DNA from: Alphaproteobacteria bacterium
Lineage (GTDB): Bacteria > Pseudomonadota > Alphaproteobacteria > TMED109
Length of the DNA: 64,000 bases
Direction of reading: 5' to 3'
NCBI GenBank assembly: GCA_022825235.1
Contig: JAJDYI010000004.1
Coordinates: 124,001 to 188,000, forward strand
The notes beneath the pieces were generated by a model. That model did not search any database, was not told the origin of the DNA, and was given only the letters and a program-made list of their open reading frames with translations. Below are positions 1-64,000 of this stretch, piece after piece. The stretch's first letter is position 1; every line of letters starts with the position of its first letter. A program made the translations under genes and the position numbers.

Positions 1-697
1 CCGGTGGATCGGCGGCCAGTTCCGCGAGGGTTCCGCCGGTGAGTGCGCTCACCGGGTTGAAGGCCAGGTTGCCCCAGAGCTTCATCCAGACGTCGGCGCG
101 GAGGTTGCGGCGGACGGGCGCCTTGAAGCCCGCCTCGCTCAACATGCGCCCGATGGCACGGGCGCGCTCGCTCACGGTGCCGTCCGGCTCGCCGACCAGC
201 ATGCGGTTTCCCTCGATATGACGCACGTGACCGGGCGCCGGTAGGTCGGCCGCGGGATACACGACGCAGCCCACCACCCGCTCCGGACCGAGGGCTCGCC
301 ACTGCGCACCGTCGGGGTCGACCGCCCGGACCTGGTGCCCCTCGTACGGATCACCGAAGCGGTGGAAGTACCACCACGGGAACCCGTTGACGGCTGGCAC
401 CACCGCGGTGTCGGGCCCCAGGAGCGGAGTCATCGAGTCCGCGACCTCGGCCGCTGAATGCGCCTTCAGGCCCACGAACACGACGTCCTGGACACCAAGT
501 TCCGCCGGATCGCTGGTCGCCGGCAGCCGCACGGTGAAATCGTCCTCGGGGTCGATGCCGGTGCAGCGCAGTCCCCGTTCGCGCATCGCCGCGAGATGGG
601 GCCCCCGGGCAATCAGCGAGACGTCGACGCCGTTGCGCGCGAGCCGGGCCCCCACCAGCCCGCCGATGGCGCCGGCTCCGAACACGCAGACCTTCAC
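1..697 (-). CDS. Ketopantoate reductase family protein (PanE/ApbA), partial
   Basis: Family members reduce 2-dehydropantoate to pantoate with NADPH in the cytoplasm; relatives act on other 2-oxo acids, so the substrate is not certain. The reverse-strand frame starts at a GTG and opens MKVCVFGAGAIGG, the Rossmann nucleotide-binding motif. It contains the family's GLKAHS segment with a conserved lysine near residue 79. The frame leaves the left edge of the window after 232 codons, so the C-terminal helical domain is missing here. Its GTG overlaps the TGA of the upstream acyl-CoA ligase as GTGA (694-697), so the two are probably translationally coupled. A second PanE-like gene lies at 41593-42573, so this one need not be the pantothenate enzyme. 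Confidence 0.85.
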   Translation of the reverse strand, partial: MKVCVFGAGAIGGLVGARLARNGVDVSLIARGPHLAAMRERGLRCTGIDPEDDFTVRLPATSDPAELGVQDVVFVGLKAHSAAEVADSMTPLLGPDTAVVPAVNGFPWWYFHRFGDPYEGHQVRAVDPDGAQWRALGPERVVGCVVYPAADLPAPGHVRHIEGNRMLVGEPDGTVSERARAIGRMLSEAGFKAPVRRNLRADVWMKLWGNLAFNPVSALTGGTLAELAADPP

Positions 698-2217
698 GGC
701 GCAAGCCCCAGCTGCTTGGCGAGTCCGATGCGCTGCAGCTTGCCGGTCGGCCCCTTGGGGATCTCGTCGACGACCAGCACCCGCCTCGGCACCTTGAACG
801 CCGCCACGCGCTCCGCGACGAACCGCCGCAACTCCTCCGGCGCCGGCGCCGCGCCCTCGGCCGCGACCACCGCGGCGGCGAGGTCCTCGCCGAGTCTGGC
901 ATGCGGCACCGCGAATGCGACCGCCTGGACCACGTCGGGATGCGCCAGCAGGGCCTCGTCGACTTCGCGCGGACTGATCTTTTCGCCGCCGCGGTTTACG
1001 ATCTCCTTGATTCGTCCAGCAAGGAAGAGGTAGCCGTCGCTGTCGAGGCGCCCGAGGTCACCGGTCCGGAACCAACCGTCGGTAAACGCTTCGGCGTTGG
1101 CTTCGGGACGCTCGAGGTAGCCGGCCGTGACGTTGGGGCCGCGAATCACCACTTCGCCCACGGTTTCGCGCCCCAGCAGGTTGCCGTCCGGGTCCATGAT
1201 GGCGACGTCGGGCCCGGCGGCCGGACCCACCGAGCCCGGTTTCCGGACAGCCGGCGGCAGCGGGTTCGAGGCCATCTGGTGAGCCGCCTCGGTCATCCCG
1301 TAGCTCTCGATGACAGGCACCCGGAAGGTCTCCTCGAGCTCCGCCATCACCGTCGGGGGCAGGGATGCGCTGCTCGAGCGGATGACGCGGAGCGGGCTGG
1401 CGCTGATCACCGCGCGGTTGCGCGCGGCGCGCGCAAGGATCGCTTGGTGCATCGTCGGGACCGCGGAATACCAGGTCGGCGCGGCGTCGGTGAGCCAGCG
1501 AAAGAAGGCGAACGCGTCGAAACCCGGCGGCACCACTACCGAACCACCGGCGGCCAGCGGCGCAGCGAGGCAGGCGACGAGACCGTGAATGTGAAAGAGC
1601 GGCATCACATTCAGGCAGCGGTCCGCGGCCGAGAGTTCGAGGGTGGTCGCGATGTGGCGGGCGGACGCCTGCAGGTTGGCATGCGTCAGGGGCACCAACT
1701 TGGGGCGCGCCGTTGTGCCAGACGTATGCAAGAGCAGCGCGACGTCGTCGATCGTCGCCGGCGCCTCGTCCGAGAGGGCGGCTCCTGCGGGGCCTTCGAC
1801 GCGAAACCCGCCTGCCGTCGCCGGATCGGCGTGCACGCGCAAGACCGGAATGCCGAGCGCCTCCGCAGCGGCGACCGCCGGGCCGTCTGCGTCGGCCTCG
1901 GCCATCAACGCCGCGGCCCGCGTGTCGGCGAGGTAGAAGTCGCATTCCTCCCGGCGGAGCGCGGGGTTGAGAGGTGCTGCGGTCCCGGTGGCGCTGGCGG
2001 CCAGGAACGCCGCTGCCATGACGGGCCCGTTGGGGAGCTGGAGCGCGATCCGCATGCCCCTGCCGATCCCGCACCGGTGCAGGTCGGCACGGGTGGCAGC
2101 GATCAACTGCTGCAGGGCCGCGTACGTGAGGGCGTCCCGGCCCGGCTCGACGAGCGCAGGCGCTGCGCCCTGTCCGCGCGTCAGGAGGGCTGTCATTGCA
2201 GAGGTTTCTTGCATCAT
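694..2217 (-). CDS. Acyl-CoA ligase, oxalate-CoA ligase-like (AMP-binding)
   Basis: Adenylate-forming enzyme that activates a carboxylic acid to an acyl-AMP and then a CoA thioester. In 507 residues it has the P-loop-like motif LLLHTSGTTARPK (about 161-173), MPLFHIHG, the A5-type motif YGMTEAAHQ, the hinge block WFRTGDLGRLDSDGYLF and the C-terminal catalytic lysine in GPTGKLQR. The MPLFHIHG and TWYSAVPTMHQA segments are most like the Pcs60/AAE3 oxalate-CoA ligase branch; that substrate is inferred. Starts at 2217 or 2214 give MMQETSAM; 2196 (MTALLTRG) is an alternative. The reading frame is open further upstream, but that extension has no family similarity. It is coupled to the PanE-like gene downstream. 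Confidence 0.85.
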   Translation of the reverse strand: MMQETSAMTALLTRGQGAAPALVEPGRDALTYAALQQLIAATRADLHRCGIGRGMRIALQLPNGPVMAAAFLAASATGTAAPLNPALRREECDFYLADTRAAALMAEADADGPAVAAAEALGIPVLRVHADPATAGGFRVEGPAGAALSDEAPATIDDVALLLHTSGTTARPKLVPLTHANLQASARHIATTLELSAADRCLNVMPLFHIHGLVACLAAPLAAGGSVVVPPGFDAFAFFRWLTDAAPTWYSAVPTMHQAILARAARNRAVISASPLRVIRSSSASLPPTVMAELEETFRVPVIESYGMTEAAHQMASNPLPPAVRKPGSVGPAAGPDVAIMDPDGNLLGRETVGEVVIRGPNVTAGYLERPEANAEAFTDGWFRTGDLGRLDSDGYLFLAGRIKEIVNRGGEKISPREVDEALLAHPDVVQAVAFAVPHARLGEDLAAAVVAAEGAAPAPEELRRFVAERVAAFKVPRRVLVVDEIPKGPTGKLQRIGLAKQLGLAP

Positions 2218-2384
2218 CCAAGCATATCCGTCCCGGGACGCACGGTTGGGCAGACGGCAGTGAACGACGGATGGCCGGACAAGGTTACGTTCCTCCTTCA
2301 TGGCCCGTGGAAGCAACTCGTCTTCCGGCAGCCGGGGCGGGACGATGACGTCGCCCTGCGGGCCGTACGCCGGGCCCCGCTGGC

Positions 2385-2987
2385 TCAGTCGAGAACGTTC
2401 TGGCCGCCGTCGTCGAGTTGCACGGGACGCCGCCAGTAGCTGTACTGGGGTGTCCAGTCGGTCGCATCCATCCCCGCCAGGCCAAGCAGTCCCCACATCG
2501 CGCAGTACAGGTCACCGGGGCCGAACACGCACGCGTTCCTGCGGAGGACTGCGTCGCCGTCGCGGTGGTACAACACGGCGCCTGGGTCGTTGCCGCCGTC
2601 CTGGAGCACGCCTTGCTCGCGGATGTAGTTCCCGCCGCCATGGGAGGCGAGTCGGAACCGCCAGCCGCGCGAGTTGGCGAACCGCCGCTGCACCTCGGGC
2701 AGATCTTTCGACACCAGGACCACCGCCAAGGCCGACTCCAGATGCGGCAGCAGGCCGTTGAAGCCGTCGGCCCACAAGGTGCAGTAGCGGCAGCCCTGGC
2801 CCATGTTGTGAATGGCGAGCAGCTGGTCGCGGTCCCCGAAGAGTTCGCGAAGCGTCGTCTCGCCGTCCTGCGTCTGAAACGTGTAGTCCGGAACGGGCGA
2901 GCCCGGGCTGGCCCGGCGCAGCGCCGTCAGCTCGGCTGTCAACTCTCCGATTTTCCGTTCGAGGTCGATGATTTTCTTCGCAGACAT
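2385..2987 (-). CDS. DUF899 thioredoxin-like family protein
   Basis: A 200-residue protein of the DUF899 group, which has a thioredoxin/AhpC-like fold and no firmly assigned reaction. After a short N-terminal helix (MSAKKIIDLERKIGELTAEL) comes a peroxiredoxin-like core (VPDYTFQTQDGETTLRELF), then GQGCRYCTLWADGFNG with a C-x2-C pair near residues 66-69. The family segments SKDLPEVQRRFANSRGW and VFGPGDLYCAMWG follow. The ATG is preceded by a purine-rich AAGGGGC. It is a single-gene unit on the reverse strand, upstream of the acyl-CoA ligase with a 167-base gap, so a shared transcript is possible but not shown. Confidence 0.85.
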   Translation of the reverse strand: MSAKKIIDLERKIGELTAELTALRRASPGSPVPDYTFQTQDGETTLRELFGDRDQLLAIHNMGQGCRYCTLWADGFNGLLPHLESALAVVLVSKDLPEVQRRFANSRGWRFRLASHGGGNYIREQGVLQDGGNDPGAVLYHRDGDAVLRRNACVFGPGDLYCAMWGLLGLAGMDATDWTPQYSYWRRPVQLDDGGQNVLD

Positions 2988-3314
2988 CGTGGTGCCCCTT
3001 CCGTGGTCCGGCTCCTCCCATCGTTCACGTCGCCCGCCGGTTGTCCACCGTCCCCACCGTCGACAGCTACTCGGCGTGCAGGCCAGCTGCCGCGGGGAAA
3101 CCGCCCGTGCCCCGTATGCCGAGGAGTGCCATGTTCCCGGTCAGGTTCCGGGAGGGGCGGACGTCTCCGATCCTGTACCCGGCCTCATCACCTTGGTAGG
3201 GCCTGCCTCCGCCCTTGTCGGCATCGCCATTCTTCGGGTAGGACTGTTCGCTGCCGGCTCGGAGCGTGGAGGCCACGAGCGAGCCGGAAGGTTGGCAGCT
3301 AGGGAGCGAGCGGA
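2988..3314. other. Intergenic region, divergent DUF899 / SDR
   Basis: This 327-base stretch lies between two divergent genes and must hold both promoters. I see no convincing sigma-70 hexamers. A 69-codon reverse-strand frame (3067-3276, GTG start) has fairly even composition but no ribosome-binding site or recognisable motif, so I do not call it. The SDR ribosome-binding site GGGAGCGAG lies just before 3315. Confidence 0.5.
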
Positions 3315-4088
3315 ATGCTTGAACTGGGACTCAAGGATCGGGTTGCGATCATCACTGGCGCCAGCGATGGGCTAGGCCGCGCCACGGCGGAAAAACTGGC
3401 GGCGGAAGGGTGCAAGGTGGCGATCTGCGCCCGCCGTGAACCCCATCTCCGGGGCGTCGCGGAAGCGATCGCCGCCGCGACCGGGGCCGATGTCCTGGCC
3501 GTTCCCGCGGACGTTTCGAAGGCTGCGGACATCGAACGGTTTGTCCAGGCCGCCGTCGATCGGTTCGGCGGTGTCGACATTGCGGTCAACAACGCCGGGA
3601 AATCCGCTGCCGCCTCGCTGGAGGAAGTGGACGATGAAGCCTGGCGGCAAGATCTGGATCTGAAGGTGATGGGAGCGGTGCGCATTTGCCGGCTGGTCGT
3701 GCCGATCATGCGCGCGCGCGGCGGAGGCAGCATCGTCAACGCGACCATCGTCGGTGGTAAGGCCCCGGGGGCGCGCCAGCTGCCCACCAGTGTTTCCCGC
3801 GCCGCCGGCATCAACCTGACCAAGTCGCTCGCCAACGAGTACGCGGCGGACCGGATCCGGGTGAACACGATCTGCATCGGGTTGCTGAAGAGCGAGCAGT
3901 GGGTCCGTCGCGCCGGCGCGCGGCCGGTGGAGGAGCTCTACCAGGAGCTTTCGGCGGGCGTGCCGCTCGGCCGCATCGGAGAGGAGGCCGAGTACGCGGA
4001 CCTGGTGGCCTTCCTGGTATCCGATCGAGCCGCCTACATCACTGGCACCGCCATCAATCTCGATGGCGGAATGGCAGCAGTCGTGTGA
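3315..4088 (+). CDS. SDR-family protein lacking canonical catalytic Tyr and Lys
   Basis: A 257-residue classical-SDR-length protein. The Rossmann motif TGASDGLG is at 14-21, NNAG at 92-95, and the C-terminal block GTAINLDGG is intact, so NAD(P) binding is likely. The catalytic segment reads PTSVSRAAGINLTK: the place of the YxxxK tyrosine is Thr158 and that of the lysine is Arg162. The usual serine region reads NATIVGG. Relatives with TSVSRAAG exist, so this is a subfamily trait and not a sequencing error. The usual SDR proton relay cannot operate, so it may use another mechanism or bind without catalysing. A ribosome-binding site GGGAG precedes the ATG. It stands alone, divergent from DUF899, with an aminotransferase downstream. 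Confidence 0.85.
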   Translation: MLELGLKDRVAIITGASDGLGRATAEKLAAEGCKVAICARREPHLRGVAEAIAAATGADVLAVPADVSKAADIERFVQAAVDRFGGVDIAVNNAGKSAAASLEEVDDEAWRQDLDLKVMGAVRICRLVVPIMRARGGGSIVNATIVGGKAPGARQLPTSVSRAAGINLTKSLANEYAADRIRVNTICIGLLKSEQWVRRAGARPVEELYQELSAGVPLGRIGEEAEYADLVAFLVSDRAAYITGTAINLDGGMAAVV

Positions 4089-4299
4089 CCGGGCACCGTT
4101 GACCAGGCCGAGACATCAGGCGAGGGTCGCCGCGTCGGCGGACGGGCCCCCGTGGGGTGTCGATCCCGTGCCATTGGGCGTGGGATAAGCAATGGAATTC
4201 ACGCCGGAATGCTGGTTGCCGCCCTCATACGGTGCGGGCCGTCTGCGCGGACGTGAGCGGGGGCCCTAGAATGAGGAGATCAACACTGCGAGAACTCCC

Positions 4300-5667
4300 A
4301 TGAGCATCGTCCCCAAGCTTGTGCAATCCTTTTCCGACACCGCCTCATCAGAGACGGCCGTCCCGAACGACCTCGAGGCTTGCTGGCTTCCGTTCACAGC
4401 GAATCGGCAGTTCAAGCGTGCCCCCCGGCTGCTCCAGGCCGCCGAAGGAATGTACTACCGGACCACGGACGGACAGCGGGTCCTCGACGGCTCCGCCGGC
4501 CTGTGGGCCGTCAACGCCGGTCACTGCCGGCGGGAAATCGTCGAAGCGGTGCAGCGCCAGGTCGCGGAACTCGATTACGCCACCGCGTTCCAGATGAGCC
4601 ACCCGAAGACGTTCCTGCTCGCCAGCCGCCTGCGCGAACTCCTTCCCGGCGATATGGATCACGTGTTCTTCACGAATTCCGGCTCGGAATCGGTGGACAC
4701 GGCCCTGAAGATCGCGCTGGCCTACCATCAGGCATGCGGCGACACCGAACGCACCGTCCTGGTGGGACGTCACCGGGGCTACCATGGGGTCGGTTTCGGG
4801 GGTCTGTCGGTCGGCGGCATCGCGGCGAACCAGCGTCAGTTCCCGAACCTGCTGACAGCGGTCGACCACCTGCCGGACACCCACCTCCCCGAGCTGAATG
4901 CCTTCAGCCGCGGCCAGCCGGAGCATGGGGCTGAGCGGGCCGACGGGCTGCTGGAAATCATCGAGCGGCATGGAGCGGACCGGATCGCCGCCGTGATCGT
5001 CGAGCCGGTTGCCGGCTCCACCGGAGTACTGGTCCCGCCGGTCGGTTACCTGGAGCGTCTCCGTGCGCACTGCGACGATCACGGAATCCTGCTGATCTTC
5101 GATGAGGTGATCTGCGGCTTCGGACGCCTGGGCGCGACGTTTGCCGCGGAACGGTTCGGCGTCCAGCCGGACCTCATGACCATGGCGAAGGGCCTGACCA
5201 ACGCGACCGTTCCGATGGGAGCGGTGGGGGTGCGCAAACCGATTCACGATGCCCTGATGACGGGCCCGGAGAACATGATCGAGCTGTTCCACGGGTACAC
5301 GTATTCCGGACACCCGCTTGCCTGTGCTGCCGCGCTCGCCACGCTGGATCTCTACCGCGACGAACAGATCTTCGAGCGAGCCGCGACCAGCGCCATCGCG
5401 TTCGAGGCGGCGGCGCACACACTCGATTCGCTCGAGCACGTCGTGGACGTGCGCAACCTCGGTTTCATGGCCGGCGTCGAGTTGCGGCCCCGGGCCGAAG
5501 ACCCCGGTGAGCGCGCGCGCGAGGTGTTCCTGCGTTGTTACGAGGCAGGGGTGCTGGTGCGCTATACGGGGGACGTCATCGCCGTCTCGCCGCCGCTGAT
5601 CATTTCCGGTTCGGAGATCGAGCACCTGTTTGCCACGCTCCGATCGGCCATCGAGGCGACCGACTGA
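4300..5667 (+). CDS. Class III aminotransferase, beta-alanine:pyruvate type
   Basis: PLP enzyme of 455 residues that should move the amino group of an omega-amino acid such as beta-alanine to pyruvate, giving malonate semialdehyde and alanine. The N-terminal LEACWLPFTANRQFK is a hallmark of omega-amino acid:pyruvate aminotransferases. Also seen are FTNSGSESVDTALK (phosphate-binding), the PLP-ring aspartate in IFDEVICGFGR (Asp268) and the Schiff-base lysine in MAKGLTNATVPMG (Lys297). The length fits the family. Just upstream, a 10-codon ORF (4271-4303) ends in an ATGA overlap with this start, and no good ribosome-binding site lies within 15 bases. An AhpD-like gene follows 29 bases downstream. 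Confidence 0.9.
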   Translation: MSIVPKLVQSFSDTASSETAVPNDLEACWLPFTANRQFKRAPRLLQAAEGMYYRTTDGQRVLDGSAGLWAVNAGHCRREIVEAVQRQVAELDYATAFQMSHPKTFLLASRLRELLPGDMDHVFFTNSGSESVDTALKIALAYHQACGDTERTVLVGRHRGYHGVGFGGLSVGGIAANQRQFPNLLTAVDHLPDTHLPELNAFSRGQPEHGAERADGLLEIIERHGADRIAAVIVEPVAGSTGVLVPPVGYLERLRAHCDDHGILLIFDEVICGFGRLGATFAAERFGVQPDLMTMAKGLTNATVPMGAVGVRKPIHDALMTGPENMIELFHGYTYSGHPLACAAALATLDLYRDEQIFERAATSAIAFEAAAHTLDSLEHVVDVRNLGFMAGVELRPRAEDPGERAREVFLRCYEAGVLVRYTGDVIAVSPPLIISGSEIEHLFATLRSAIEATD

Positions 5668-5696
5668 GTTTGGTTTCCGGCGCGAGGACAGTCACC

Positions 5697-6098
5697 ATGG
5701 CAACCGTTCCGCTGATCGAGTACGACGATGCACCGGCCGACGTGCGGGCGGTCTACGACGACATCATGCAGGCCCGCGACCTGAAACGGGTCAATAATTT
5801 CTGGAAGGCGCTCGCCAACCATCCGCCGACCCTCAAGCGGACATGGGAGTCGCTCAAGGAGGTGATGGGCGATGGAGCGCTCGACCCCTTGGTCAAGGAA
5901 CTCGTCTACCTGGCGGTGAGCGCGACCAACGCCTGCGAGTACTGCATCCATTCGCATACTGCCGCCGCCCGCAAGCTGGGTGCGAGTGAAGCGATGATCG
6001 GGGAGTTGCTGGCGGTGGCCGCGATGGCCAACGAGACCAACGCGCTGGCCAACGGCTACCAGGTACCGGTCGACGAAGGGTTCAAGGCGGCGCAGTAG
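5697..6098 (+). CDS. Carboxymuconolactone decarboxylase / AhpD-like protein
   Basis: A small all-helical protein of 133 residues in the carboxymuconolactone decarboxylase-like family. It has the AhpD-type redox motif NACEYCIHSHTAAARK, a C-x2-C pair followed by histidine, near residues 80-95. Members with this motif act as disulfide reductases or alkylhydroperoxidase partners; the substrate here is unknown. The start chosen is the ATG after GACAGTCACC; the frame stays open further upstream, but that part overlaps the end of the aminotransferase gene and has no family similarity. It lies 29 bases after the aminotransferase and 19 bases before the methyltransferase, so the three probably share one transcript. 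Confidence 0.85.
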   Translation: MATVPLIEYDDAPADVRAVYDDIMQARDLKRVNNFWKALANHPPTLKRTWESLKEVMGDGALDPLVKELVYLAVSATNACEYCIHSHTAAARKLGASEAMIGELLAVAAMANETNALANGYQVPVDEGFKAAQ

Positions 6099-6117
6099 GA
6101 ACGCAACGGGCAGACCA

Positions 6118-6807
6118 GTGCCGCCGGACGCGACGGTTCGCTTCTACCGGACGCCCCGGGGATCGGAGACGGCGCGTCTCCTGACCGCTGCAGTGGATGC
6201 GGGCTGGGGCGCGTGCCACGGGCTTCGGGTAGCGGTACTCGGACCGACGGGTGCCGTCCTTGCGACCTTTGCCGGCGACGCGGAACGGGTGGTGGATCTC
6301 CATCCCGGCGTACCGGCGCCGGAGGCCGGTTCGCCACGCCTGCGGATCGGGGTCGAGCCGGAATCGCTCCCCGTCGCCGATAGCGTGTTCGATCGGGTTC
6401 TCCTGCTGCACACCCTGGAGAACGCCGAGGACAGCACTGCCGCCTTGCGCGAGGTGTGGCGCATGACGGCACCCGAGGGACGGGTCCTCCTGGCCGTTCC
6501 GAACCGACTTGGCCCTTGGGCCTGGTGCGGCAGGAATCCGTTCCGGCGAGGCCGGCCATTGACCGCCGCCGGCCTTCGCCGGCGACTGGCCGCGGCCGCG
6601 TTCGAGCCGCAGAAGGTGTGGGGCGCACTGTACGCGCCGCCGTTGCCGGCGGCGCTCTACGTCCGGGTTGCGGCCGTGTGGGAGCGGTTACGTCTCCCGG
6701 TTCCCGGCGTGGTGCTGGCGGAAGGGCTGAAACGCCTGCACGTGCCGACAAAGATCCCGACCGAACAGACGGCGAGGCGGCTTCGGCCGTTCCTCATCCC
6801 CCGCTAG
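6118..6807 (+). CDS. SAM-dependent methyltransferase, class I-like
   Basis: A 229-residue protein resembling the alphaproteobacterial methyltransferase often found beside glyoxalase II. The N-terminus (VRFYRTPRGSETARLL) is typical. The motif I region is weak (VAVLGPTGAVL, no clear GxGxG). The later blocks LPVADSVFDRVLLLHTLEN and EVWRMTAPEGRVLLAVPNR match methyltransferase motifs IV-VI. The substrate is unknown. It starts at a GTG with GGAACG upstream. Its 3' end overlaps the 3' end of the convergent metW by 14 bases, so the two transcripts must run into each other. Confidence 0.75.
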   Translation: MPPDATVRFYRTPRGSETARLLTAAVDAGWGACHGLRVAVLGPTGAVLATFAGDAERVVDLHPGVPAPEAGSPRLRIGVEPESLPVADSVFDRVLLLHTLENAEDSTAALREVWRMTAPEGRVLLAVPNRLGPWAWCGRNPFRRGRPLTAAGLRRRLAAAAFEPQKVWGALYAPPLPAALYVRVAAVWERLRLPVPGVVLAEGLKRLHVPTKIPTEQTARRLRPFLIPR

Positions 6808-7438
6808 CGGACTGCCCGGGACGGGTCAGCACGTAGACGGCCTGGTGCGTCCACAGCGTATCCCAGGCGGCAACCTCCCCGAGCCGCCGGAGCGAGCCGT
6901 CTCTGCCTACGGCATGTCCTTCTTCGACGGTGATGCCGAGGGTTTCGCACATCAGCAGGAAATCGCGGATTGTGCAGAGGTGGATGTTGGGCGTGTCGTA
7001 CCAGGTTCGCGGCGTGTCGCTGGTCTCGACGATCGGCATGCGGCCTCGGCACAGGAGCGTAAGCCGCGCGCGCCAGTGACCGAGGTTGGGAAACGACACG
7101 ATGGCACGCTGGCCGATGCGGAGCAGCTGGTCGAGCACCTCCCGCGGCCGGTGCATGTTCTGGAGAGCCTGACTGAGGATGACGTAGTCGAAGGAGCGGT
7201 CGGGGAAGTCCGGGAGATCCGTGTCTGCATCGCCCTGGATGACGGAGAGTCCCTTGCGCATGCAGGCCTCGACCCGGTGGTTCCGGATTTCGATGCCATG
7301 CCCGTCGACCTGCTTTTCGGTCTCAAGCGTCTGCAGGAGCGTCCCGTCTCCGCAGCCGACATCGAGCACCCGTCCGCCAGGGGGCACAAGCTGCACGATC
7401 AACCGGAGGTCGGCGCGGCGCGGCAGCGGTTTACTCAA
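6794..7438 (-). CDS. metW: Methionine biosynthesis protein MetW
   Basis: A 214-residue class I methyltransferase-fold protein. MetW is the partner gene of metX and is needed for homoserine acetylation in several proteobacteria. Motif I is RVLDVGCGDGTLL; GHGIEI follows, then DRSFDYVILSQALQNMHRP. The MetW-type blocks AIVSFPNLGHWRARLTLLCRGRMP and TWYDTPNIHLCTIRDF are split by TSDTPR. The start is a TTG that overlaps the metX TGA (TTGA, 7435-7438), so metX and metW are translationally coupled. Transcription is metX then metW. Confidence 0.95.
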   Translation of the reverse strand: MSKPLPRRADLRLIVQLVPPGGRVLDVGCGDGTLLQTLETEKQVDGHGIEIRNHRVEACMRKGLSVIQGDADTDLPDFPDRSFDYVILSQALQNMHRPREVLDQLLRIGQRAIVSFPNLGHWRARLTLLCRGRMPIVETSDTPRTWYDTPNIHLCTIRDFLLMCETLGITVEEGHAVGRDGSLRRLGEVAAWDTLWTHQAVYVLTRPGQSASGG

Positions 7439-8580
7439 GGCTTCAGGCCCCGGCGCCGGGCCGTGCCATCCAGGAATCCTTCGAGCACGTCGTGAAAGTC
7501 CGTGGCGCTTTCGATCAGGAAGCTGTCATGTCCGTAGTCGGCCGGAATCTCGATGAAGCTCACATCGGCGGCGTTGGCGTTGAGTGCCCGGACGACGGTG
7601 CGGGCCTCCGCGGTCGGGAACAGCCAGTCGCTGGTGAACGATACGACGAGAAAACGGGTTCCGACGCCCCTGAAGACCGCGGCCAGGTCGCCGTCGTGGC
7701 GGGCCGCGAGGTCGAAGTAGTCCATGGCCCGCGTCAGATACATGTAACTTGCCGCATCGAAGCGCTTGACGAAGGTCTTGCCTTGGTGATCCAGGTAGCG
7801 CTCCACCTCAAATTCTGGGTCCAGCACGAACGAGAGCTTGCTGTCCCGCGGCAGGTCGCGCCCGAACTTCTCCTGGAAGGCGGTTTCCGAGAGATAGGTG
7901 ATGTGGGCCACCATGCGGGCGGCGGCGAGGCCCTTTTCCGGTTTGACACCGTGTTCGCGATAAGCGCCGTCGTGCCAGTTCGCGTCGGCGGCGATGGCGC
8001 GCCGACCGACTTCGTGGAAGGCGATGTTCTGGGCGGTGTGGCGCCATGACGCCGCGACCGGGACGGCCGCAAAGACCCGTTCCGGATGGCGGGCAGCCCA
8101 GTCGAGCGCCATCATCCCGCCCATGGAGGCGCCAATGACGGCGAACAGCTGATCGATGCCGAGCGCGTCGATCAGGCGGACCTGCAGGTCGACCATGTCC
8201 GCCACCGTGAAGACGGGAAAATTCATGTTCCATGGCTGCCCGGTGTCCGGATTGATCGTGGACGGGCCGGTCGTTCCCAGGCAGCCGCCCAGCACGTTGG
8301 CGCAGATCACGAAGTATCGGTCGGTGTCGAACACCAGCCCCGGGCCGACGACATGGTTCCACCATCCGGCCCGTCCCGTCAGCGGGTTGGTGCCGGACAC
8401 GTACTGATCACCGGTAATGCCGTGGCAGATCATGATGGCGTTGGAGCGCTCGGCGTTCAGCGTGCCGTAGGTCTGGTAGGCGCACTGTGCCCCGGCGAGC
8501 TCCACTTGCGACTGGAGTTTGAGCTTCGTGTCCAGCGTGAAGATGGGCGCGAAGTCAATGCCGGCCGTATCAATCTCCAT
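7435..8580 (-). CDS. metX: Homoserine O-acetyltransferase MetX
   Basis: Alpha/beta-hydrolase-fold enzyme of 381 residues that acetylates homoserine from acetyl-CoA in methionine synthesis; some members use succinyl-CoA, and substrate choice cannot be fixed by eye. The nucleophile elbow is GASMGG with Ser152. The oxyanion region is CHGITGD. The family blocks NPLTGRAGWWNHVVGPG and ANVLGGCLGTTGPS are present. The acid and histidine lie in SDWLFP and YGHDSFL. The start is the ATG giving MEIDTAGIDF; the frame is open upstream but that part is outside the family. No SAM-II riboswitch consensus is visible in the leader. metW follows directly, with overlap. Confidence 0.95.
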   Translation of the reverse strand: MEIDTAGIDFAPIFTLDTKLKLQSQVELAGAQCAYQTYGTLNAERSNAIMICHGITGDQYVSGTNPLTGRAGWWNHVVGPGLVFDTDRYFVICANVLGGCLGTTGPSTINPDTGQPWNMNFPVFTVADMVDLQVRLIDALGIDQLFAVIGASMGGMMALDWAARHPERVFAAVPVAASWRHTAQNIAFHEVGRRAIAADANWHDGAYREHGVKPEKGLAAARMVAHITYLSETAFQEKFGRDLPRDSKLSFVLDPEFEVERYLDHQGKTFVKRFDAASYMYLTRAMDYFDLAARHDGDLAAVFRGVGTRFLVVSFTSDWLFPTAEARTVVRALNANAADVSFIEIPADYGHDSFLIESATDFHDVLEGFLDGTARRRGLKP

Positions 8581-8912
8581 GACACCAAATCCCCGGCTCG
8601 GCCATGTTGGCCGCATTCCTAGTTGCCGACGCAGCCATCTGATGCCACACGATCATCGTCCAACATACCCTGAACCACGCGCCACGCTACGTGGCGGGCG
8701 CGTGGCGGCGGGCGCGTAGGATAGGGCATGGAATGCCCACGGCTCGCGCACTTCGCGAGTCGTGTCCCCCCGTCGCCGGACCGTCCTTCCGGCGACATCT
8801 CCTGCGGGGGCGGAGTTCCGTGGCGCGGCCCTCCACGCTCGTGACGTTCGGTTGCCGCTCCGCAGGTGCTGTGGCACGTTTCCACCTGTTGCCGATGTGC
8901 CGCGGGGCGGAA
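8581..8912. other. Intergenic region, divergent metX / nicotinate PRTase
   Basis: A 332-base gap between divergent genes. The frame of the nicotinate phosphoribosyltransferase is open through much of it, but the translated extension (8691-8912) has no family similarity. The gene's own ribosome-binding sequence GGGGCGGAA sits directly before the ATG at 8913. The one clear structure is the inverted repeat at 8675-8705, listed separately. Confidence 0.5.
8675..8705. repeat. Inverted repeat between metX and nicotinate PRTase
   Basis: A perfect 7-base inverted repeat CGCCACG (8680-8686) and CGTGGCG (8690-8696) with a 3-base loop CTA. Outside it CCACG (8675-8679) can pair with CGTGG (8701-8705) across a 4-base bulge. 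It could be an operator for one or both divergent genes, or an RNA hairpin in the metX leader about 95 bases before the start. The function is not known. Confidence 0.45.
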
Positions 8913-10046
8913 ATGTCTGTGTTTGAACACGACGTGGCTCGGCGCACGGATCACTACTTCAAGCTCACGCGCGGGATCGTTCGCGAGTATGGCGATCTCT
9001 CCGTGACATACGCGGTGTTCATGCGCCGACCGGTCCTCTTTTGTCCGCGCCTTGCCGTCGAGTGGCTGGAAGCGGCTGCCGCCGAACGCGGGGTCGAGTT
9101 CGGCATCGAGCTGTGCCACGAAGAAGGCGCCTGGGTGGGGGCGGGGGAACCGCTCCTCTACCTCGAAGGGCCGTTCTCGGCCCTGGTGGACCTCGAGACC
9201 ATCTACCTGCAAAAGCTGGGTCCACCCTCGGTTGCCGCCTACAACGCGTACAGCATGTGCAGCGATCTCCCGAAGGTCGCGTTTCTGGCCATGGATGCGC
9301 GGCACTGCGCCGGCGCCGAAATGCAGGAGCTGATGGTCTACGGCGCTTCGGTGGGGTCGGGACGGGCCCGGCGCGAAGTCAATGCCGTGGGCTTCGTCGG
9401 CACGGCAAATGACGCGACGGCGCCGCTGCTGGACACGGACCGTGGGCGGGGCACCATGCCGCACGCGCTGATCGGATACGCCGGCTCGACGGTTCGGGCG
9501 GCGCAGATGTTTGCGGATCAGTACCCGACGGAGCCGCTGACCGTCTTGGTGGACTACTTCGGCCGGGAGATCACGGATGGCCTCGCGGTCTGCGAGACAT
9601 TTGCCGAACGGGCCCGGAATGGAGAGCTGACACTCCGGGTCGACACCCATGGCGGACGATTCGTCGAGGGTCTCGACACCGCCCGCTCGTACGACATTCT
9701 CGACCGGTGTGCGCCGGCGGCGATCCGTACCTACCGGACCGAGCAAGAACTGCGGTGGCTCGTCGGGACCGGCGTCAGCGCGGCGGCGCTCTGGCATGTC
9801 AGGCTGGCGCTCGACGACGCCGGCTGGAATCGGGTCCGCATCGCGGCGAGTTCGGGTTTCAGTGCCACCAAGTGCAAGGTGATGGCCAGCGCCTCGGTGC
9901 CGGTCGACCTGATCGGCACCGGCTCGTACCTGCCGGACGACTGGTCCGAGACCTATGCCACTGCCGACATCGTCCGGTACGGCAGCGAAGAGCGGGTCAA
10001 GGTCGGACGCGAGTTCCTGCTCCGCAAGCCGGCCCCGACCGCCTGA
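8913..10046 (+). CDS. pncB: Nicotinate phosphoribosyltransferase (short form)
   Basis: Makes nicotinate mononucleotide from nicotinate and PRPP in the NAD salvage pathway. A 377-residue member of the shorter NAPRTase branch found in archaea and some bacteria. It begins MSVFEHDVARRTDHYFKLTR, with the family's DxYKxT-like segment. Later blocks include LEGPFSALVDLETIYLQKLG, TMPHALIGYAG (the catalytic-histidine region), VDTHGGRFVEGL and the phosphate-site segment IAASSGFSATKCK. The start at 8913 has GGGGCGGAA just upstream. The next gene, 12 bases on, is NAD synthetase, so the pair covers the first and last steps from nicotinate to NAD. Symbol assigned by function; the short form is distant from E. 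coli PncB. Confidence 0.85.
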   Translation: MSVFEHDVARRTDHYFKLTRGIVREYGDLSVTYAVFMRRPVLFCPRLAVEWLEAAAAERGVEFGIELCHEEGAWVGAGEPLLYLEGPFSALVDLETIYLQKLGPPSVAAYNAYSMCSDLPKVAFLAMDARHCAGAEMQELMVYGASVGSGRARREVNAVGFVGTANDATAPLLDTDRGRGTMPHALIGYAGSTVRAAQMFADQYPTEPLTVLVDYFGREITDGLAVCETFAERARNGELTLRVDTHGGRFVEGLDTARSYDILDRCAPAAIRTYRTEQELRWLVGTGVSAAALWHVRLALDDAGWNRVRIAASSGFSATKCKVMASASVPVDLIGTGSYLPDDWSETYATADIVRYGSEERVKVGREFLLRKPAPTA

Positions 10047-10058
10047 AGCGCTGCATCG

Positions 10059-11717
10059 GTGGCGACGTTCTCGCTCGCGATGGCCCAGGTCAATCCGACC
10101 GTGGGCGATTTCGCGCACAATTCCCGGCTGATTCTGGACGCCTGGCGGGAGGGTCGGGCAGCCGGCGCCGATCTGGTGGTCCTGCCGGAACTGGTGCTGA
10201 CGGGGTACCCGCCGGAGGACCTCATCACGCGGCCGGCTTTCGTGGCGGCCGCCGGCGAGGCGATCCAGGCGCTGGCCGGCAACATCGACGATACGGGCCC
10301 GGCGGTCGTGCTGGGTGCGCCGGTTGCGCTGGACAACGGCGCAGCCGGAAACGCTGCGCTCCTGCTCCACGGCGGTACGGTGCGGGCGCAGCGCCTGAAG
10401 CACCACCTGCCCAACTACGGCGTCTTCGACGAGGCGCGGGTGTTTCGTCCGGGTCCGCCGTCAGGCCCGGTGGCGTTCCGCGGCGTGCGCCTGGGGCTGA
10501 TGGTGTGCGAGGACATGTGGTTTCCGGACATCGCGGAAACCCACCAGGAATCGGGGGCGGATCTGCTCGTCGTGATCAATGGATCGCCGTTCGATGCCCG
10601 CAAGGGCGACCAGCGCCTGGCCCACGCGGTCGCCCGCGTGACGGAGACTCGCCTGCCGCTGGCATACGTCAACCAGGTGGGCGGGCAGGACGAGCTGGCG
10701 TTCGACGGGGCATCGTTCGTGCTGACCGGGGATGCGCGGCTGGTCGCGCAGGCCCCTTCATGGCGCCCGGATTTGACGGTCACACGCTGGCGGCGCGGCG
10801 CTGATGATCACTGGGAACCCGAGGCCGGGACCCTCCAGCCCGTGCCCGTGGGCCCGGAGGCGATCTGGCGGGCACTGGTGACCGGGCTTCGCGATTACGT
10901 GCAGAAGAACAGGTTCCCCGGCGTCGTGCTCGGCCTGTCGGGCGGGATCGATTCGGCATTATCGGCGGCCGTGGCGGTCGACGCGCTGGGCGCCGAGCGC
11001 GTGGTCGGCGTGCGCATGCCGTCGGCGTACTCGTCAGCCGGCAGCCTGGACGACGCGGCCGCGAGCGCGGATCTGCTGGGCATTCATCTCGAGACCGTTC
11101 CGATCGCAGGGGCGGTGAAGGTTCTCGGGGACCTGCTCGAGGAGCCGTTCGCTGGACGGGAACCCGATACCACGGAGGAAAACCTGCAGGCGCGGCTCCG
11201 TGGCACCATCCTGATGGCGTTCTCCAACAAGTTCGGGCACATGCTGCTGACCACCGGCAACAAGAGTGAGATGTCGGTTGGCTATGCCACCCTGTACGGG
11301 GACATGAACGGCGGTTTCTCGGTGCTCAAGGACGTCTACAAGACCACCGCCTACGCGCTCGCGCGATGGCGGAACGACCACAGCGCGCCGGAGCTGCTGG
11401 GCCCCGCGGGGCCGGCCATCCCGGAAGCCAGCATCACCAAGCCGCCGTCGGCGGAGCTCCGCCCCGACCAGACCGACCAGGACTCGCTGCCGCCTTACGA
11501 CGTGCTGGACGCGGTGCTCGAACGGCTGGTCGAGGACGAGGAGTCGGTGGCCGAGGTCGTCGCGGCCGGGTTCGATCCCGCACTGGTCAAACGTGTCCGG
11601 AGCATGCTGCTCCGCGCCGAGTACAAGCGGCGGCAGGCGCCCCCCGGGGTTCGAATCACGACGCGCGCGTTCGGCCGGGACCGGCGCTACCCGATCACGA
11701 ACCGCTTCGCCGACTAG
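10059..11717 (+). CDS. nadE: Glutamine-hydrolysing NAD+ synthetase NadE
   Basis: Two-domain enzyme of 552 residues that converts nicotinate adenine dinucleotide to NAD with ATP, using ammonia from glutamine. The N-terminal nitrilase-like domain shows the Glu-Lys-Cys triad: Glu44 in LPELVLTGYPPEDL, Lys114 in LKHHLPNYGVFDE and Cys150 in MVCEDMWFPD. The C-terminal ATP-pyrophosphatase domain has GLSGGIDSAL near 291 and the ATP/NaAD-binding blocks TTGNKSEMSVGYATLYGD and KPPSAELRPDQTDQDSLPPY. The start is a GTG, 12 bases after the upstream nicotinate phosphoribosyltransferase. cysS follows 14 bases downstream. Confidence 0.96.
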   Translation: MATFSLAMAQVNPTVGDFAHNSRLILDAWREGRAAGADLVVLPELVLTGYPPEDLITRPAFVAAAGEAIQALAGNIDDTGPAVVLGAPVALDNGAAGNAALLLHGGTVRAQRLKHHLPNYGVFDEARVFRPGPPSGPVAFRGVRLGLMVCEDMWFPDIAETHQESGADLLVVINGSPFDARKGDQRLAHAVARVTETRLPLAYVNQVGGQDELAFDGASFVLTGDARLVAQAPSWRPDLTVTRWRRGADDHWEPEAGTLQPVPVGPEAIWRALVTGLRDYVQKNRFPGVVLGLSGGIDSALSAAVAVDALGAERVVGVRMPSAYSSAGSLDDAAASADLLGIHLETVPIAGAVKVLGDLLEEPFAGREPDTTEENLQARLRGTILMAFSNKFGHMLLTTGNKSEMSVGYATLYGDMNGGFSVLKDVYKTTAYALARWRNDHSAPELLGPAGPAIPEASITKPPSAELRPDQTDQDSLPPYDVLDAVLERLVEDEESVAEVVAAGFDPALVKRVRSMLLRAEYKRRQAPPGVRITTRAFGRDRRYPITNRFAD

Positions 11718-11731
11718 CGCTGCGCGGACCC

Positions 11732-13044
<1,313 letters not shown>

Positions 13045-13048
<4 letters not shown>

Positions 13049-13785
13049 CCGAAATCCGCCCGCCCGCGGTGGTGCTGGTGCGTTCGCAGCTACCGGAGAA
13101 CGTGGGCATGGCGATCCGGGCCATGGCCAACTTCGGCCTCGGCGAACTGCGATTGGCGGGGCCGCGACATGCCTGGCCCGACCCTGCGGCAACGGCGTCG
13201 TCGTCGGGGGCGATGGAACGGGCCGCGCTGACGGTCGACGTGTACCCCGATCTGCCGACCGCGGTCCGCGACCTCCAGGCGGTGCACGCGCTGACGGCGC
13301 GCCCCCGCGCGCTGGCGCGGGAGACGCTGGACCCGGCCGGGTCCGCGGCCCGCCTGCGCGTGGCGGCCACGAGAGGCGAGCGCACGGGCTTGGTCTTCGG
13401 TCCGGAAAACGCGGGCCTCGCCAACGACGAGCTCGGGGCGGCGGACACGATCGTCTCCATTCCGGCGTCCGATTTCCGCTCGCTGAATCTCGCCATGTCG
13501 GTATTGCTCATGGGATACGAGTGGCACCGGAGCGGGCATGCCCGCGGATTGCCGCCCGGCTCCTCGCTGGCGCCGCCGGCCGCCCGGGAGGATCTCGAGT
13601 TCTTCCTGCAGCGCCTGCTCGCGATGCTGAGCGAGTCCGGATTCCTGTACCCGCCGGAGAAGGCACCGCGCATGGCCGCGAGTGTGCGCGCCATCTTCAC
13701 GCGGAACCGTCTGAGCGATCAGGAACTGCGTACTCTCCACGGAATCCTGAGTTCCTTGCGGCCCTCGCGGGGCGATCCGGTTTGA
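13045..13785 (+). CDS. trmJ: TrmJ-type RNA 2'-O-methyltransferase (SpoU/TrmH family)
   Basis: SPOUT-class enzyme of 246 residues expected to methylate the 2'-O of nucleotide 32 in some tRNAs. It has motif 1 VLVRSQLPENVGMAIRAMANFG, motif 2 GLVFGPENAGLANDEL and motif 3 SDFRSLNLAMSVLLMGYEW, which together build the trefoil-knot SAM site. The roughly 80-residue C-terminal extension (REDLEFFLQRLLAMLSESGF) is typical of TrmJ and not of TrmL. The GTG start overlaps the cysS stop. The rpsD gene follows 102 bases downstream. Confidence 0.88.
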
Positions 13786-13887
13786 CAGCGGCGCACCGGC
13801 GCGTATGGTGCGCGCTGCGTACGACTCGGGTCGGGACGCGTCCTTCGCCGCACTTTCGGAGGCCGGGCGGGATCAGCCCGGCTGAGC

Positions 13888-14505
13888 ATGAGCAAGCGCA
13901 AGCATCCGCATCACAAGATTGACCGCCGCCTCCGCTGCAATCTTTGGGGGCGCCCCAAGAGCCCCGTGAACAAGCGTGACTACGGGCCCGGCGAGCACGG
14001 TCGGCGTCGCAAGAGCAAGCCGTCCAACTTCGCCGAGCAGCTGATGGCCAAGCAGCAGCTCAAGGGGTACTACGGCAATATTTCCGAGCGCCAGTTCCGT
14101 CGCTACTACCGGAGGGCGACTCAGATGCGCGGCGACACCGGCGAACAGCTGATCGGCCTGCTGGAAAGCCGCCTCGATGCGATCGTGTATCGGCTCAATT
14201 TCGTTCCGACCGTCTTTGCCGCGCGGCAGGTGATCAACCACGGGCATATTGCTGTCAACGGCAAGCGCGTGACGATCCCGAGCTATTTGTGCCGGGAAGG
14301 GGATGTCGTGTCGATCCGGGAACGGTCCCGCCAGCACCCGCTGATGCTGGAATCGATCCAGGACCCGGAACGGGACCTGCCGGACTACATCGGGTTTGAC
14401 GAGAAGGCGCTGGCAGGAACCTACGCCCGCGTCCCCAAGCTCGACGACGTGCCGTACCCCGTCCGCATGAACCCGCAGCTGGTCATCGAGTACTACTCCC
14501 GCTGA
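13888..14505 (+). CDS. rpsD: 30S ribosomal protein S4
   Basis: Primary 16S rRNA-binding protein needed for early 30S assembly. The 205 residues begin [20 protein letters not shown] and contain [19 protein letters not shown] and the S4 RNA-binding domain ([20 protein letters not shown], then [17 protein letters not shown]). It lacks the zinc-cysteine pairs of C+ S4 proteins, having only Cys17 in that region, which is usual in alphaproteobacteria. It is a single gene away from the S10/alpha operons, as is common in this class. The closest upstream genes are cysS and trmJ. Confidence 0.97.
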
Positions 14506-14923
14506 GCCGGAGGGCCCGTTGGGGCGCTGGCCGGACCCGCTGCCAACCAGCCAGCGTCATGTTTCCTGCCTGCCCGCGGAAGTGCCGGGCGGGCCGCGCA
14601 TGCTGCTGGATCATCCGGTGCCGCAGTCGGGTTTCAGCGTCGCGCCAGCCACCGAAGCTCCGACAGTCCGGACCGGGGCGGGCCGTCCTTCGCACGTGCC
14701 CCCCCTGCGGCGGTACGCGTCGACCGGGGTGCGTTTCAGCGACGGCACGGTCCGCGACGGTGGCCGGCCGGGTTGTCAGGATGCGTCCAGGTGGTCGGCA
14801 TCCCTCTTTGTGAAGTTGATCTTTCGAGTGCCGGAGTCGGGCCGGCCCAGCGCGGCGCGGCCAGGCCCGCGACCGCTGTCACCGGGTCTCGGCTACCAGT
14901 GACAGCTGGAAAGGCGCGTGGGG
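14506..14923. other. Gene-free region between convergent rpsD and grxD
   Basis: A 418-base stretch with no convincing gene. Short open frames here (for example 14519-14902) have arginine-, proline- and serine-rich translations typical of chance frames in GC-rich DNA. I found no tRNA-like T-arm. A GC-rich stem just after rpsD is listed separately. Confidence 0.5.
14523..14558 (+). terminator. Possible terminator hairpin after rpsD
   Basis: GGCGCTGG (14523-14530) can pair with CCAGCGTC (14551-14558), giving an 8-base-pair stem with one G-T pair and a 20-base loop, 18 bases after the rpsD stop. The following ATGTTTCC is only mildly T-rich, so it is a weak candidate for intrinsic termination. 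Confidence 0.3.
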
Positions 14924-15268
14924 TCAGCTCGCGGGCGCGCCGCCCTTGGTGGTGACGTGATCCTTCAACTCGTTGCTTTCATACATTTCCCGAACGATGT
15001 CACAGCCACCGACGAACTCGCCCTTGACGTAGAGTTGCGGGATGGTCGGCCAGTTCGTGAACTCCTTGATTCCTTCCCGGAGGCTGGAGTCGGCCAGCAC
15101 GTCGATCCCCTTGAAGGGGATTTCCAGGTGGTTGAGGATCTGCACCACCATCGCCGAGAAGCCACACTGCGGGAATACCGGCGTTCCTTTCATGAAAAGC
15201 ACGACATCGTTGGCGTCGATTTCGGCCTGGATCTTCCCGTGAACCGGGTTTGCGATGTCACTGTCCAT
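14924..15268 (-). CDS. grxD: Monothiol glutaredoxin, Grx4 family
   Basis: A 114-residue CGFS-type glutaredoxin. The active-site motif is QCGFS with Cys35, followed by [20 protein letters not shown] (glutathione-binding TVP-like and GG segments). Family members bind a glutathione-ligated [2Fe-2S] cluster, usually as heterodimers with BolA, and serve in iron-sulfur delivery and iron sensing. The bolA gene lies just upstream with a 23-base gap, so the two partner proteins are made from one transcript at the end of the purine operon. The start is an ATG preceded by GGAGGAG. Confidence 0.95.
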
Positions 15269-15291
15269 CGAATGCTCCTCCAGAGGTAAGG

Positions 15292-15531
15292 TCAGACGTC
15301 GTCGGGCGGAGCGGTCTGGAGCGCAAGCGCGTGCAGCACCCCTCCCATCCGGCCTTGCAGGGCACCATAGACCATTTGGTGCTGTTCAACCCGGGATTTG
15401 CCCCGGAAGGCCTCGGAGACCACGTGCGCGGCGTAGTGGTCGCCGTCGCCGCGTAGATCTTCGATCGTGATCCTGGCGTCCGGCAGCGCGGCCCGGATCA
15501 GCGACTCGATTTCCTGGGCGTCCATCGCCAT
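15292..15531 (-). CDS. bolA: BolA family protein
   Basis: A 79-residue BolA-like protein, a small class II KH-fold partner of CGFS glutaredoxins. Conserved blocks are [39 protein letters not shown] with the conserved His/Ser region, and [22 protein letters not shown]. The start ATG (15531) shares one base with the purL stop (TAATG), so bolA is translationally coupled to purL. A later in-frame ATG at 15525 is also possible. The grxD gene follows. The purL-bolA-grxD order is common in alphaproteobacteria and probably links Fe-S handling to the Fe-S-dependent purine pathway (inference). Confidence 0.93.
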
Positions 15532-17732
15532 TAGCCGGTCTCCTTGGTAGTTCCATCCATGTACGACGGAAACCATCCTGCGTGCCGACGCCGAAGTGTG
15601 TCAACTGTCACGCTGCCGAGCGGCTCCAGGCGCAGTTTGGTGCCGCCGAAACGGCCGAGCATCCGGGCCGGGATTCCGGCGGCGGATGCGGTCCTCAGGA
15701 CGCCGTCTACCTGGTCGGGCTGCACGGCCAGCAGATACCGCGCCTGGTCCTCGGCGAAATAGAAGCACGCCGGCGACATCGTCGGGTCCGGCGGTTCCAC
15801 GGATGCGCCGACCCCGGAGGCCATGCACATTTCCGCGAGGGCGACGGCCAGCCCGCCGTCCGAGACATCGTGGCAGGCGTCGGCGAGGCCACCGGCGATC
15901 TGCGCACGGATCCACTCACCGTGCCGGAGTTCGGCGTCGAGGTCGACGGGGGGCGGGGCGCCGCCGGTCAGGCCGTGTAGCTCACGTGCATACAGCGAAC
16001 ATGACAGGTGGCCTTCGGTGTCGCCGATCAGGAGGGCCGCGGTGCCCGGCGACGGCGAGATCCTCCCCCGGTGCGCGACCTGGTCCACGAGTCCGACGGC
16101 GCCGACCTGGGGGGTCGGCGGGATCGGGCAGCCATCGGTTTCGTTGTAGAAGGACACATTGCCCGACACGACCGGCATGTTCAGCGCGCGGCAGGCTTCC
16201 CCGAGGCCCTGGACCGCTGCCTTGAATGTTCCCATGACGGCCGGGTCCTCCGGACTGCCGAAGTTGAGGCAGTCCGTGACGGCGAGTGGGCGCGCGCCGG
16301 CGGCCGTGAGATTGCGGAACGATTCGGCGACCGCCTGAACCGCCCCGAGTCGGGGATTCGCCTCGCAGTACCGCGGGGTGCAGTCGGCCGTAAGGGCCAG
16401 CGCTCGATCGGTGCCATGGATGCGCACGACCGCGGCATCCGAGCCCGGTGGCGTGACCGTGTCGCCCATCACGCCGTGGTCGTACTGTTCCCAGATCCAT
16501 GTGCGCGATGACAGGTTGGGAGAGCCGATCAGGGCCAGAAGACTGTCGATGCCAGTGTCCCGGTCGGGGACCGCAACCGGAGGCGGTGGCGGCGGGTCGG
16601 CAACCGGCCGCTCGTAGATCAGCCCCTCTGCCAAGGGTCCGATCGGCAGGTCGGCCACCGAGGTGCCGCGCATGACGAGTTCCAGGCGGCCCGTATCGGT
16701 GACCTGGCCGATCACGACGGCTTCGAGTCCCCACTTCCGGAACACGGCGGCGGCATCTGCTTCGGCTCCCGGTCGCAAGGTCATGAGCATCCGCTCCTGG
16801 CTTTCCGACAGCATGAGCTCGAGTGGAGACATGGCCGCATCGCGCACGGGTACACGTTCGAGGTGAAGGTGGATCCCGGCCTCGGCACGCGCCGCCATTT
16901 CCACCGATGAGGAGGTCAGGCCGGCAGCTCCCATGTCCTGGATGCCGATGACGGCGCCCGTGGCCATCAGCTCGAGACAGGCTTCGAGCAGCAGCTTCTC
17001 CATGAACGGGTCGCCGATCTGGACGGTGGGCCGGCGGGATTCGGCGCCGTCCGAGAAACCGGCGGAGGCCATGCTGGCGCCGTGGATTCCGTCGCGCCCG
17101 GTTCGGGCTCCCACGTAGAGCACGGGATTGCCGGGACGGCCGGCGTTGGCCAGGAAGATTCGGTCTTGCCGGACCAGTCCCACGGCCATGGCGTTCACGA
17201 GGATGTTGCCGTTGTAGCCGGCATCGAAGGTGCACTCGCCGCCGACGGTCGGAATGCCCATGCAGTTCCCGTAGCCGCCGATGCCGCCGACCACGCCGCC
17301 TACCAGATGGCGCGTCTTCGGGTGTTCCGGGGCGCCGAAACGCAGGCTGTTGAGGATCGCCACGGGCCGCGCGCCCATCGTGAAGACATCCCGCAGGATT
17401 CCGCCGACCCCCGTCGCGGCTCCCTGGTAGGGCTCGATGAACGACGGGTGGTTGTGGCTTTCCATCTTGAACGCGACGGCCCAGCCGTCGCCCACGTCGA
17501 TGACGCCTGCGTTCTCGCCTGGACCGTGCACCACGTGCACACCGGACGACGGAAGGGTGCGGAGCCACCGCCGGGACGACTTGTAGGAGCAGTGTTCGTT
17601 CCACATGGCCGAGAACACGCCAAGCTCGGTCGGGTTGGGTGAACGCCCGAGGTGGCCGAGAATTTGCCGGTACTCGTCCCCGGAAAGGCCGAGCCGGATA
17701 GCGTCGTCCGCGGTGGTCACGGCGGCGCTCAC
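15531..17732 (-). CDS. purL: FGAM synthetase, small PurL subunit-type
   Basis: ATP-dependent formylglycinamidine ribonucleotide synthetase, 733 residues, the form that works with separate PurS and PurQ. Seen are [15 protein letters not shown] (N-terminal), [20 protein letters not shown], the substrate-binding block [31 protein letters not shown] and the C-terminal [15 protein letters not shown]. The GTG start at 17732 overlaps the purQ stop (GTGA). The frame is open for another 216 codons upstream, but that region is out-of-frame purQ and is not part of the protein. It ends in a TAATG overlap with bolA. Confidence 0.96.
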
Positions 17733-18415
17733 GCCAAGGCGTCCGCGAGGGCGGTGAAGAATCTGTAGCCGTCCGATCCGCCGAGCTCGGCCCCGATGAC
17801 GCGTTCCGGGTGCGGCATCAGGCCAAATATCCGGCGGCTGGTGTTGGTGATCGCTGCGATCCCGGCGGCGGAGCCGTTGGGATTCGCGGCCTCGGTCGCG
17901 CGGCCCGCCTCGTCGACGTACCGGAGCGCGACCCGTCCATCGCCTTCCAGCCGAGCCACCGTCTCCCTGTCCGCCTGGTAGTTTCCCTCCATGTGGGCCA
18001 CCGGGAAGCGAACGCGTTCGCCCGGCGTGAAAGCGGCCAGGAACGGGGTGTGGCCGTCGACGCGGAGGTCGACGGGCCGACAGACGAACCGGAGCCCTGC
18101 GTTCCGGACCAGCGCCCCCGGCAGCAGCCCCGTCTCCGTGAGAATCTGGAACCCGTTGCAGATGCCAAGTACGGCCGTGCCCCGCTCTGCGGCCTCGTGG
18201 ACCGAGCGCATGATGGGTGAATGGGCAGCGATCGCGCCGGCGCGCAGGTAGTCGCCGTAGGAGAACCCGCCCGGCAGGACGACCAGGTCGCATGCGGGCA
18301 GGTTGGTGGCGCCGTGCCAGACGAGGCCGGGGGCACGCCCGGTACAGCGGGCAAGGGCCACGGCGACGTCCCGGTCGCAATTCGAACCGGGGAACACCAC
18401 GACGACCGTTCTCAT
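17729..18415 (-). CDS. purQ: FGAM synthetase glutaminase subunit PurQ
   Basis: Class I glutamine amidotransferase, 228 residues, giving ammonia to PurL. It has [35 protein letters not shown], the nucleophile elbow GICNGFQIL (the cysteine) and the His/Glu pair in GLMPHPERV. The ATG overlaps the purS stop (ATGA, 18412-18415) and its TGA overlaps the purL GTG, so the three subunits are coupled in the order purS, purQ, purL and likely made in matched amounts. Confidence 0.96.
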
Positions 18416-18654
18416 GCGTCGGGAATGCTGACGCGGTAGTCCTCGATCACCGGATTGGCCAGAAGCTCTTCGCACATGCTGGCAAGGCGCGCGCGGGCAT
18501 CGTCGCGGCTGCCGTCCAGGGTGATCTCGAAGAACTTGCCCTGCCGGACTTCGGAGACCTCTCCGAAACCGAGAGTCCGCAGCGCGGACTCGACGGCTTT
18601 CCCTTGCGGATCGAGTACATCCTTCTTCAGGACGACATGGACGATGGCCTTCAT
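18412..18654 (-). CDS. purS: FGAM synthetase subunit PurS
   Basis: An 80-residue PurS, the small subunit that bridges PurL and PurQ and helps channel ammonia. It opens [20 protein letters not shown] and continues [20 protein letters not shown], both typical. The ATG overlaps the purC stop (ATGA, 18651-18654) and the stop overlaps purQ. Confidence 0.95.
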
Positions 18655-19406
18655 GCGTTCGCTTCCGCACGGTCGGACTTGGGCAGCACGCCGAGGCGGC
18701 GCGCGACTTCCTGGTAGGCCTCCTCGATCTTCCCGAGATCGCGACGAAAGCGATCCTTGTCCAGCTTGTCGTCGGTCTCGAGATCCCACAGGCGCGAGGT
18801 GTCGGGGCTGATTTCATCGGCCAGCAGGATGTGCATGCCCTCGTCGCTGAAGTGGCGACCAAACTCGAACTTGATGTCGATCAGCCGGATGTTGATGGCG
18901 TGGAACAGGCCGGAGAGATAGTCGTTGATGCGCAGCGCGTAACCGAACATTTCATCGAGTTCGTCTTCGGCGGCCCAGCCGAATGCCAGAATGTGCTCGT
19001 CCAGCACCAGCGGATCGTTGAGTTCGTCGTTTTTGAAGTACCACTCGATCAGCGGCCGGGGCAGGGGGGTGCCCTCCTTGATGTCGAGCCGCTTGCTCAG
19101 GCTGCCGGCGGCAACGTTTCGAACCACCACTTCGACGGGGATGATCTCGACCTCGCGCACCAGTTGCTCGCGCATGTTGAGCGGCCGGAGGAAGTGGGTC
19201 GGGATGTCCATTTCGCCTAGCCGCATCATCAGGTGGGCCGAGATGCGGTTGTTGATGACACCCTTGCCGCTGATGGTGCCGCGCTTCTGATTGTTGAATG
19301 CCGTCGCGTCGTCCTTGAAGTGCTGGACGAGCGTGCCGGGTTCAGGGCCTTCGAACAATGCTTTGGCCTTGCCCTCGTAGACCAGACGACGGCGCTGTCT
19401 GGACAT
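18651..19406 (-). CDS. purC: SAICAR synthetase
   Basis: Phosphoribosylaminoimidazole-succinocarboxamide synthase, 251 residues: joins CAIR and aspartate with ATP in purine synthesis. It has the N-terminal [15 protein letters not shown] (P-loop-like YxGKAK), [35 protein letters not shown] and [11 protein letters not shown]. It is first in the minus-strand operon purC-purS-purQ-purL-bolA-grxD; each of the first four junctions overlaps by 4 bases, or by one base at bolA. The 238-base divergent region to the ABC transporter must hold its promoter; no PurR-like site could be recognised by eye. Confidence 0.96.
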
Positions 19407-19644
19407 GGATCAGGGCTCCCAGCACGGGCGGGCCTGCTGCTCAGCCCGCGCTCCGCTTCACGGTGTCTATAGCCCTCCGGTGTCGCCGGGGCAAGCACGG
19501 AGAGGGGGGTGCCACGCCGCCGATCGCGTGCTCCTGGAGTACTGTTGCGCTCCGGGTCGGCGCCGGCTTCCGGCGACCGGACGGCCGGCACAGCGGGCGT
19601 GCGTCGCCTGGTCTGGGCAGCTCCCGCAACGAGAGGAAAGCGTC

Positions 19645-21234
19645 ATGGGCCGCGTCGTTCGATCGGTCGCTGCGATGGGGTGCGTGGTCGCCCTTGGCCT
19701 GGTCCGGGCGGCGGCCGCGCCTCCGGACGACATCTTCGTCATGGCCAAGGACGTCGGCGACGTCATCACGCTGGACCCGGCCGAGGTCTTCGAGTTCACG
19801 GCCGGCGAGATCGTCGCGAACGTGTACGACCGGTTGATGATGTTCGAACCCGAACATCCGGGGCAGATTGCCGGAGGGGTTGCCGAGAACTACGCGATCA
19901 GCGACGACGGAAGGACCATCGTGTTCCGGATCCGCGACGGGCTCCGGTTTCACTCGGGCAACCCGGTGCGTCCGGAGGACGTCGAGTTCTCGCTCGAACG
20001 GGTGGTCAAGCTCAACCGGACTCCCGCCTTCATCGTCACCCAGTTCGGCTGGAACGCCGGCAATGTCGAGGATCTGATCCAGGTCGTCGACGCCCGCCAC
20101 CTGCGCATCGAGGTCACCGAGGGGCTCTCCCCGGGCCTGATCCTGAACGCCCTGTCCGCTGGCGTGGCGTCGGTGGTCGACCGGGAGCTCGTGCTGGCGC
20201 ATGCGGCGGACGGTGATCTCGGCCACGCGTGGCTGAAGACGCACAGCGCCGGCTCCGGCGCATTCCGGCTCGGGAGGTGGAAGGCGAACGAATACATCGC
20301 GCTGGAGGCGAATCCCCACTACCGGCGTGGCGCACCGGCGATGCGGCGCGTGTTCCTGCGGCACGTGCCCGAACCGTCCGCCCAGCGGCTGCTGTTGGAA
20401 CGGGGTGACGTCGACATGGCCCGCAATCTCACACCCGACCAGATCGGGGCGCTGGCAGAGCACGCAGACCTCGCGGTCGACAGCTATCCGAAGGGGGCAA
20501 TCGTCTATCTGGCCGCGAACGCCGGCCATCCGGTCCTCGGCAACTCTGCGGTCGTTCAGGCGTTGCGGTACGCGATCGATTACCGGGGGATGGCCGATTC
20601 GTTCCTGGCCGGGCAGTTCGCCGTGCACCAGGCCTTCTGGCCGGCCGGCCTCTGGGCCGGCTACACGGCGACCCCGTACGAACTCGACATCGAGAAGGCG
20701 AGATCCCTGCTCGAGGACGCGGGCCTCGAACCGTTCGACGTGCGCATCGACACCCTCACCAGCTCTCCCTTTCCGCAAATTGCGCAGTCTCTGCAGGCGA
20801 CCTTCGCCCAAGCGGGAATCCGTTCGCGGATCGTCATGCAGGACGGCAGGACGCTCTGGCCCAGATACCGGGCAAGGAAGCACGAACTGATCATTGCCCG
20901 CTGGTCGCCAGATTACATGGACCCTCATGCCAACGCCGACGCGTTCGCCCGCAACCCTGACAACCGGCCGGAGGCCGGGCTCGCCGGCGTGCTGGCCTGG
21001 CGCAATGCGTGGGCATCGGAGGACATCAACGCAAAGACAATCGAGGCGCGCGACACGCGAGACCTCGCCGCGCGTGAAAGGATGTACCAGGAACTCCAGA
21101 GGCGTCTGCAGACCGAGGGGCCGTACGCCATCATGTTTCAGCAGATCGACCAGATCGTGCGCCGCCGGCATGTCGAGGGCTTCGTGTCCGGCGTGAATTT
21201 CGATCACGTCTACTACCGGATGGTCACCAAGTAA
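19645..21234 (+). CDS. ABC transporter substrate-binding protein, family 5 (Dpp/Opp type)
   Basis: A 529-residue periplasmic binding protein for a peptide/nickel-type ABC importer. It has a signal peptide (MGRVVRSVAAMGCVVALGLV ending near AAA, residue 24). The SBP family 5 signature region is VRPEDVEFSLERVVKL; typical segments GSGAFRLGRWKANEYIALEANPHY and LRYAIDYRGMADSFLAGQFA follow. No lipobox cysteine is obvious, so it is probably soluble. The ATG was chosen because GAGAGGAAAG precedes it and it gives a clean signal sequence; the frame is open further upstream. The substrate is not determined; relatives take up peptides, opines or nickel chelates. First gene of a five-gene importer unit. 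Confidence 0.9.
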   Translation: MGRVVRSVAAMGCVVALGLVRAAAAPPDDIFVMAKDVGDVITLDPAEVFEFTAGEIVANVYDRLMMFEPEHPGQIAGGVAENYAISDDGRTIVFRIRDGLRFHSGNPVRPEDVEFSLERVVKLNRTPAFIVTQFGWNAGNVEDLIQVVDARHLRIEVTEGLSPGLILNALSAGVASVVDRELVLAHAADGDLGHAWLKTHSAGSGAFRLGRWKANEYIALEANPHYRRGAPAMRRVFLRHVPEPSAQRLLLERGDVDMARNLTPDQIGALAEHADLAVDSYPKGAIVYLAANAGHPVLGNSAVVQALRYAIDYRGMADSFLAGQFAVHQAFWPAGLWAGYTATPYELDIEKARSLLEDAGLEPFDVRIDTLTSSPFPQIAQSLQATFAQAGIRSRIVMQDGRTLWPRYRARKHELIIARWSPDYMDPHANADAFARNPDNRPEAGLAGVLAWRNAWASEDINAKTIEARDTRDLAARERMYQELQRRLQTEGPYAIMFQQIDQIVRRRHVEGFVSGVNFDHVYYRMVTK

Positions 21235-21258
21235 CCGGCCGTCAACGGAGGCAGCCAG

Positions 21259-22323
21259 ATGCCCGAGGGGAGGACCGGCAGTCAGCTGGACCGGAACCGG
21301 AGCTCACTCCTTGTCCAGGCGCCGCGCCAAATCGCCGGCACGGCCCTCTCCCTGGCCCTGACCTTTGCCGGCCTGACCGCCGTGACCTTCGTGATTGCGC
21401 GCGTCATGCCGGCCGATCCGGTGTTGGCGATCGTCGGCGACCGGGCTCATCAGGATGTCTACGACGCGGTCTACCGGGAACTGGGCCTCGACCAGCCGAT
21501 CTTCGTGCAGTACCTGCGTTATCTCGGCCAGCTCTTCGAGGGCGACCTCGGGGTGTCGATCATGACGGCGCAGCCGGTGCTCGTCGATCTGCTGCGGTTT
21601 TTCCCCGCCACGCTGGAACTCGCCACCGTCGCGACGCTGCTGGGCGTCCTGGGTGGGGTTCCGCTGGGCGTGCTGGCGGCAGTCCGACAGGGCCGGTGGC
21701 TCGATCACCTGATCCGCGTCATCGGGCTGTTCGGCTATTCCGTGCCGGTGTTCTGGCTGGGCATGCTGGCGCTCTTCGTGCTCTACGCCAAGCTTGGCTG
21801 GGTGGCCGGGCCGGGCCGGATCGACATCTTCTTCGACGGCATGGTGGAGCCGGTGACCGGCCTGATCCTGGTGGACTCGGCCCTCGCGCGCGAGTGGGAG
21901 ATCTTCCGCAACGCGCTCGGGCACCTCGTGCTGCCCGCCGGCATCCTGGGGATCCATTCGCTCGCCTATCTCGCCCGCATGACCCGTCATTTCATGCTGG
22001 AGCAGCTGGGGCAGGAGTACATCCTCGCCGCGCGGGTCAAGGGGGTGCCCGAGCGGGCCGTGATCTGGCGACACGCGTTTCGCAACGTGCTGGTCCAGCT
22101 GATCACGATCGTGGGCCTCACCTATGCGTCGCTGCTCGAAGGCTCGGTGCTGACCGAGACGGTCTTTGCCTGGCCCGGAATCGGGCAGTACATCACCAGC
22201 TCGCTCTTCAACAACGACATGAGCGCAGTCCTCGGCGGCACCATCGTGGTGGGCGTCTGCTTCGTCGGGATCAACATGGGCTCCGACTTGCTCTACCGCC
22301 TCGTGGATCCGAGGGCGCGATGA
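21259..22323 (+). CDS. ABC transporter permease, DppB type
   Basis: Inner-membrane permease of 354 residues. The first membrane helix (about 26-48) is followed by MPADPVLAIVGDRAHQDVYD and LGLDQPIFVQYLRYLGQLFEGDLGVSI, the N-terminal features of DppB/OppB. The coupling EAA-type loop is EYILAARVKGVPERAVIWRHAFRN, near residues 253-276. Six membrane segments are expected. Its stop overlaps the next permease start (ATGA, 22320-22323). It pairs with the DppC-type permease to form the channel. Confidence 0.92.
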   Translation: MPEGRTGSQLDRNRSSLLVQAPRQIAGTALSLALTFAGLTAVTFVIARVMPADPVLAIVGDRAHQDVYDAVYRELGLDQPIFVQYLRYLGQLFEGDLGVSIMTAQPVLVDLLRFFPATLELATVATLLGVLGGVPLGVLAAVRQGRWLDHLIRVIGLFGYSVPVFWLGMLALFVLYAKLGWVAGPGRIDIFFDGMVEPVTGLILVDSALAREWEIFRNALGHLVLPAGILGIHSLAYLARMTRHFMLEQLGQEYILAARVKGVPERAVIWRHAFRNVLVQLITIVGLTYASLLEGSVLTETVFAWPGIGQYITSSLFNNDMSAVLGGTIVVGVCFVGINMGSDLLYRLVDPRAR

Positions 22324-23219
22324 GTGCAGTCCGGGCCTGGCTCCTGGTCGACGTTCCGCGGTCGCGCTGGCAGGCGCGGTGCCAGCGGTTCTTTCTCGGC
22401 TGGCTGGCGTTCCGCCAGAACGCTGGTGCCGTGGCCGGCCTGGCGATCGTCGCGGCGCTGGTCGCCGCCGCGCTGCTCGCACCGTGGATCTCGGGCTCGA
22501 CCGGCGTCGTACCCGATCTGGGCAATCGGCTCCAGCCGCCGGGCGCCGCTTTCTGGTTCGGCACCGACGAACTGGGACGCGACATCTTCGACCGGATTGT
22601 GTGGGGGTCCCGGATCACCCTCTACATCGTCGGGCTGGTGACCGTCATCGTCGTGCCGATCGGGCTCGCCGTCGGCGTTGTCGCGGGCTACGTCGGTGGC
22701 TGGCTCGACAGTGCCCTCATGCGCCTGACCGATATCTTTCTCGCGTTTCCTCGGCTGATCCTGGCGCTCGCGTTCGTGGCCGCCCTCGGGCCGGGACTCG
22801 AGAACGCGGTGCTGGCCATCGCGCTCACGGCCTGGTCACCGTACGCTCGCATCGCTCGGGCCGAAGCCCTCACGCTCCGCCACAGTGACTTCATCCTTGC
22901 CGCGCGCTCGCAGGGGATTCCGCACCACCGAGTTCTCGCGGGCCACGTGGCCCCGATGTGCATGTCGTCGGTCATCGTGCGTCTCACCCTCGACATGGCC
23001 GGGATCATCCTGACGGCTGCGGGCCTCGGCTTCCTCGGCCTCGGGGCGCAGCCGCCGACCCCGGAGTGGGGGGCAATGATCGCGCTCGGACGCGATTACC
23101 TCCTGGACCAGTGGTGGGTGCCCGCGTTTCCCGGTCTCGCGATCCTTGTGGTCAGTCTCGGCTTCAATCTGCTGGGGGACGGGCTCCGTGACGTGCTGGA
23201 TCCGAAGAGCAGGAGCTAG
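22320..23219 (+). CDS. ABC transporter permease, DppC type
   Basis: Second permease of the importer, 299 residues. It has an N-terminal OppC-like region (WLAFRQNAGAVAGLAIVAALV), WFGTDELGRDIFDRIVWGSR (the DELGRD motif typical of DppC), and the EAA loop ILAARSQGIPHHRVLAGHVAP. The ATG overlaps the DppB-type stop. Six bases separate it from the ATPase gene downstream. Confidence 0.93.
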   Translation: MSAVRAWLLVDVPRSRWQARCQRFFLGWLAFRQNAGAVAGLAIVAALVAAALLAPWISGSTGVVPDLGNRLQPPGAAFWFGTDELGRDIFDRIVWGSRITLYIVGLVTVIVVPIGLAVGVVAGYVGGWLDSALMRLTDIFLAFPRLILALAFVAALGPGLENAVLAIALTAWSPYARIARAEALTLRHSDFILAARSQGIPHHRVLAGHVAPMCMSSVIVRLTLDMAGIILTAAGLGFLGLGAQPPTPEWGAMIALGRDYLLDQWWVPAFPGLAILVVSLGFNLLGDGLRDVLDPKSRS

Positions 23220-23225
23220 GGAACG

Positions 23226-24068
23226 GTGAAGCGCCGGGATCCGCTTCTCATCGTCGACGGGTTGCGCGTGACGTTTGACACGCCGCGCGGGCCCGTGGCG
23301 GCCGTGCGCGACGTGAGCTTCGTCCTCGGGCGGGAAAAGCTGGGCATCGTCGGCGAATCCGGATCGGGGAAGTCGCAGACCGGTCGGGCGCTGCTCGGTC
23401 TCCTGGCCCGGAACGGACGCATGGCGGCGCGGCAGCTCGCCTTCGACAACGTGGATCTCCTGCGCGCCGGCGAAGGGGAGCGGCGGGCGCTCCGCGGCGG
23501 GCGCATCTCGATGATCCTGCAGGATCCCAAGTTCTCGCTGAACCCGGTCATGACGGTCGGTGAGCAGATCGTCGAGGCCTTCCGCGTGCACGCGAACGTG
23601 TCCCGGCGCGAGGCGCGGCTGCGGGCACTCGCGATGCTGGAGGCAGTGCACATTCGGGAGCCCGGACACGTATTCGACGCCTGGCCGCACGAGCTCTCGG
23701 GCGGCATGGGCCAGCGGGTCATGATCGCGATCATGATGGTTCCGGAGCCCGATCTCCTCATCGCGGATGAGCCGACTTCGGCACTCGACGTCACGGTCCG
23801 CCTCCAGGTTCTCGCGCTGCTCGACGACATGCTCGCGCGGCGGGGAGCCGCGCTGATCTTCATCAGCCACGACCTCAATTTGGTGGGGTCGTTCTGCGAC
23901 CGGGTCCTGGTGATGTACGCGGGCCGGGTGGTCGAGACCCTCAGGGCGGACGAGCTCCAGTCGGCGCGCCACCCCTATACGCGTGGACTCCTCGCCTGCC
24001 AGCCTCGCGTGGACGGCGACGGGAGCGACCTGCCCACGCTCGACCGGGATCCGGCGTGGTTGCGATGA
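23226..24068 (+). CDS. ABC transporter ATP-binding protein, DppD type
   Basis: One of two ATPase subunits, 280 residues. Walker A is GESGSGKS (near 40-47), the signature ELSGGMGQRVMIA, Walker B DLLIADEPTSALD, and the H-loop in FISHDL. The C-terminal extension HPYTRGLLACQP is the oligopeptide-ABC C-terminal motif. The GTG start follows the permease by 6 bases. The signature has GGMGQR, the usual form for DppD/OppD. Its stop overlaps the second ATPase start (ATGA, 24065-24068). Confidence 0.93.
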   Translation: MKRRDPLLIVDGLRVTFDTPRGPVAAVRDVSFVLGREKLGIVGESGSGKSQTGRALLGLLARNGRMAARQLAFDNVDLLRAGEGERRALRGGRISMILQDPKFSLNPVMTVGEQIVEAFRVHANVSRREARLRALAMLEAVHIREPGHVFDAWPHELSGGMGQRVMIAIMMVPEPDLLIADEPTSALDVTVRLQVLALLDDMLARRGAALIFISHDLNLVGSFCDRVLVMYAGRVVETLRADELQSARHPYTRGLLACQPRVDGDGSDLPTLDRDPAWLR

Positions 24069-24865
24069 GCCGGGCATCGGCGATCGAGATCGCGGGCCTG
24101 GATGTCACCTTCGGCCGTGGCAGGCGCGCGTTTCGGGCCGTCCGAGACGCCAGTTTTTCGGTCACGGCCGGCAGCAGCTTCGGGCTTGTGGGCGAATCCG
24201 GCTCAGGCAAGACGACCGTCTTGCGGGCGCTGGCGGGGCTCCTGCCGCCGGCCGCCCGGATCCGGGGGGAGATGCGGCTGCATGGCGAGCCGCTCCGGCC
24301 CGCCCGTTCGCGCCCGCTTCGTCGTCGCCTGCAGATGGTGTTTCAGGATCCCTACGGCTCCCTCCATCCGCGCCATACGGTAGACCGGATACTCGGTGAG
24401 CCGGCGCGGGTCCATGGCCTCGATTCGATCGATCGCCGGATCGTCGACGCGCTCGCGGACGTGGGTCTCGATGCGTCGTTCCGCTTCCGCTTCCCGCACC
24501 AGCTGTCGGGCGGTCAACGCCAGCGGATCGCGATTGCCCGCGCGCTGATCATCGAGCCCGCCATTGTCCTGCTGGACGAGCCGACATCGGCTCTCGACGT
24601 CTCGGTGCAGGCGGAGATCCTGAACCTGCTGCAGCGGCTCCGGCGGGAACACGCGCTCACCTTCGTGCTGGTCAGTCATGATCTTGCCGTGGTGAGCCAC
24701 ATGTGCGAGGCGCTGGCGGTCATGCGGGCCGGGGAGGTCATCGAAAATGCGGGGGTGGAGACGCTGCGCGCTGACGCCCTGCGGCATGAGTACTCGCGCG
24801 AGCTGCTCCAGGCCGCACAGGGCTACCGGACCACGCCTGCCGGGATGCCGCCGGCGGAACGGTAG
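24065..24865 (+). CDS. ABC transporter ATP-binding protein, DppF type
   Basis: Second ATPase subunit, 266 residues. Walker A is GESGSGKT, the Q-loop MVFQDPYGSLHPRHTV is typical of DppF/OppF, the signature is QLSGGQRQRIAIARAL, and Walker B is IVLLDEPTSALDVSVQ. The C-terminal oligopeptide extension is shorter than in most DppF proteins and reads HEYSRELLQAAQ. The start chosen (MSRASAIEIAG) overlaps the DppD-type stop. A DUF1989 gene follows after 187 bases. Confidence 0.92.
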   Translation: MSRASAIEIAGLDVTFGRGRRAFRAVRDASFSVTAGSSFGLVGESGSGKTTVLRALAGLLPPAARIRGEMRLHGEPLRPARSRPLRRRLQMVFQDPYGSLHPRHTVDRILGEPARVHGLDSIDRRIVDALADVGLDASFRFRFPHQLSGGQRQRIAIARALIIEPAIVLLDEPTSALDVSVQAEILNLLQRLRREHALTFVLVSHDLAVVSHMCEALAVMRAGEVIENAGVETLRADALRHEYSRELLQAAQGYRTTPAGMPPAER

Positions 24866-25052
24866 GGTTCCTGCGCCTCGGACTGTGCTGCAGGCACACC
24901 GGGCGTTCTACCTTCGCTTTCGGCCGGTTGATCCGGAGGCGCGCAACCACGGCTGTCTGGACGGGCGCCGCGGCGCGGCTGCTGTCGCGCTCGCCCATCC
25001 GTTTGACGGGACGGGCCACGTGAATCGATGAGAACCAGGAAAGGAGCAGGCG

Positions 25053-25916
25053 ATGGCAGTTCCAGCGCAAAACCGGGAGCCTGCGGACGCAGCCGAACGC
25101 CGATCAGCTGCAGCCGTGACCGTCTACCGGGCGGAGCAACTGCCGCCGTACGACCGAGCGTTCTACGAGTCGGTGCGCGACGGCATGATTCGGGTCGACG
25201 CGATCACCGTGCCGCCCCGCGACGCGTGTGCCTTCGAGGTGCCTGCAGGTCATCTCTTTCGCGTTGCCAACGTCGCCGGCCCGCAGGTGGGCGACTTGAA
25301 TTTGTGGAACGCGGCCGACCTCTCGGAACGGTTCTACAGCGGGAAGACCCGCGCCCTGCATGCCACCCATGTGAGCACCGGGGACCGCCTGTGGAGCAAC
25401 TTTCCCTGGCTCCGCGCGATGGCCACGATCACGCACGACACCCTCGACTGGTACGGGTTCGATCAGTCGGGCGCGGGTGTCCATGACGTGATCGGCACGC
25501 GCTGCGATCCCTATACACACCATTTGTTGACCGGGGCGGACTATCACCGGTGCTGCCACTCGAACCTGACCCGGGCGGTCGCCGCGGCGCGGGACCTTCC
25601 GCTGGCGAAAGCGGAGTCGCACGTGCATGACGTCGTGAACCTGTTCATGTGTACCGGCTACCAGCGCGGCACCAACCAGTACTTCATGAAGGCGAGTCCG
25701 GCGAGGCGCGGCGACTTCGTCGAACTGTTCGCGGAGATCGACCTGCTGGTCGCGCTGTCGGCCTGCCCCGGCGGTGACTGTGGCGCCGGTCATTCCAGCG
25801 ATCGTGCCACCTGTCATCCGCTGGGCGTGGAGATCTTCCGGCCGAAGGAGGGCCGTCTGGCCGGTTGGCGGCCCGCACCGCCCAACGGATACCGCGGCCG
25901 TCACGGCGTCAAGTGA
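25053..25916 (+). CDS. DUF1989 family protein (urea carboxylase-associated type)
   Basis: A 287-residue DUF1989 protein. Family members include the urea-carboxylase-associated proteins and, in pairs, the carboxyguanidine deiminase CgdAB, so a small nitrogen compound is a likely substrate class. Seen are the conserved blocks GHLFRVANVAGPQVGDLNLW, WSNFPWLRAMATITHDTLDW, GTRCDPYTHHLLTG, NLFMCTGY and ACPGGDCGAG with several conserved cysteines and histidines that could bind a metal. AAAGGAGCAGG precedes the ATG. Here it is single, not a pair, and follows a Dpp-type importer, which suggests it acts on what the importer brings in (inference). Neither urea carboxylase nor allophanate hydrolase is in view. 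Confidence 0.85.
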   Translation: MAVPAQNREPADAAERRSAAAVTVYRAEQLPPYDRAFYESVRDGMIRVDAITVPPRDACAFEVPAGHLFRVANVAGPQVGDLNLWNAADLSERFYSGKTRALHATHVSTGDRLWSNFPWLRAMATITHDTLDWYGFDQSGAGVHDVIGTRCDPYTHHLLTGADYHRCCHSNLTRAVAAARDLPLAKAESHVHDVVNLFMCTGYQRGTNQYFMKASPARRGDFVELFAEIDLLVALSACPGGDCGAGHSSDRATCHPLGVEIFRPKEGRLAGWRPAPPNGYRGRHGVK

Positions 25917-26174
25917 TCTTGCACAGACGATCCGAGCGCGTTGCACGGCGTTGATCCGCCCGTTGCCGCCATAGTCGTCAGGTGCCGGCGGCGGCCACAA
26001 CGGTCGGGGTACGTGCATCTCCCGCCCCCGGGGTTAGGCCGCGCCAATTGCCGCGCACCATCCGGCGGTGCTCGGGCCCGTCATCGGCGGTGGCGTCGTG
26101 CTGGGCGTCCTTGCGTAGCGCGGAAGGGTGCAGAGGCATCGTGCGAACGAGACTCTTTGGGCTCGCAGCGACCG

Positions 26175-26810
26175 TCATGACTTCGTGGGGGCAATGACAC
26201 CCTCCGATGCCGGCTCCATCGGGACATGCCCGGGCTCCTCTTGGACCCGGGCGAGCCAGTCACGGACGGCCGGATAGCGCTCAATTTCGAAGCCTCCCTC
26301 ATTCGCAACATGGGTGTACGCGTACAGCGCCACATCAGCGATGGTCATTGCATCTCCGCCAAACCAGTTGCCGTCGCGCAGGTGTCCCTCCATGACAGTG
26401 AGCGCGGCATTGCCGCCCTCCCGCTTCTCAGGAAGCAGGGCGCGTTGCGCCGACGTCATCTCGACGTGCTGAATCCAGTGGCGTGCGACCGCAATAAACG
26501 GCTCGTGGCTGTACTGCTCGAAGAACATCCACTGGAGCGAGATGGCCCGGGCCAAGGGATCGGACGGGAGGAACCGCGAGCCTTCTGCCAAGTAGAAGAG
26601 GATCGCATTGGACTCGGCCAGGCAGGTGCCGTCTTCCAGCTCGAGGACGGGGATTCTCCCGTTGCGGTTTCGGCTTAGGAACTCTGGTGTTCTGGTCTCG
26701 CCTTTCAGGATGTCGACCTCGACGCGCTCGTACGCTTGGCCCAGATGGGCGAGCAGCAGCCGGGGCTTGTAGCCGTTCCCGGACAGATGATTGTCGTACA
26801 GGCGCAACAT
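26175..26810 (-). CDS. Glutathione S-transferase family protein
   Basis: A 211-residue two-domain GST. The N-terminal thioredoxin-like domain (MLRLYDNHLSGNGYKPRLLL) has the serine region expected at the glutathione thiol. GRIPVLELEDGTCLAESNAI contains the cis-proline and the ES motif that binds the gamma-glutamyl group. The C-terminal helical domain carries MTIADVALYAYTHVANEGG with the N-capping/hydrophobic-staple aspartate. The conjugated substrate is unknown. It sits alone between the DUF1989 gene (convergent) and soeC, with 272 bases before soeC in which I see nothing definite. Confidence 0.9.
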   Translation of the reverse strand: MLRLYDNHLSGNGYKPRLLLAHLGQAYERVEVDILKGETRTPEFLSRNRNGRIPVLELEDGTCLAESNAILFYLAEGSRFLPSDPLARAISLQWMFFEQYSHEPFIAVARHWIQHVEMTSAQRALLPEKREGGNAALTVMEGHLRDGNWFGGDAMTIADVALYAYTHVANEGGFEIERYPAVRDWLARVQEEPGHVPMEPASEGVIAPTKS

Positions 26811-27082
26811 CGGTGTCTCCTTGGGTGCAACGGGGAAGGCCCTGGCTCTGGAATCCGTTCGCGATGGAGACTATCCGGCCTGAGTCGGCACCGAGCACAC
26901 CTGCGTCCAACGAGCGCCGAGAACAACGGACAGGAGGGTCATCGCTCGCCTGAAGGAGGGAGCCAATCCTCCCGCGAGCGCCCTCACGCTTGGGGGACGC
27001 CTCTCTTACCGGAAATGCCGGCAGCCGCTGGCTCGGTGCCGGTGCGGTCGCGTCGGAACGAGCCCGAATGCGACTGGCCAGC

Positions 27083-28030
27083 TCAAGCAGCCTGGGCGCC
27101 GTGATAGAACGTCACGACGTGCTTGGCTTCGGCGAAGAACAGCCAGCGCTCCACCACCACCCCCACGGACCCGGAGAGCGCGGCCGCCGCTGCCGCGCAG
27201 GCTGCGGTCCAGGAAGCGGTCTCAGCCGCCACGACGGTGAGCACGAACGGAAGTGCAAACAGGAAGACGTACCCGTGGCGCCGGAGCTTTGCCGCGTGCT
27301 TGCGGGCAATCCGGTAGCCCATCTCTCGGGTCACATAGGTCGTTTGGGTTCGGGGCGGGTCCAGCAGACGTACCTTCCCGATGGGACCCAGTCCGGTCGC
27401 GGTTTCCGGGGTCGAAGCAGCCCGGGTTCTTCCGATGAAACGCCAATATCGCCACTTGATGTAGAGCGCGGGGAGCAGCGTCAGGAGGACGACCAGCGGG
27501 GCCTGGGCCGTGTCGTGCCCGAACAACAGGAGGATGGCATGGAGCCAGAGCGCACCGGTGAAGAGGGCGAGGGAGAGATAGGTCGGGACGACCCATCGAT
27601 TGCACCAGGCATGGATCGGGCGAAGGGTCGCATAGATCATGCCCGTCGAATAGACGGTGAAACCGGCCAGAACGGCCGCCGCGAGGCCGCAGAAGCGCCA
27701 GATCCCGCCGACGTCCCCGAAGCCGATCCAGCCGGCCGCAAACAGTCCTGCCGGCACATAGGTCATGGTGGCCAGCACGCCCTCGCGGGAGAGCCAGCTT
27801 GAGCGCCACTGCGTATAGGCGCGCAGTACGCGCTCCGGGTGCCCGAGGTGCCGCATCGACGACAGCAGGCCGAAGGTGACGGCGGTGAGAGCGATTCCCA
27901 GGGAGACCAGCCCCAGCGAGCGGCTGGCCGGGAGCATGTCCGCCTGTGCGAGCACGCCTAGCAGGATCAGGAGGCCGTAGCCCATCCCCGAGGCCGTGGT
28001 GAAGAAGATGACCGAGTAGGCGGGATGCAC
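27083..28030 (-). CDS. soeC: DmsC/SoeC-type membrane anchor subunit
   Basis: Quinone-reactive membrane anchor of a molybdoenzyme, 315 residues, with about eight hydrophobic segments (for example AYSVIFFTTASGMGYGLLIL near the start and YVFLFALPFVLTVVAAETAS later). It resembles the DMSO-reductase anchor family used by SoeABC, the cytoplasm-facing sulfite dehydrogenase of Allochromatium and Ruegeria. It ends ...HVVTFYHGAQAA. The start is a GTG 9 bases after soeB. Gene order soeA-soeB-soeC and the absence of a TAT signal on SoeA support a Soe-type rather than a periplasmic Dms-type enzyme. Confidence 0.82.
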   Translation of the reverse strand: MHPAYSVIFFTTASGMGYGLLILLGVLAQADMLPASRSLGLVSLGIALTAVTFGLLSSMRHLGHPERVLRAYTQWRSSWLSREGVLATMTYVPAGLFAAGWIGFGDVGGIWRFCGLAAAVLAGFTVYSTGMIYATLRPIHAWCNRWVVPTYLSLALFTGALWLHAILLLFGHDTAQAPLVVLLTLLPALYIKWRYWRFIGRTRAASTPETATGLGPIGKVRLLDPPRTQTTYVTREMGYRIARKHAAKLRRHGYVFLFALPFVLTVVAAETASWTAACAAAAAALSGSVGVVVERWLFFAEAKHVVTFYHGAQAA

Positions 28031-28039
28031 GGACTCTTC

Positions 28040-28792
28040 CTAGCGCGACAGCGTGGCATTGAGCCAGCGCAGAAATCGGCCGTCGCCCTCCGGTTCCGGT
28101 TCGGTCCCGGGCGAGGCCGCACTGCCGGTCGCGCTGGCCGCATCGTCGCGCTTCAGCCGTGGCGGCAGGTACTTGTTGACGGGGCGGTAATCCATTTCCG
28201 GCATCAGGTCATAGCCGCCGCGCTCGGCTACCAGACGCGCAACGGGCGACTCCGGATCCCCGAGATCCCCGAAATGGCGCGCCGAGGTGGGGCAGGCCGC
28301 CACGCAGGCGGGGACGCGCTCGACTTCTGGCAGGTTCGTGTTGTAGATGCGGTCGATGCAGAGCGTGCACTTCTTCATCACGCCCGCGTCGTGGTCATAT
28401 TCCCGTGCCCCGTACGGGCAGGCCCAGGAACACAGCTTGCACCCGATGCAGAGGTCCTCGTCGACCAGGACGATCCCGTCCTCCTGCCGCTTGTACGACG
28501 CGCCGGTCGGGCAGACGGTCACGCAGGCAGGCTCGTCGCAGTGCAGGCACGACCGGGGGAAATGCACCGTCCGACCGTCTGCGCCGTCGCCGGCTTCAAA
28601 GGCGTGAACCCGGTTGAACCAGACGCCCTCGGGGTCGGCCCCGTAGGGGTCCCAGTCCGGAAGTGGGGCGGCGACCCCGCCCGCGTTCCACTCCTTGCAG
28701 CTCAGGGCGCAGGCATGGCAGCCAACGCAGGTGTCGAGGTCAATGACGAGGCCGAGCTTCTTCGGTCCCGGATCGCGGGGGAGCGAGGTCAT
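28040..28792 (-). CDS. soeB: Four-cluster [4Fe-4S] electron-transfer subunit, SoeB type
   Basis: A 250-residue ferredoxin-like subunit passing electrons between the molybdenum subunit and the membrane anchor. Four cysteine clusters are visible: CVGCHACALSC near 22-32, CLHCDEPACVTVCP, CIGCKLCSWACP and CTLCIDR...CVAACP, as in DmsB/SoeB/NrfC proteins. The ATG overlaps the soeA stop (ATGA, 28789-28792). The C-terminal tail (about 205-250) is low in complexity, rich in Ala, Ser, Gly and Glu, and not conserved in the family as far as I know. Confidence 0.88.
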   Translation of the reverse strand: MTSLPRDPGPKKLGLVIDLDTCVGCHACALSCKEWNAGGVAAPLPDWDPYGADPEGVWFNRVHAFEAGDGADGRTVHFPRSCLHCDEPACVTVCPTGASYKRQEDGIVLVDEDLCIGCKLCSWACPYGAREYDHDAGVMKKCTLCIDRIYNTNLPEVERVPACVAACPTSARHFGDLGDPESPVARLVAERGGYDLMPEMDYRPVNKYLPPRLKRDDAASATGSAASPGTEPEPEGDGRFLRWLNATLSR

Positions 28793-31674
28793 TGCGATGC
28801 GCGGCCCGGGCGCCCGGGCCGAAAGCCGGCGCCGAAGCGGAGAATGGTCGGCGGGACCGCTTGCCCCGGCGGGCGCGGCAGCGGATCGAAGCGAGGCTCG
28901 CTGACCTCCGCGCCGCCCGTCGCCGGTTCGATCCGGACGCGCAGGTCATACCAGGCTGCCTGCCCCGTCACCGGGTCGGCATTGGCGTAGCGGTGGCCGT
29001 CCGGCTGCGCGGGCAGCAGTTCGGGAATCAGATGGTTGAGCAGGAAGCCCTCACGGGCTTCGGGGGCATCATCGGAGAGCGCCCATGCGCCGGCTCGCTT
29101 GCCGATCGCGTTCCACGTCCAGACCGTGTCCTCGTTCACGCCTTCCATCAGCTTGACACGCGCGCGGACCCGCCCGTGCGGGCTGACGATGTCGACCCAG
29201 GTGCCGTCTTCGATCCCGAGCGCTGCCGCTCGTTGCCGTGACAGGTAGAGCCGGTTCGACGGGTGGATTTGCCGGAGCCAGGCGTTCATCGACCCCCAGG
29301 AGTGGTACATCGCCATCGGCCGTTGCGTCAGCGCGTGCATCGGGTAGGCGTCGCCGCCCACCGTCGCTTCCTGGAGCGGCCGGTACCAGATCGGCAGCGG
29401 ATCGAAATACGTCTGGATCCGCTCGCGCATGTCGGCCGGCGGCTGGGTGGGCCCGTGGCCTTGCGCCGCCAGGCGGAAGCGCTGCATGGGCTCCGAGTAG
29501 AGCTGCAGGATGATCTGGTCCGGGGACCCGATCCAGCCCATCGTGACGGCATGGTCCAGGTAGTCCCGGTTGGCGTGCTTGAAGAAGCGCATCTCGGGCG
29601 CCAGCGGCTGCTTCCAGAAGCTGCCGGCTTCGACGTAGCAGCTCAGCTGGTCGGGGTTGGGCTCGCCGGTGCCCTCCAGGGTGCCGTCGCTGCCGCGCCA
29701 ACCCGCGAGGCTGCCGATACCGGGCGCGCGCAGATGATTGATCAGGTAGTCGGGATAGCCTCCCGGGTAGCGGGGCGCCCCGTCGTCGTCGACCAGCCCG
29801 GGGAGGCCGAGCCGTGCGCCGATCTCGATCAGGACGTCCTGGAAAGGCCGGACATCCCGGTCGGGCCGAACCACGGGGTGTCGGATGGCGTCCGCGGCAC
29901 CGTCAGCGCTCGAGATCGGTCGATCGAGCAGCGAGATGCAGTCCCAGCGCTCGAGATAGGTGGTGTCGGGCAGCACCAGATCGGCGTAGGCGACCATCTC
30001 GGATGCATAGGAATCGGCGCAGATGATCCGCGGAATGCGGTAGTGTCCGGCCTCGTCCCGATCGGTCAGCATGTGCATGGTCTCGGCGGTGTTCATCGCC
30101 GAGTTCCAGCTCATGTTCGCCATATAGATAAACAGGGTGTCCACCGGGTAGGGGTCGCCGCCCCACGCGTTGGCGATGACCATGTGCATCATCCCGTGGG
30201 CGGCGAGCGGCGCCTCCCAGGAGAATGCCTTGTCAATCCGGACCGGGCTGCCGTCCGTTTCCACCAACAGGTCTTCGGGTCCGGCCGGGAAGCCCAGCGG
30301 CGGTCCGGGCATCGGGGTGCCGGGGACGACGTCGCCGGGTTTCCCCGCGGGCTTGGGCATCGGCGGCACGGGCTTGGGGAACGGCGGCTTGTAGCGGAAG
30401 CCGCCTGGCACGTCGACGGTGCCGAGCAGCATCTGCAGCAGGTGGATTGCCCGGCAGGTATGGAAGCCGTTGGAGTGGGCGGAGATGCCGCGCATGGCGT
30501 GCATTGCGACCGGCCGCCCCGTCATCCGTTCGTGCCGGCGTCCGGCCCAATCGGTCCAGGGCTGCTCGATCGTCACGGTTTCCTTGAACGCCGTGTCGGC
30601 GAGTTCGGCGGCGATCCGGCGGACGGTTGCTGCCGGCACCCCGGTGGTCGCGGCAACGGAGTCGGGTGCGAATTCAGATTGCTGATAGCGGAGGGCGAGG
30701 AGTTCGAAGACGGGCGTTCCCGTCCGGCCGTCGGGGAGGCGGTAGCGGCCGGCAAGGGCAGGTGAGATCTCGGTCGCAAGCGCGGATGACAGGCCTTCCG
30801 CCCGCAGGTCCCAGCACAGCGGGGCGCCGTCCTCGTCGCGCGCGATCAGCCCGTCCTCCGAGCTGCCTGGATCCTGGATCACCAGCCACGGTGCGTTGGT
30901 GTAGCGGACCAGGAATTCGGTGTCGACGCTGCCGGCGCGCAGCAGTTCGTGCACGAGGGCGAGCACGAAGAGTCCGTCGGTGCCCGGCCGGATTCCGATC
31001 CATTCGTCGGCGATCGCGGAATAGCCGGTCCGGACCGGGTTCACGGATACGAACTTGGCGCCATTCGCCTTGAGCTTCGACAGTCCGATCTTGATCGGGT
31101 TGGAGTCGTGATCCTCGGCGACTCCGAACATGAGAAGCAGGCGGGCCCGTTCCCAATCGGGTTCGCCGAACTCCCAGAAGGATCCACCGATCGTGTAGAT
31201 GCCGCCAGCCGCCATATTGACCGAGCAAAAGCCGCCGTGGGCCGCGTAGTTCGGGGTGCCGAACTGGCTCGCCCACCAGCCGGTGAGCGCCTGGCTCTGA
31301 TCGCGACCGGTGAAGAAGGCGAGTTTTCTGGGATCGGAGCGGCGGATGGCGTCCAGCCATTCGACCGCCAGTGCGATCGCCTCTCCCCACTCGACTTCCT
31401 CGAACCGCCCCTCGCCTCGCACGCCGACACGCCGTAGTGGCTTCCGCAGCCGGGCCGGCGAATTGTGCTGCATGATGCCGGCCGAGCCCTTGGCGCAGAG
31501 CACGCCACGGTTCACCGGATGACGCGGATTGCCCTCCAGATAGCGAATGTGTCCATCCCGCAGGTGGACCCGCACCCCGCAGCGGCAGGCACACATGTAG
31601 CAGGTGGTTTCCTTGACCTCGTCGCTGATCTTCGGCGCGGTGTCAACGCGTGCGCGGTCGCTGATCGGTGACAA
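28789..31674 (-). CDS. soeA: Molybdopterin oxidoreductase, SoeA-type sulfite dehydrogenase
   Basis: Catalytic subunit of 961 residues. The N-terminal [4Fe-4S] site is CYMCACRCG...VLCAKG. Mo-bis-MGD domain features follow: FFTGRDQSQALTGWWASQFG, GGFCSVNMAAGGIYTIGG, then MFGVAEDHDSNPIKIG and RPGTDGLFVLALVHELL. The C-terminal dinucleotide-binding domain has MYHSWGSMNAWLRQIHPSNR. No twin-arginine signal is seen, which fits the cytoplasmic SoeABC that oxidises sulfite to sulfate and reduces quinone. Best start is a TTG at 31674 (MSPISDRARVDT) because GGGAG lies 6 bases upstream; the frame is open 65 codons further to an ATG at 31869. Assignment to sulfite rather than another substrate rests on family resemblance and the neighbouring persulfide dioxygenase. 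Confidence 0.82.
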   Translation of the reverse strand: MSPISDRARVDTAPKISDEVKETTCYMCACRCGVRVHLRDGHIRYLEGNPRHPVNRGVLCAKGSAGIMQHNSPARLRKPLRRVGVRGEGRFEEVEWGEAIALAVEWLDAIRRSDPRKLAFFTGRDQSQALTGWWASQFGTPNYAAHGGFCSVNMAAGGIYTIGGSFWEFGEPDWERARLLLMFGVAEDHDSNPIKIGLSKLKANGAKFVSVNPVRTGYSAIADEWIGIRPGTDGLFVLALVHELLRAGSVDTEFLVRYTNAPWLVIQDPGSSEDGLIARDEDGAPLCWDLRAEGLSSALATEISPALAGRYRLPDGRTGTPVFELLALRYQQSEFAPDSVAATTGVPAATVRRIAAELADTAFKETVTIEQPWTDWAGRRHERMTGRPVAMHAMRGISAHSNGFHTCRAIHLLQMLLGTVDVPGGFRYKPPFPKPVPPMPKPAGKPGDVVPGTPMPGPPLGFPAGPEDLLVETDGSPVRIDKAFSWEAPLAAHGMMHMVIANAWGGDPYPVDTLFIYMANMSWNSAMNTAETMHMLTDRDEAGHYRIPRIICADSYASEMVAYADLVLPDTTYLERWDCISLLDRPISSADGAADAIRHPVVRPDRDVRPFQDVLIEIGARLGLPGLVDDDGAPRYPGGYPDYLINHLRAPGIGSLAGWRGSDGTLEGTGEPNPDQLSCYVEAGSFWKQPLAPEMRFFKHANRDYLDHAVTMGWIGSPDQIILQLYSEPMQRFRLAAQGHGPTQPPADMRERIQTYFDPLPIWYRPLQEATVGGDAYPMHALTQRPMAMYHSWGSMNAWLRQIHPSNRLYLSRQRAAALGIEDGTWVDIVSPHGRVRARVKLMEGVNEDTVWTWNAIGKRAGAWALSDDAPEAREGFLLNHLIPELLPAQPDGHRYANADPVTGQAAWYDLRVRIEPATGGAEVSEPRFDPLPRPPGQAVPPTILRFGAGFRPGRPGRASQ

Positions 31675-31744
31675 TCGGAACTCCCGTCTGCAGGGCGCAT
31701 GGGTGCCTGCGAACGAATAGGAGGTTGGCCCGGTGCGGTCAAAT

Positions 31745-31770
31745 CCTGGTTGCAGGTGTACCAGGGCCAA
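31745..31770. repeat. Inverted repeat in soeA/persulfide dioxygenase intergenic region
   Basis: CCTGGT (31745-31750) is repeated inverted as ACCAGG (31760-31765) across 9 bases. The right arm continues as GGGCCAA (31764-31770), the inverse of TTGGCCC at 31725-31731. The structure lies between two divergent sulfur-oxidation genes and could be an operator or an RNA hairpin in the dioxygenase leader. It does not resemble the AT-rich BigR operator that I know. Confidence 0.4.
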
Positions 31771-31828
31771 GGACGGCGGTCTTGCTGTAAAGTCCTCGGC
31801 GTTTGCAACGATGAAACCGGGCAGGCCG

Positions 31829-32692
31829 ATGACAGCCAAGGTCGATGGGTTTCTCGATCCGACGACCAATTCGATTTCCTATGTCGTCTCCGATCCGGAG
31901 ACGAAACGTGCGGCGATCGTCGATCCGGTACTGGATTTCGATCCGGAAGCGGGACGGACGACGACCGGTTCAGCTGACAAGCTGGTTGCTGCAGTCGAGT
32001 CCGGCGGGCTCCATCTGGAGTGGATCCTGGAGACGCATGTCCACGCGGATCACCTGTCCGCCGCACAGTACCTTCAGGAACGGCTGGGCGGACGGACCGG
32101 GATCGGCACCGGTGTGGTCGAGGTGCAGAAGACGTTCGGTGCGCTGTTCAACGTTGGGGGAGAAGTTACCGCGGACGGCTCGCAATTTGACCGCCTCCTA
32201 GCTGACGGCGAGACCGTTTCAATCGGCAATATCGCGGGGAGCGTGCTCTCGACCCCGGGCCACACGCCTGCGTGCGCCTGCTACGTATTCGGTGATGCGG
32301 CGTTCGTCGGCGACACCTTGTTCATGCCCGATTCAGGCACGGCGCGCGCGGACTTCCCGGGCGCCTCCGCCGGGAAGCTCTACGATTCGCTGCAGCGGAT
32401 ACTCGCGCTTCCGCCGGCAACGCGATTGTTCATGTGCCATGACTATGGTGCGGGCGGACACCGTGAGATCGCGTGGGAGTCCACGGTGGCGGAACAGCGC
32501 CAGAGCAATATCCATTGCCGGGACGGGATCAGCCGTGAGAGTTTCATCGCAACCCGTCAGGCGAGGGACGCGGAACTTCCAGTGCCGAGGCTGATGGTGC
32601 CCGCCGTGCAGGTCAATATCCGCGGCGGCCGCCTGCCGCCGCCGGAGCGCAACGGAACCGCTTATCTGAAATTGCCGATCAACGTGCTGTGA
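31829..32692 (+). CDS. blh: Metallo-beta-lactamase persulfide dioxygenase-like protein (BLH/ETHE1 type)
   Basis: A 287-residue metallo-beta-lactamase-fold protein with the metal motif THVHADHLSA and the second-sphere block STPGHTPACACYVFGDAAF, then VGDTLFMPDSGTARADFPG and FMCHDYGAGG. These match the BLH/ETHE1 persulfide dioxygenases, mononuclear iron enzymes that oxidise glutathione persulfide to sulfite. The C-terminal block VPAVQVNIRGGRLPPPE is typical of BLH of bigR operons; no rhodanese fusion is present. ATG 31829 (MTAKVDGF) is chosen; 31811 (MKPGRPMTAK) is also possible. It diverges from soeABC, which would oxidise the sulfite it makes. Confidence 0.85.
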   Translation: MTAKVDGFLDPTTNSISYVVSDPETKRAAIVDPVLDFDPEAGRTTTGSADKLVAAVESGGLHLEWILETHVHADHLSAAQYLQERLGGRTGIGTGVVEVQKTFGALFNVGGEVTADGSQFDRLLADGETVSIGNIAGSVLSTPGHTPACACYVFGDAAFVGDTLFMPDSGTARADFPGASAGKLYDSLQRILALPPATRLFMCHDYGAGGHREIAWESTVAEQRQSNIHCRDGISRESFIATRQARDAELPVPRLMVPAVQVNIRGGRLPPPERNGTAYLKLPINVL

Positions 32693-32792
32693 GCGGCTTC
32701 CGAATGCCGCCGCCGGCCGGTCGGGCGGTTGCGGACGGCGAAACCGCGGGCTGGCGCGTGCACGGCCGCGAACCGGGATAGATTGCATCAAT

Positions 32793-32810
32793 GCATATCG
32801 ATGAGTATGC
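32793..32810. promoter_or_regulatory. Possible VapB operator
   Basis: An AT-richer patch just before vapB holds the inverted repeat GCATA (32793-32797) and TATGC (32806-32810) with an 8-base spacer, flanked by extra TGCAT copies at 32784 and 32816. VapB antitoxins usually autorepress through such palindromes, so this is a candidate operator; no binding data exist. Confidence 0.4.
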
Positions 32811-32818
32811 TTTTGTGC

Positions 32819-33058
32819 ATGCGCACGACGCTGGACATCAACGATGAACTTCTCCGGGCAGCCAAGGCGTACGCCGCCGACGGACGGACGACCCTGAAGG
32901 CGACGGTCGAGCAGGCACTTCGCGCATTCCTGGCCGGTCCCGCTCGCGCACGATCCGACCCGCCGCCAATTCCGGTATTTCGTGGCCGCGGCGTACGGCC
33001 CGGAGTGGACCTGACGGACAACGTGGCCCTTGAAGACATGATGGATGCAGAGCCCTGA
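32819..33058 (+). CDS. vapB: VapB-type antitoxin
   Basis: A 79-residue antitoxin. The N-terminus MRTTLDINDELLRAAKAYA is a ribbon-helix-helix DNA-binding domain as in the VapB/DUF2191 group. The C-terminal part (IPVFRGRGVRPGVDLTDNVA) is the usual toxin-binding tail with the GRG-like stretch. ATG 32819 is chosen because it gives the standard MRTTLDI start; 32801 would add six residues. No strong ribosome-binding site is visible. Its 3' end overlaps the start of vapC by 14 bases. Confidence 0.88.
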   Translation: MRTTLDINDELLRAAKAYAADGRTTLKATVEQALRAFLAGPARARSDPPPIPVFRGRGVRPGVDLTDNVALEDMMDAEP

Positions 33059-33485
33059 CGTCAACGTGTTGGTGAGCGCCTTTCGCGAGGACGCGACCCA
33101 CCATGATCGGTGCCGCGGGTGGCTGCTCGCCGCGGTGTCCGGCCGGGAACAGGTCGGACTGTCGGAACTCGTGCTCAGCGGCGCGCTACGCGTACTGACG
33201 CACCCACGGGTGTTCCATCCCGCCACTCCGAACGACGCAGCGACCACGTTCCTGGACGCGTTGCTTGCCCAACCTGCGAGCGTTCGGCTTCGACCCGGCA
33301 GCGGTCACTGGCGCATCTTCCGCGGACTGGTTGGCAGTCTCTCCCTGACAGGCAATCGGATTCCCGACGCTTACCATGCAGCGCTGGCGATCGAGCACGG
33401 ATGCGAATGGGTGACGCTCGACCGCGGATTCTCCGTATACCCGGGATTGCGCCTGATCAACCTTCTGGATTCGGGAACCGGGTAG
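33045..33485 (+). CDS. vapC: VapC-type PIN-domain toxin
   Basis: A 146-residue PIN-domain ribonuclease. Acidic Mg-binding residues are Asp5 (SPDVNVLVSAF), Glu41 (LSELVLSGALRVLTHPRVF), Asp108 (RIPDAYHAALA) and Asp126 (VTLDRGF). Family members cleave tRNA or rRNA when the antitoxin is lost. The 14-base overlap with vapB suits coupled synthesis. The pair lies between the sulfur genes and a sugar-kinase operon; no mobile-element remnant was seen around it. Confidence 0.92.
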   Translation: MQSPDVNVLVSAFREDATHHDRCRGWLLAAVSGREQVGLSELVLSGALRVLTHPRVFHPATPNDAATTFLDALLAQPASVRLRPGSGHWRIFRGLVGSLSLTGNRIPDAYHAALAIEHGCEWVTLDRGFSVYPGLRLINLLDSGTG

Positions 33486-33625
33486 CTGCTATCCGGTCGC
33501 CCGGCAGCGCGGCTCAGGCTGTGGGGCCGGCCGGCATCGATCCGCACGGCGCGAGGGGAGCCGGCCCTCCGGCAGGGGGAATCATCGGAACGCGCTCGGA
33601 GCCTGCGACCCGCTGCTCGCCTCGC

Positions 33626-34663
33626 TTACAGCAGACCCGCGTCGGCCACGAACTTCTGCAGGTCGGCTTCCGGGCGCGCGCCGTGGTGACTGATCACCTC
33701 CGCTGCGCAAGCTGCCCCGACGCGCGCCGCGTCCGAGGGTGCCAACCCGCGTCGCAGCCCGAAGACGGCCCCGGCCGCGAACAGGTCCCCGGCTCCGGTC
33801 AGATCCTCGATGCCGCCGGGCACGGCGGCCGCGGGTACCGCATCCATGCGGTCGCGGTGCATGATCACGGCACCCGCCGACCCGCGCGTAAGAAAGGCGG
33901 TCTGCACGTCTGCCGCCGCCGCCGCCGCCGCTTCCCCGAAATCGCGGGTCCGGTAGAGGGCCGTGATCTCCTCCTCGTTGGCGAACAGCAGGTCGGTCCG
34001 GGAGCGCACCAGGTCGAGCATCGGTTCCCGGTTGTGCTCAACGCAGTTGGGGTCGGACAACGACAGGGCAACGGTGCAACCGTGGGCAGCGGCCCACCCC
34101 GCGGCTGCCGCGGCCGCCCGCGCGGTGTCGTCTGCATAGAACAGGTAGCCCTCGATAAAGACGATCGCGCCACCGGTCACGTGGGCGGGGTCGAGATGGT
34201 GCGTAGCAAGTGACGCCGCTGCTCCCGGAAACGTCATCATGGAGCGCTCGTGGTCGGGCGTCACCAGGATGATCGACCTGCCCGTGGGGGGGTCCGGGGG
34301 GCCGAAATCAACGGGATGCGCCACCCCGGCGGCCTCCAGGCTGTCCCGGAACCCCTGGCCCAACGCGTCGTTCGCGCATCGCCCGAGGAACGCGGCTGTG
34401 CCGCCGAGTGCCGCCACGCCGACGGCGGTATTGGCGGCCGAGCCGCCGGCGACCTGCCGGACGGCGGGGAGTTCGGCGGTGACCGCCAGTGCCGCCGCCC
34501 GGCTTCCGAGGATCATGCGCCCCCGCTCGAAGCCGTGCTGCGCGACGAAGTCGTCGTCGACATCGGCAACCAGGTCCATGATCGCGTTGCCGACCGCAAC
34601 AATATCCCAGGCCGGTTCCGGCGCGGGCCGCGCGCGCGGGCCGGTTGCCGCAGCGGAGGTCAG
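33626..34663 (-). CDS. PfkB-family kinase, adenosine kinase-like, likely CTG start
   Basis: A ribokinase-fold kinase of 345 residues from a CTG start. It has the N-terminal strand WDIVAVGNAIMDLVADVDDD, the GG motif VAGGSAANTAVGVAALGG, SDPNCVEHNREP, DLLFANEEEITALY and the catalytic LTGAGDLFAAG. This set fits alphaproteobacterial adenosine or nucleoside kinases. The only ATG near the start (34579) lies inside GNAIMDL and would delete the first beta-strand. No in-frame ATG, GTG or TTG lies between it and the upstream gene. A CTG at 34663 (MTSAAATGPRAR) overlaps the upstream TGA as CTGA, mirroring the many ATGA/GTGA junctions here. Confidence 0.85.
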   Translation of the reverse strand: MTSAAATGPRARPAPEPAWDIVAVGNAIMDLVADVDDDFVAQHGFERGRMILGSRAAALAVTAELPAVRQVAGGSAANTAVGVAALGGTAAFLGRCANDALGQGFRDSLEAAGVAHPVDFGPPDPPTGRSIILVTPDHERSMMTFPGAAASLATHHLDPAHVTGGAIVFIEGYLFYADDTARAAAAAAGWAAAHGCTVALSLSDPNCVEHNREPMLDLVRSRTDLLFANEEEITALYRTRDFGEAAAAAAADVQTAFLTRGSAGAVIMHRDRMDAVPAAAVPGGIEDLTGAGDLFAAGAVFGLRRGLAPSDAARVGAACAAEVISHHGARPEADLQKFVADAGLL

Positions 34664-35082
34664 TGGACGGTCACGCCGTCCGGGACCGTCGCGAGCGCGG
34701 CATTCCGGACCACGTCGAGTCCGTACTCGGCCAACGTCTTGCCGTTCACGACCAGTTCGAAACGGTACGTACCGGTCTCCGGGAGATGCAGCTCGTTGAG
34801 ATTGGAGGTGCTCTCGACGATGCCGCCGGGCGACGCGTTGTAGCTTTGGGTTTCCGTCGTGGCGCGCTTGCCGGAAGGTGTCACGATCGCAAGCCCCATC
34901 TCGACGCCCTGCATCTGCTGCGGCAGGACGAGGCGGACGTAGACGGTGGCGTGACGGTGCACCGCGGGCAGCTCCTTGACGGCGATGTGGTCGAACACGC
35001 CGGTGATCTGCACCTTGCCGCTTGTCTTGTCGCGGAGGGCGTCGTCACAGATCAGGAAGGCCTGCAGCCGCGGTGATTCCAT
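34660..35082 (-). CDS. DUF6941-like beta-sandwich protein
   Basis: A 140-residue protein of unknown function resembling the DUF6941 group. The N-terminus MESPRLQAFLICDDALRDKT is followed by GKVQITGVFDHIAVKELPAV and alternating beta-strand-like segments (TVYVRLVLPQ, VEMGLAIVTPSG), ending RFELVVNGKTLAEYGLDVV. It is probably cytoplasmic, with no signal peptide. The start ATG is well marked by GGAGGGTGAA. The open frame upstream to 35544 runs across the divergent amidase promoter and is not used. Its TGA overlaps the probable CTG start of the PfkB kinase gene. Confidence 0.75.
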   Translation of the reverse strand: MESPRLQAFLICDDALRDKTSGKVQITGVFDHIAVKELPAVHRHATVYVRLVLPQQMQGVEMGLAIVTPSGKRATTETQSYNASPGGIVESTSNLNELHLPETGTYRFELVVNGKTLAEYGLDVVRNAALATVPDGVTVH

Positions 35083-35250
35083 TTCACCCTCCAAGCGGGC
35101 TCGGAGTATTGCCACATCCACGGAATGCTTGCAAAGCGAGGGCGGGCGCGGGCGACGCTCCCCGGTGCTCGCAGCTAGCATGCGTGCGACAGGCTTTGGC
35201 CCCCGGACCGGGCGACCGGCGCGCCGGGGCAGGGACAAGGACAGGACGCC

Positions 35251-36696
35251 ATGCACGAACTTGCACGCATGAGCGCCCGCGCGGTGGTCGCGGCGCTCAA
35301 GGATGGTCACGTGACGCCGGCGGAGGCGATCGACGTTGCCCTCGAACGGATCGCGGAGACCGATGCCGCGATCAACGCCGTGCCCACGGTGTGTGAAGGG
35401 CGTGCCCGCTCGCGCGCCGAACGCCTGCCGGCGGAGGGGCGGGACGATGCCGGGTTCCTGCACGGACTGCCGGTCCTCATCAAGGATTTGACGGACGTCG
35501 AGGGAGTCCGCACCACGTACGGCGCCACGGTGTACACCGACCACGTGCCCGACCGCTCGGACATCGTGGTCGAGCGGATCGAGCGCATGGGCGGGATCGT
35601 CCTCGGAAAAACCAATACGCCGGAGTTCGGTGCCGGTTCCCAGACCTTCAACCGGGTTTTCGGCACGACGCGCAATCCGTGGGACCCGGCGCGGACGGTC
35701 GGCGGTTCATCGGGCGGGGCCGCTGCGGCGCTGGCCGCGGGGGCTGCCTGGCTGGCGACGGGTTCCGACTTGGGTGGCAGTCTCCGCAACCCAGCGTCGT
35801 TCTGCTCCGTCGCGGGGCTGCGGTGCAGTTCGGGAACGGTGCCGCACGGACCGCGCGACCTGGCTTGGGATTCCCTCATGATCGACGGGCCCATGGCGCG
35901 CGATATCGCCGATCTCGCGCTGTTCCTCGACACCATGGCCGGCTTCGACGCCCGGGATCCGCTCTCACGGCCGCGCACGCCCGACCCGGCCGGCGGACCG
36001 GCGACCTACTCGGCAGCCCTCGACCCCGATGCCTGGCCGGCCCGGCCGCGGCTTCGGCGGGTGGCCTGGACCACCGGGTTCGGCTACCTGCCGTGCGATC
36101 CCGAGGTGGCCGCCGCCATCGAGCACGCCGCCGGGCGGTTCAGCGAACTCGGGGCGGAGGTGGTGCCCGCAGAGCTGGATCTCCGACAGGCCGAGGACAT
36201 CTTCCAGACGCTCCGGGCCGATCTCCTGGCGACCGACAAAAGGGCGCTGTATGACGCGCACGGCGACGCGCTGAAAGAGGACCTCCGCTGGAACATCGAG
36301 CGGGGGCTCGCGCTGGAGCGCGGCGCCGCGGGCCGGGCGGCCCTGGCGCGCGGGCGGATGCTGGCCGACGTGCAGGCGTTCTTCGTCGATCACGACCTCC
36401 TCCTTGCGCCCGCCGCCATGGTCCCGCCGTTTCCGGCAGACGTTCCGTGGCCGCGCGCGGTGGGCGGTGTCGAGTTCGACAATTACGTGAGCTGGCTGAT
36501 GACGGCGGCCACGATTTCGCTCACGGACTGCCCGGCGCTTTCGGTGCCGTGCGGCTTCACGGAGGCCGGCCTGCCGGTGGGCCTCCAGATGGTCGCTCCC
36601 GCGCGCCACGAGGGGCGACTCCTGTACTGGGCGCACCGGTTCGAGGAGCTGGCCGGTATTGCCGACCGGGTGCCCAGGGATCCCGCTGCCGCGTGA
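35251..36696 (+). CDS. Amidase signature-family amidase
   Basis: A 481-residue amidase signature hydrolase. The Ser-cisSer-Lys triad is readable: Lys78 in LPVLIKDLTDV, cis-Ser153 in VGGSSGGAAAALAAG and nucleophile Ser177 in ATGSDLGGSLRNPAS, with the usual 24-residue spacing. The C-terminal NYVSWLMTAATISLTDCPAL and PVGLQMVAPARHE are also typical. It hydrolyses an amide; the substrate cannot be told, and no GatB or GatC gene is nearby, so it is unlikely to be GatA. The stop overlaps the GTG of the EI24 gene (GTGA, 36693-36696). Confidence 0.9.
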   Translation: MHELARMSARAVVAALKDGHVTPAEAIDVALERIAETDAAINAVPTVCEGRARSRAERLPAEGRDDAGFLHGLPVLIKDLTDVEGVRTTYGATVYTDHVPDRSDIVVERIERMGGIVLGKTNTPEFGAGSQTFNRVFGTTRNPWDPARTVGGSSGGAAAALAAGAAWLATGSDLGGSLRNPASFCSVAGLRCSSGTVPHGPRDLAWDSLMIDGPMARDIADLALFLDTMAGFDARDPLSRPRTPDPAGGPATYSAALDPDAWPARPRLRRVAWTTGFGYLPCDPEVAAAIEHAAGRFSELGAEVVPAELDLRQAEDIFQTLRADLLATDKRALYDAHGDALKEDLRWNIERGLALERGAAGRAALARGRMLADVQAFFVDHDLLLAPAAMVPPFPADVPWPRAVGGVEFDNYVSWLMTAATISLTDCPALSVPCGFTEAGLPVGLQMVAPARHEGRLLYWAHRFEELAGIADRVPRDPAAA

Positions 36697-37388
36697 CCTT
36701 CGGAGGCGCAGTCGCCGCCGCGGTCCGCGATCTCCTCCGGAGGCAGGTGCTCGTCTGGGTCCTGGCCAATGCGCTCATTGCTGCCGTCGCGGTTGCCGCG
36801 TTCTGGTGGGCCCTCGCGTACTGGCTGCTGCCGATCTCCACCGGGATTGGGTGGCTCGACGAGTTGCTGGTCGACTACCTGGTCTTCGGCGTCGGGGCCG
36901 CCCTGGCAGCGCTGATCACGGCGCTGCTCTTTCCCGCCCTCGTGACGACGTTCGCCGGTCTGTTCACCGACCGGATCGCGTCCGTGGTGGAGCGGGCCCA
37001 CTACCCGGAGTTGACGGCGCGGGATCTGGGCGTCCTGGCCGGGATCGCGTCGGGCTTGCGGCTGATCGGCGTGACCGTAGCGGTGACCGTCCTGATGGTG
37101 TTCCCCCTGTGGCTGCTGTTCGCCGGGACGCCCGTCTGGCTCCCGCTCTGGTTCGTCGTCCTCGGTTACCTGCTGGGTCGCGAGTACTTCGACGCGGCAG
37201 CCGCACGCCGCTGTTCGCTGGATCACGTCGCGGCCCTCCGACGGACGCGCTTCCTCGAGATTTGGGCGGCGGGCCTGCTCATCGCCGGCGCGTTCACGAT
37301 CCCGTTTTCTGCGCTGTTCGCGCCGAGCTTCGGAACGGCCCTGATGGTCCATGTGGTGGACCGCGGTCTGTCGCGGCATGGCGTGTGA
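36693..37388 (+). CDS. EI24-domain (CysZ-like) membrane protein
   Basis: A 231-residue inner-membrane protein of the EI24 family, related to the sulfate permease CysZ. It has hydrophobic helices near 18-40 (VLVWVLANALIAAVAVAAFW), 60-85, 135-160 and 195-220, and the family segment LGREYFDAAAARR. A transport role for sulfate or another small solute is possible but not shown. The GTG start overlaps the amidase stop, so the two genes are coupled despite having no obvious shared pathway. Confidence 0.8.
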   Translation: MTFGGAVAAAVRDLLRRQVLVWVLANALIAAVAVAAFWWALAYWLLPISTGIGWLDELLVDYLVFGVGAALAALITALLFPALVTTFAGLFTDRIASVVERAHYPELTARDLGVLAGIASGLRLIGVTVAVTVLMVFPLWLLFAGTPVWLPLWFVVLGYLLGREYFDAAAARRCSLDHVAALRRTRFLEIWAAGLLIAGAFTIPFSALFAPSFGTALMVHVVDRGLSRHGV

Positions 37389-37529
37389 GGGGCGACCGCG
37401 GCAACCCTCCGGCCGGCCAGGCGGGGTGCCCGGGCCTCGGCGGGGCTTCTTGTCGGCTGCCCCGGCGTGCGGGGGCTGCGCAGCCGGGTGCTGGCGGCTC
37501 CCCGACGATGACTTACCCTTGCGTCCTCG

Positions 37530-38255
37530 ATGGGGCAGGACGGATCGTTGCTCGTGGCCGCAGTCCAGACGTTCGCTCTGAACGAGTCGGGTCGAGACTT
37601 CGTCGTGGGCGACATTCACGGCACGTTCCCGGTCCTGGAGGGAGTCCTTGACGAGATCGGGTTCGACGTGAACCGCGACCGGCTGTTCTCGGTCGGCGAC
37701 CTCGTGGACCGGGGCCCCGCATCGGCAGACGCCCTGACCTGGTGGACCTACCCGTGGTTTCATGCCTGCCGCGGGAATCACGAGCAGATGCTGCTGGACT
37801 GCCACCGTGACCCCGCCAACTGGTCGCTGTGGGCGATGAACGGGGGGACGTGGTGGGCGGACGTCCCGCCTGCCCGGCGGGAAGCCTTTGTCGAGGCGTG
37901 TCGCGAGCTTCCCTTCGCGATGGAGATCGACACCGCCCGGGGGGCGGTCGGCATCGTGCATGCCGATCTGCCGCGAGGGTGTACCTGGGATGGGCTCCTC
38001 GAAGCGCTGGCTCGCGGTGACCGCGATGTCATGGCGGCGGCGCTGTGGTCGCGAACCCATATCCGCGACGATGCGCCGGTGCCGGATGCCGGTGAGCGGA
38101 TTCGGCACGTCTACTGTGGCCACACGGTCATCCGGCATCCGAAGACGCGCGGCAAGGTCACCTGGATCGACACCGGCGCCTGCTACGCGGACCGCTTTTC
38201 GCCTGCCTGCCTCACCCTGCTGGAGTTCCATCCGGGCGGCGATGCGGGCACCTGA
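37530..38255 (+). CDS. PrpA-like serine/threonine protein phosphatase (metallophosphoesterase)
   Basis: A 241-residue PPP-type metallophosphoesterase. The metal motifs are VVGDIHGTFPVLE, SVGDLVDRGPASADAL, CRGNHEQM (the proton-donor His) and VYCGHTVIRHPKTRG, as in PrpA/PrpB and lambda phosphatase. It should remove phosphate from Ser/Thr/Tyr phosphoproteins or small phosphoesters. The first 20 residues are outside the fold, so a GTG codon about 9 residues in is an alternative start. It is an isolated gene. Confidence 0.88.
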   Translation: MGQDGSLLVAAVQTFALNESGRDFVVGDIHGTFPVLEGVLDEIGFDVNRDRLFSVGDLVDRGPASADALTWWTYPWFHACRGNHEQMLLDCHRDPANWSLWAMNGGTWWADVPPARREAFVEACRELPFAMEIDTARGAVGIVHADLPRGCTWDGLLEALARGDRDVMAAALWSRTHIRDDAPVPDAGERIRHVYCGHTVIRHPKTRGKVTWIDTGACYADRFSPACLTLLEFHPGGDAGT

Positions 38256-38399
38256 CGGGCCGTTGCGGCCTTGGGCAGCCAGCGAAGCGGGCGTCGCCCC
38301 CGTGGCCGGGGTGGTCCAGAGCGGTCGAGGGGCCTGCCGGCAATCCGGGCGGCGTGACACCGGATCATTCCCCGGGGCGGTACCGCCCGACAGCTGCCG

Positions 38400-39014
38400 T
38401 CAGGTCGCGCCCCGATGCCGCAGGGACCCGACCACGATCCCCTCGATCCGGAACTGTTCGTCGCCGGGCGGGTTTCGCTGGAAGTCCGGGTTGTCGGGTA
38501 CCAGCACCGTGCGATCGTTGTCGCGGTGCAATCGCCTGAGAGTGACTTCACCGCCGACGCTAGCCACGACCAGACTCCCGTGCCGAGCATCGGTCGCCTT
38601 CTGGACGGCGACGAGGTCGCCCGCGTGGATTCCCGATCCAGCCATGGAATCGTCGGGGACGCGGAGCAGGAAATCCGTCCGGATGCGGAACAGGGCGATG
38701 GCGGTGGACGCGGAGACGGTGTCCTCGACGTTCTCGTCCGCGAACAGTTCGGTGTCGGCGGCGATCCGGCCGAGAATGGGTATGTCGCCGGCCGCGGAGG
38801 AGGAGCCCCTCGGCCCACGATCGGCGGGGTCGCCGTGTACGAGCTCGATCGCCCCCTTGCTGGTCAGGCGGTTGAGGAAGTACTGGACCGTGCCCAGCGA
38901 CTCCCCCCCCATGGCGTTCTGAAGGTCGGCGCGCGAAGGGACGCGACCGGTTCGCTCGACGTGCTGCTCGAAGGCTTCCAAGAGCTGCGCTTCGCGGCGG
39001 GTGAGGTCGGGCAT
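38400..39014 (-). CDS. LexA-like repressor with altered self-cleavage residues
   Basis: A 204-residue protein that aligns along its length with E. coli LexA: winged-helix N-domain (LTRREAQLLEAFEQHVERTG to GAIELVHG) and S24 C-domain (FLLRVPDDSMAGSGIHAGDLVAV). Ser123 matches the nucleophile Ser119. The general-base lysine (Lys156 in E. coli) is Arg160 (EVTLRRL), 37 residues from the serine as in E. coli. The scissile Ala-Gly is Ala86-Asp87 (GRIAADTEL). I checked the codons for both changes in the DNA. Family knowledge predicts poor or no RecA-stimulated self-cleavage, so it may be a constitutive repressor or a paralogue. It does not resemble the usual alphaproteobacterial LexA. nth is upstream on the same strand. 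Confidence 0.85.
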   Translation of the reverse strand: MPDLTRREAQLLEAFEQHVERTGRVPSRADLQNAMGGESLGTVQYFLNRLTSKGAIELVHGDPADRGPRGSSSAAGDIPILGRIAADTELFADENVEDTVSASTAIALFRIRTDFLLRVPDDSMAGSGIHAGDLVAVQKATDARHGSLVVASVGGEVTLRRLHRDNDRTVLVPDNPDFQRNPPGDEQFRIEGIVVGSLRHRGAT

Positions 39015-39255
39015 CGTCCGGTCTGGGGAGAAACTGCGTTGCTTCTACCACACCCGGAATCCGCGCTCCACAGTGCCGTGCGCCGATGGCGTGGCGCTAG
39101 CCCCATGGCCGTCAGGCCCGGGATGCCTGGTCCCGGTAGCCGTTGCCGGTTGCCTGTCCGCGCGCGGCCGTCCGGGCCGGTCAGCACGTAGCGGCGGCCC
39201 CCTCGGAACGGTTCGGCTGACGAGGGCAGCGCCCCCAGCTGGCGGAGATGGAACG

Positions 39256-39915
39256 TCAGGCAGTGCGCTCGGGAAACCGGCAAAGGTCCGGAATCAGGCA
39301 GGCCGAGCACTTCGGTTTGCGGGCAACGCACGTGTAGCGCCCGTGCAGGATCAGCCAGTGATGGGCGTGCAGCAGGTGCGGCTCCGGGATCCGCCTGAGC
39401 AGCGCCTTCTCGACCGCGAGCGGATCCTTCCCCGGTGCCAGGCCCGTCCGGTTCGAGACCCGGAAGATATGGGTATCGACGGCCATCGTCGGTTGGCCGA
39501 ACGCCACGTTGAGGACGACGTTGGCGGTCTTGCGGCCGACCCCGGGCAGGCTTTCGAGCTGTTCGCGCTCGGCCGGCACTTCGCCGTCGAATTCCTCGAG
39601 CAGGCGCCTGGACAGCGCGATGACGTTCTTGGCCTTGTTGCGGTAGAGCCCGATCGTGCGGATGGCCTCCCGCAAGCGCTCCTCGCCGAGCGCGACCATG
39701 GCGGCCGGGTTGTCGACCGCCCGGAAGAGCGGCCCGGTGGCCCGGTTGACGCCGGCGTCGGTCGCCTGCGCCGAGAGCACCACCGCCACCAGCAGGGTGT
39801 ACGTGTTGCGGTACTCGAGATCGCTGCGCGGCGACGGGTTGGCGCGGGCGAACCGTTCGAACGCTTCGGCCACGTCCTTGAGCGGCATGGGCCGGGGCGC
39901 TCTAGCGGCGGTCAT
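39256..39915 (-). CDS. nth: Endonuclease III
   Basis: Base-excision DNA glycosylase/AP lyase for oxidised pyrimidines, 219 residues. The helix-hairpin-helix is LESLPGVGRKTANVVLNV with the catalytic lysine in GRKTAN; the catalytic aspartate is in MAVDTHIFRVSNR. The C-terminal [4Fe-4S] cluster is C-x6-C-x2-C-x5-C (CVARKPKCSACLIPDLC). MTAARAP (39915) or MPLKDV (39888) can be the start. It lies upstream of the LexA-like gene on the same strand with a 241-base gap. Confidence 0.96.
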   Translation of the reverse strand: MTAARAPRPMPLKDVAEAFERFARANPSPRSDLEYRNTYTLLVAVVLSAQATDAGVNRATGPLFRAVDNPAAMVALGEERLREAIRTIGLYRNKAKNVIALSRRLLEEFDGEVPAEREQLESLPGVGRKTANVVLNVAFGQPTMAVDTHIFRVSNRTGLAPGKDPLAVEKALLRRIPEPHLLHAHHWLILHGRYTCVARKPKCSACLIPDLCRFPERTA

Positions 39916-39962
39916 GCCGGTCGCCTCAGGTCACGCCGTCCGGACACCGGCAGCCGAACCGG

Positions 39963-40673
39963 TCACCACTGTTCGCAGTAGGGCCGCATTTCCACCTGGA
40001 ACGACCAGGCCGAGCGGTCCTGGTGGGAAACCCGGAAGATCTCTTCCGCGATGGCGCTCGGCTTGGCGAAGAAGTGGTCGGGCTTATCGGGCGCCAGCAG
40101 CGGACGCGTCCGGGGGGTATCGATCATGGCGTCGATGATGAAATACGCCACGTGGATGCCCTGGGGCCCGAACTCGCGGGCCAGGGACTCAGACAGGATT
40201 CGCTGCGCCGCCTTGGTGGAAGCAAAGAATCCCCACTGTGCCTTGCCGCGCGTAGCGGAGGTGTTGCCGGTGACCATGATGGCGCCCTTGCCCGCTTCCA
40301 GCATCGCCGGGATCGTTTCGCGAGCGAGCACGAACAGCGCGGTGGTGTTGACCCGGAAGTTGGCCTCGAGATCGGCCGGGTTCTGCTCGAGGATCGGGCC
40401 ACGGGTCGCTCGCGGCGCGTTGTGCACCAGCACGCTCGGCGCGCCCAGATCCGTCCGAACCCGATTGACCGTGTCGGTCAGTGCCTCGAGATCGCCGACA
40501 TCGCAGGGATACGCCGTGGCATGTTCGTAGACGCCTTCGAGGCGGCCAAGCCGCTCGGCATCCCGGGCCAGCATGGCAACATTGTAGCCTCCCTCGGCGT
40601 AACGCCGGGCAATCTCCGCTCCGGTACCGTGCTCGGGTCCGACACCGGTGACGAGGCAAACAGGACGGGTCAT
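39963..40673 (-). CDS. SDR-family protein with Phe in place of catalytic Tyr
   Basis: A 236-residue SDR with CLVTGVGPEHGTGAEIARRY as the nucleotide loop (TGVGPEHGTG rather than TGxxxGxG) and HNAP (84-87) replacing NNAG. The catalytic block reads FFASTKAAQRIL: the lysine (Lys154) is present but the tyrosine position is Phe150, and TGNTSATRG carries the serine region. Some SDR relatives with this FxxxK pattern exist. Its start overlaps the stop of the upstream GST gene (ATGA, 40670-40673), so SDR and GST are made together. It is part of a divergent cluster with PanE, GST and CoA-transferase genes. Confidence 0.85.
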   Translation of the reverse strand: MTRPVCLVTGVGPEHGTGAEIARRYAEGGYNVAMLARDAERLGRLEGVYEHATAYPCDVGDLEALTDTVNRVRTDLGAPSVLVHNAPRATRGPILEQNPADLEANFRVNTTALFVLARETIPAMLEAGKGAIMVTGNTSATRGKAQWGFFASTKAAQRILSESLAREFGPQGIHVAYFIIDAMIDTPRTRPLLAPDKPDHFFAKPSAIAEEIFRVSHQDRSAWSFQVEMRPYCEQW

Positions 40674-41446
40674 GAAGTAGTTCCATTTACGTAGTCGGCG
40701 AGGTCTGCCGCGATGGCCGGCTGGGCGAGGAGGCGGCGGAAGTGGGCGAGGGCGTGCGCATAGGCGCCCGGTTGAATGACTGGTTCCTGGCCTTGCTCGG
40801 TCAACCAGCCATGGAAGCGGTGCTCGCGTCGAAACTGCGCCAGGTCGCAGACGAACGCGATGTCGGCAATCGAGAGCCCGCCGCCCACGAGTCCCGCCGG
40901 CGCATGGGCAACGGCCGCGTCGATGCCGGCCATGTAGAAGCCGTAGGCATCGCGCATGCGAGCCAAGAGTTCGGTGCTGACATCGCGGGCCTGGAGCGCC
41001 AGGAGGTAAACCTGTGCTTCCCGGGCGAACACCAGCCCGCTATCGAGAAAGCTGTCGATGCGTGACGCCTCAAGGGGGGTGCGCCCGTACAGGTCGGCGT
41101 TGCCGGCACGGGCCACCGCACGGAGGATGCTGTTGGATTCGAAGATGCCAACCGTGCCGCTGGAGTCGAATGCCGCCGGCACGGTGCCGAACGGGTGCGC
41201 CTCCAGGAACGCATCGGTCTTGTAGAGCGTGGCGCCAAAACCGCGCCGCGCCGGCCGCGCATGCGGGCTGTCGGCACGGCGCTCGGCGTCGGCTAGCGGA
41301 CGCGCGTCGAAGTCCCAGAGCCAGTCGGCCAGGGCCTTGGGCCGGTCTCCCACGATTTCGATGTCCACGCCGCCGAGCCGCCCGGCGATCGTGGCTTTCC
41401 AGACCCTGGGATTGGGCAAATAGGAGAAGATGCGGAACTTGGACAC
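40670..41446 (-). CDS. Glutathione S-transferase-like protein with extended insert
   Basis: A 258-residue GST-fold protein. The thioredoxin-like start SKFRIFSYLPNPRVWKATIA and GTVPAAFDSSGTVGIFESNSI (cis-Pro and ES motif) are recognisable. Between them lies an insert of about 45 residues (DRPKALADWLWDFDARPLAD and on) longer than in ordinary GSTs, somewhat like eEF1B-gamma-type N-domains. The C-domain has LSIADIAFVCDLAQFRREH. GTG 41446 is chosen (MSKFRIF); ATG 41503 would add 19 residues. It is coupled to the SDR downstream and divergent from the PanE-like gene across 146 bases. Confidence 0.8.
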   Translation of the reverse strand: MSKFRIFSYLPNPRVWKATIAGRLGGVDIEIVGDRPKALADWLWDFDARPLADAERRADSPHARPARRGFGATLYKTDAFLEAHPFGTVPAAFDSSGTVGIFESNSILRAVARAGNADLYGRTPLEASRIDSFLDSGLVFAREAQVYLLALQARDVSTELLARMRDAYGFYMAGIDAAVAHAPAGLVGGGLSIADIAFVCDLAQFRREHRFHGWLTEQGQEPVIQPGAYAHALAHFRRLLAQPAIAADLADYVNGTTS

Positions 41447-41592
41447 GATGGCCGTGGCCCGGTCGGCGCGGGCCGTCCTCGGAACGAAGCGGACACCATA
41501 CACACCGGCCGGGCGCTGTTCCCGCTGAACCGGCTACGCGCCGGGTTCTACCCGACTAAGATCGGCGCTGGAAATCCCGCTGGGAGGGAAGC

Positions 41593-42573
41593 ATGGACAT
41601 CACAGTAGTGGGGGCGGGAGCCATGGGTGGCTCCTACGGCGGGCTGCTAGCGGCCGCCGGCAACCGGGTACGCCTGATCGACACCTGGCAGGATCACGTC
41701 GACGCCATCAATCGAGACGGCTTGCGCGTCGATGGTGCCCACGGTGAACACCGGCTGCGGCTCCCGGCCGCCACGCAGCCGGACGCGAACGAAGCTGCCG
41801 ACATCGTGCTGCTGTTCACGGACACGAACGGTACCGCCGCCGCGGCGCGCACCATTGCCGGCATCCTGTCGCCGGACGGATTTGTGGTCACGTCCCAGAA
41901 CGGAATCGGCAACGTCGAGACTCTCCGGGACATCCTTGGTGAAGCCCGGGTGGTGGGCGGCTCGAGCATGTGCAGCGCCGCGACCATCGGTCCGGGACAC
42001 GTGTCGCTGACGCATCTCGGACCGACCTCCGTCGGCGAGGTCGGCGGCGGCTCGAGCGACCGCGTGGACACCTTTCTGGCGGCCCTTGAAGACGCGGGAT
42101 TTCCTTCGAAACCGGCACCCGACATCATGGCCGAGATTTGGCAGAAGTTCGTCGTGAACTGCTCTGCCAACGCGGTGGCAGCCGTCACGGGGTTGCGCTC
42201 CGGCGAGTTCGTCGACGTCCCGGACCTGATGGACTACCGCGTTCGGGTCGTCGAAGAAGTCATGGCCGTCCTGGAAGCCAAGGGCATCACGCTGCCGGAC
42301 CCCGAGCTGATCAAGCGGATCTGCTCGGGCGGCCGCCGGATGAACCGCCCGTCGATGCTGCAGCACATCCGGATGGGTCGAAAGACCGAGATCGACACGC
42401 TCAACGGGGCGTTGGTGCGCGAAGCCAAGGCTCTGGGGATCCCTGTGCCGTACAACGAAGCGCTGGTGGCGCTGCTGCGCGGTCGCGAGCTCGCGCAACG
42501 GCGCGCCGTGCATGAGCCTGATCTCGACTACGAGGCGTGGGAAGCCAGTTTCACGAACGCCGACGCGGCATGA
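41593..42573 (+). CDS. Ketopantoate reductase-family oxidoreductase
   Basis: A 326-residue PanE/ApbA-type protein. The Rossmann motif VVGAGAMGGSYGGLLAAAG opens the frame; VVTSQNGIGNVE and the helical C-domain with IWQKFVVNCSANAVAAVTGL (the conserved Lys-x-x-x-Asn-Cys region) and ITLPDPELI follow, ending with TEIDTLNGALVREAKALGIP. In this cluster its substrate is more likely a hydroxy or keto acid of a catabolic route than ketopantoate (inference). GGGAGGGAAGC precedes the ATG. Its stop overlaps the next GST start (ATGA, 42570-42573). Confidence 0.87.
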   Translation: MDITVVGAGAMGGSYGGLLAAAGNRVRLIDTWQDHVDAINRDGLRVDGAHGEHRLRLPAATQPDANEAADIVLLFTDTNGTAAAARTIAGILSPDGFVVTSQNGIGNVETLRDILGEARVVGGSSMCSAATIGPGHVSLTHLGPTSVGEVGGGSSDRVDTFLAALEDAGFPSKPAPDIMAEIWQKFVVNCSANAVAAVTGLRSGEFVDVPDLMDYRVRVVEEVMAVLEAKGITLPDPELIKRICSGGRRMNRPSMLQHIRMGRKTEIDTLNGALVREAKALGIPVPYNEALVALLRGRELAQRRAVHEPDLDYEAWEASFTNADAA

Positions 42574-43229
42574 CCGATCTTGCGGTCACGGTCTGGGGGA
42601 TCGGCTCCACGCGGACGTTTCGGGTCCACTGGACGGCCGCCGAGCTGGGGGTCCGGTGCGATGTCCGGCCCATCCGCTCCCGGACCGGCGAGACCCGGAC
42701 TGAGGCGTACGGTCGTGTCAATCCCAAACGGAAGATTCCCACGCTGCAGCACGGCGACTTCGTGCTGTCGGAGAGCGGGGCGATCATGGCCTATCTCACG
42801 CGGGTGTCGCCCGTGCCGCCCGGGTTCTTCGTGCCGCAGGGCGCGCTCGCTCAGGCCCGTCTCGACGAGTGGATGTCGTTTGCCAGCATGGAGCTCGACG
42901 CGCACGCCCTCTACCTGCTGCGCCGGCACCGCTACCTCCCCGAGATCTACGGTGAAGCACCGGAGGCGTGCGAGTCGGCCGTCGAGTATTTCTCCGTGCA
43001 GATCGGCGCGGTCGCCGACCGGGTCCCGGCGGGAGACGGGTACCTGCTCGGAGACTTCAGCATCGCCGACGTCCTGATGACGACCATTGTCGACTGCGCG
43101 ATCGACTACCACATCGACCTGCCTGCCCGCCTGGTTGCCTACCGCGACTTCACGGCCCGCCGCCCGGCCTACGAGGCGGCGTGCCGGGTCAACTACCCGG
43201 AACGACTTGATAACGGGGAGACAGCATGA
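42570..43229 (+). CDS. Glutathione S-transferase family protein
   Basis: A 219-residue GST. The thioredoxin-like domain begins VTVWGIGSTRTFRVHWTAAEL with a serine at the glutathione thiol position. NPKRKIPTLQHGDFVLSESGAIM holds the cis-Pro and the ES motif. The C-domain has the LLGDFSIADVLMTTIVD helix with the structural Asp. It is sandwiched between PanE-like and CoA-transferase genes, overlapping both by 4 bases, so all three are co-translated. It is only distantly similar to the GST at 40670-41446, so the two are unlikely to be a recent duplicate. Confidence 0.87.
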   Translation: MTDLAVTVWGIGSTRTFRVHWTAAELGVRCDVRPIRSRTGETRTEAYGRVNPKRKIPTLQHGDFVLSESGAIMAYLTRVSPVPPGFFVPQGALAQARLDEWMSFASMELDAHALYLLRRHRYLPEIYGEAPEACESAVEYFSVQIGAVADRVPAGDGYLLGDFSIADVLMTTIVDCAIDYHIDLPARLVAYRDFTARRPAYEAACRVNYPERLDNGETA

Positions 43230-44440
43230 CCGGACCCCTCGACGGCATCCGCGTTCTCGACCTGACGGCGATGGTCTCGGGTCCAGTGGCCACCATGATG
43301 CTGGCCGATCAGGGTGCCGACGTCATCAAGATCGAGCCGCCGGGCGGCGAACTGATGCGCAACGTCGGCATCAACAACCGAGGGATGACGTCGTCGTTCC
43401 TTTCCTGCAACCGAAGCAAGCGTTCGCTTGCCATCGACCTCAAGGCACCGGCTGGTCTCGCCGCCGTCCGGAAGCTCGTCGGCACCGCCGACGTCCTCGT
43501 GCAGAATTTCCGCCCGGGCGCGATCGAGCGGATGGGACTGGGGGAGGAGGCGGTGCGCGCGATCCAGCCGAGCATCGTTTACGTCTCGATCAGCGGCTTC
43601 GGCGAAAGCGGCCCCTATGCGGGGCAGCGCGTGTACGACCCCGTGATCCAGGCCCTCTGCGGCCTCGCCGAGATCCAGTCCGATCGCAAGACCGGCACCC
43701 CGAGGATGGTGCGCACCATCGTTCCGGACAAGACGACCGCCGTCACCGCGGCCCAGGCGATCACGGCCGCGCTGCTGTCGCGCGAACGCACGGGTCGCGC
43801 GCAGCACGTGCGGCTTTCCATGCTCGACACCATGGTGGCGTATCTCTGGCCCGAGAGCATGTCCGCGCTCAACTTCGTGGGCCGCGAGGGTGATCCGGCC
43901 CGGGGCCAGATGGGCCTGGACCTGATCTACCGGACGCAGGACGGGTACATCACGGCCGGCGCAGTGACCGACGCGGAGTGGGCCGGCATGTGCGATGCCC
44001 TCGACCGCCCGGACCTGGTGGAGGATGCGCGCTTCCGCACACCGGGCGACCGGTTTCGGAACGCGGCGGAGCGGCGAGAAATCACGGCCGGTGAAATTGC
44101 CAAACATGCCTCGGCTGACCTGATCACCCGGCTGCAGGCGCGCCAGGTGCCATGCGCGCCAATCTTGAGCCGGATGGACGTGCTGGAGAACGACCAAGTC
44201 GCGGAAAACCGGATCATCGAAGTGCATCAGGACCCGATTCTCGGTCCTGTGCGCCAGCCGAGGCCGGCCGCCCGCTTCGCCGAGACCCCGGCACGAATTC
44301 GCCGCATGGCCCCGTTCCTCGGGGCTGACAACGGCGACATCCTCGGGGAGCTGGGGTACGGGGAGGAAGAGATCCGGAAGCTCACCGACGACGGGGTGCT
44401 GGTGAGCAGCCCGCCGGAGCTCGAGGCCGCGGCCAGCTGA
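43226..44440 (+). CDS. Family III CoA-transferase (CaiB/BaiF type)
   Basis: A 404-residue family III CoA transferase, which moves CoA between acids or racemises acyl-CoAs. It has GIRVLDLTAMVSGPVATMML, DQGADVIKIEPPGGELMR, the block LVQNFRPGAIERMGLGEE, then YVSISGFGESGPYAGQRVYD. The catalytic aspartate normally near 169 lies in the SDRKTGTPRMV region or just around it. The C-part has MGLDLIYRTQDGYITAGAVT. The start overlaps the GST stop (ATGA, 43226-43229). The acid substrate is unknown. Confidence 0.9.
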   Translation: MTGPLDGIRVLDLTAMVSGPVATMMLADQGADVIKIEPPGGELMRNVGINNRGMTSSFLSCNRSKRSLAIDLKAPAGLAAVRKLVGTADVLVQNFRPGAIERMGLGEEAVRAIQPSIVYVSISGFGESGPYAGQRVYDPVIQALCGLAEIQSDRKTGTPRMVRTIVPDKTTAVTAAQAITAALLSRERTGRAQHVRLSMLDTMVAYLWPESMSALNFVGREGDPARGQMGLDLIYRTQDGYITAGAVTDAEWAGMCDALDRPDLVEDARFRTPGDRFRNAAERREITAGEIAKHASADLITRLQARQVPCAPILSRMDVLENDQVAENRIIEVHQDPILGPVRQPRPAARFAETPARIRRMAPFLGADNGDILGELGYGEEEIRKLTDDGVLVSSPPELEAAAS

Positions 44441-44478
44441 TCCGGTAGACGGCGGCGTAGACGCCGGCCCCGGGGGGC

Positions 44479-46155
44479 CTACCCTCGCCGGGCTGCTTCC
44501 TCGGCGACCAGTTCCTTCTTGGAGAGTTTCCCGATCATCGTCTTCGGGAGCTCGTCACGGAACTCGATGTGTTTCGGCATCTCGTGCCGGCCGAGCTTGT
44601 CCTTGAGAAAGGCCCGGAGCTCGTCGGCGTCAAGACTGCTGCCTTCCTTGGGCTTGATGAACGCCTTGACCGCTTCCCCGGTGTAGTCGTCCGGGATTCC
44701 GATTACCGTGACCTCATCCACCGCCGGGTGCCGGTAGATCCCTTCCTCGACGTTGCGCGGGAACACGTTGAACCCGCTCACGAGGATCAGGTCCTTCATC
44801 CGGTCGATGATGAAGAGGTACCCGTCGTCATCGAGGTAGCCGACGTCGCCGGTGCGGAGCCTGTCCTCGACGATGGTCTCAGCGGTCGCCTCATTGCGCC
44901 CCCAATAGCCCTTCATGACCTGTGGTCCCGAAATACAGATCTCGCCGGGCTCGCCCTGGGGAAGCAGCTTCAGCGGATCTTCCTTGTCAACGATCGTGAT
45001 CGTGGTCTCGGGCAGCGGCATTCCGACGGATCCCTCCTTGCCCGGGGCACCGATCGGATTTGCGGTAGCCATCGGCGAGCATTCCGTCAGGCCATAGCCT
45101 TCGACGAGCGTGCAGCCCGAGAGCTTCTCGAAGCGCTGTTTGACTTCCATCGGCAACGGCGCGCCGCCCGCCATGCAGGTCTTGATGGAAGTGAGATCGA
45201 AGCGCCGGATCTTCGGATGGTTGATGATGGCCATGTACATGGTCGGCACACCCGGAAACAGCGTCGGTTTCTTCTTCGCGATGTCCTTGAGGACGGCGTC
45301 GAGTTCGAAGCGCGGATGCATGACGATGGCGCCGCCGACGGCCAGCGTCAGCCCCATGACGACCGTCATGGCGAACACGTGGAAGAAGGGGAGTACGCCC
45401 ATCATGCGTTCCTCGCCCGGTTGCAGGTTCTGGTTCCAGAGCAGCGCCTGTTGAATGTTGGTGTAGATGTTGGCGTGCGTCAGCATGGCGCCTTTCGAGA
45501 CGCCGGTCGTGCCGCCGGTGTACTGCAGGACGGCCACGTCTTCGTCCGGCTGGATGTCGACCGGCGGGCACGGTGCCCGGGGGGCGATCAGCTCGCGGAA
45601 GGGGACGTGCTTGTCGTCGGTTGCGACGTCGGCGACCTCTCCGCGCTTGAACAGCGAGAACAGGTGGTTCTTCGGGAAGGGCAGGACGTCCTGCAGGTCG
45701 CCCACGACGAGTTTCTGGACGCGGCTCTTTTGCAGTGCTGCCGCCATCTTGGGATACAGGGCCTTGAGGCTCAGCGTCACCATGACGGTGGTATCGGAGT
45801 CCTCGATCTGGCGCAGCAGGTCCTCCTCGGCATACAGCGGGCTGTAGTTCACCACGGTCCCGCCTGCCCGCAAAACGCCGAAATAGGCAATGACGAACTG
45901 CGGGCAGTTGGGCAGGAACAGCCCGACTTTCACCCCCTTGTCGACGCCCAGTGTTCGGAACCCGGCTGCCGCGCGCTCGACCAGGTCGCCGAGCTCCGCG
46001 TAGGTGTAGGTCTTGCCCAGGAAATCCATGCATTCGTGCGAAGGGAAGCGGGCCACGGAATCATCCAGCAGCGCGGAAACGGGGCGGCCGGACAACTCCG
46101 CCTTCCAGGACACGTGATCAGGGTAGGCGCTGAGCCATGGGTGCAGGTCTGTCAC
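44479..46155 (-). CDS. Long-chain fatty acid-CoA ligase (FadD type)
   Basis: A 558-residue adenylate-forming ligase. It starts TDLHPWLSAYPDHVSWK, typical of alphaproteobacterial FadD-like proteins. Motifs are LQYTGGTTGVSKGAMLTH, PFFHVFAMTVVM, VEGYGLTECSPMA and RTGDVGYLDDDGYLFIIDR, then KDLILVSGFNVFPRNVEE (fatty acyl-CoA signature region) and the C-terminal lysine in TMIGKLSKKEL. GTG 46155 is chosen by family alignment; ATG 46188 adds 11 residues. It converges on the CoA-transferase gene and could supply or complete its CoA-ester chemistry, but it is also a normal fatty-acid activation gene. Confidence 0.9.
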   Translation of the reverse strand: MTDLHPWLSAYPDHVSWKAELSGRPVSALLDDSVARFPSHECMDFLGKTYTYAELGDLVERAAAGFRTLGVDKGVKVGLFLPNCPQFVIAYFGVLRAGGTVVNYSPLYAEEDLLRQIEDSDTTVMVTLSLKALYPKMAAALQKSRVQKLVVGDLQDVLPFPKNHLFSLFKRGEVADVATDDKHVPFRELIAPRAPCPPVDIQPDEDVAVLQYTGGTTGVSKGAMLTHANIYTNIQQALLWNQNLQPGEERMMGVLPFFHVFAMTVVMGLTLAVGGAIVMHPRFELDAVLKDIAKKKPTLFPGVPTMYMAIINHPKIRRFDLTSIKTCMAGGAPLPMEVKQRFEKLSGCTLVEGYGLTECSPMATANPIGAPGKEGSVGMPLPETTITIVDKEDPLKLLPQGEPGEICISGPQVMKGYWGRNEATAETIVEDRLRTGDVGYLDDDGYLFIIDRMKDLILVSGFNVFPRNVEEGIYRHPAVDEVTVIGIPDDYTGEAVKAFIKPKEGSSLDADELRAFLKDKLGRHEMPKHIEFRDELPKTMIGKLSKKELVAEEAARRG

Positions 46156-46405
46156 GGACGGAGTTCCATAGAGAAGGTATGCGCGCAAAGACTACCCGTA
46201 ATTTGCCACGGGTAGCGAGCGCGGGCGATGGGTCCGCGCTGCTCTGACGCGGAAAGTGGCGTGACGGGTCCCGGGCCCGCCTGGCGGACTGCTTGGCTCG
46301 ACGGCGTCGGATGGCTTTGCTGCGGCACACGGAAACGCCTCGGGAAGGGCGAATTCGTCGGGCGGGATTTCTCGGGCAGCGCGGGCGGCGGTACGGGCAC
46401 CCGTG

Positions 46406-46930
46406 TCACGCATCCAGGGCAAGCGTCATGAAGACGCTATTGGGATCAGGCACATAATCGGCAAAAGGCTCGCATTCAACGAAGCCGTGGTTGCGGTAGA
46501 GCGCCCGCGCCGGGCCAAAGTACGACCATGAGCCCGTTTCGAGACTGAGCCGCTGCGCGCCGCGCTGGCGCGCGGCATCGATGATGTGGCGCAGCAGGGC
46601 GCTCGCGACCCCGGTGCGCCGACTGGCATCGATCGTGTGCATCGACTTGATCTCGAAGTGGTCGGCTGGCAGCTGTTTCATGGCGCCGATCGCCGGCAGC
46701 TGGCCGTCTCGCCAGACCGACCAGAAGTCGATGTCCGGCGCCAGCAGCTCCTGCAGGTCGAGCGCATGCGCGCTGCCGCGCGCGGTTTCGGCGCGGGCCT
46801 GACGAAGGTGCGTCCGGAGCAGTTCCCGAACCACGGGGTCGTCCAGCCCGCCGGGCCGGATTTCGATCGCACCGGGTCCGCTGCTGGCTGGATTCTTCGT
46901 CGCGGTGGGCGGGGGCGGGAATTCGGGCAT
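46406..46930 (-). CDS. GNAT-family N-acetyltransferase
   Basis: A 174-residue acetyltransferase. After an N-terminal proline-rich stretch come IEIRPGGLDDPVVRELLRTH and the acetyl-CoA block IKSMHTIDASRRTGVASALL with R/Q-x-x-G-x-A, then QRLSLETGSWSYFGPARALY and RNHGFVECEPFADY (GNAT motifs A and B). The substrate is unknown; the form resembles small YobR/PAT-like enzymes. ATG 46930 is taken; the frame remains open to 47071 across the divergent acyltransferase promoter. 209 bases separate it from its divergent neighbour. Confidence 0.85.
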   Translation of the reverse strand: MPEFPPPPTATKNPASSGPGAIEIRPGGLDDPVVRELLRTHLRQARAETARGSAHALDLQELLAPDIDFWSVWRDGQLPAIGAMKQLPADHFEIKSMHTIDASRRTGVASALLRHIIDAARQRGAQRLSLETGSWSYFGPARALYRNHGFVECEPFADYVPDPNSVFMTLALDA

Positions 46931-47139
46931 GAATCGGGGAACGGGGAAGGGCGCAGTTCGGCATCCGCGCACAAGCCTTCGTCGGCCTTGCAGGCTCGAG
47001 GATAGTCGCCCGGCTCCGCCGCCGCTTCTCGTTGCGCTGCCTGCCAGCCTGTCGCAGATTCGCTCTGGCATGCTGGGCCGAAGCGCTGGCGGGACAGACG
47101 AATGCGTTGGATCAGGCCCGTCGAGCTGGCGGGTGCGGC

Positions 47140-48582
47140 ATGACGGTTGCAGATGGCGTGACGCTGCCGCTGTGGCTGGTGGCCGCCGGGGCGGTACTTG
47201 CGGTCTGGTCGATCATTGACCGGATGCTGGTCCCCAGCGTTCGCTGGTTTGTCCGCCGCCGCCTCAATCGCGTGATCGAAGACCTCAACACACGATTGCA
47301 GTTCCAGATCCCCCGCCTTGCGAGAACCAGACGCCAGGTCCTGATCGACCGGCTGACCTACGATCCCGAAGTACTGGAGGCAATCGATCATCAGGCGTCC
47401 GCCACCGGCACGCCGCGAGACGTCTTGCTCGCGGAGGCAGCACGCTACGCGCGCGAGATCGTGCCATCGTTCAATGCCTACGCGTATTTTCGCGTCGGCC
47501 ACTACGTGGCCCGGCAAGTCATCAGGCTGCTGTACCGCGTGCGACTCGGCTCGACCAACGAAGACGCCCTGTCGGCAATTGATCCCAACTCCAGCATCGT
47601 GTTCGTGATCAACCACCGCAGCAACATGGATTACCTGATTCTCGCCTACATGGTGGTGAATCGGTCGGCCCTGAGCTATGCGGTCGGCGAATGGGCGCGG
47701 ATCTGGCCACTCCAGACGTTGATCCGGACCCTCGGCGCGTACTTCGTCCGGCGAGGCTCCGGAAACGCCCTCTACCGGAAGGTGCTGGCGCGGTATGTTC
47801 AGTTCGCCACCGCCGGGGGGATTGCGCAAGCGGTGTTCCCGGAAGGAGGGCTGAGCCGTGACGGGCGCCTCCGGACGCCAAAACTCGGCCTGATCAAGTA
47901 CATGGTGTCGGAGTTCGATCCCGACGGCGAGCGCGACCTGGTCTTCGTGCCCGTCGGCATCAACTACGACCGTGTCCTCGAAGATCGCTCCCTGATCCGC
48001 ACCCTTGATCCCGATGCCGTCCGACGGAGCCGGGGCTTCATCGTCCGGACGTTGCTGGCCTGGGTAGGCCACAACGTCTGGTTGATGCTCAGTGGGCGCT
48101 GGTATCGATTTGGGTACGCCTGCCTAAACTTCGGCCCGCCCTTGTCGATGCGTACGTACGTACGTGATCACGACGTCGAATTTGGATCCGGCGACGCGGG
48201 CGCGCGAGAAGAGGCGCTGGAGGCGTTGGGCGCGCGACTGCTTGACACGGTGGCGCGTTGCATTCCCGTCACGCCGGTCGCCATCGTTGCAACGGTGTTC
48301 GCGGAGAATCCGACAAAGGCGATGAGCGAACTGGAGGTCAAGGCGCGGTCGCAGCGGCTGATCGAGGCACTGGAGCATCGTCACGCCTACGTGCATGTCC
48401 CGCGCGCCGACCGGGATTACGCTGTCACGGTGGGCCTGCGCATGCTGACGCTGCGGCACCTCGTGACGATGTCGGAAGGGCTGTACCGCGCGAGCGACGG
48501 CGCATCGGGCCTGCTTGCCTACTACGCCAATTCCATCGAGCATTTCGGTCCCGGCGATTCGGAGCGGCCCGCCGGCACCTGA
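47140..48582 (+). CDS. Glycerol-3-phosphate acyltransferase-like protein (PlsB-type motifs)
   Basis: A 480-residue membrane-associated acyltransferase. An N-terminal hydrophobic helix (LPLWLVAAGAVLAVWSIIDRM) is followed by acyltransferase motif I NHRSNMDYL (the His-x4-Asp pair), motif II around GAYFVRRGSG, motif III VFPEGGLSRDGRL and motif IV LVFVPVGINYD. These fit the PlsB/GPAT fold, making lysophosphatidate from glycerol 3-phosphate. E. coli PlsB is about 800 residues; this one lacks most of the flanking domains and is nearer the shorter bacterial GPATs. The start ATG is chosen before a hydrophobic helix; the open frame upstream is not conserved. Confidence 0.83.
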   Translation: MTVADGVTLPLWLVAAGAVLAVWSIIDRMLVPSVRWFVRRRLNRVIEDLNTRLQFQIPRLARTRRQVLIDRLTYDPEVLEAIDHQASATGTPRDVLLAEAARYAREIVPSFNAYAYFRVGHYVARQVIRLLYRVRLGSTNEDALSAIDPNSSIVFVINHRSNMDYLILAYMVVNRSALSYAVGEWARIWPLQTLIRTLGAYFVRRGSGNALYRKVLARYVQFATAGGIAQAVFPEGGLSRDGRLRTPKLGLIKYMVSEFDPDGERDLVFVPVGINYDRVLEDRSLIRTLDPDAVRRSRGFIVRTLLAWVGHNVWLMLSGRWYRFGYACLNFGPPLSMRTYVRDHDVEFGSGDAGAREEALEALGARLLDTVARCIPVTPVAIVATVFAENPTKAMSELEVKARSQRLIEALEHRHAYVHVPRADRDYAVTVGLRMLTLRHLVTMSEGLYRASDGASGLLAYYANSIEHFGPGDSERPAGT

Positions 48583-48621
48583 ACGCGGAGCTGCCACGTG
48601 GCGGCCGCCCTGTCACGCCGG

Positions 48622-50031
48622 TCAGGCTGGCGGGATGCCCGTGCGGGGGAGGCGGAGGGACACGATCAACCCGCTGCCTTCCCGGTCAGACATGACGACG
48701 TCGCCGCCGTGACGTCGGGCTACCGAGCGCGCGACCGCCAGTCCGAGGCCGGAACCACCGCTTTCCCTGCTCCGGGATGCGTCCAGGCGATGAAACGGAC
48801 GAAACGCCGCTTCGCGCTGATCGGCGGGAATCCCGGGCCCTCGGTCTGCGACGTCCACGGTAACTCCATGTTCATCGCTGGAGATTCGAACCGCCGCTTC
48901 GCGCCCGTACTTGATGGCGTTTGACAGAACGTTGTGGATCGCCCGCTTGACGGCCCGTGGCGCGCACGTCACCAGGACCCGGTCCGGTCCGGCGTAGGTG
49001 ACAGCCTGTCCGGCGTCTGCGAGATCGTCGCAGAGGCTTCGGACGAGCGCGACCAAGTCCGTCGATGTCCTCGGCTCGTCGGCCGCATCGTCGCGCGCGA
49101 ATGCCAACGTCGAATCGAGCATGGACTGCATATCGTCAAGGTCCGCCAGGGCCTTGTCGTATTGATCTTTCTCCGCGATGAACTCCGCGCGCAGGCGAAG
49201 CCGGGTCAGAAAGGTTCGCAGGTCGTGGCTGATGGCGGCCAGCATCATCGTTCGGTCGTCGACCAGGTGGCGGAGCCGCTCCTGCATGCGATTGAACGCC
49301 CGGGCGGCATTCCGGAGTTCGCGTGAGCCGTCGACGCGGAGTGGCGGTGACCGCACGTCCGTCCCGATGCGTTCGGCCGCTTCCGAGAATCTGCGCAGCG
49401 GGCGGGTCAGGCGAAAGGTGACCCAGAACGAAATCGCGAGGATGACGACCGTCGCCGCCGCCATCCAGAACACCGTGCGCAGGGCCCAGCGAAGGGACAG
49501 GGCCCGGGCGGCGACGATGAAGTGGATCCACCCTCCGGATTCCAGGGCAACCGAGATGCGTGCCTTGGCTCGACTGTGTAGAAGGTCGCCGTCGGAAACC
49601 CGTGACGGGCCCTGTACGCGCGGCGCCGGTGGACCCCGCCAGTGGCCGTAGGTCTGGATTTCCAACTGCCGTCCACCGAGATCGGGAAGTTCCGTACGGA
49701 GGGCCCTCGCATGACGGCGGCCCCAGGAACCGGATGCTGCGCCGGCAGGCGGCCAGGCCGCCTCCGTAACCATGATCCGCAGGGTCGGGCTGTGGAGAGC
49801 CCGCAGGAGGTCGGGGCGTTCCGCAGGCGGGGTGCGTTCGATCAACGGCACGATGACGGCGATGCGTTCAGCGACCGATTCCTTGAACAGGTGCAGCGCC
49901 GTGGTCGCGCGCTGGCTGACGTAGATTCCGCCGCCCACCCAGAATCCGAGCATCAGCAGGACGACCACGAGCAGCGTGAACTGACCGGCCATGCCCGCCG
50001 GCAGGAACCAGAGTCGGCGGCCCGCGTTCAT
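48622..50031 (-). CDS. Sensor histidine kinase (EnvZ/CpxA-like)
   Basis: A 469-residue inner-membrane kinase. Two membrane helices (about 16-38 and 184-206) bracket a periplasmic sensor of some 145 residues, then a HAMP domain (RLTRPLRRFSEAAERIG). The phosphoacceptor helix is AAISHDLRTFLTRL with His269; the usual proline of the H-box (HDLRTPL) is Phe274 here. The ATP-binding domain shows NVLSNAIKYG (N-box), VADRGPGIPADQ (G1) and SGGSGLGLAVARSV (G2). The ATG overlaps the response regulator stop (ATGA, 50028-50031). The stimulus is unknown; the divergent Spy-like gene points to envelope stress (inference). Confidence 0.9.
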   Translation of the reverse strand: MNAGRRLWFLPAGMAGQFTLLVVVLLMLGFWVGGGIYVSQRATTALHLFKESVAERIAVIVPLIERTPPAERPDLLRALHSPTLRIMVTEAAWPPAGAASGSWGRRHARALRTELPDLGGRQLEIQTYGHWRGPPAPRVQGPSRVSDGDLLHSRAKARISVALESGGWIHFIVAARALSLRWALRTVFWMAAATVVILAISFWVTFRLTRPLRRFSEAAERIGTDVRSPPLRVDGSRELRNAARAFNRMQERLRHLVDDRTMMLAAISHDLRTFLTRLRLRAEFIAEKDQYDKALADLDDMQSMLDSTLAFARDDAADEPRTSTDLVALVRSLCDDLADAGQAVTYAGPDRVLVTCAPRAVKRAIHNVLSNAIKYGREAAVRISSDEHGVTVDVADRGPGIPADQREAAFRPFHRLDASRSRESGGSGLGLAVARSVARRHGGDVVMSDREGSGLIVSLRLPRTGIPPA

Positions 50032-50753
50032 CCGCGTGCCACGTCCGCGGTGAAGACGTAGCCGCCGTTTCGTACCGTCTTGATCAGCGTCGGGCGGCTC
50101 GGGTCCGATTCCACCTTGCGTCGCAGCCGGCTGAGCTGCACATCGACCGAGCGGTCGTAGGGAATCGCGTCGCGACCTCGCGTGAGGTCCAGCAGCTGAT
50201 CTCGGCTCAGCACACGATGGGGGCGCTCCGCGAGGGCGGCGAGAAGTTCGAATTCGCCGGAGGTCAATGTGACCAGGGCTCCCGACGGATCGCGCAATTC
50301 ACGCGCGGTCAGCGACAGGGACCATCCGAGAAACGTCAGCGTTTGACCCGCCCCGGCAGCTGATTCGACCTGCGTGCTCGCGCGTGAACGCCGGAGCACG
50401 GCCTTGACGCGCGCCAGGAGTTCGCGCGGGTTGAATGGTTTGGCAAGGTAGTCGTCGGCGCCGAGCTCGAGGCCCACGATGCGGTCGGTCTCCTCGCCGA
50501 GCGCGGTCAGCATGATGATCGGAAGCGAGCTGTTTGATCGCAGACGCTGGCAAATGGCAAGGCCGTCTTCCCCCGGCAACATGAGATCGAGAACGACGAT
50601 GTTGAACCGACCGTCGGCGAGCGCCGCGTCCATCTCCCGGCCGTTTGCCGCCACCGACGTTCGAAAGCCGTGATCGCGCAAGAACCGGGCGGTCAGGTCG
50701 CAGATCTCGCGATCGTCGTCGACGATCAGAACATGCGGAGCTCGCGTATTCAC
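50028..50753 (-). CDS. OmpR-family response regulator
   Basis: A 241-residue regulator: receiver domain with the phosphoacceptor Asp56 ([14 protein letters not shown]), acidic pocket VDDD near 11-14 and Lys105 ([13 protein letters not shown]), then a winged-helix DNA-binding domain ([45 protein letters not shown]). It is first in the operon with the histidine kinase. Its 5' region (50754-50927) is shared with a divergent Spy/CpxP-like gene and contains repeated GTTAC motifs, suggesting autoregulation plus control of that gene. Confidence 0.93.
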
Positions 50754-50797
50754 GGGGAAAATGTACGCGTTATTGGCTTCAGGTCACCAAGAAATTT

Positions 50798-50873
50798 GTA
50801 ACGGACGGTTGCGGCGCGCGCCTCTGCAACGGTTCGTTACAAAAATGGGGATTCGCTGCAAAGTTACCGTTAC
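50798..50873. promoter_or_regulatory. GTTAC repeats, candidate response-regulator operator
   Basis: GTTAC appears at 50836-50840, 50863-50867 and 50869-50873, and inverted as GTAAC at 50798-50802. The last two copies form a tandem GTTACC-GTTACA with 6-base spacing. OmpR-family regulators commonly bind tandem short repeats, and the stretch lies between the two divergent promoters of the regulator and the Spy-like gene. This is a candidate operator only. Confidence 0.5.
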
Positions 50874-50927
50874 ACGCACGTTCCATGTTGCCGCGCAGCA
50901 CTAACCACCGGGTGAAAGGAATCCCGC

Positions 50928-51470
50928 ATGAATCGCTACCGGAAAGCCTTCGCAGGAATCGCCATTGCCTCGGGCATTGCGCTGGTATGGATTGCGCTGC
51001 CGCAGTCCGGGCCCCGGCCTGCACACTTCGCGGGCGACGGTCTGATCTCGGCGGCAATCGCCGGGGACCATCGCGGCGGCCATCATTTTCGGGGACGCGG
51101 CCTTTGGCAGGTCTGCAGCGACGCGCGGTCCCAAAAGGTCGAGGATGTCATCGGCTTTGTCGACGCCTTCTTCATGTTCACGCCTGAGCAGGCCACGGCT
51201 TGGGACGAACTCGTCGCCGCCGTGCGCGGCGGGGACAGCCAGATCGATACGCACTGTGGGACGTTGAAGAATGCCGGGCGCCCGTCGACCGCCCCGGAGC
51301 GTCTGGCGCTGATGCGCACGCTCTTGGCGGCCGGTCTCGATCTGGTCGAAACGGTCTATCCGCCGTTTGACCGGTTCTATTCGTCGCTCGATGCCCAGCA
51401 GCAGGAAGCGATCAACAAGCTCCTCACTTGGCGGGGCATGCGGGGCCACGGGGCCCGTTCTCCGCGCTGA
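50928..51470 (+). CDS. Spy/CpxP-like periplasmic protein
   Basis: A 180-residue secreted protein. The N-terminus MNRYRKAFAGIAIASGIALV is a signal peptide or membrane anchor; no cleavage site is certain. The mature part is His/Gly-rich (GDHRGGHHFRGRG) and then has LTxxQ-like repeats: FTPEQATAWDELV (Thr85-Gln88) and SSLDAQQQEAINKLL. These are features of the Spy/CpxP chaperone family. Two cysteines (near 63 and 107) could form a disulfide. It is divergent from an OmpR-EnvZ-like pair, as cpxP is from cpxRA in E. coli. GTGAAAGGAATCCCGC precedes the ATG. Confidence 0.78.
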   Translation: MNRYRKAFAGIAIASGIALVWIALPQSGPRPAHFAGDGLISAAIAGDHRGGHHFRGRGLWQVCSDARSQKVEDVIGFVDAFFMFTPEQATAWDELVAAVRGGDSQIDTHCGTLKNAGRPSTAPERLALMRTLLAAGLDLVETVYPPFDRFYSSLDAQQQEAINKLLTWRGMRGHGARSPR

Positions 51471-51735
51471 CGCGAGGATCGGGGGCCTGCCCCCGGGCGC
51501 GGGCGGCAGCCGCTTGCCGCGGCCGTCGCCCGAGTTCGGGGGTGGGCGTTGGCGGCTCTCGCCTTGCCGCTGTCGAGCTGCCGGCTTCGGTCGGCCGCCC
51601 GAAATCTCCGATGAAGGCGCCCATGGGAGACGTCCGTCCGACGGCGTTCGGCGCTTCACGTGTGGGCAAGACCGTTTCGTGGAGGCGCGAGGGCGCATGG
51701 CGAAGGCGTATGCTGGGGGCACGGGGAGGCGGCCC

Positions 51736-52032
51736 ATGACCCTGGACGAATTCCGCGCAACGCTCCGCACCGCGGCCCCGCCGGCCGGCCTTTCCCGACC
51801 GCTCGAGGCATTGTGGCGGATCGCCAACGACGAATGGGACGCCGCTCACCGCCTGGTGCAGTCGGGAGCGGGTGCCGAAGGTGCCTGGGTGCATGCCCAT
51901 CTGCACCGGATCGAGGGCGACCGGTCGAATGCCGCCTATTGGTACCGTCGCGCCGGGAAACCCCTTTCCGAAGCACCGCTCGACGAGGAATGGGCCGCTA
52001 TCGCCGGCGCATTGCTGGCGGCCCGGCAATAG
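51736..52032 (+). CDS. Conserved hypothetical small protein
   Basis: A 98-residue protein that I recognise as a conserved alphaproteobacterial hypothetical. It opens MTLDEFRATLRTAAPPAGLS and has LEALWRIANDEWDAAHRLVQ and GAWVHAHLHRIEGDRSNAAY running into WYRRAGKP, a tetratricopeptide-like helix pair. No function is known. GGGAGGCGGCCC precedes the ATG. The open frame extends upstream to 51367 but that part is not conserved. Confidence 0.75.
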   Translation: MTLDEFRATLRTAAPPAGLSRPLEALWRIANDEWDAAHRLVQSGAGAEGAWVHAHLHRIEGDRSNAAYWYRRAGKPLSEAPLDEEWAAIAGALLAARQ

Positions 52033-52413
52033 GTCGCCGGGAAGGAGATCGCGAAGGCCGTCGCGCCGTCAGTGCGTGGGCACGCCCCGAGACACGGCGT
52101 CGCTTCTGCTGGGTTCTTCGAAGTACGGGTCAAGCCGCTCAAGGTTCGTTCCCGCCTGCATGCGAGCGAATGGATGGATGCGCACGGTCGGCGGCCGCGG
52201 CGACGCCGCGCGGAAGTTCGGGCCCCGAGCCCATCCGCTTCGGCCTGTGCCCGACTGCCCATGGCCGCGGGGAATGCGTAGGCGACACCGTTCCCCAGAG
52301 GCGCTTTCCGGCGGACCCGTTGACGCACAGGGGTTGATCGGGGGCGGAGTGTCCACGCCCCCCGGAGGCAGGACTGCAGCCGAGGGAGTCGACGGTGGGC
52401 GGTTCGCTCGGCG
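52033..52413. other. Gene-free region between convergent small ORF and smc
   Basis: A 381-base stretch without a gene I can support. Short chance frames are present but have Arg/Pro/Ser-rich translations. The only structure seen is a GC-rich hairpin (52340-52362). Confidence 0.45.
52340..52362. terminator. GC-rich hairpin downstream of smc
   Basis: GGGGGCG (52340-52346) pairs perfectly with CGCCCCC (52356-52362) around the 9-base loop GAGTGTCCA. It lies 52 bases after the smc stop. There is no T-run on either side, so it would not be a classic intrinsic terminator; it may stabilise a 3' end. Confidence 0.3.
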
Positions 52414-55400
52414 TCAGCTGGCCTCGCGCAGTCCTTCCGCGTGGGCGAGATCGACTGACACCAGCGTCGAGACGCCCGGCTCCTGCATCGTCACGCCGTA
52501 GAGCCGATCCATCTGGCTCATGGTGAACGGGTGGTGCGTGACCACCAGCAGTCGCGCGTTCGATGCCTTCGAGATCTCGGTGAGGAGTGCGCAGAAGCGC
52601 TCGACATTGCTGTCGTCGAGCGCGGCGTCGACTTCGTCGAGGACGCAGAGTGGGGCGGGCCGCGTCAGGAACATGGCAAAGATCAGGGCGAGGGCGGCCA
52701 GGGTCTTCTCCCCTCCCGACAGCAGTGAAATCTTCTGGAGTTGCTTGCCCGGCGGACTGGCCACGATCTCCAGGCCCGCTTCGAGCGGATCGTCCGAATC
52801 GACGAGCTCGAGGCGGGCTTCGCCGCCCTGGAACAGGGCTTGGAAGACGGATCGGAAGTGCTGGTCGACCGTGCCAAACGTGCTGCGCAAACGTCCCCGG
52901 GCTTCACGGTTCAGCCGGTTGATGGCGCTTCGCAGCTTCTCGACGGCCTGAAGCAGTTCCGTGCGGCTTTCGGAAAGCCTGTCGATTTCTGCCGCCGCTT
53001 CCTCGGCCTCGGCCTCGGCGCGCAGGTTGACGGGACCCACGTTGTCACGCTCCCGGTACAGGCGCTCCAGCGTCCGCTCCAGGTGATCTCGCGGCGCGAG
53101 CGCCTCCCCCTGCTTGAGGCCGGCGAGTTCGGGGAGCTGGTCGGGGGTGGCGCCCAGGCGCTCCCGGATCCGCTCGCGTTCGCTGGCAAGGCGTTCCTCA
53201 ACCTGTTCGCAGGCGCCTTCGGCCCGGGCCATCGCCTCGCGGGCTGCGACCTGACGGGCGTTGACCGCCGTGACTGCCTGGTTGGCCTCGCGCAGGGCGG
53301 TTTCACATGCCGCGCGCGCATCGGTTGCCGCCCGCTGCTGGCCCTCAGCCTCCTGCAGCCGGTCGGCGAGGGTCTCCAGTTGCGTCTCGAGTTCCTGCGG
53401 CTTCCGAACCAGAGCTGCCAGCTGCTGTTCGAGCTCTGCGAGGCGACGACGGAGTTCCACCACGTGCTGCTCGGCCGCTGCCCGTCGGCGATCCCAGTTC
53501 TGCCACTGCTGCTGGACAGTCTCGAGGCGCTGGCGGCGGTGCGTCTCCAACTCCGTCATGCGGGTATGGGCCTCAAGCGCGCTATTGAATCCCGCGAGCG
53601 CGGTCTCCGTTTCCTGCCGGCGCTCGCCCGCGGCCTGGGCGAGGGGTTCCACGTCGGTGTAGCTGCCGGCCGCTGAGCGGGCCTCCTCGAGCATCCGCCC
53701 GTGCAGGTCGCGTTCCTCGGCCAGACGGGCGTGCTCTTCGCTAAGCGATGCCTGCCTCGCGCGAACCTCGATGCTGGCAGCGAGCGCACCGGCGTGGCAG
53801 TCTCGGGCCGCCTTGCGGGCCTGTTCGGCCGCGCGACGGACGTCGATGGCGCGGTTCGAATCGTTCCGGGCTTCGGCGTCGGCGGCGTCGGCCTTGCGGG
53901 CATGTTCTTCCGCCGCATCCACGCCGGCCTGGGCCTCTCGGCGATCCCGTTCCGCTGCGACGATTTCGCCGTCAAGCTGGTCGAACCGGTTCTTTTGCTG
54001 GAATCGCCGGGACACGGGGCTGGCATCGCCCGACGAGTGCGTGTACCCGTCCCACCGCCAGAGAGCGCCCGTGCGGTCCACCAGACGCTGTCCGGGAACG
54101 AGTTCGCGCTGCAGGGCATCGCCCGCTTCTTCGTCCACCACCCCGGTAAAGGCGAGCCGCCGCCGCAGCGCCGCCGGGCCGCTGACGTATTCCGACAACG
54201 GCACCGCACCGGCCGGCAGGGTGGTTTCGGTGACCTCCCCAAGGTCATGCCAGGTCACCGGGCCACCGGCGGGATCCGCCTCCAGGTCCTCGCCGAGTGC
54301 GGCGGCGGCGGCCCGTTCGAAACCAGGTTGAATCCGGACCAGCTGCGCCAGAGTGTTCGGACTGCCCGCTTCCAGTTGCCTGGCGAGCGTGTTGCGTTCC
54401 GCCCGGAGGGGATCAAGGCGGCGGTCGGCCGCCAGCAGTTCGGCGCGAGCCGTCTCAAGGGCTTCGGCGGCGTCCCTGGTCGCCTGCGCGGTTTCGGCCA
54501 GCCGCTTTCTCGCGGTCATTTCCGCGGCTTCTGCAGCGTCTCCGCGAGAGTCCGCGGCCCGGACGTCCGCCTCCAGCGCCTCCAGGTTCCCGAAGGGCGC
54601 CTGGTCCCCCTCCGTCAGATCCTCGAGCGCGGCCCGGGTCGAGGTGATGCGCTTGCCCAGTCGATCGAGCGCGTCCGCTTTCTCGTCGACGTCGCGGGCC
54701 AGGGCCGCGGCCCGGGATTCCGCCCGTGCGAGGGCCCGCTCCGCTTCGGCCTGCGCCCCCTGCGCAACCTCCAGGGTCGCCCGCGCCTCCCCGAGTTGGG
54801 CATCGAGTGCGGTCCTCGTCTCGGCCTCGTTCTGGTGTTCCGTCTCGATCGTGCTCTGCGCATTGTGCAGCGCGGCTTGCTCGCGCGCGATGTCGTGCTG
54901 GTTTTCCTGCACGCGGGCCAAATCGTTTTGCGTCTGCGCGCACTCGGTTTCGAGCTGACGGCGCCGGCCGGCAACTTCATCGAGTTCACGGTGCAGGAGG
55001 GCCCGTTCGTGCGCGATCCGCTGGACAGCGGCGCTGGCCTCCGCCTCGGCTTCCTGCAGCGCAGGCAGCTTGTCCTGGAGGGAGGCCTGGCGCGAACTTT
55101 CTTCGGCTGCCGCCGTGGTGGCGGCGGCCACGTCCCGCCTGGTGTCCTCCAGTACCGAACGGGCCGCCTCGCTGTCGTCGCGGGCCACGCGCCAGCGGAG
55201 GAGGGAAAGTCTCGCGTCCGCCGTGCGCAGCCGGTCGGATATCGAACGGTAGCGGGCGGCTTGGCGGGCCTGCCGACGAAGCACGGCGAGCTGGGCCTGC
55301 TGGGCGCCCAGCAGGTCGTCGATGCCGGTCAGGTTCTCTTCGGTGGAACGGAGCCGCAGTTCTGCCTCGTGCCGCCGGGAATGCACGCCGACAATTCCTG

Positions 55401-55902
55401 CAGCCTCTTCCAGTAGCCGTCGCCGCTCCGTCGGCTTGGCCCGGATGATCGCGTCGACCTGCCCCTGTGCCACGATGGCGTGCGAGCGGGCGCCGAGTGC
55501 GCTGTCGGCGAACAGCAACTGCACGTCGCGAGCCCGGACTTCCCGCTGGTTGACAAAGAAGGCGGAGCCCTGGCCGCGCCGGATCCGGCGGCATATCTCA
55601 ATGGTGTCCGAGTCGTTGAACGCGGCTGGAGCGCTTCTGTCCTGGTTGTCGATGACGATCCGGATCTCGGCAAGGTTCCGGGCCGGCCGTGCTGCCGTGC
55701 CGTCGAAGATGACATCGTCCATCTCGGCGGCACGCACGCTCCGTGGCGCATGCTCTCCCATCGCCCAGCGGAGGGCTTCGACCAGATTCGACTTGCCGCA
55801 GCCGTTCGGGCCGACGACGCCGGTCATGCCGGGGCCGATTTCAAACTCCGTCTCTTCGACGAAGGACTTGAACCCGGTCAGGGCGACGCGCGTCAATCGC
55901 AC
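52414..55902 (-). CDS. smc: Chromosome segregation protein SMC
   Basis: A 1162-residue condensin ATPase. The N-terminal head has FKSFVEETEFEIGPGMTGVV and Walker A GPNGCGKSN. Long coiled coils flank a hinge domain (about 510-640, LAQLVRIQPGFERAAAAALG). The C-terminal head has the signature KISLLSGGEKTLAALALIF and Walker B PLCVLDEVDAALDD. The start chosen is the GTG at 55902 (MRLTRVALTGFKSF) with GGAG 8 bases upstream; GTG 55911 is nearly as good, and the ATG at 55956 adds 18 residues. The partners scpA and scpB are not in the window. It is divergent from a TauD-like gene. Confidence 0.96.
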   Translation of the reverse strand: MRLTRVALTGFKSFVEETEFEIGPGMTGVVGPNGCGKSNLVEALRWAMGEHAPRSVRAAEMDDVIFDGTAARPARNLAEIRIVIDNQDRSAPAAFNDSDTIEICRRIRRGQGSAFFVNQREVRARDVQLLFADSALGARSHAIVAQGQVDAIIRAKPTERRRLLEEAAGIVGVHSRRHEAELRLRSTEENLTGIDDLLGAQQAQLAVLRRQARQAARYRSISDRLRTADARLSLLRWRVARDDSEAARSVLEDTRRDVAAATTAAAEESSRQASLQDKLPALQEAEAEASAAVQRIAHERALLHRELDEVAGRRRQLETECAQTQNDLARVQENQHDIAREQAALHNAQSTIETEHQNEAETRTALDAQLGEARATLEVAQGAQAEAERALARAESRAAALARDVDEKADALDRLGKRITSTRAALEDLTEGDQAPFGNLEALEADVRAADSRGDAAEAAEMTARKRLAETAQATRDAAEALETARAELLAADRRLDPLRAERNTLARQLEAGSPNTLAQLVRIQPGFERAAAAALGEDLEADPAGGPVTWHDLGEVTETTLPAGAVPLSEYVSGPAALRRRLAFTGVVDEEAGDALQRELVPGQRLVDRTGALWRWDGYTHSSGDASPVSRRFQQKNRFDQLDGEIVAAERDRREAQAGVDAAEEHARKADAADAEARNDSNRAIDVRRAAEQARKAARDCHAGALAASIEVRARQASLSEEHARLAEERDLHGRMLEEARSAAGSYTDVEPLAQAAGERRQETETALAGFNSALEAHTRMTELETHRRQRLETVQQQWQNWDRRRAAAEQHVVELRRRLAELEQQLAALVRKPQELETQLETLADRLQEAEGQQRAATDARAACETALREANQAVTAVNARQVAAREAMARAEGACEQVEERLASERERIRERLGATPDQLPELAGLKQGEALAPRDHLERTLERLYRERDNVGPVNLRAEAEAEEAAAEIDRLSESRTELLQAVEKLRSAINRLNREARGRLRSTFGTVDQHFRSVFQALFQGGEARLELVDSDDPLEAGLEIVASPPGKQLQKISLLSGGEKTLAALALIFAMFLTRPAPLCVLDEVDAALDDSNVERFCALLTEISKASNARLLVVTHHPFTMSQMDRLYGVTMQEPGVSTLVSVDLAHAEGLREAS

Positions 55903-56083
55903 CGGAGGCACTCCGTGGAGATTGCCGCAAATATACCATCGCGGCGGAAATGACACAGCATTTGGTAGCTCAGGGCAGAATCTTACCCATATGGCGTGTA
56001 GCCGTCTGCCGCGTCAGACCGGTGAGCAGGTTGCCGGCGAGCTTCGGTTGACCGGTCTGGGTCGATGGACGATGCTCCGCACC

Positions 56084-56968
56084 ATGCAGATTGAGCCTAT
56101 CCTCCCTTCGATCGAGTTCGGCGCCCGGATCACCGGTGTCGATCTCGGCTCCATGGACGACGAGACCTTCGCGGCGTTCGAGGCAGCCGCAAATCGGTAC
56201 GCGGTACTGGTGGTTCCCGACCAGATCATGGACGATTCCGTCCAGTTGACCTTCAGCCGTCGGTTCGGCCCGCTGGAAACCAGCATTCTGGAAGACAGCG
56301 TCGCGCACGGCTTCCCGCCCGAGATCCAGCATCTCGGGAACATGGATGCCAACGGGCGCTGCCATGCCGCCGAAAGCAAGAAGGTGGTCTACGACCGCGG
56401 CAATCGGTCGTGGCATTCCGACAGTTCGTTCAAGACGGTTCCGGCCAAGTTCTCCATCCTGTCGGCGCGCATTCTTCCGGGCGAAGGCGGGGGCACGGAG
56501 TTCGCCGATGCCCGGGACGGGTACGACAGCTGGACCGGCGGCGAGCAAGGCGTCGACAAGGAAGATTTGGTGGATGAAATCTGCGCCCACAGCATCATCT
56601 ATTCGCGCATGCGCAATACCGGCGACATCTTCGACGAGTCCGAGAAGGCCACGCTGCCGGGCTCACGGCAGCGCCTCATCCGTCGCCACCCCGCGACCGG
56701 AAGGCGCGCCTTTTACGTAGGATCGCACGCGGCATACATCGAGGGCTGGGAAGAGCAGCGCAGTCGCGACCTGCTGGACGAACTGATCGACTGGTGCGTG
56801 CAGTCCGAGCGCGTGTATTCGCACACCTGGAACGAGGGGGACGTGGTCCTTTGGGATAACCGACGCGTGATGCACCGTGGCAAACAATGGCCGGAAGGCG
56901 AGTACATCCGGGTCATGCACAGGAGCACGGTGGCGGGAGACGCCCCGTCGGTCGACGAGCCCAACTGA
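56084..56968 (+). CDS. TauD/TfdA-family 2-oxoglutarate dioxygenase
   Basis: A 294-residue Fe(II)/2-oxoglutarate dioxygenase. The iron facial triad is His111-x-Asp113 in SWHSDSSF and His264 in NRRVMHRGKQW, with the 2-oxoglutarate-binding Arg276 in EGEYIRVMHRS. The N-terminus PILPSIEFGARITGVDLGSM is typical of TauD/TfdA. The substrate (sulfonate, phenoxyacid or other) is unclear. ATG 56084 is taken; 56072 adds four residues. The long open frame before it lies antisense to smc. Its 5' region, 181 bases shared with smc, has no clear regulatory motif. Confidence 0.9.
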   Translation: MQIEPILPSIEFGARITGVDLGSMDDETFAAFEAAANRYAVLVVPDQIMDDSVQLTFSRRFGPLETSILEDSVAHGFPPEIQHLGNMDANGRCHAAESKKVVYDRGNRSWHSDSSFKTVPAKFSILSARILPGEGGGTEFADARDGYDSWTGGEQGVDKEDLVDEICAHSIIYSRMRNTGDIFDESEKATLPGSRQRLIRRHPATGRRAFYVGSHAAYIEGWEEQRSRDLLDELIDWCVQSERVYSHTWNEGDVVLWDNRRVMHRGKQWPEGEYIRVMHRSTVAGDAPSVDEPN

Positions 56969-57268
56969 TCCGGCGGGCCGCGACAGCAGCAGCTTCGCAC
57001 TGGCAGGCTTGGCGTCCGCACCCCACAGGGGGCGACTGACCGGACCTGGTCCCCGCCCGCTGCCAGCCTGAGTTGAGGCCCGAAACTGGCCATCACTTGG
57101 CTCGGGCGTGCCCCGTCGCGTTCCTTGGCCCAAACCGGGCCCTCGAAATGCCATGAACGCCGTCCCTGACCGGGAGCCGGCCTCGCGACGCCACGTGCGG
57201 GGGACATGCCGTGGTGTGGTGTGCGCGCCTGGCACCGCATCTGGTGCGAAGCAGTACCGGTCACAGCT
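56969..57268. other. Gene-free region upstream of cobT
   Basis: A 300-base gap. I searched it by eye for a cobalamin riboswitch box (a GCCACTG-type or AGCCAGGAGACC-type stretch) and found none, so cobT is probably not under its own riboswitch. No tRNA or inverted repeat of note was seen. Confidence 0.5.
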
Positions 57269-58387
57269 ATGCTGCATGCCCAAATGGCGGCGAAAAATTG
57301 GGGTGACGTGGCGCCCGACGTGCCGGTACGGCGGCCCAGCAATCGATCAGGCGCAGGTGCCGGCCCGTCCGAACACGGGCGGGACCGGTTCGGCCAGATG
57401 GTGCAAGCCGCACTCGATGCCAAGACGAAGCCGCCGGGTGCGCTGGGAACGATTGAGGCGCTGGCGGCCCGGATCGCCCGATTTCAGAACACGCTGAAGC
57501 CTAGCGCGGAGCGATGCAGGCTCACGCTCTTTGCGGCCGATCACGGAATGGCGGAGGCTGGCGTGTCCGCCTACCCCCAGGCCGTGACGCGCCAAATGGT
57601 CCTGAATTTTCTGGCCGGGGGGGCGGCTGCCAACGCCTTTGCAGCCGCGCTGGGCGCCGAACTCGTGATCGTCGATGCCGGCGTGGTGGGTGAACCCATC
57701 GAGCATCCGGCTCTCGTCACCAGGCGTCTAGGCCAGGGAACGGCGAACGCCGTCGTGGCCGCAGCCATGTCCGGTGAGTGCCTTGCCTCCGCGCTTCGGA
57801 CCGGGCGAGCGCTCGGGGCGGAAGGCACGCACGAAGTGGGCTGCTTCGGCGAGATGGGCATCGGGAATACCTCCTCGGCGAGCCTCGTCGCAGCCAAGAC
57901 GTTGGGAATCGCGGTCGACGAGCTGGTGGGGCGCGGTACCGGGCTCGACGACGCCGGTCTCGCCCGCAAGCGGAGAGCGTTGCAGGGGGCCGCCCGGCGG
58001 ACCGAGGCCCGCCTGGGAGCGGAGCGCGCGCTCGAGGAATACGGAGGTTTCGAAATCGCAATGATGACGGGCGCGATGCTCGGGGCCGCCCGGTCCAGGA
58101 AGCTGGTCATCGTCGACGGCTTCATCGCCAGCGTGGCAGCGCTCTGTGCGCTGGATATCGAACCTGGCGCCGAAGACGCCTTCATCTACGCCCACCGGTC
58201 AGCCGAACGGGGCCATCAAGTCGTGCTCGACGCACTCCGAGGCGAGCCGCTGCTGGATCTCGGCATGCGCCTCGGCGAGGGCACGGGGGCATTGTTGGCC
58301 TGGCCCCTCGTCAAGGCGGCGGCGGCCATGATGCGAGACATGGCCAGCTTTGGCGACGCCGGCGTGAGCGGCCCACATGAAGGGTGA
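57269..58387 (+). CDS. cobT: Nicotinate-nucleotide:dimethylbenzimidazole phosphoribosyltransferase
   Basis: Makes alpha-ribazole phosphate for the lower ligand of cobalamin, using nicotinate mononucleotide as ribose donor. The 372-residue protein has KPPGALGTIEALAARIARFQ, TLFAADHGMAEAGVSAYPQA, VTRQMVLNFLAGGAAANAFA and the product-site blocks EVGCFGEMGIGNTSSASLVA and LDLGMRLGEGTGALLAWPLV, which carries the catalytic glutamate in GEGTG. ATG 57269 or 57284 (MAAKNW) could be the start. It overlaps cobS by 11 bases. With the nicotinate phosphoribosyltransferase earlier in the window, NaMN supply is encoded too. Confidence 0.93.
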   Translation: MLHAQMAAKNWGDVAPDVPVRRPSNRSGAGAGPSEHGRDRFGQMVQAALDAKTKPPGALGTIEALAARIARFQNTLKPSAERCRLTLFAADHGMAEAGVSAYPQAVTRQMVLNFLAGGAAANAFAAALGAELVIVDAGVVGEPIEHPALVTRRLGQGTANAVVAAAMSGECLASALRTGRALGAEGTHEVGCFGEMGIGNTSSASLVAAKTLGIAVDELVGRGTGLDDAGLARKRRALQGAARRTEARLGAERALEEYGGFEIAMMTGAMLGAARSRKLVIVDGFIASVAALCALDIEPGAEDAFIYAHRSAERGHQVVLDALRGEPLLDLGMRLGEGTGALLAWPLVKAAAAMMRDMASFGDAGVSGPHEG

Positions 58388-59129
58388 GTTCGCGGTCTTC
58401 GGGCACGCGGTACAGTTCCTGACGCGGCTCCCGGTTCCGCTCGGCGACAGCTACTCGCCTGAGCGCGCAGCGGCGTCGGTCCGCTACTACCCGTTGGTGG
58501 GCGTCCTCATCGGGAGCCTTTGTGCCGCTGTCTACTGGGCCGCCGACTTGGTGTTGCCCGGCCTGCCGAGCGTCATGCTGGCCGTCGCGGCGGGCCTGCT
58601 GGTCACAGGCGCGCTCCATGAAGATGGTCTCGCCGACACCTTCGACGGCATCGGCGGCGCCCGCACGCGGGACCAGGCCATCGCGATCATGAAGGACAGC
58701 CGGCTCGGGACCTACGGCGTGCTGGCCCTGATCCTCGTGCTGGCCTTGAAGATCTCGGCTCTCTCGCAGCTCGACGTCCGGACCGTCTGCGTTGCGCTGG
58801 TGGCGGCCCACGGGCTATCGCGCCTCTCGAGTGTGCTCGTTATCGCCACGAGCCGCTACGTCGGCAGCACCCCGGGACCCGCCGCGCAAGAGGTTTCGGC
58901 GCCCAGCCTCCTTGTCGCCTGCGGGACGGTGATCACGGTCATCGCGGGACTCGTGGGCAGTCTTCCGCTTGCCATGGTCCTCGCGGCGCTGCTCGGCCTG
59001 GCCGTTGGCCATGCGTGCGTCGTGGTGCTGGCGCAGCGGACACTGGGAGGGCACACGGGCGATACGCTGGGCGCGGTGCAACAGGCCGGCGAGACCGGCG
59101 TTTACCTGGGGCTGGCGGCATGGGCCTGA
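58377..59129 (+). CDS. cobS: Adenosylcobinamide-GDP ribazoletransferase
   Basis: Integral membrane cobalamin synthase, 250 residues, joining adenosylcobinamide-GDP and alpha-ribazole (or its phosphate). The N-terminus FAVFGHAVQFLTRLPVPLGD and the conserved DGLADTFDGIGGARTRDQAI with acidic residues, then MKDSRLGTYGVLALIL, are diagnostic. Several hydrophobic helices follow to residue 250, ending GVYLGLAAWA. Start and stop overlap cobT (11 bases) and cobC (10 bases). Confidence 0.95.
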   Translation: MKGEFAVFGHAVQFLTRLPVPLGDSYSPERAAASVRYYPLVGVLIGSLCAAVYWAADLVLPGLPSVMLAVAAGLLVTGALHEDGLADTFDGIGGARTRDQAIAIMKDSRLGTYGVLALILVLALKISALSQLDVRTVCVALVAAHGLSRLSSVLVIATSRYVGSTPGPAAQEVSAPSLLVACGTVITVIAGLVGSLPLAMVLAALLGLAVGHACVVVLAQRTLGGHTGDTLGAVQQAGETGVYLGLAAWA

Positions 59130-59647
59130 TGCTCGTCCGGCACACGCGACCGGATGTGGCCCCCGGGGTTTGCTACGGCCGCACCGATCTTGACGTTGCG
59201 GCCAGCTTCTCTGCCGAGGCCGCGCCGATCCTGGCCTCGCTGCCTGCGGTGGAGCGGATCGTGACCAGCCCGCTTCGGCGGTGTCTCCGCCTCGCCTCGC
59301 ATATCTCTGCGCAGCGCGAACTGCCGGTAACCGTGGATCGGCGGATACAGGAAATGGACTTCGGGCGATGGGAAGGCAGGCGGTGGAGTGACCTCCCGCG
59401 CCAGGAGGTTCGTGCCTGGATGCTTGACTTTCTCCATGCACGCCCGCATGGCGGCGAAAGCGTGGCGGAGCTCCGCGCCCGGACCCTGGAAGCGTTATCC
59501 CACCATCGCGGCTGCGGTGGCCGGACGGTGATCGTGACGCATGCCGGCGTGATCAAGGCCGCACTCGCCGACGGCGACACGCGGGAGAGCTTTCAGACGT
59601 GGGTTGATTTCGGAGAATGGGTCACCATGCCGGACCGCGCGCAATGA
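59120..59647 (+). CDS. cobC: Histidine phosphatase, alpha-ribazole phosphatase-like (CobC)
   Basis: A 175-residue phosphoglycerate-mutase-like phosphatase. The phosphohistidine motif is LVRHTRPD (RHT instead of the common RHG/RHE); ERIVTSPLRRCLRLA has the second Arg, EMDFGRWEG the acid residue, and VTHAGVIKAAL the second His. By position after cobT and cobS it should dephosphorylate alpha-ribazole 5'-phosphate or adenosylcobalamin 5'-phosphate. The start overlaps the cobS stop by 10 bases. An unrelated phosphatase of the same fold cannot be fully excluded. Confidence 0.85.
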   Translation: MGLMLVRHTRPDVAPGVCYGRTDLDVAASFSAEAAPILASLPAVERIVTSPLRRCLRLASHISAQRELPVTVDRRIQEMDFGRWEGRRWSDLPRQEVRAWMLDFLHARPHGGESVAELRARTLEALSHHRGCGGRTVIVTHAGVIKAALADGDTRESFQTWVDFGEWVTMPDRAQ

Positions 59648-59656
59648 GCGACAGCC

Positions 59657-60259
59657 GTGCATCCTGACGACGACCATGCAGAGCGGATGAGGGTGCTGCA
59701 GGCGGAGCAGCGCCGCAAGTCCGCTGCGGCCAGGAATCCAGGTCGCGGGCTGGTGCTGGTCCATACGGGCAACGGCAAGGGCAAGTCGACCTCCGCGTTC
59801 GGTGTGATTTGCCGTGCGCTGGGCTGGGGGCAGCGGGTCGGCGTCGTTCAGTTCATCAAGGGCAATTGGGTCACCGGAGAGCGGAGGTTCTTTGCGGGAT
59901 TCCCGGACCAACTGGACTGGCACACGATGGGCGATGGCTTTACGTGGGACACGCAGGATCGCGACCGCGACATCGCGGCGGCCGAGGCCGCATTTGCCCG
60001 CGCCCTCGTCATGATGACGGGTGGTCGGTACGACCTGGTCGTTCTGGACGAGATCAACATTGCACTGCGCTATGGGTATCTCTCCATGCGCGCCGTGCTG
60101 GAGGGAATTGGCGCTCGCTCCGACCGGACCAGCGTGATCCTCACCGGGCGCGACGCCAAACCGGAACTTTGCGAATACGCTGATCTCGTCAGCGAGATGC
60201 AGGACGTCAAGCACCCGTTTGCCGCCGGCATCAAGGCGCAACGGGGCATCGATTTCTGA
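59657..60259 (+). CDS. cobO: Cob(I)yrinic acid a,c-diamide adenosyltransferase
   Basis: ATP:corrinoid adenosyltransferase of the CobO/CobA/BtuR type, 200 residues. The P-loop is HTGNGKGKSTSAFGVICRAL; QFIKGNWVTGERRFF and DWHTMGDGFTWDTQDRDRD, then VVLDEINIALRYGYLS, are characteristic. It attaches the adenosyl group to Co(I) corrinoids. The GTG start follows cobC by 9 bases. The rest of corrin synthesis is not in this window, so it may serve either de novo synthesis or salvage. Confidence 0.95.
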   Translation: MHPDDDHAERMRVLQAEQRRKSAAARNPGRGLVLVHTGNGKGKSTSAFGVICRALGWGQRVGVVQFIKGNWVTGERRFFAGFPDQLDWHTMGDGFTWDTQDRDRDIAAAEAAFARALVMMTGGRYDLVVLDEINIALRYGYLSMRAVLEGIGARSDRTSVILTGRDAKPELCEYADLVSEMQDVKHPFAAGIKAQRGIDF

Positions 60260-60287
60260 CTCCTGGGCGGGCTCGGCCAGCCTCGGG

Positions 60288-60317
60288 TTGACAAGCTGGC
60301 GTCTGCACAACGATAAC
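60288..60317 (+). promoter_or_regulatory. Putative sigma-70 promoter of btuB
   Basis: TTGACA (60288-60293) matches the -35 consensus in full; GATAAC (60312-60317), 18 bases on, matches 4 of 6 -10 positions. The predicted start near 60324 falls at the 5' edge of the cobalamin aptamer, so promoter and riboswitch agree. Confidence 0.65.
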
Positions 60318-60321
60318 GTTC

Positions 60322-60490
60322 ACAGATGGCGCCTCGCCCAGCGGCGGGGCCGAAGAGGGAAGCCGGTGCAAATCCGGCGCTGTGCCCGTAACTGTGAGCC
60401 GGGAGCTGATGGCCAATCGTGCCACTGGGGCGGAATTCCCCGGGAAGGCGGCCAGGAGCCTTGATCGGCGAGCCAGGAGACCTGCCATCG
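60322..60490 (+). ncRNA. Cobalamin (B12) riboswitch
   Basis: The leader of btuB carries the conserved cobalamin-aptamer elements in order: GAAGAGGGAAGCCGGTGCAA near 60352-60371, GCTGTGCCCGTAACTGTGAG, GCCACTGG (60421-60428), GGGAAGGCGGCCAGGAG, and the B12 box AGCCAGGAGACCTGCC (60471-60486). It should bind adenosylcobalamin and repress btuB, and probably btuF and btuC, when B12 is plentiful. The boundaries are approximate. The expression platform is described separately (60622-60650). Confidence 0.93.
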
Positions 60491-60621
60491 CGTCGTTCGC
60501 CCGGAGGCCGGGACCAGCCTCAGCGGGCGGGAGAGCGCAAGCAGTCGCCTTTCCCCTGTAACGGCAATCGGTAGCGCGGCCGTCCGCGCCGCTGTAAGCG
60601 GGGCCGCACGTCGTTACGAAG

Positions 60622-60650
60622 CGCACCTTTCTCCTGGACGGAGCGGTGCG
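60622..60650 (+). promoter_or_regulatory. Ribosome-binding-site hairpin downstream of the riboswitch
   Basis: CGCACC (60622-60627) can pair with GGTGCG (60645-60650), and inside it CTCC (60631-60634) with GGAG (60640-60643) around the loop TGGAC. The hairpin would hide the GGAG sequence and the GTG at 60646. It could be the translational off-state of the btuB riboswitch. An additional outer pair GTAACG (60558-60563) and CGTTAC (60612-60617) may form a competing helix. Confidence 0.55.
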
Positions 60651-60666
60651 ATGGGGGACCGGGCGT

Positions 60667-62541
60667 ATGCTCTACCCAAGAATTGTCGTGGTGGCGGCTC
60701 TGAGCGCCGCCATCCCCGCGGGTGCCTCAGCAGATACGGAAAAGACCAGGCTGGACCGCATCGTGGTCGAGGGGTCGAAGCTGGGCCAGACGGCCGCGGA
60801 AGTCGGTTCCAGCGTCACGGTCATCACGCGGCGGGACCTCGAAGAACTCGGTTTCGACTTCGCGCTTGGTGCCATTGCGCTGGCGCCCGGAGTCACAATC
60901 AATTCCAACGGCCCGTTCGGCGGCGAGGCCAGTGTGCGGATTCGGGGAGCCGAGAGCGATCAAACGCTGGTGCTGATTGACGGTGTGCCGGTAAACGACC
61001 CGTCCTCACCCGGCGGTGGATTCGATTTCGGCCGCCTCGACACGGAGAACATCGAACGCGTCGAAATCCTGAAAGGCCCGCAATCCACGTTTTGGGGAAC
61101 CGACGCGGTGGGCGGCGTCGTGTCCGTGATCACGAAACGCCAGCAGCGGCCTGCCGGCGGGAGCGCTTTTGCCGGCTACGGCTCGTTCGACACGTGGCGA
61201 GGCGGCGCCTCCTTCGGGCACGCGGACGAGCGGAGTGACTTTCGGGTCGGGGTAACCCGGACTCGTTCAGCCGGGATTTCCAAGGCCGATCGCGACGACG
61301 GCAACCGCGAGGACGATGCGTACCAATCGCTGGCGTGGTCGGGCCGCGGTGGAATCCGGCTGCCGGCCGACATGCGTCTGGACGCAAGCGTTCTCCGAAC
61401 CGACGCGGAGTCCGAGTTCGACGGCCGTTCAAGGAACGCGCAGGGCGAATGGGTGTTCGGCGACGCCGATCTGCTCAGCAAGACCAGCGAATTGGCCGCC
61501 AATGTTCACCTTAGCGTTCCCATGATCGGCGAACGGCTCGAGCATGCGCTGTTCGTTGGCTACTCGGAGATCGAGCGGGAGAACTTCTCGGACGGCGCCG
61601 AGAGCTTTTCCGCCGAAGGCGATCGCCGAAGCTATCGGTATCAGGGCACCTACGCCCTCGATACCCGCAACGTGCTGGCGTTCGGCGCGGAGCGCGAGGA
61701 GACGTCGTCAAACGGGGAGGAAGGATCACTCGACGGCTCGTTTGTGTTCTATGAGGCCAAGCCGTTCCAGGCGCTGGTGCTGACCGCTGGCATCCGCTCG
61801 GATGATCATGCCCGGTTTGGCTCGGAGACCACTGCCCGATTGGCCGGATCCTGGCACCCGACGGACGCCCTGACGCTCCGAGCTAGCTGGGGGGAGGGTT
61901 TCAAGGCTCCCACCCTTGACCAGATCTCGCAGCCGTACCGTCATTTCTGCGGGGTGGACGAAAGCATGGAAACCAGCCCGGCGCCGGTCCTGCAGGCGTC
62001 GACCTCCGAAGCATTCGACCTTGGTGTCGAATGGCAAGCGCGCAGCGGCATCATCGAAGCGGGAGCGACGTACTTCGACCAGCGCACCATCGGCTTGATC
62101 GACTACAACCTGGGCAATTGCCTGTTCGAGAACCTCGATGCGGTGGAGTCCAGAGGAGTCGAAATACACGGCAGCTACCGGGCCAACAGCTGGCTGACGA
62201 TATCGGTGAACTACGCCTACATCGATGCCCGGAGCGGCGCGGGCGAGAGGCTGCAACGTCTCCCGCGGCATTCTGCCGACCTCACTCTTCGGATCCGGCC
62301 GGAGGGCCGGTTCGCGGGCACCGTACTCGTGCGCCACAACGGCGAAGAGCTCGACAACCTTGGTGACGATCCGTCCCTCGCGGCCTGGACCCGGGTCGAT
62401 GTCGCGGGCAGCTATCAGTTGACCGGGCGCGCGGAACTGTTCGGCCGCGTCGAGAATCTGCTTGACGCGGATTATCAGCAGGTGTCCGGCTACGGGACGC
62501 CAGGCCTTTCGGGCTGGCTTGGCCTGCGGCTGCGATACTGA
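60667..62541 (+). CDS. btuB: TonB-dependent vitamin B12 receptor (BtuB type)
   Basis: Outer-membrane transporter for cobalamin, 624 residues. A signal peptide (MLYPRIVVVAALSAAIPAGA) precedes a TonB box-like LDRIVVEGSK. The plug domain has GSSVTVITRRDLEELGFDFA, SVRIRGAESDQTLVLIDGVP and VEILKGPQSTFWGTDAVGGV. Beta-barrel strands follow, ending in the aromatic C-terminus LRLRY. ATG 60667 is chosen because GGGGGA lies 8 bases upstream; GTG 60646 adds seven residues. A third start, ATG 60651, has good spacing from GGAG but is in another frame. Function is set by the riboswitch and the following btuF and btuC genes. Confidence 0.93.
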   Translation: MLYPRIVVVAALSAAIPAGASADTEKTRLDRIVVEGSKLGQTAAEVGSSVTVITRRDLEELGFDFALGAIALAPGVTINSNGPFGGEASVRIRGAESDQTLVLIDGVPVNDPSSPGGGFDFGRLDTENIERVEILKGPQSTFWGTDAVGGVVSVITKRQQRPAGGSAFAGYGSFDTWRGGASFGHADERSDFRVGVTRTRSAGISKADRDDGNREDDAYQSLAWSGRGGIRLPADMRLDASVLRTDAESEFDGRSRNAQGEWVFGDADLLSKTSELAANVHLSVPMIGERLEHALFVGYSEIERENFSDGAESFSAEGDRRSYRYQGTYALDTRNVLAFGAEREETSSNGEEGSLDGSFVFYEAKPFQALVLTAGIRSDDHARFGSETTARLAGSWHPTDALTLRASWGEGFKAPTLDQISQPYRHFCGVDESMETSPAPVLQASTSEAFDLGVEWQARSGIIEAGATYFDQRTIGLIDYNLGNCLFENLDAVESRGVEIHGSYRANSWLTISVNYAYIDARSGAGERLQRLPRHSADLTLRIRPEGRFAGTVLVRHNGEELDNLGDDPSLAAWTRVDVAGSYQLTGRAELFGRVENLLDADYQQVSGYGTPGLSGWLGLRLRY

Positions 62542-62551
62542 GTCCCTGGTG

Positions 62552-63382
62552 ATGTCAGGGCGGCTCGCCGTTCTCCTGGCGCTCTCGCTCGCTGCCGGCG
62601 ACGCGCTTGCGGCGCCGCGGGAAGCCGGACCCGCACCGGCGCCCGCTCGAATCGTGAGCCTCGACTACTGCGCTGACCAGTTCGTTCTCAAGTTGGTCGA
62701 CCGGGACCGGATCCTCGCGGTGTCCCCGGGCGCGAGGCAGGGCTTCTCGTACATGCGGGATGCCGCGGCCGGGCTTGCCACCGTCCGGCCCGCGGCGGAG
62801 GACGTGCTGGTCCTGAAACCCGACGTAGTCGTGCGCGCCTACGGGGGAGGGCCGGGAGCGGCGGCGTTGTTCGCGCGCGCGGGCGTGCGGGTCGTGCAGG
62901 TGGATTGGGCTTCAGACCTCGGCGATGTCCTCGTCAATGTCGAAAGGGTCGCTGATGATCTGGGCGTCCCACGGCGGGGCGCAGAGCTCGTGGCCAACAT
63001 GAGGGCCCGGCTTGCGGAGATCACGCCCGGCCCGAGGGGCCTGCGTGCGCTCTACATGACTCCTGCCGGGGTGACCGCGGGGCCGGGCACGCTGATCCAC
63101 GAGATACTGACCGCGGCGGGCCTCACGAATTTTCAGGGCGCAGCAGGCTGGCATCCGATCCCGCTCGAACATCTCGCCCACGACCAGCCCGACCTGCTTG
63201 CGGCGGGTTTCTTCGACACGATGACCCGCTTCACCGGTGCGTGGAGTCCGACACGGCATCCGGTCGCGCAGCGGCAGCTCAAGGATCGGGACGTCATTTT
63301 CCTCAAGGGTGCGTGGATCGCGTGCGGCGGCTGGTTCGTGATGGATGCGATCGAGGCGCTCGCCGGCCGGCGAGCGCCATGA
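62552..63382 (+). CDS. btuF: Cobalamin ABC transporter substrate-binding protein (BtuF type)
   Basis: A 276-residue periplasmic binding protein. A signal peptide (SGRLAVLLALSLAAGDALAA) is followed by IVSLDYCADQFVLKLVDRDR, SYMRDAAAGLATVRP, AEDVLVLKPDVVVRAYGGGP and HEILTAAGLTNFQGAAGWHP, the sequence style of alphaproteobacterial BtuF-like proteins. The mature protein carries Cys46 in YCADQF; this is not a lipobox. ATG 62552 is taken; GTG 62549 is adjacent. Its stop overlaps btuC (ATGA, 63379-63382). It is 10 bases after btuB, so it should share the riboswitch-controlled transcript. Confidence 0.88.
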   Translation: MSGRLAVLLALSLAAGDALAAPREAGPAPAPARIVSLDYCADQFVLKLVDRDRILAVSPGARQGFSYMRDAAAGLATVRPAAEDVLVLKPDVVVRAYGGGPGAAALFARAGVRVVQVDWASDLGDVLVNVERVADDLGVPRRGAELVANMRARLAEITPGPRGLRALYMTPAGVTAGPGTLIHEILTAAGLTNFQGAAGWHPIPLEHLAHDQPDLLAAGFFDTMTRFTGAWSPTRHPVAQRQLKDRDVIFLKGAWIACGGWFVMDAIEALAGRRAP

Positions 63383-64000
63383 CGTCGCCGGCCCCGCTCG
63401 TCGTGGGGTTCGTTGCCGCAACCGTGTTGGCGTTGACGGCCGCCTGCCTTCTCGGCTCGACGCCAATGGGCGTGGAGCGCGTGCTCGCAGCGTTGATCGG
63501 GAGTGGTGATGCCGGTGACCGGCTGGTGGTGTGGGAAATTCGCTTCCCGCGGGCACTGGCCGCCTTTCTCGCGGGCTCCGCCCTGGGTGCCAGCGGGGCC
63601 GCGCTTCAGGGATTGCTCCGGAACCCCCTCGCCGAACCCGGAGTGCTGGGGGTTTCGGCGACGGCCTCCCTCGCGGCGACTTTCTTTCTCTATTACGGGT
63701 TCGTTTCGGTTGCCGCCTGGGGACTTCCGGTGGCCGCCATCGCCGGCGCCCTGGCGGCCACCGCCCTGATCGCGTTCGCAGCCGTGCACACTCGGTCCAT
63801 CATCACGCTCATCCTGATCGGAATCGGCATCGCGAGCTTCGCCGGGGCAGCCATGAGCTTGCTCATGAACCTCGCGCCGCACCCGTACGCCCTCTCCGAC
63901 ATGATCAACTGGATGCTGGGATCTGTCGCGAATCGCAGCCTCGACGACATCGCGCTGGCCGCGCCATTTCTCCTGTGCGGGCTCGTCGTCCTGTACGGTA
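63379..64000 (+). CDS. btuC: Cobalamin ABC transporter permease (BtuC/FecCD type), partial
   Basis: The first 207 codons of a FecCD-family permease, cut off by the right edge. The opening helix (PLVVGFVAATVLALTAACLL) is followed by GDRLVVWEIRFPRALAAFLA, GSALGASGAALQGLLRNPLA, then EPGVLGVSATASLAATFFLY (the LGxSGGAxxGxLxRNPLAxPxxLG signature of the family), ITLILIGIGIASFAGAAMSL and MINWMLGSVANRSLDDIALA. It starts within the btuF stop (ATGA). The ATPase btuD is expected just beyond the window. Confidence 0.92.
   Translation, partial: MTSPAPLVVGFVAATVLALTAACLLGSTPMGVERVLAALIGSGDAGDRLVVWEIRFPRALAAFLAGSALGASGAALQGLLRNPLAEPGVLGVSATASLAATFFLYYGFVSVAAWGLPVAAIAGALAATALIAFAAVHTRSIITLILIGIGIASFAGAAMSLLMNLAPHPYALSDMINWMLGSVANRSLDDIALAAPFLLCGLVVLYG

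What the first reader, a model, noticed from the sequence alone, without database searches (positions are those of the whole stretch)
38400..39014. LexA homologue with both self-cleavage elements altered
The protein aligns gap-free with the LexA C-domain: Ser123 is kept, but the catalytic lysine is Arg160 (37 residues after the serine, as in E. coli Ser119-Lys156) and the scissile Ala-Gly is Ala86-Asp87. Both changes are clear in the codons (AGG; GCC GAC). LexA self-cleavage needs the lysine as general base, so this repressor may be uncleavable, or use arginine at high pH, and would not report DNA damage in the normal way. Two independent losses argue for selection, not an error.
Basis: partly seen in the sequence, partly recalled or inferred. 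Interest (0 to 1): 0.65.

Follow-up and report, generated by a model that had tools for sequence, protein, structure and literature searches.

The report
Natural uncleavable second LexA repressor
A group of uncultured alphaproteobacteria carries, beside its normal DNA-damage repressor LexA, a second LexA-like protein whose self-cutting site is altered in every species examined, so it probably represses genes without being switched off by DNA damage.

Summary
On the minus strand (39014 to 38400) lies an intact 204-aa LexA homologue (TIGR00498, 141.9 bits, cutoff 110.95) with Ala86-Asp87 at the scissile bond, Ser123 kept, and Arg160 at the lysine position. It is not a sequencing error. The same gene, in the same gene order, is found in all seven genomes of the genus (one copy is cut by a contig end). 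All six complete copies have Asp at P1', Ser, and Arg, the last from two different Arg codons; P1 drifts between Ala, Pro and Ser. dN/dS is about 0.2-0.27 between subclades. The same genome has a canonical LexA (Ala-Gly, Ser, Lys), 92-100% identical across the genus, which presumably runs the SOS response. The paralogue groups with gammaproteobacterial LexA, not the host's own, so it was probably acquired. Seventy-eight other LexA-type proteins surveyed keep AG/S/K. The Asp is the same change as E. coli lexA3 (G85D), the textbook uncleavable allele. Best reading: a natural "Ind-minus" LexA paralogue, still a repressor but uncoupled from RecA. Its operator, targets and any alternative release signal remain unknown. 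Precedents exist (Synechocystis LexA; phage 186 CI, with Arg at the base position).

The parts
38400..39014 (-). lexA-like paralogue ('lexA2'), 204 aa plus stop
   Evidence: TIGR00498 141.9 bits (cutoff 110.95); PF01726 and PF00717 above cut-off
38826..39014 (-). codons 1-63: LexA-type winged-helix DNA-binding domain (PF01726); residues 41-57, which include the recognition helix, are invariant in the genus
38430..38780 (-). codons 79-195: S24/LexA C-terminal domain (dimerisation, latent self-cleavage)
   Evidence: PF00717 80 bits, residues 79-195
38754..38759 (-). codons 86-87 GCC GAC: altered scissile bond Ala-Asp (same P1' change as E. coli LexA G85D, lexA3)
38646..38648 (-). codon 123 TCC: retained nucleophile-position Ser
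38535..38537 (-). codon 160 AGG: Arg at the catalytic Lys position
39015..39255 (-). 241-bp gap between nth and lexA2 that should hold the lexA2 promoter; a TATGGTAGA/TGTGGTAGA block some 35-45 bp upstream of the ATG is conserved in the genus; no significant palindrome found
39256..39915 (-). nth, endonuclease III (HhH-GPD); directly upstream of lexA2 throughout the genus
37530..38255 (+). calcineurin-like phosphoesterase gene, convergent with lexA2; syntenic in the genus

Best explanation
It is a genus-wide second LexA-like repressor, probably acquired from outside the alphaproteobacterial LexA lineage, that has lost RecA-stimulated self-cleavage. SHOWN by sequence: the LexA DNA-binding and S24 domains are intact; the P1' residue is Asp and the general-base position is Arg in all six complete orthologues; Ser is retained; the gene is under purifying selection; a canonical LexA coexists. 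INFERRED: it still dimerises through the S24 domain and binds an operator with its own specificity (the recognition helix differs from both E. coli LexA and the host LexA1); it cannot cut itself, so it stays bound during DNA damage; its occupancy is set by its own expression or by a non-RecA release step (modification, proteolysis or an antirepressor). Autoregulation is likely but untested.
For: LexA membership. Asp/Ser/Arg in six of six complete orthologues, with different Arg codons AGG and CGC and P1 varying A/P/S. dN/dS 0.215-0.273 between the two subclades over the whole gene. Identical gene order in the genus. Canonical LexA1 in the same genome with Ala-Gly, Ser, Lys, 92-100% identical across the genus against 69-95% for lexA2, with the promoter element GCGAACAAAGTAGAACA identical in 7 of 7 genomes. 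AG/S/K in 78 other LexA-type proteins. LexA G85D (lexA3) binds RecA* but does not induce SOS (PMC6363387); the G85D crystal structure 1JHF is a top match by sequence and fold. Tree: lexA2 falls with gammaproteobacterial LexA, LexA1 with alphaproteobacterial LexA.
Against: No cleavage assay. Ser123 is kept in every orthologue, which is unexplained if the active site is dead. No operator or target gene was found, so repression itself is inferred. The AlphaFold model is only moderate (mean pLDDT 60.9; cleavage loop under 50).
Confidence: 0.75

Rival explanations
1. Damage-coupled by proxy: like phage 186 CI, the uncleavable repressor is released by a separate antirepressor or protease that LexA1 controls, so it still responds to DNA damage one step removed.
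For: Phage 186 CI has Arg152 at the catalytic-base position (PMC12984324) and is switched off by the LexA-controlled antirepressor Tum (PMC7708051). The canonical LexA1 is present.
Against: No antirepressor candidate is adjacent: the neighbours are nth, SDR, GST, amidase, EI24-type membrane protein and phosphoesterase genes. The LexA1 promoter element was found essentially only at lexA1 itself.
Confidence: 0.12
2. Residual or conditional self-cleavage: retained Ser123 with Arg160 as a weak base cuts slowly or at high pH, or cuts another protein in trans.
For: Ser123 is invariant in the six orthologues.
Against: P1' Asp is the known lexA3 block; three orthologues have Pro and one Ser at P1; no canonical substrate site remains in the protein.
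Confidence: 0.05
3. A decaying, non-functional gene on its way to loss.
For: It evolves faster than LexA1 and than its neighbours; related copies elsewhere in the genus are more degraded.
Against: Intact reading frame with no indels in six species, dN/dS about 0.2-0.27, invariant recognition-helix region, Arg kept through synonymous codon change.
Confidence: 0.06

Closest known systems
E. coli LexA, lexA3 (Ind-) G85D mutant; structure 1JHF
   Same: Same fold and domain order; the same Asp at P1' of the scissile bond; uncleavable but still a repressor
   Different: lexA3 is a mutant allele of the cell's only LexA; here the change is fixed across a genus in a second paralogue, is accompanied by Lys-to-Arg, and the recognition helix differs
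Synechocystis PCC 6803 LexA
   Same: Natural LexA without Ala-Gly and with a broken Ser-Lys dyad, acting outside the SOS response (PMC7567884)
   Different: There the Ser is lost; here Ser is kept, Lys is Arg, and a canonical LexA coexists
Phage 186 CI repressor
   Same: S24-fold repressor with Arg at the base position and a non-canonical active site (PMC12984324)
   Different: Phage repressor relieved by Tum; its DNA-binding domain is of another type (general knowledge); only a weak structural match here (2fjr_A, E 0.07)
LexA2 paralogues (Leptospira interrogans; also Pseudomonas and Xanthomonas, the latter two from general knowledge)
   Same: Second, probably horizontally acquired LexA (PMC3789691)
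   Different: Leptospira LexA2 keeps Ser-Lys and a Cys-Gly bond and appears to be cleaved after UV

Membership tests
LexA repressor family (TIGR00498) | Whole-protein match above the curated cut-off | tested here: met
   141.9 bits against 110.95
LexA repressor family (TIGR00498) | LexA-type winged-helix DNA-binding domain plus S24 C-domain | tested here: met
   PF01726 42.2 bits and PF00717 80 bits
Functional SOS LexA (self-cleaving) | Ala-Gly (or Cys-Gly) scissile bond | tested here: not met
   Ala-Asp in the window; Pro-Asp or Ser-Asp in relatives
Functional SOS LexA (self-cleaving) | Ser-Lys catalytic dyad | tested here: not met
   Ser123 present, Arg160 in place of Lys in six of six
Functional SOS LexA (self-cleaving) | RecA*-stimulated autocleavage | not testable with these tools
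   Needs purified protein
Functional SOS LexA (self-cleaving) | SOS-type operator at its own promoter | tested here: inconclusive
   No CTGT-N8-ACAG, GAAC-N4-GTTC or GTTC-N7-GTTC site upstream of lexA2 in the orthologues; palindrome scan not significant; an operator of unknown sequence cannot be excluded
LexA2 paralogue class | Second lexA of foreign phylogenetic origin beside a canonical lexA | tested here: met
   Tree (quick method, long-branch warnings) and canonical LexA1
Synechocystis-type non-SOS LexA | Regulates non-SOS genes | not tested
   No regulon could be predicted

The most novel reading that the evidence does not exclude
A genus-wide switch from damage-released to RecA-independent LexA-type repression: a captured LexA, locked by the lexA3 change plus Lys-to-Arg, took over a non-SOS regulon and is released by a non-RecA signal sensed through the former active site, which would explain why the Ser is retained.
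Probability: 0.2. Interest if true: 0.65.

Novelty: new variant of a known kind. Interest (0 to 1): 0.42.

Why it matters
It is a natural, evolutionarily maintained counterpart of the classic uncleavable lexA3 allele, living beside a normal LexA. It makes testable whether LexA-fold repressors can be kept for regulation unrelated to DNA damage, and warns that automatic annotation as 'LexA' (here well above the curated cut-off) can label proteins that are unlikely to work as SOS switches.

Tried and rejected
Sequencing or assembly error: rejected, six separately assembled genomes agree. Duplication of the host's own LexA: not favoured, the tree puts lexA2 with gammaproteobacterial LexA (weak on exact placement). 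Phage origin: no relative confirmed in viral contigs; best phage-collection matches are 35% identical and the annotated ones are bacterial lexA. Operator search: standard LexA boxes absent; palindrome scan no better than column shuffles (38 of 100 reach it); the conserved promoter block was found only at lexA2 itself. Papers on LexA K156R: one hit, incidental; Slilaty and Little 1987 not held.

Full report
Observation. The ORF is on the minus strand, ATG at 39014, stop ending at 38400, 204 aa. NCBIfam calls it LexA well above the curated cut-off and Pfam finds both LexA domains. In the alignment to E. coli LexA, Arg160 falls on Lys156 and Asp87 on residue 85; the alignment has a 2-residue insertion near 103-106, so it is not gap-free across the C-domain, but the Ser-to-Arg stretch is.

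Conservation. The window lies in a 3.85-Mb genome in 87 contigs. Six of seven genomes of the genus have a full-length copy (the other five are 69-92% identical to the window's); the seventh has the start of the gene at a contig end. GenBank titles of relatives are uncultured Alphaproteobacteria or Rhodospirillales MAGs. All six have Asp at P1', Ser, and Arg. The Arg codon is AGG in two and CGC in four, so Arg persisted through synonymous change. P1 is Ala, Pro or Ser. Nei-Gojobori dN/dS between the two subclades is 0.215-0.273 for the gene. Gene order amidase, EI24-type membrane protein, phosphoesterase, lexA2, nth, SDR, GST, ApbA is the same in every complete stretch examined.

Second LexA. 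The genome has a canonical LexA at C85, with Ala-Gly, Ser and Lys. It is 92-100% identical across the genus, against 69-95% for lexA2, and its promoter carries GCGAACAAAGTAGAACA, identical in 7 of 7 genomes. This resembles the alphaproteobacterial GTTC-N7-GTTC box (general knowledge), here with a spacer of 6. No such box was seen at recA. So the SOS switch is presumably LexA1.

How unusual. Among non-redundant LexA-type proteins from the loci fetched by two searches of nearly 400 genomes each plus relatives, 78 have AG/S/K. The exceptions are the six orthologues, two more degraded relatives within the genus (L043, L044), and one (L033) where the Lys appears shifted by an alignment gap. These loci are the best matches, not a random sample.

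Origin. In a quick maximum-likelihood tree, lexA2 and the L043 protein form a 98% group on the side of LexA proteins from outside the class, which match E. coli-type LexA, while LexA1 sits with the LexA of other members of the class. The tree warns of long branches, so the exact donor is not claimed. No viral relative was confirmed.

Mechanism. Asp at P1' is the lexA3 (G85D) change; [quoted passage not shown] Its structure 1JHF is the best sequence match in the PDB and third by fold. Lysine is part of the Ser-Lys dyad that does the cleavage (stated in PMC7567884; the original paper is not held). With Arg there and Asp (and often Pro) at the bond, cleavage is very unlikely. The DNA-binding domain is, in the comparisons between subclades, the better-conserved half, with residues 41-57 invariant, so DNA binding is the likely retained function. 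Residues corresponding to the E. coli contact helix (S-P-N-A-A-E-E-H) read S-L-G-T-V-Q-Y-F here, so the operator is expected to differ. No operator was identified. The AlphaFold model is moderate and used only to confirm the LexA fold.

Known relatives. Synechocystis LexA lacks Ala-Gly and the Ser and acts outside SOS. Phage 186 CI has Arg at the base position and is released by the LexA-controlled antirepressor Tum, which suggests one way such a protein could still be damage-responsive. Leptospira LexA2 is an acquired second LexA that appears to be cleaved.

Verdict. Real, conserved, and most likely a DNA-damage-blind LexA paralogue. It is a new variant of a known kind. Function beyond that is inference.

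Noticed in passing
L043:2986-3600 (G004:C20): A further LexA-domain protein, 40% identical to the window protein, with neither the scissile bond, Ser nor Lys: a more degraded relative in the same genus.
   Followed up: partly
L044:2956-3627 (G006:C29): Another LexA-domain protein with Lys kept but Ser and cleavage site lost; a TniQ-like ORF (judged by eye) lies about 1.2 kb downstream.
   Followed up: partly
L005:1459-1767 (G000:C56): A C-terminal S24 fragment 46% identical to the L044 protein, without an N-terminal domain in frame: probably a decayed copy in the window's own genome.
   Followed up: partly
L004:1501-1800 (G000:C38): A short S24-domain ORF with Ala at the Ser position and no Lys at the base position.
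   Followed up: no
G004:C44:5358-5529 (L009): The lexA2 promoter block occurs twice, on either side of a run of N: probably an assembly-gap duplication.
   Followed up: no
L053 (G000:C77), upstream of recA: No copy of the lexA1 promoter element upstream of recA, so recA may be outside LexA1 control or use a diverged box.
   Followed up: no
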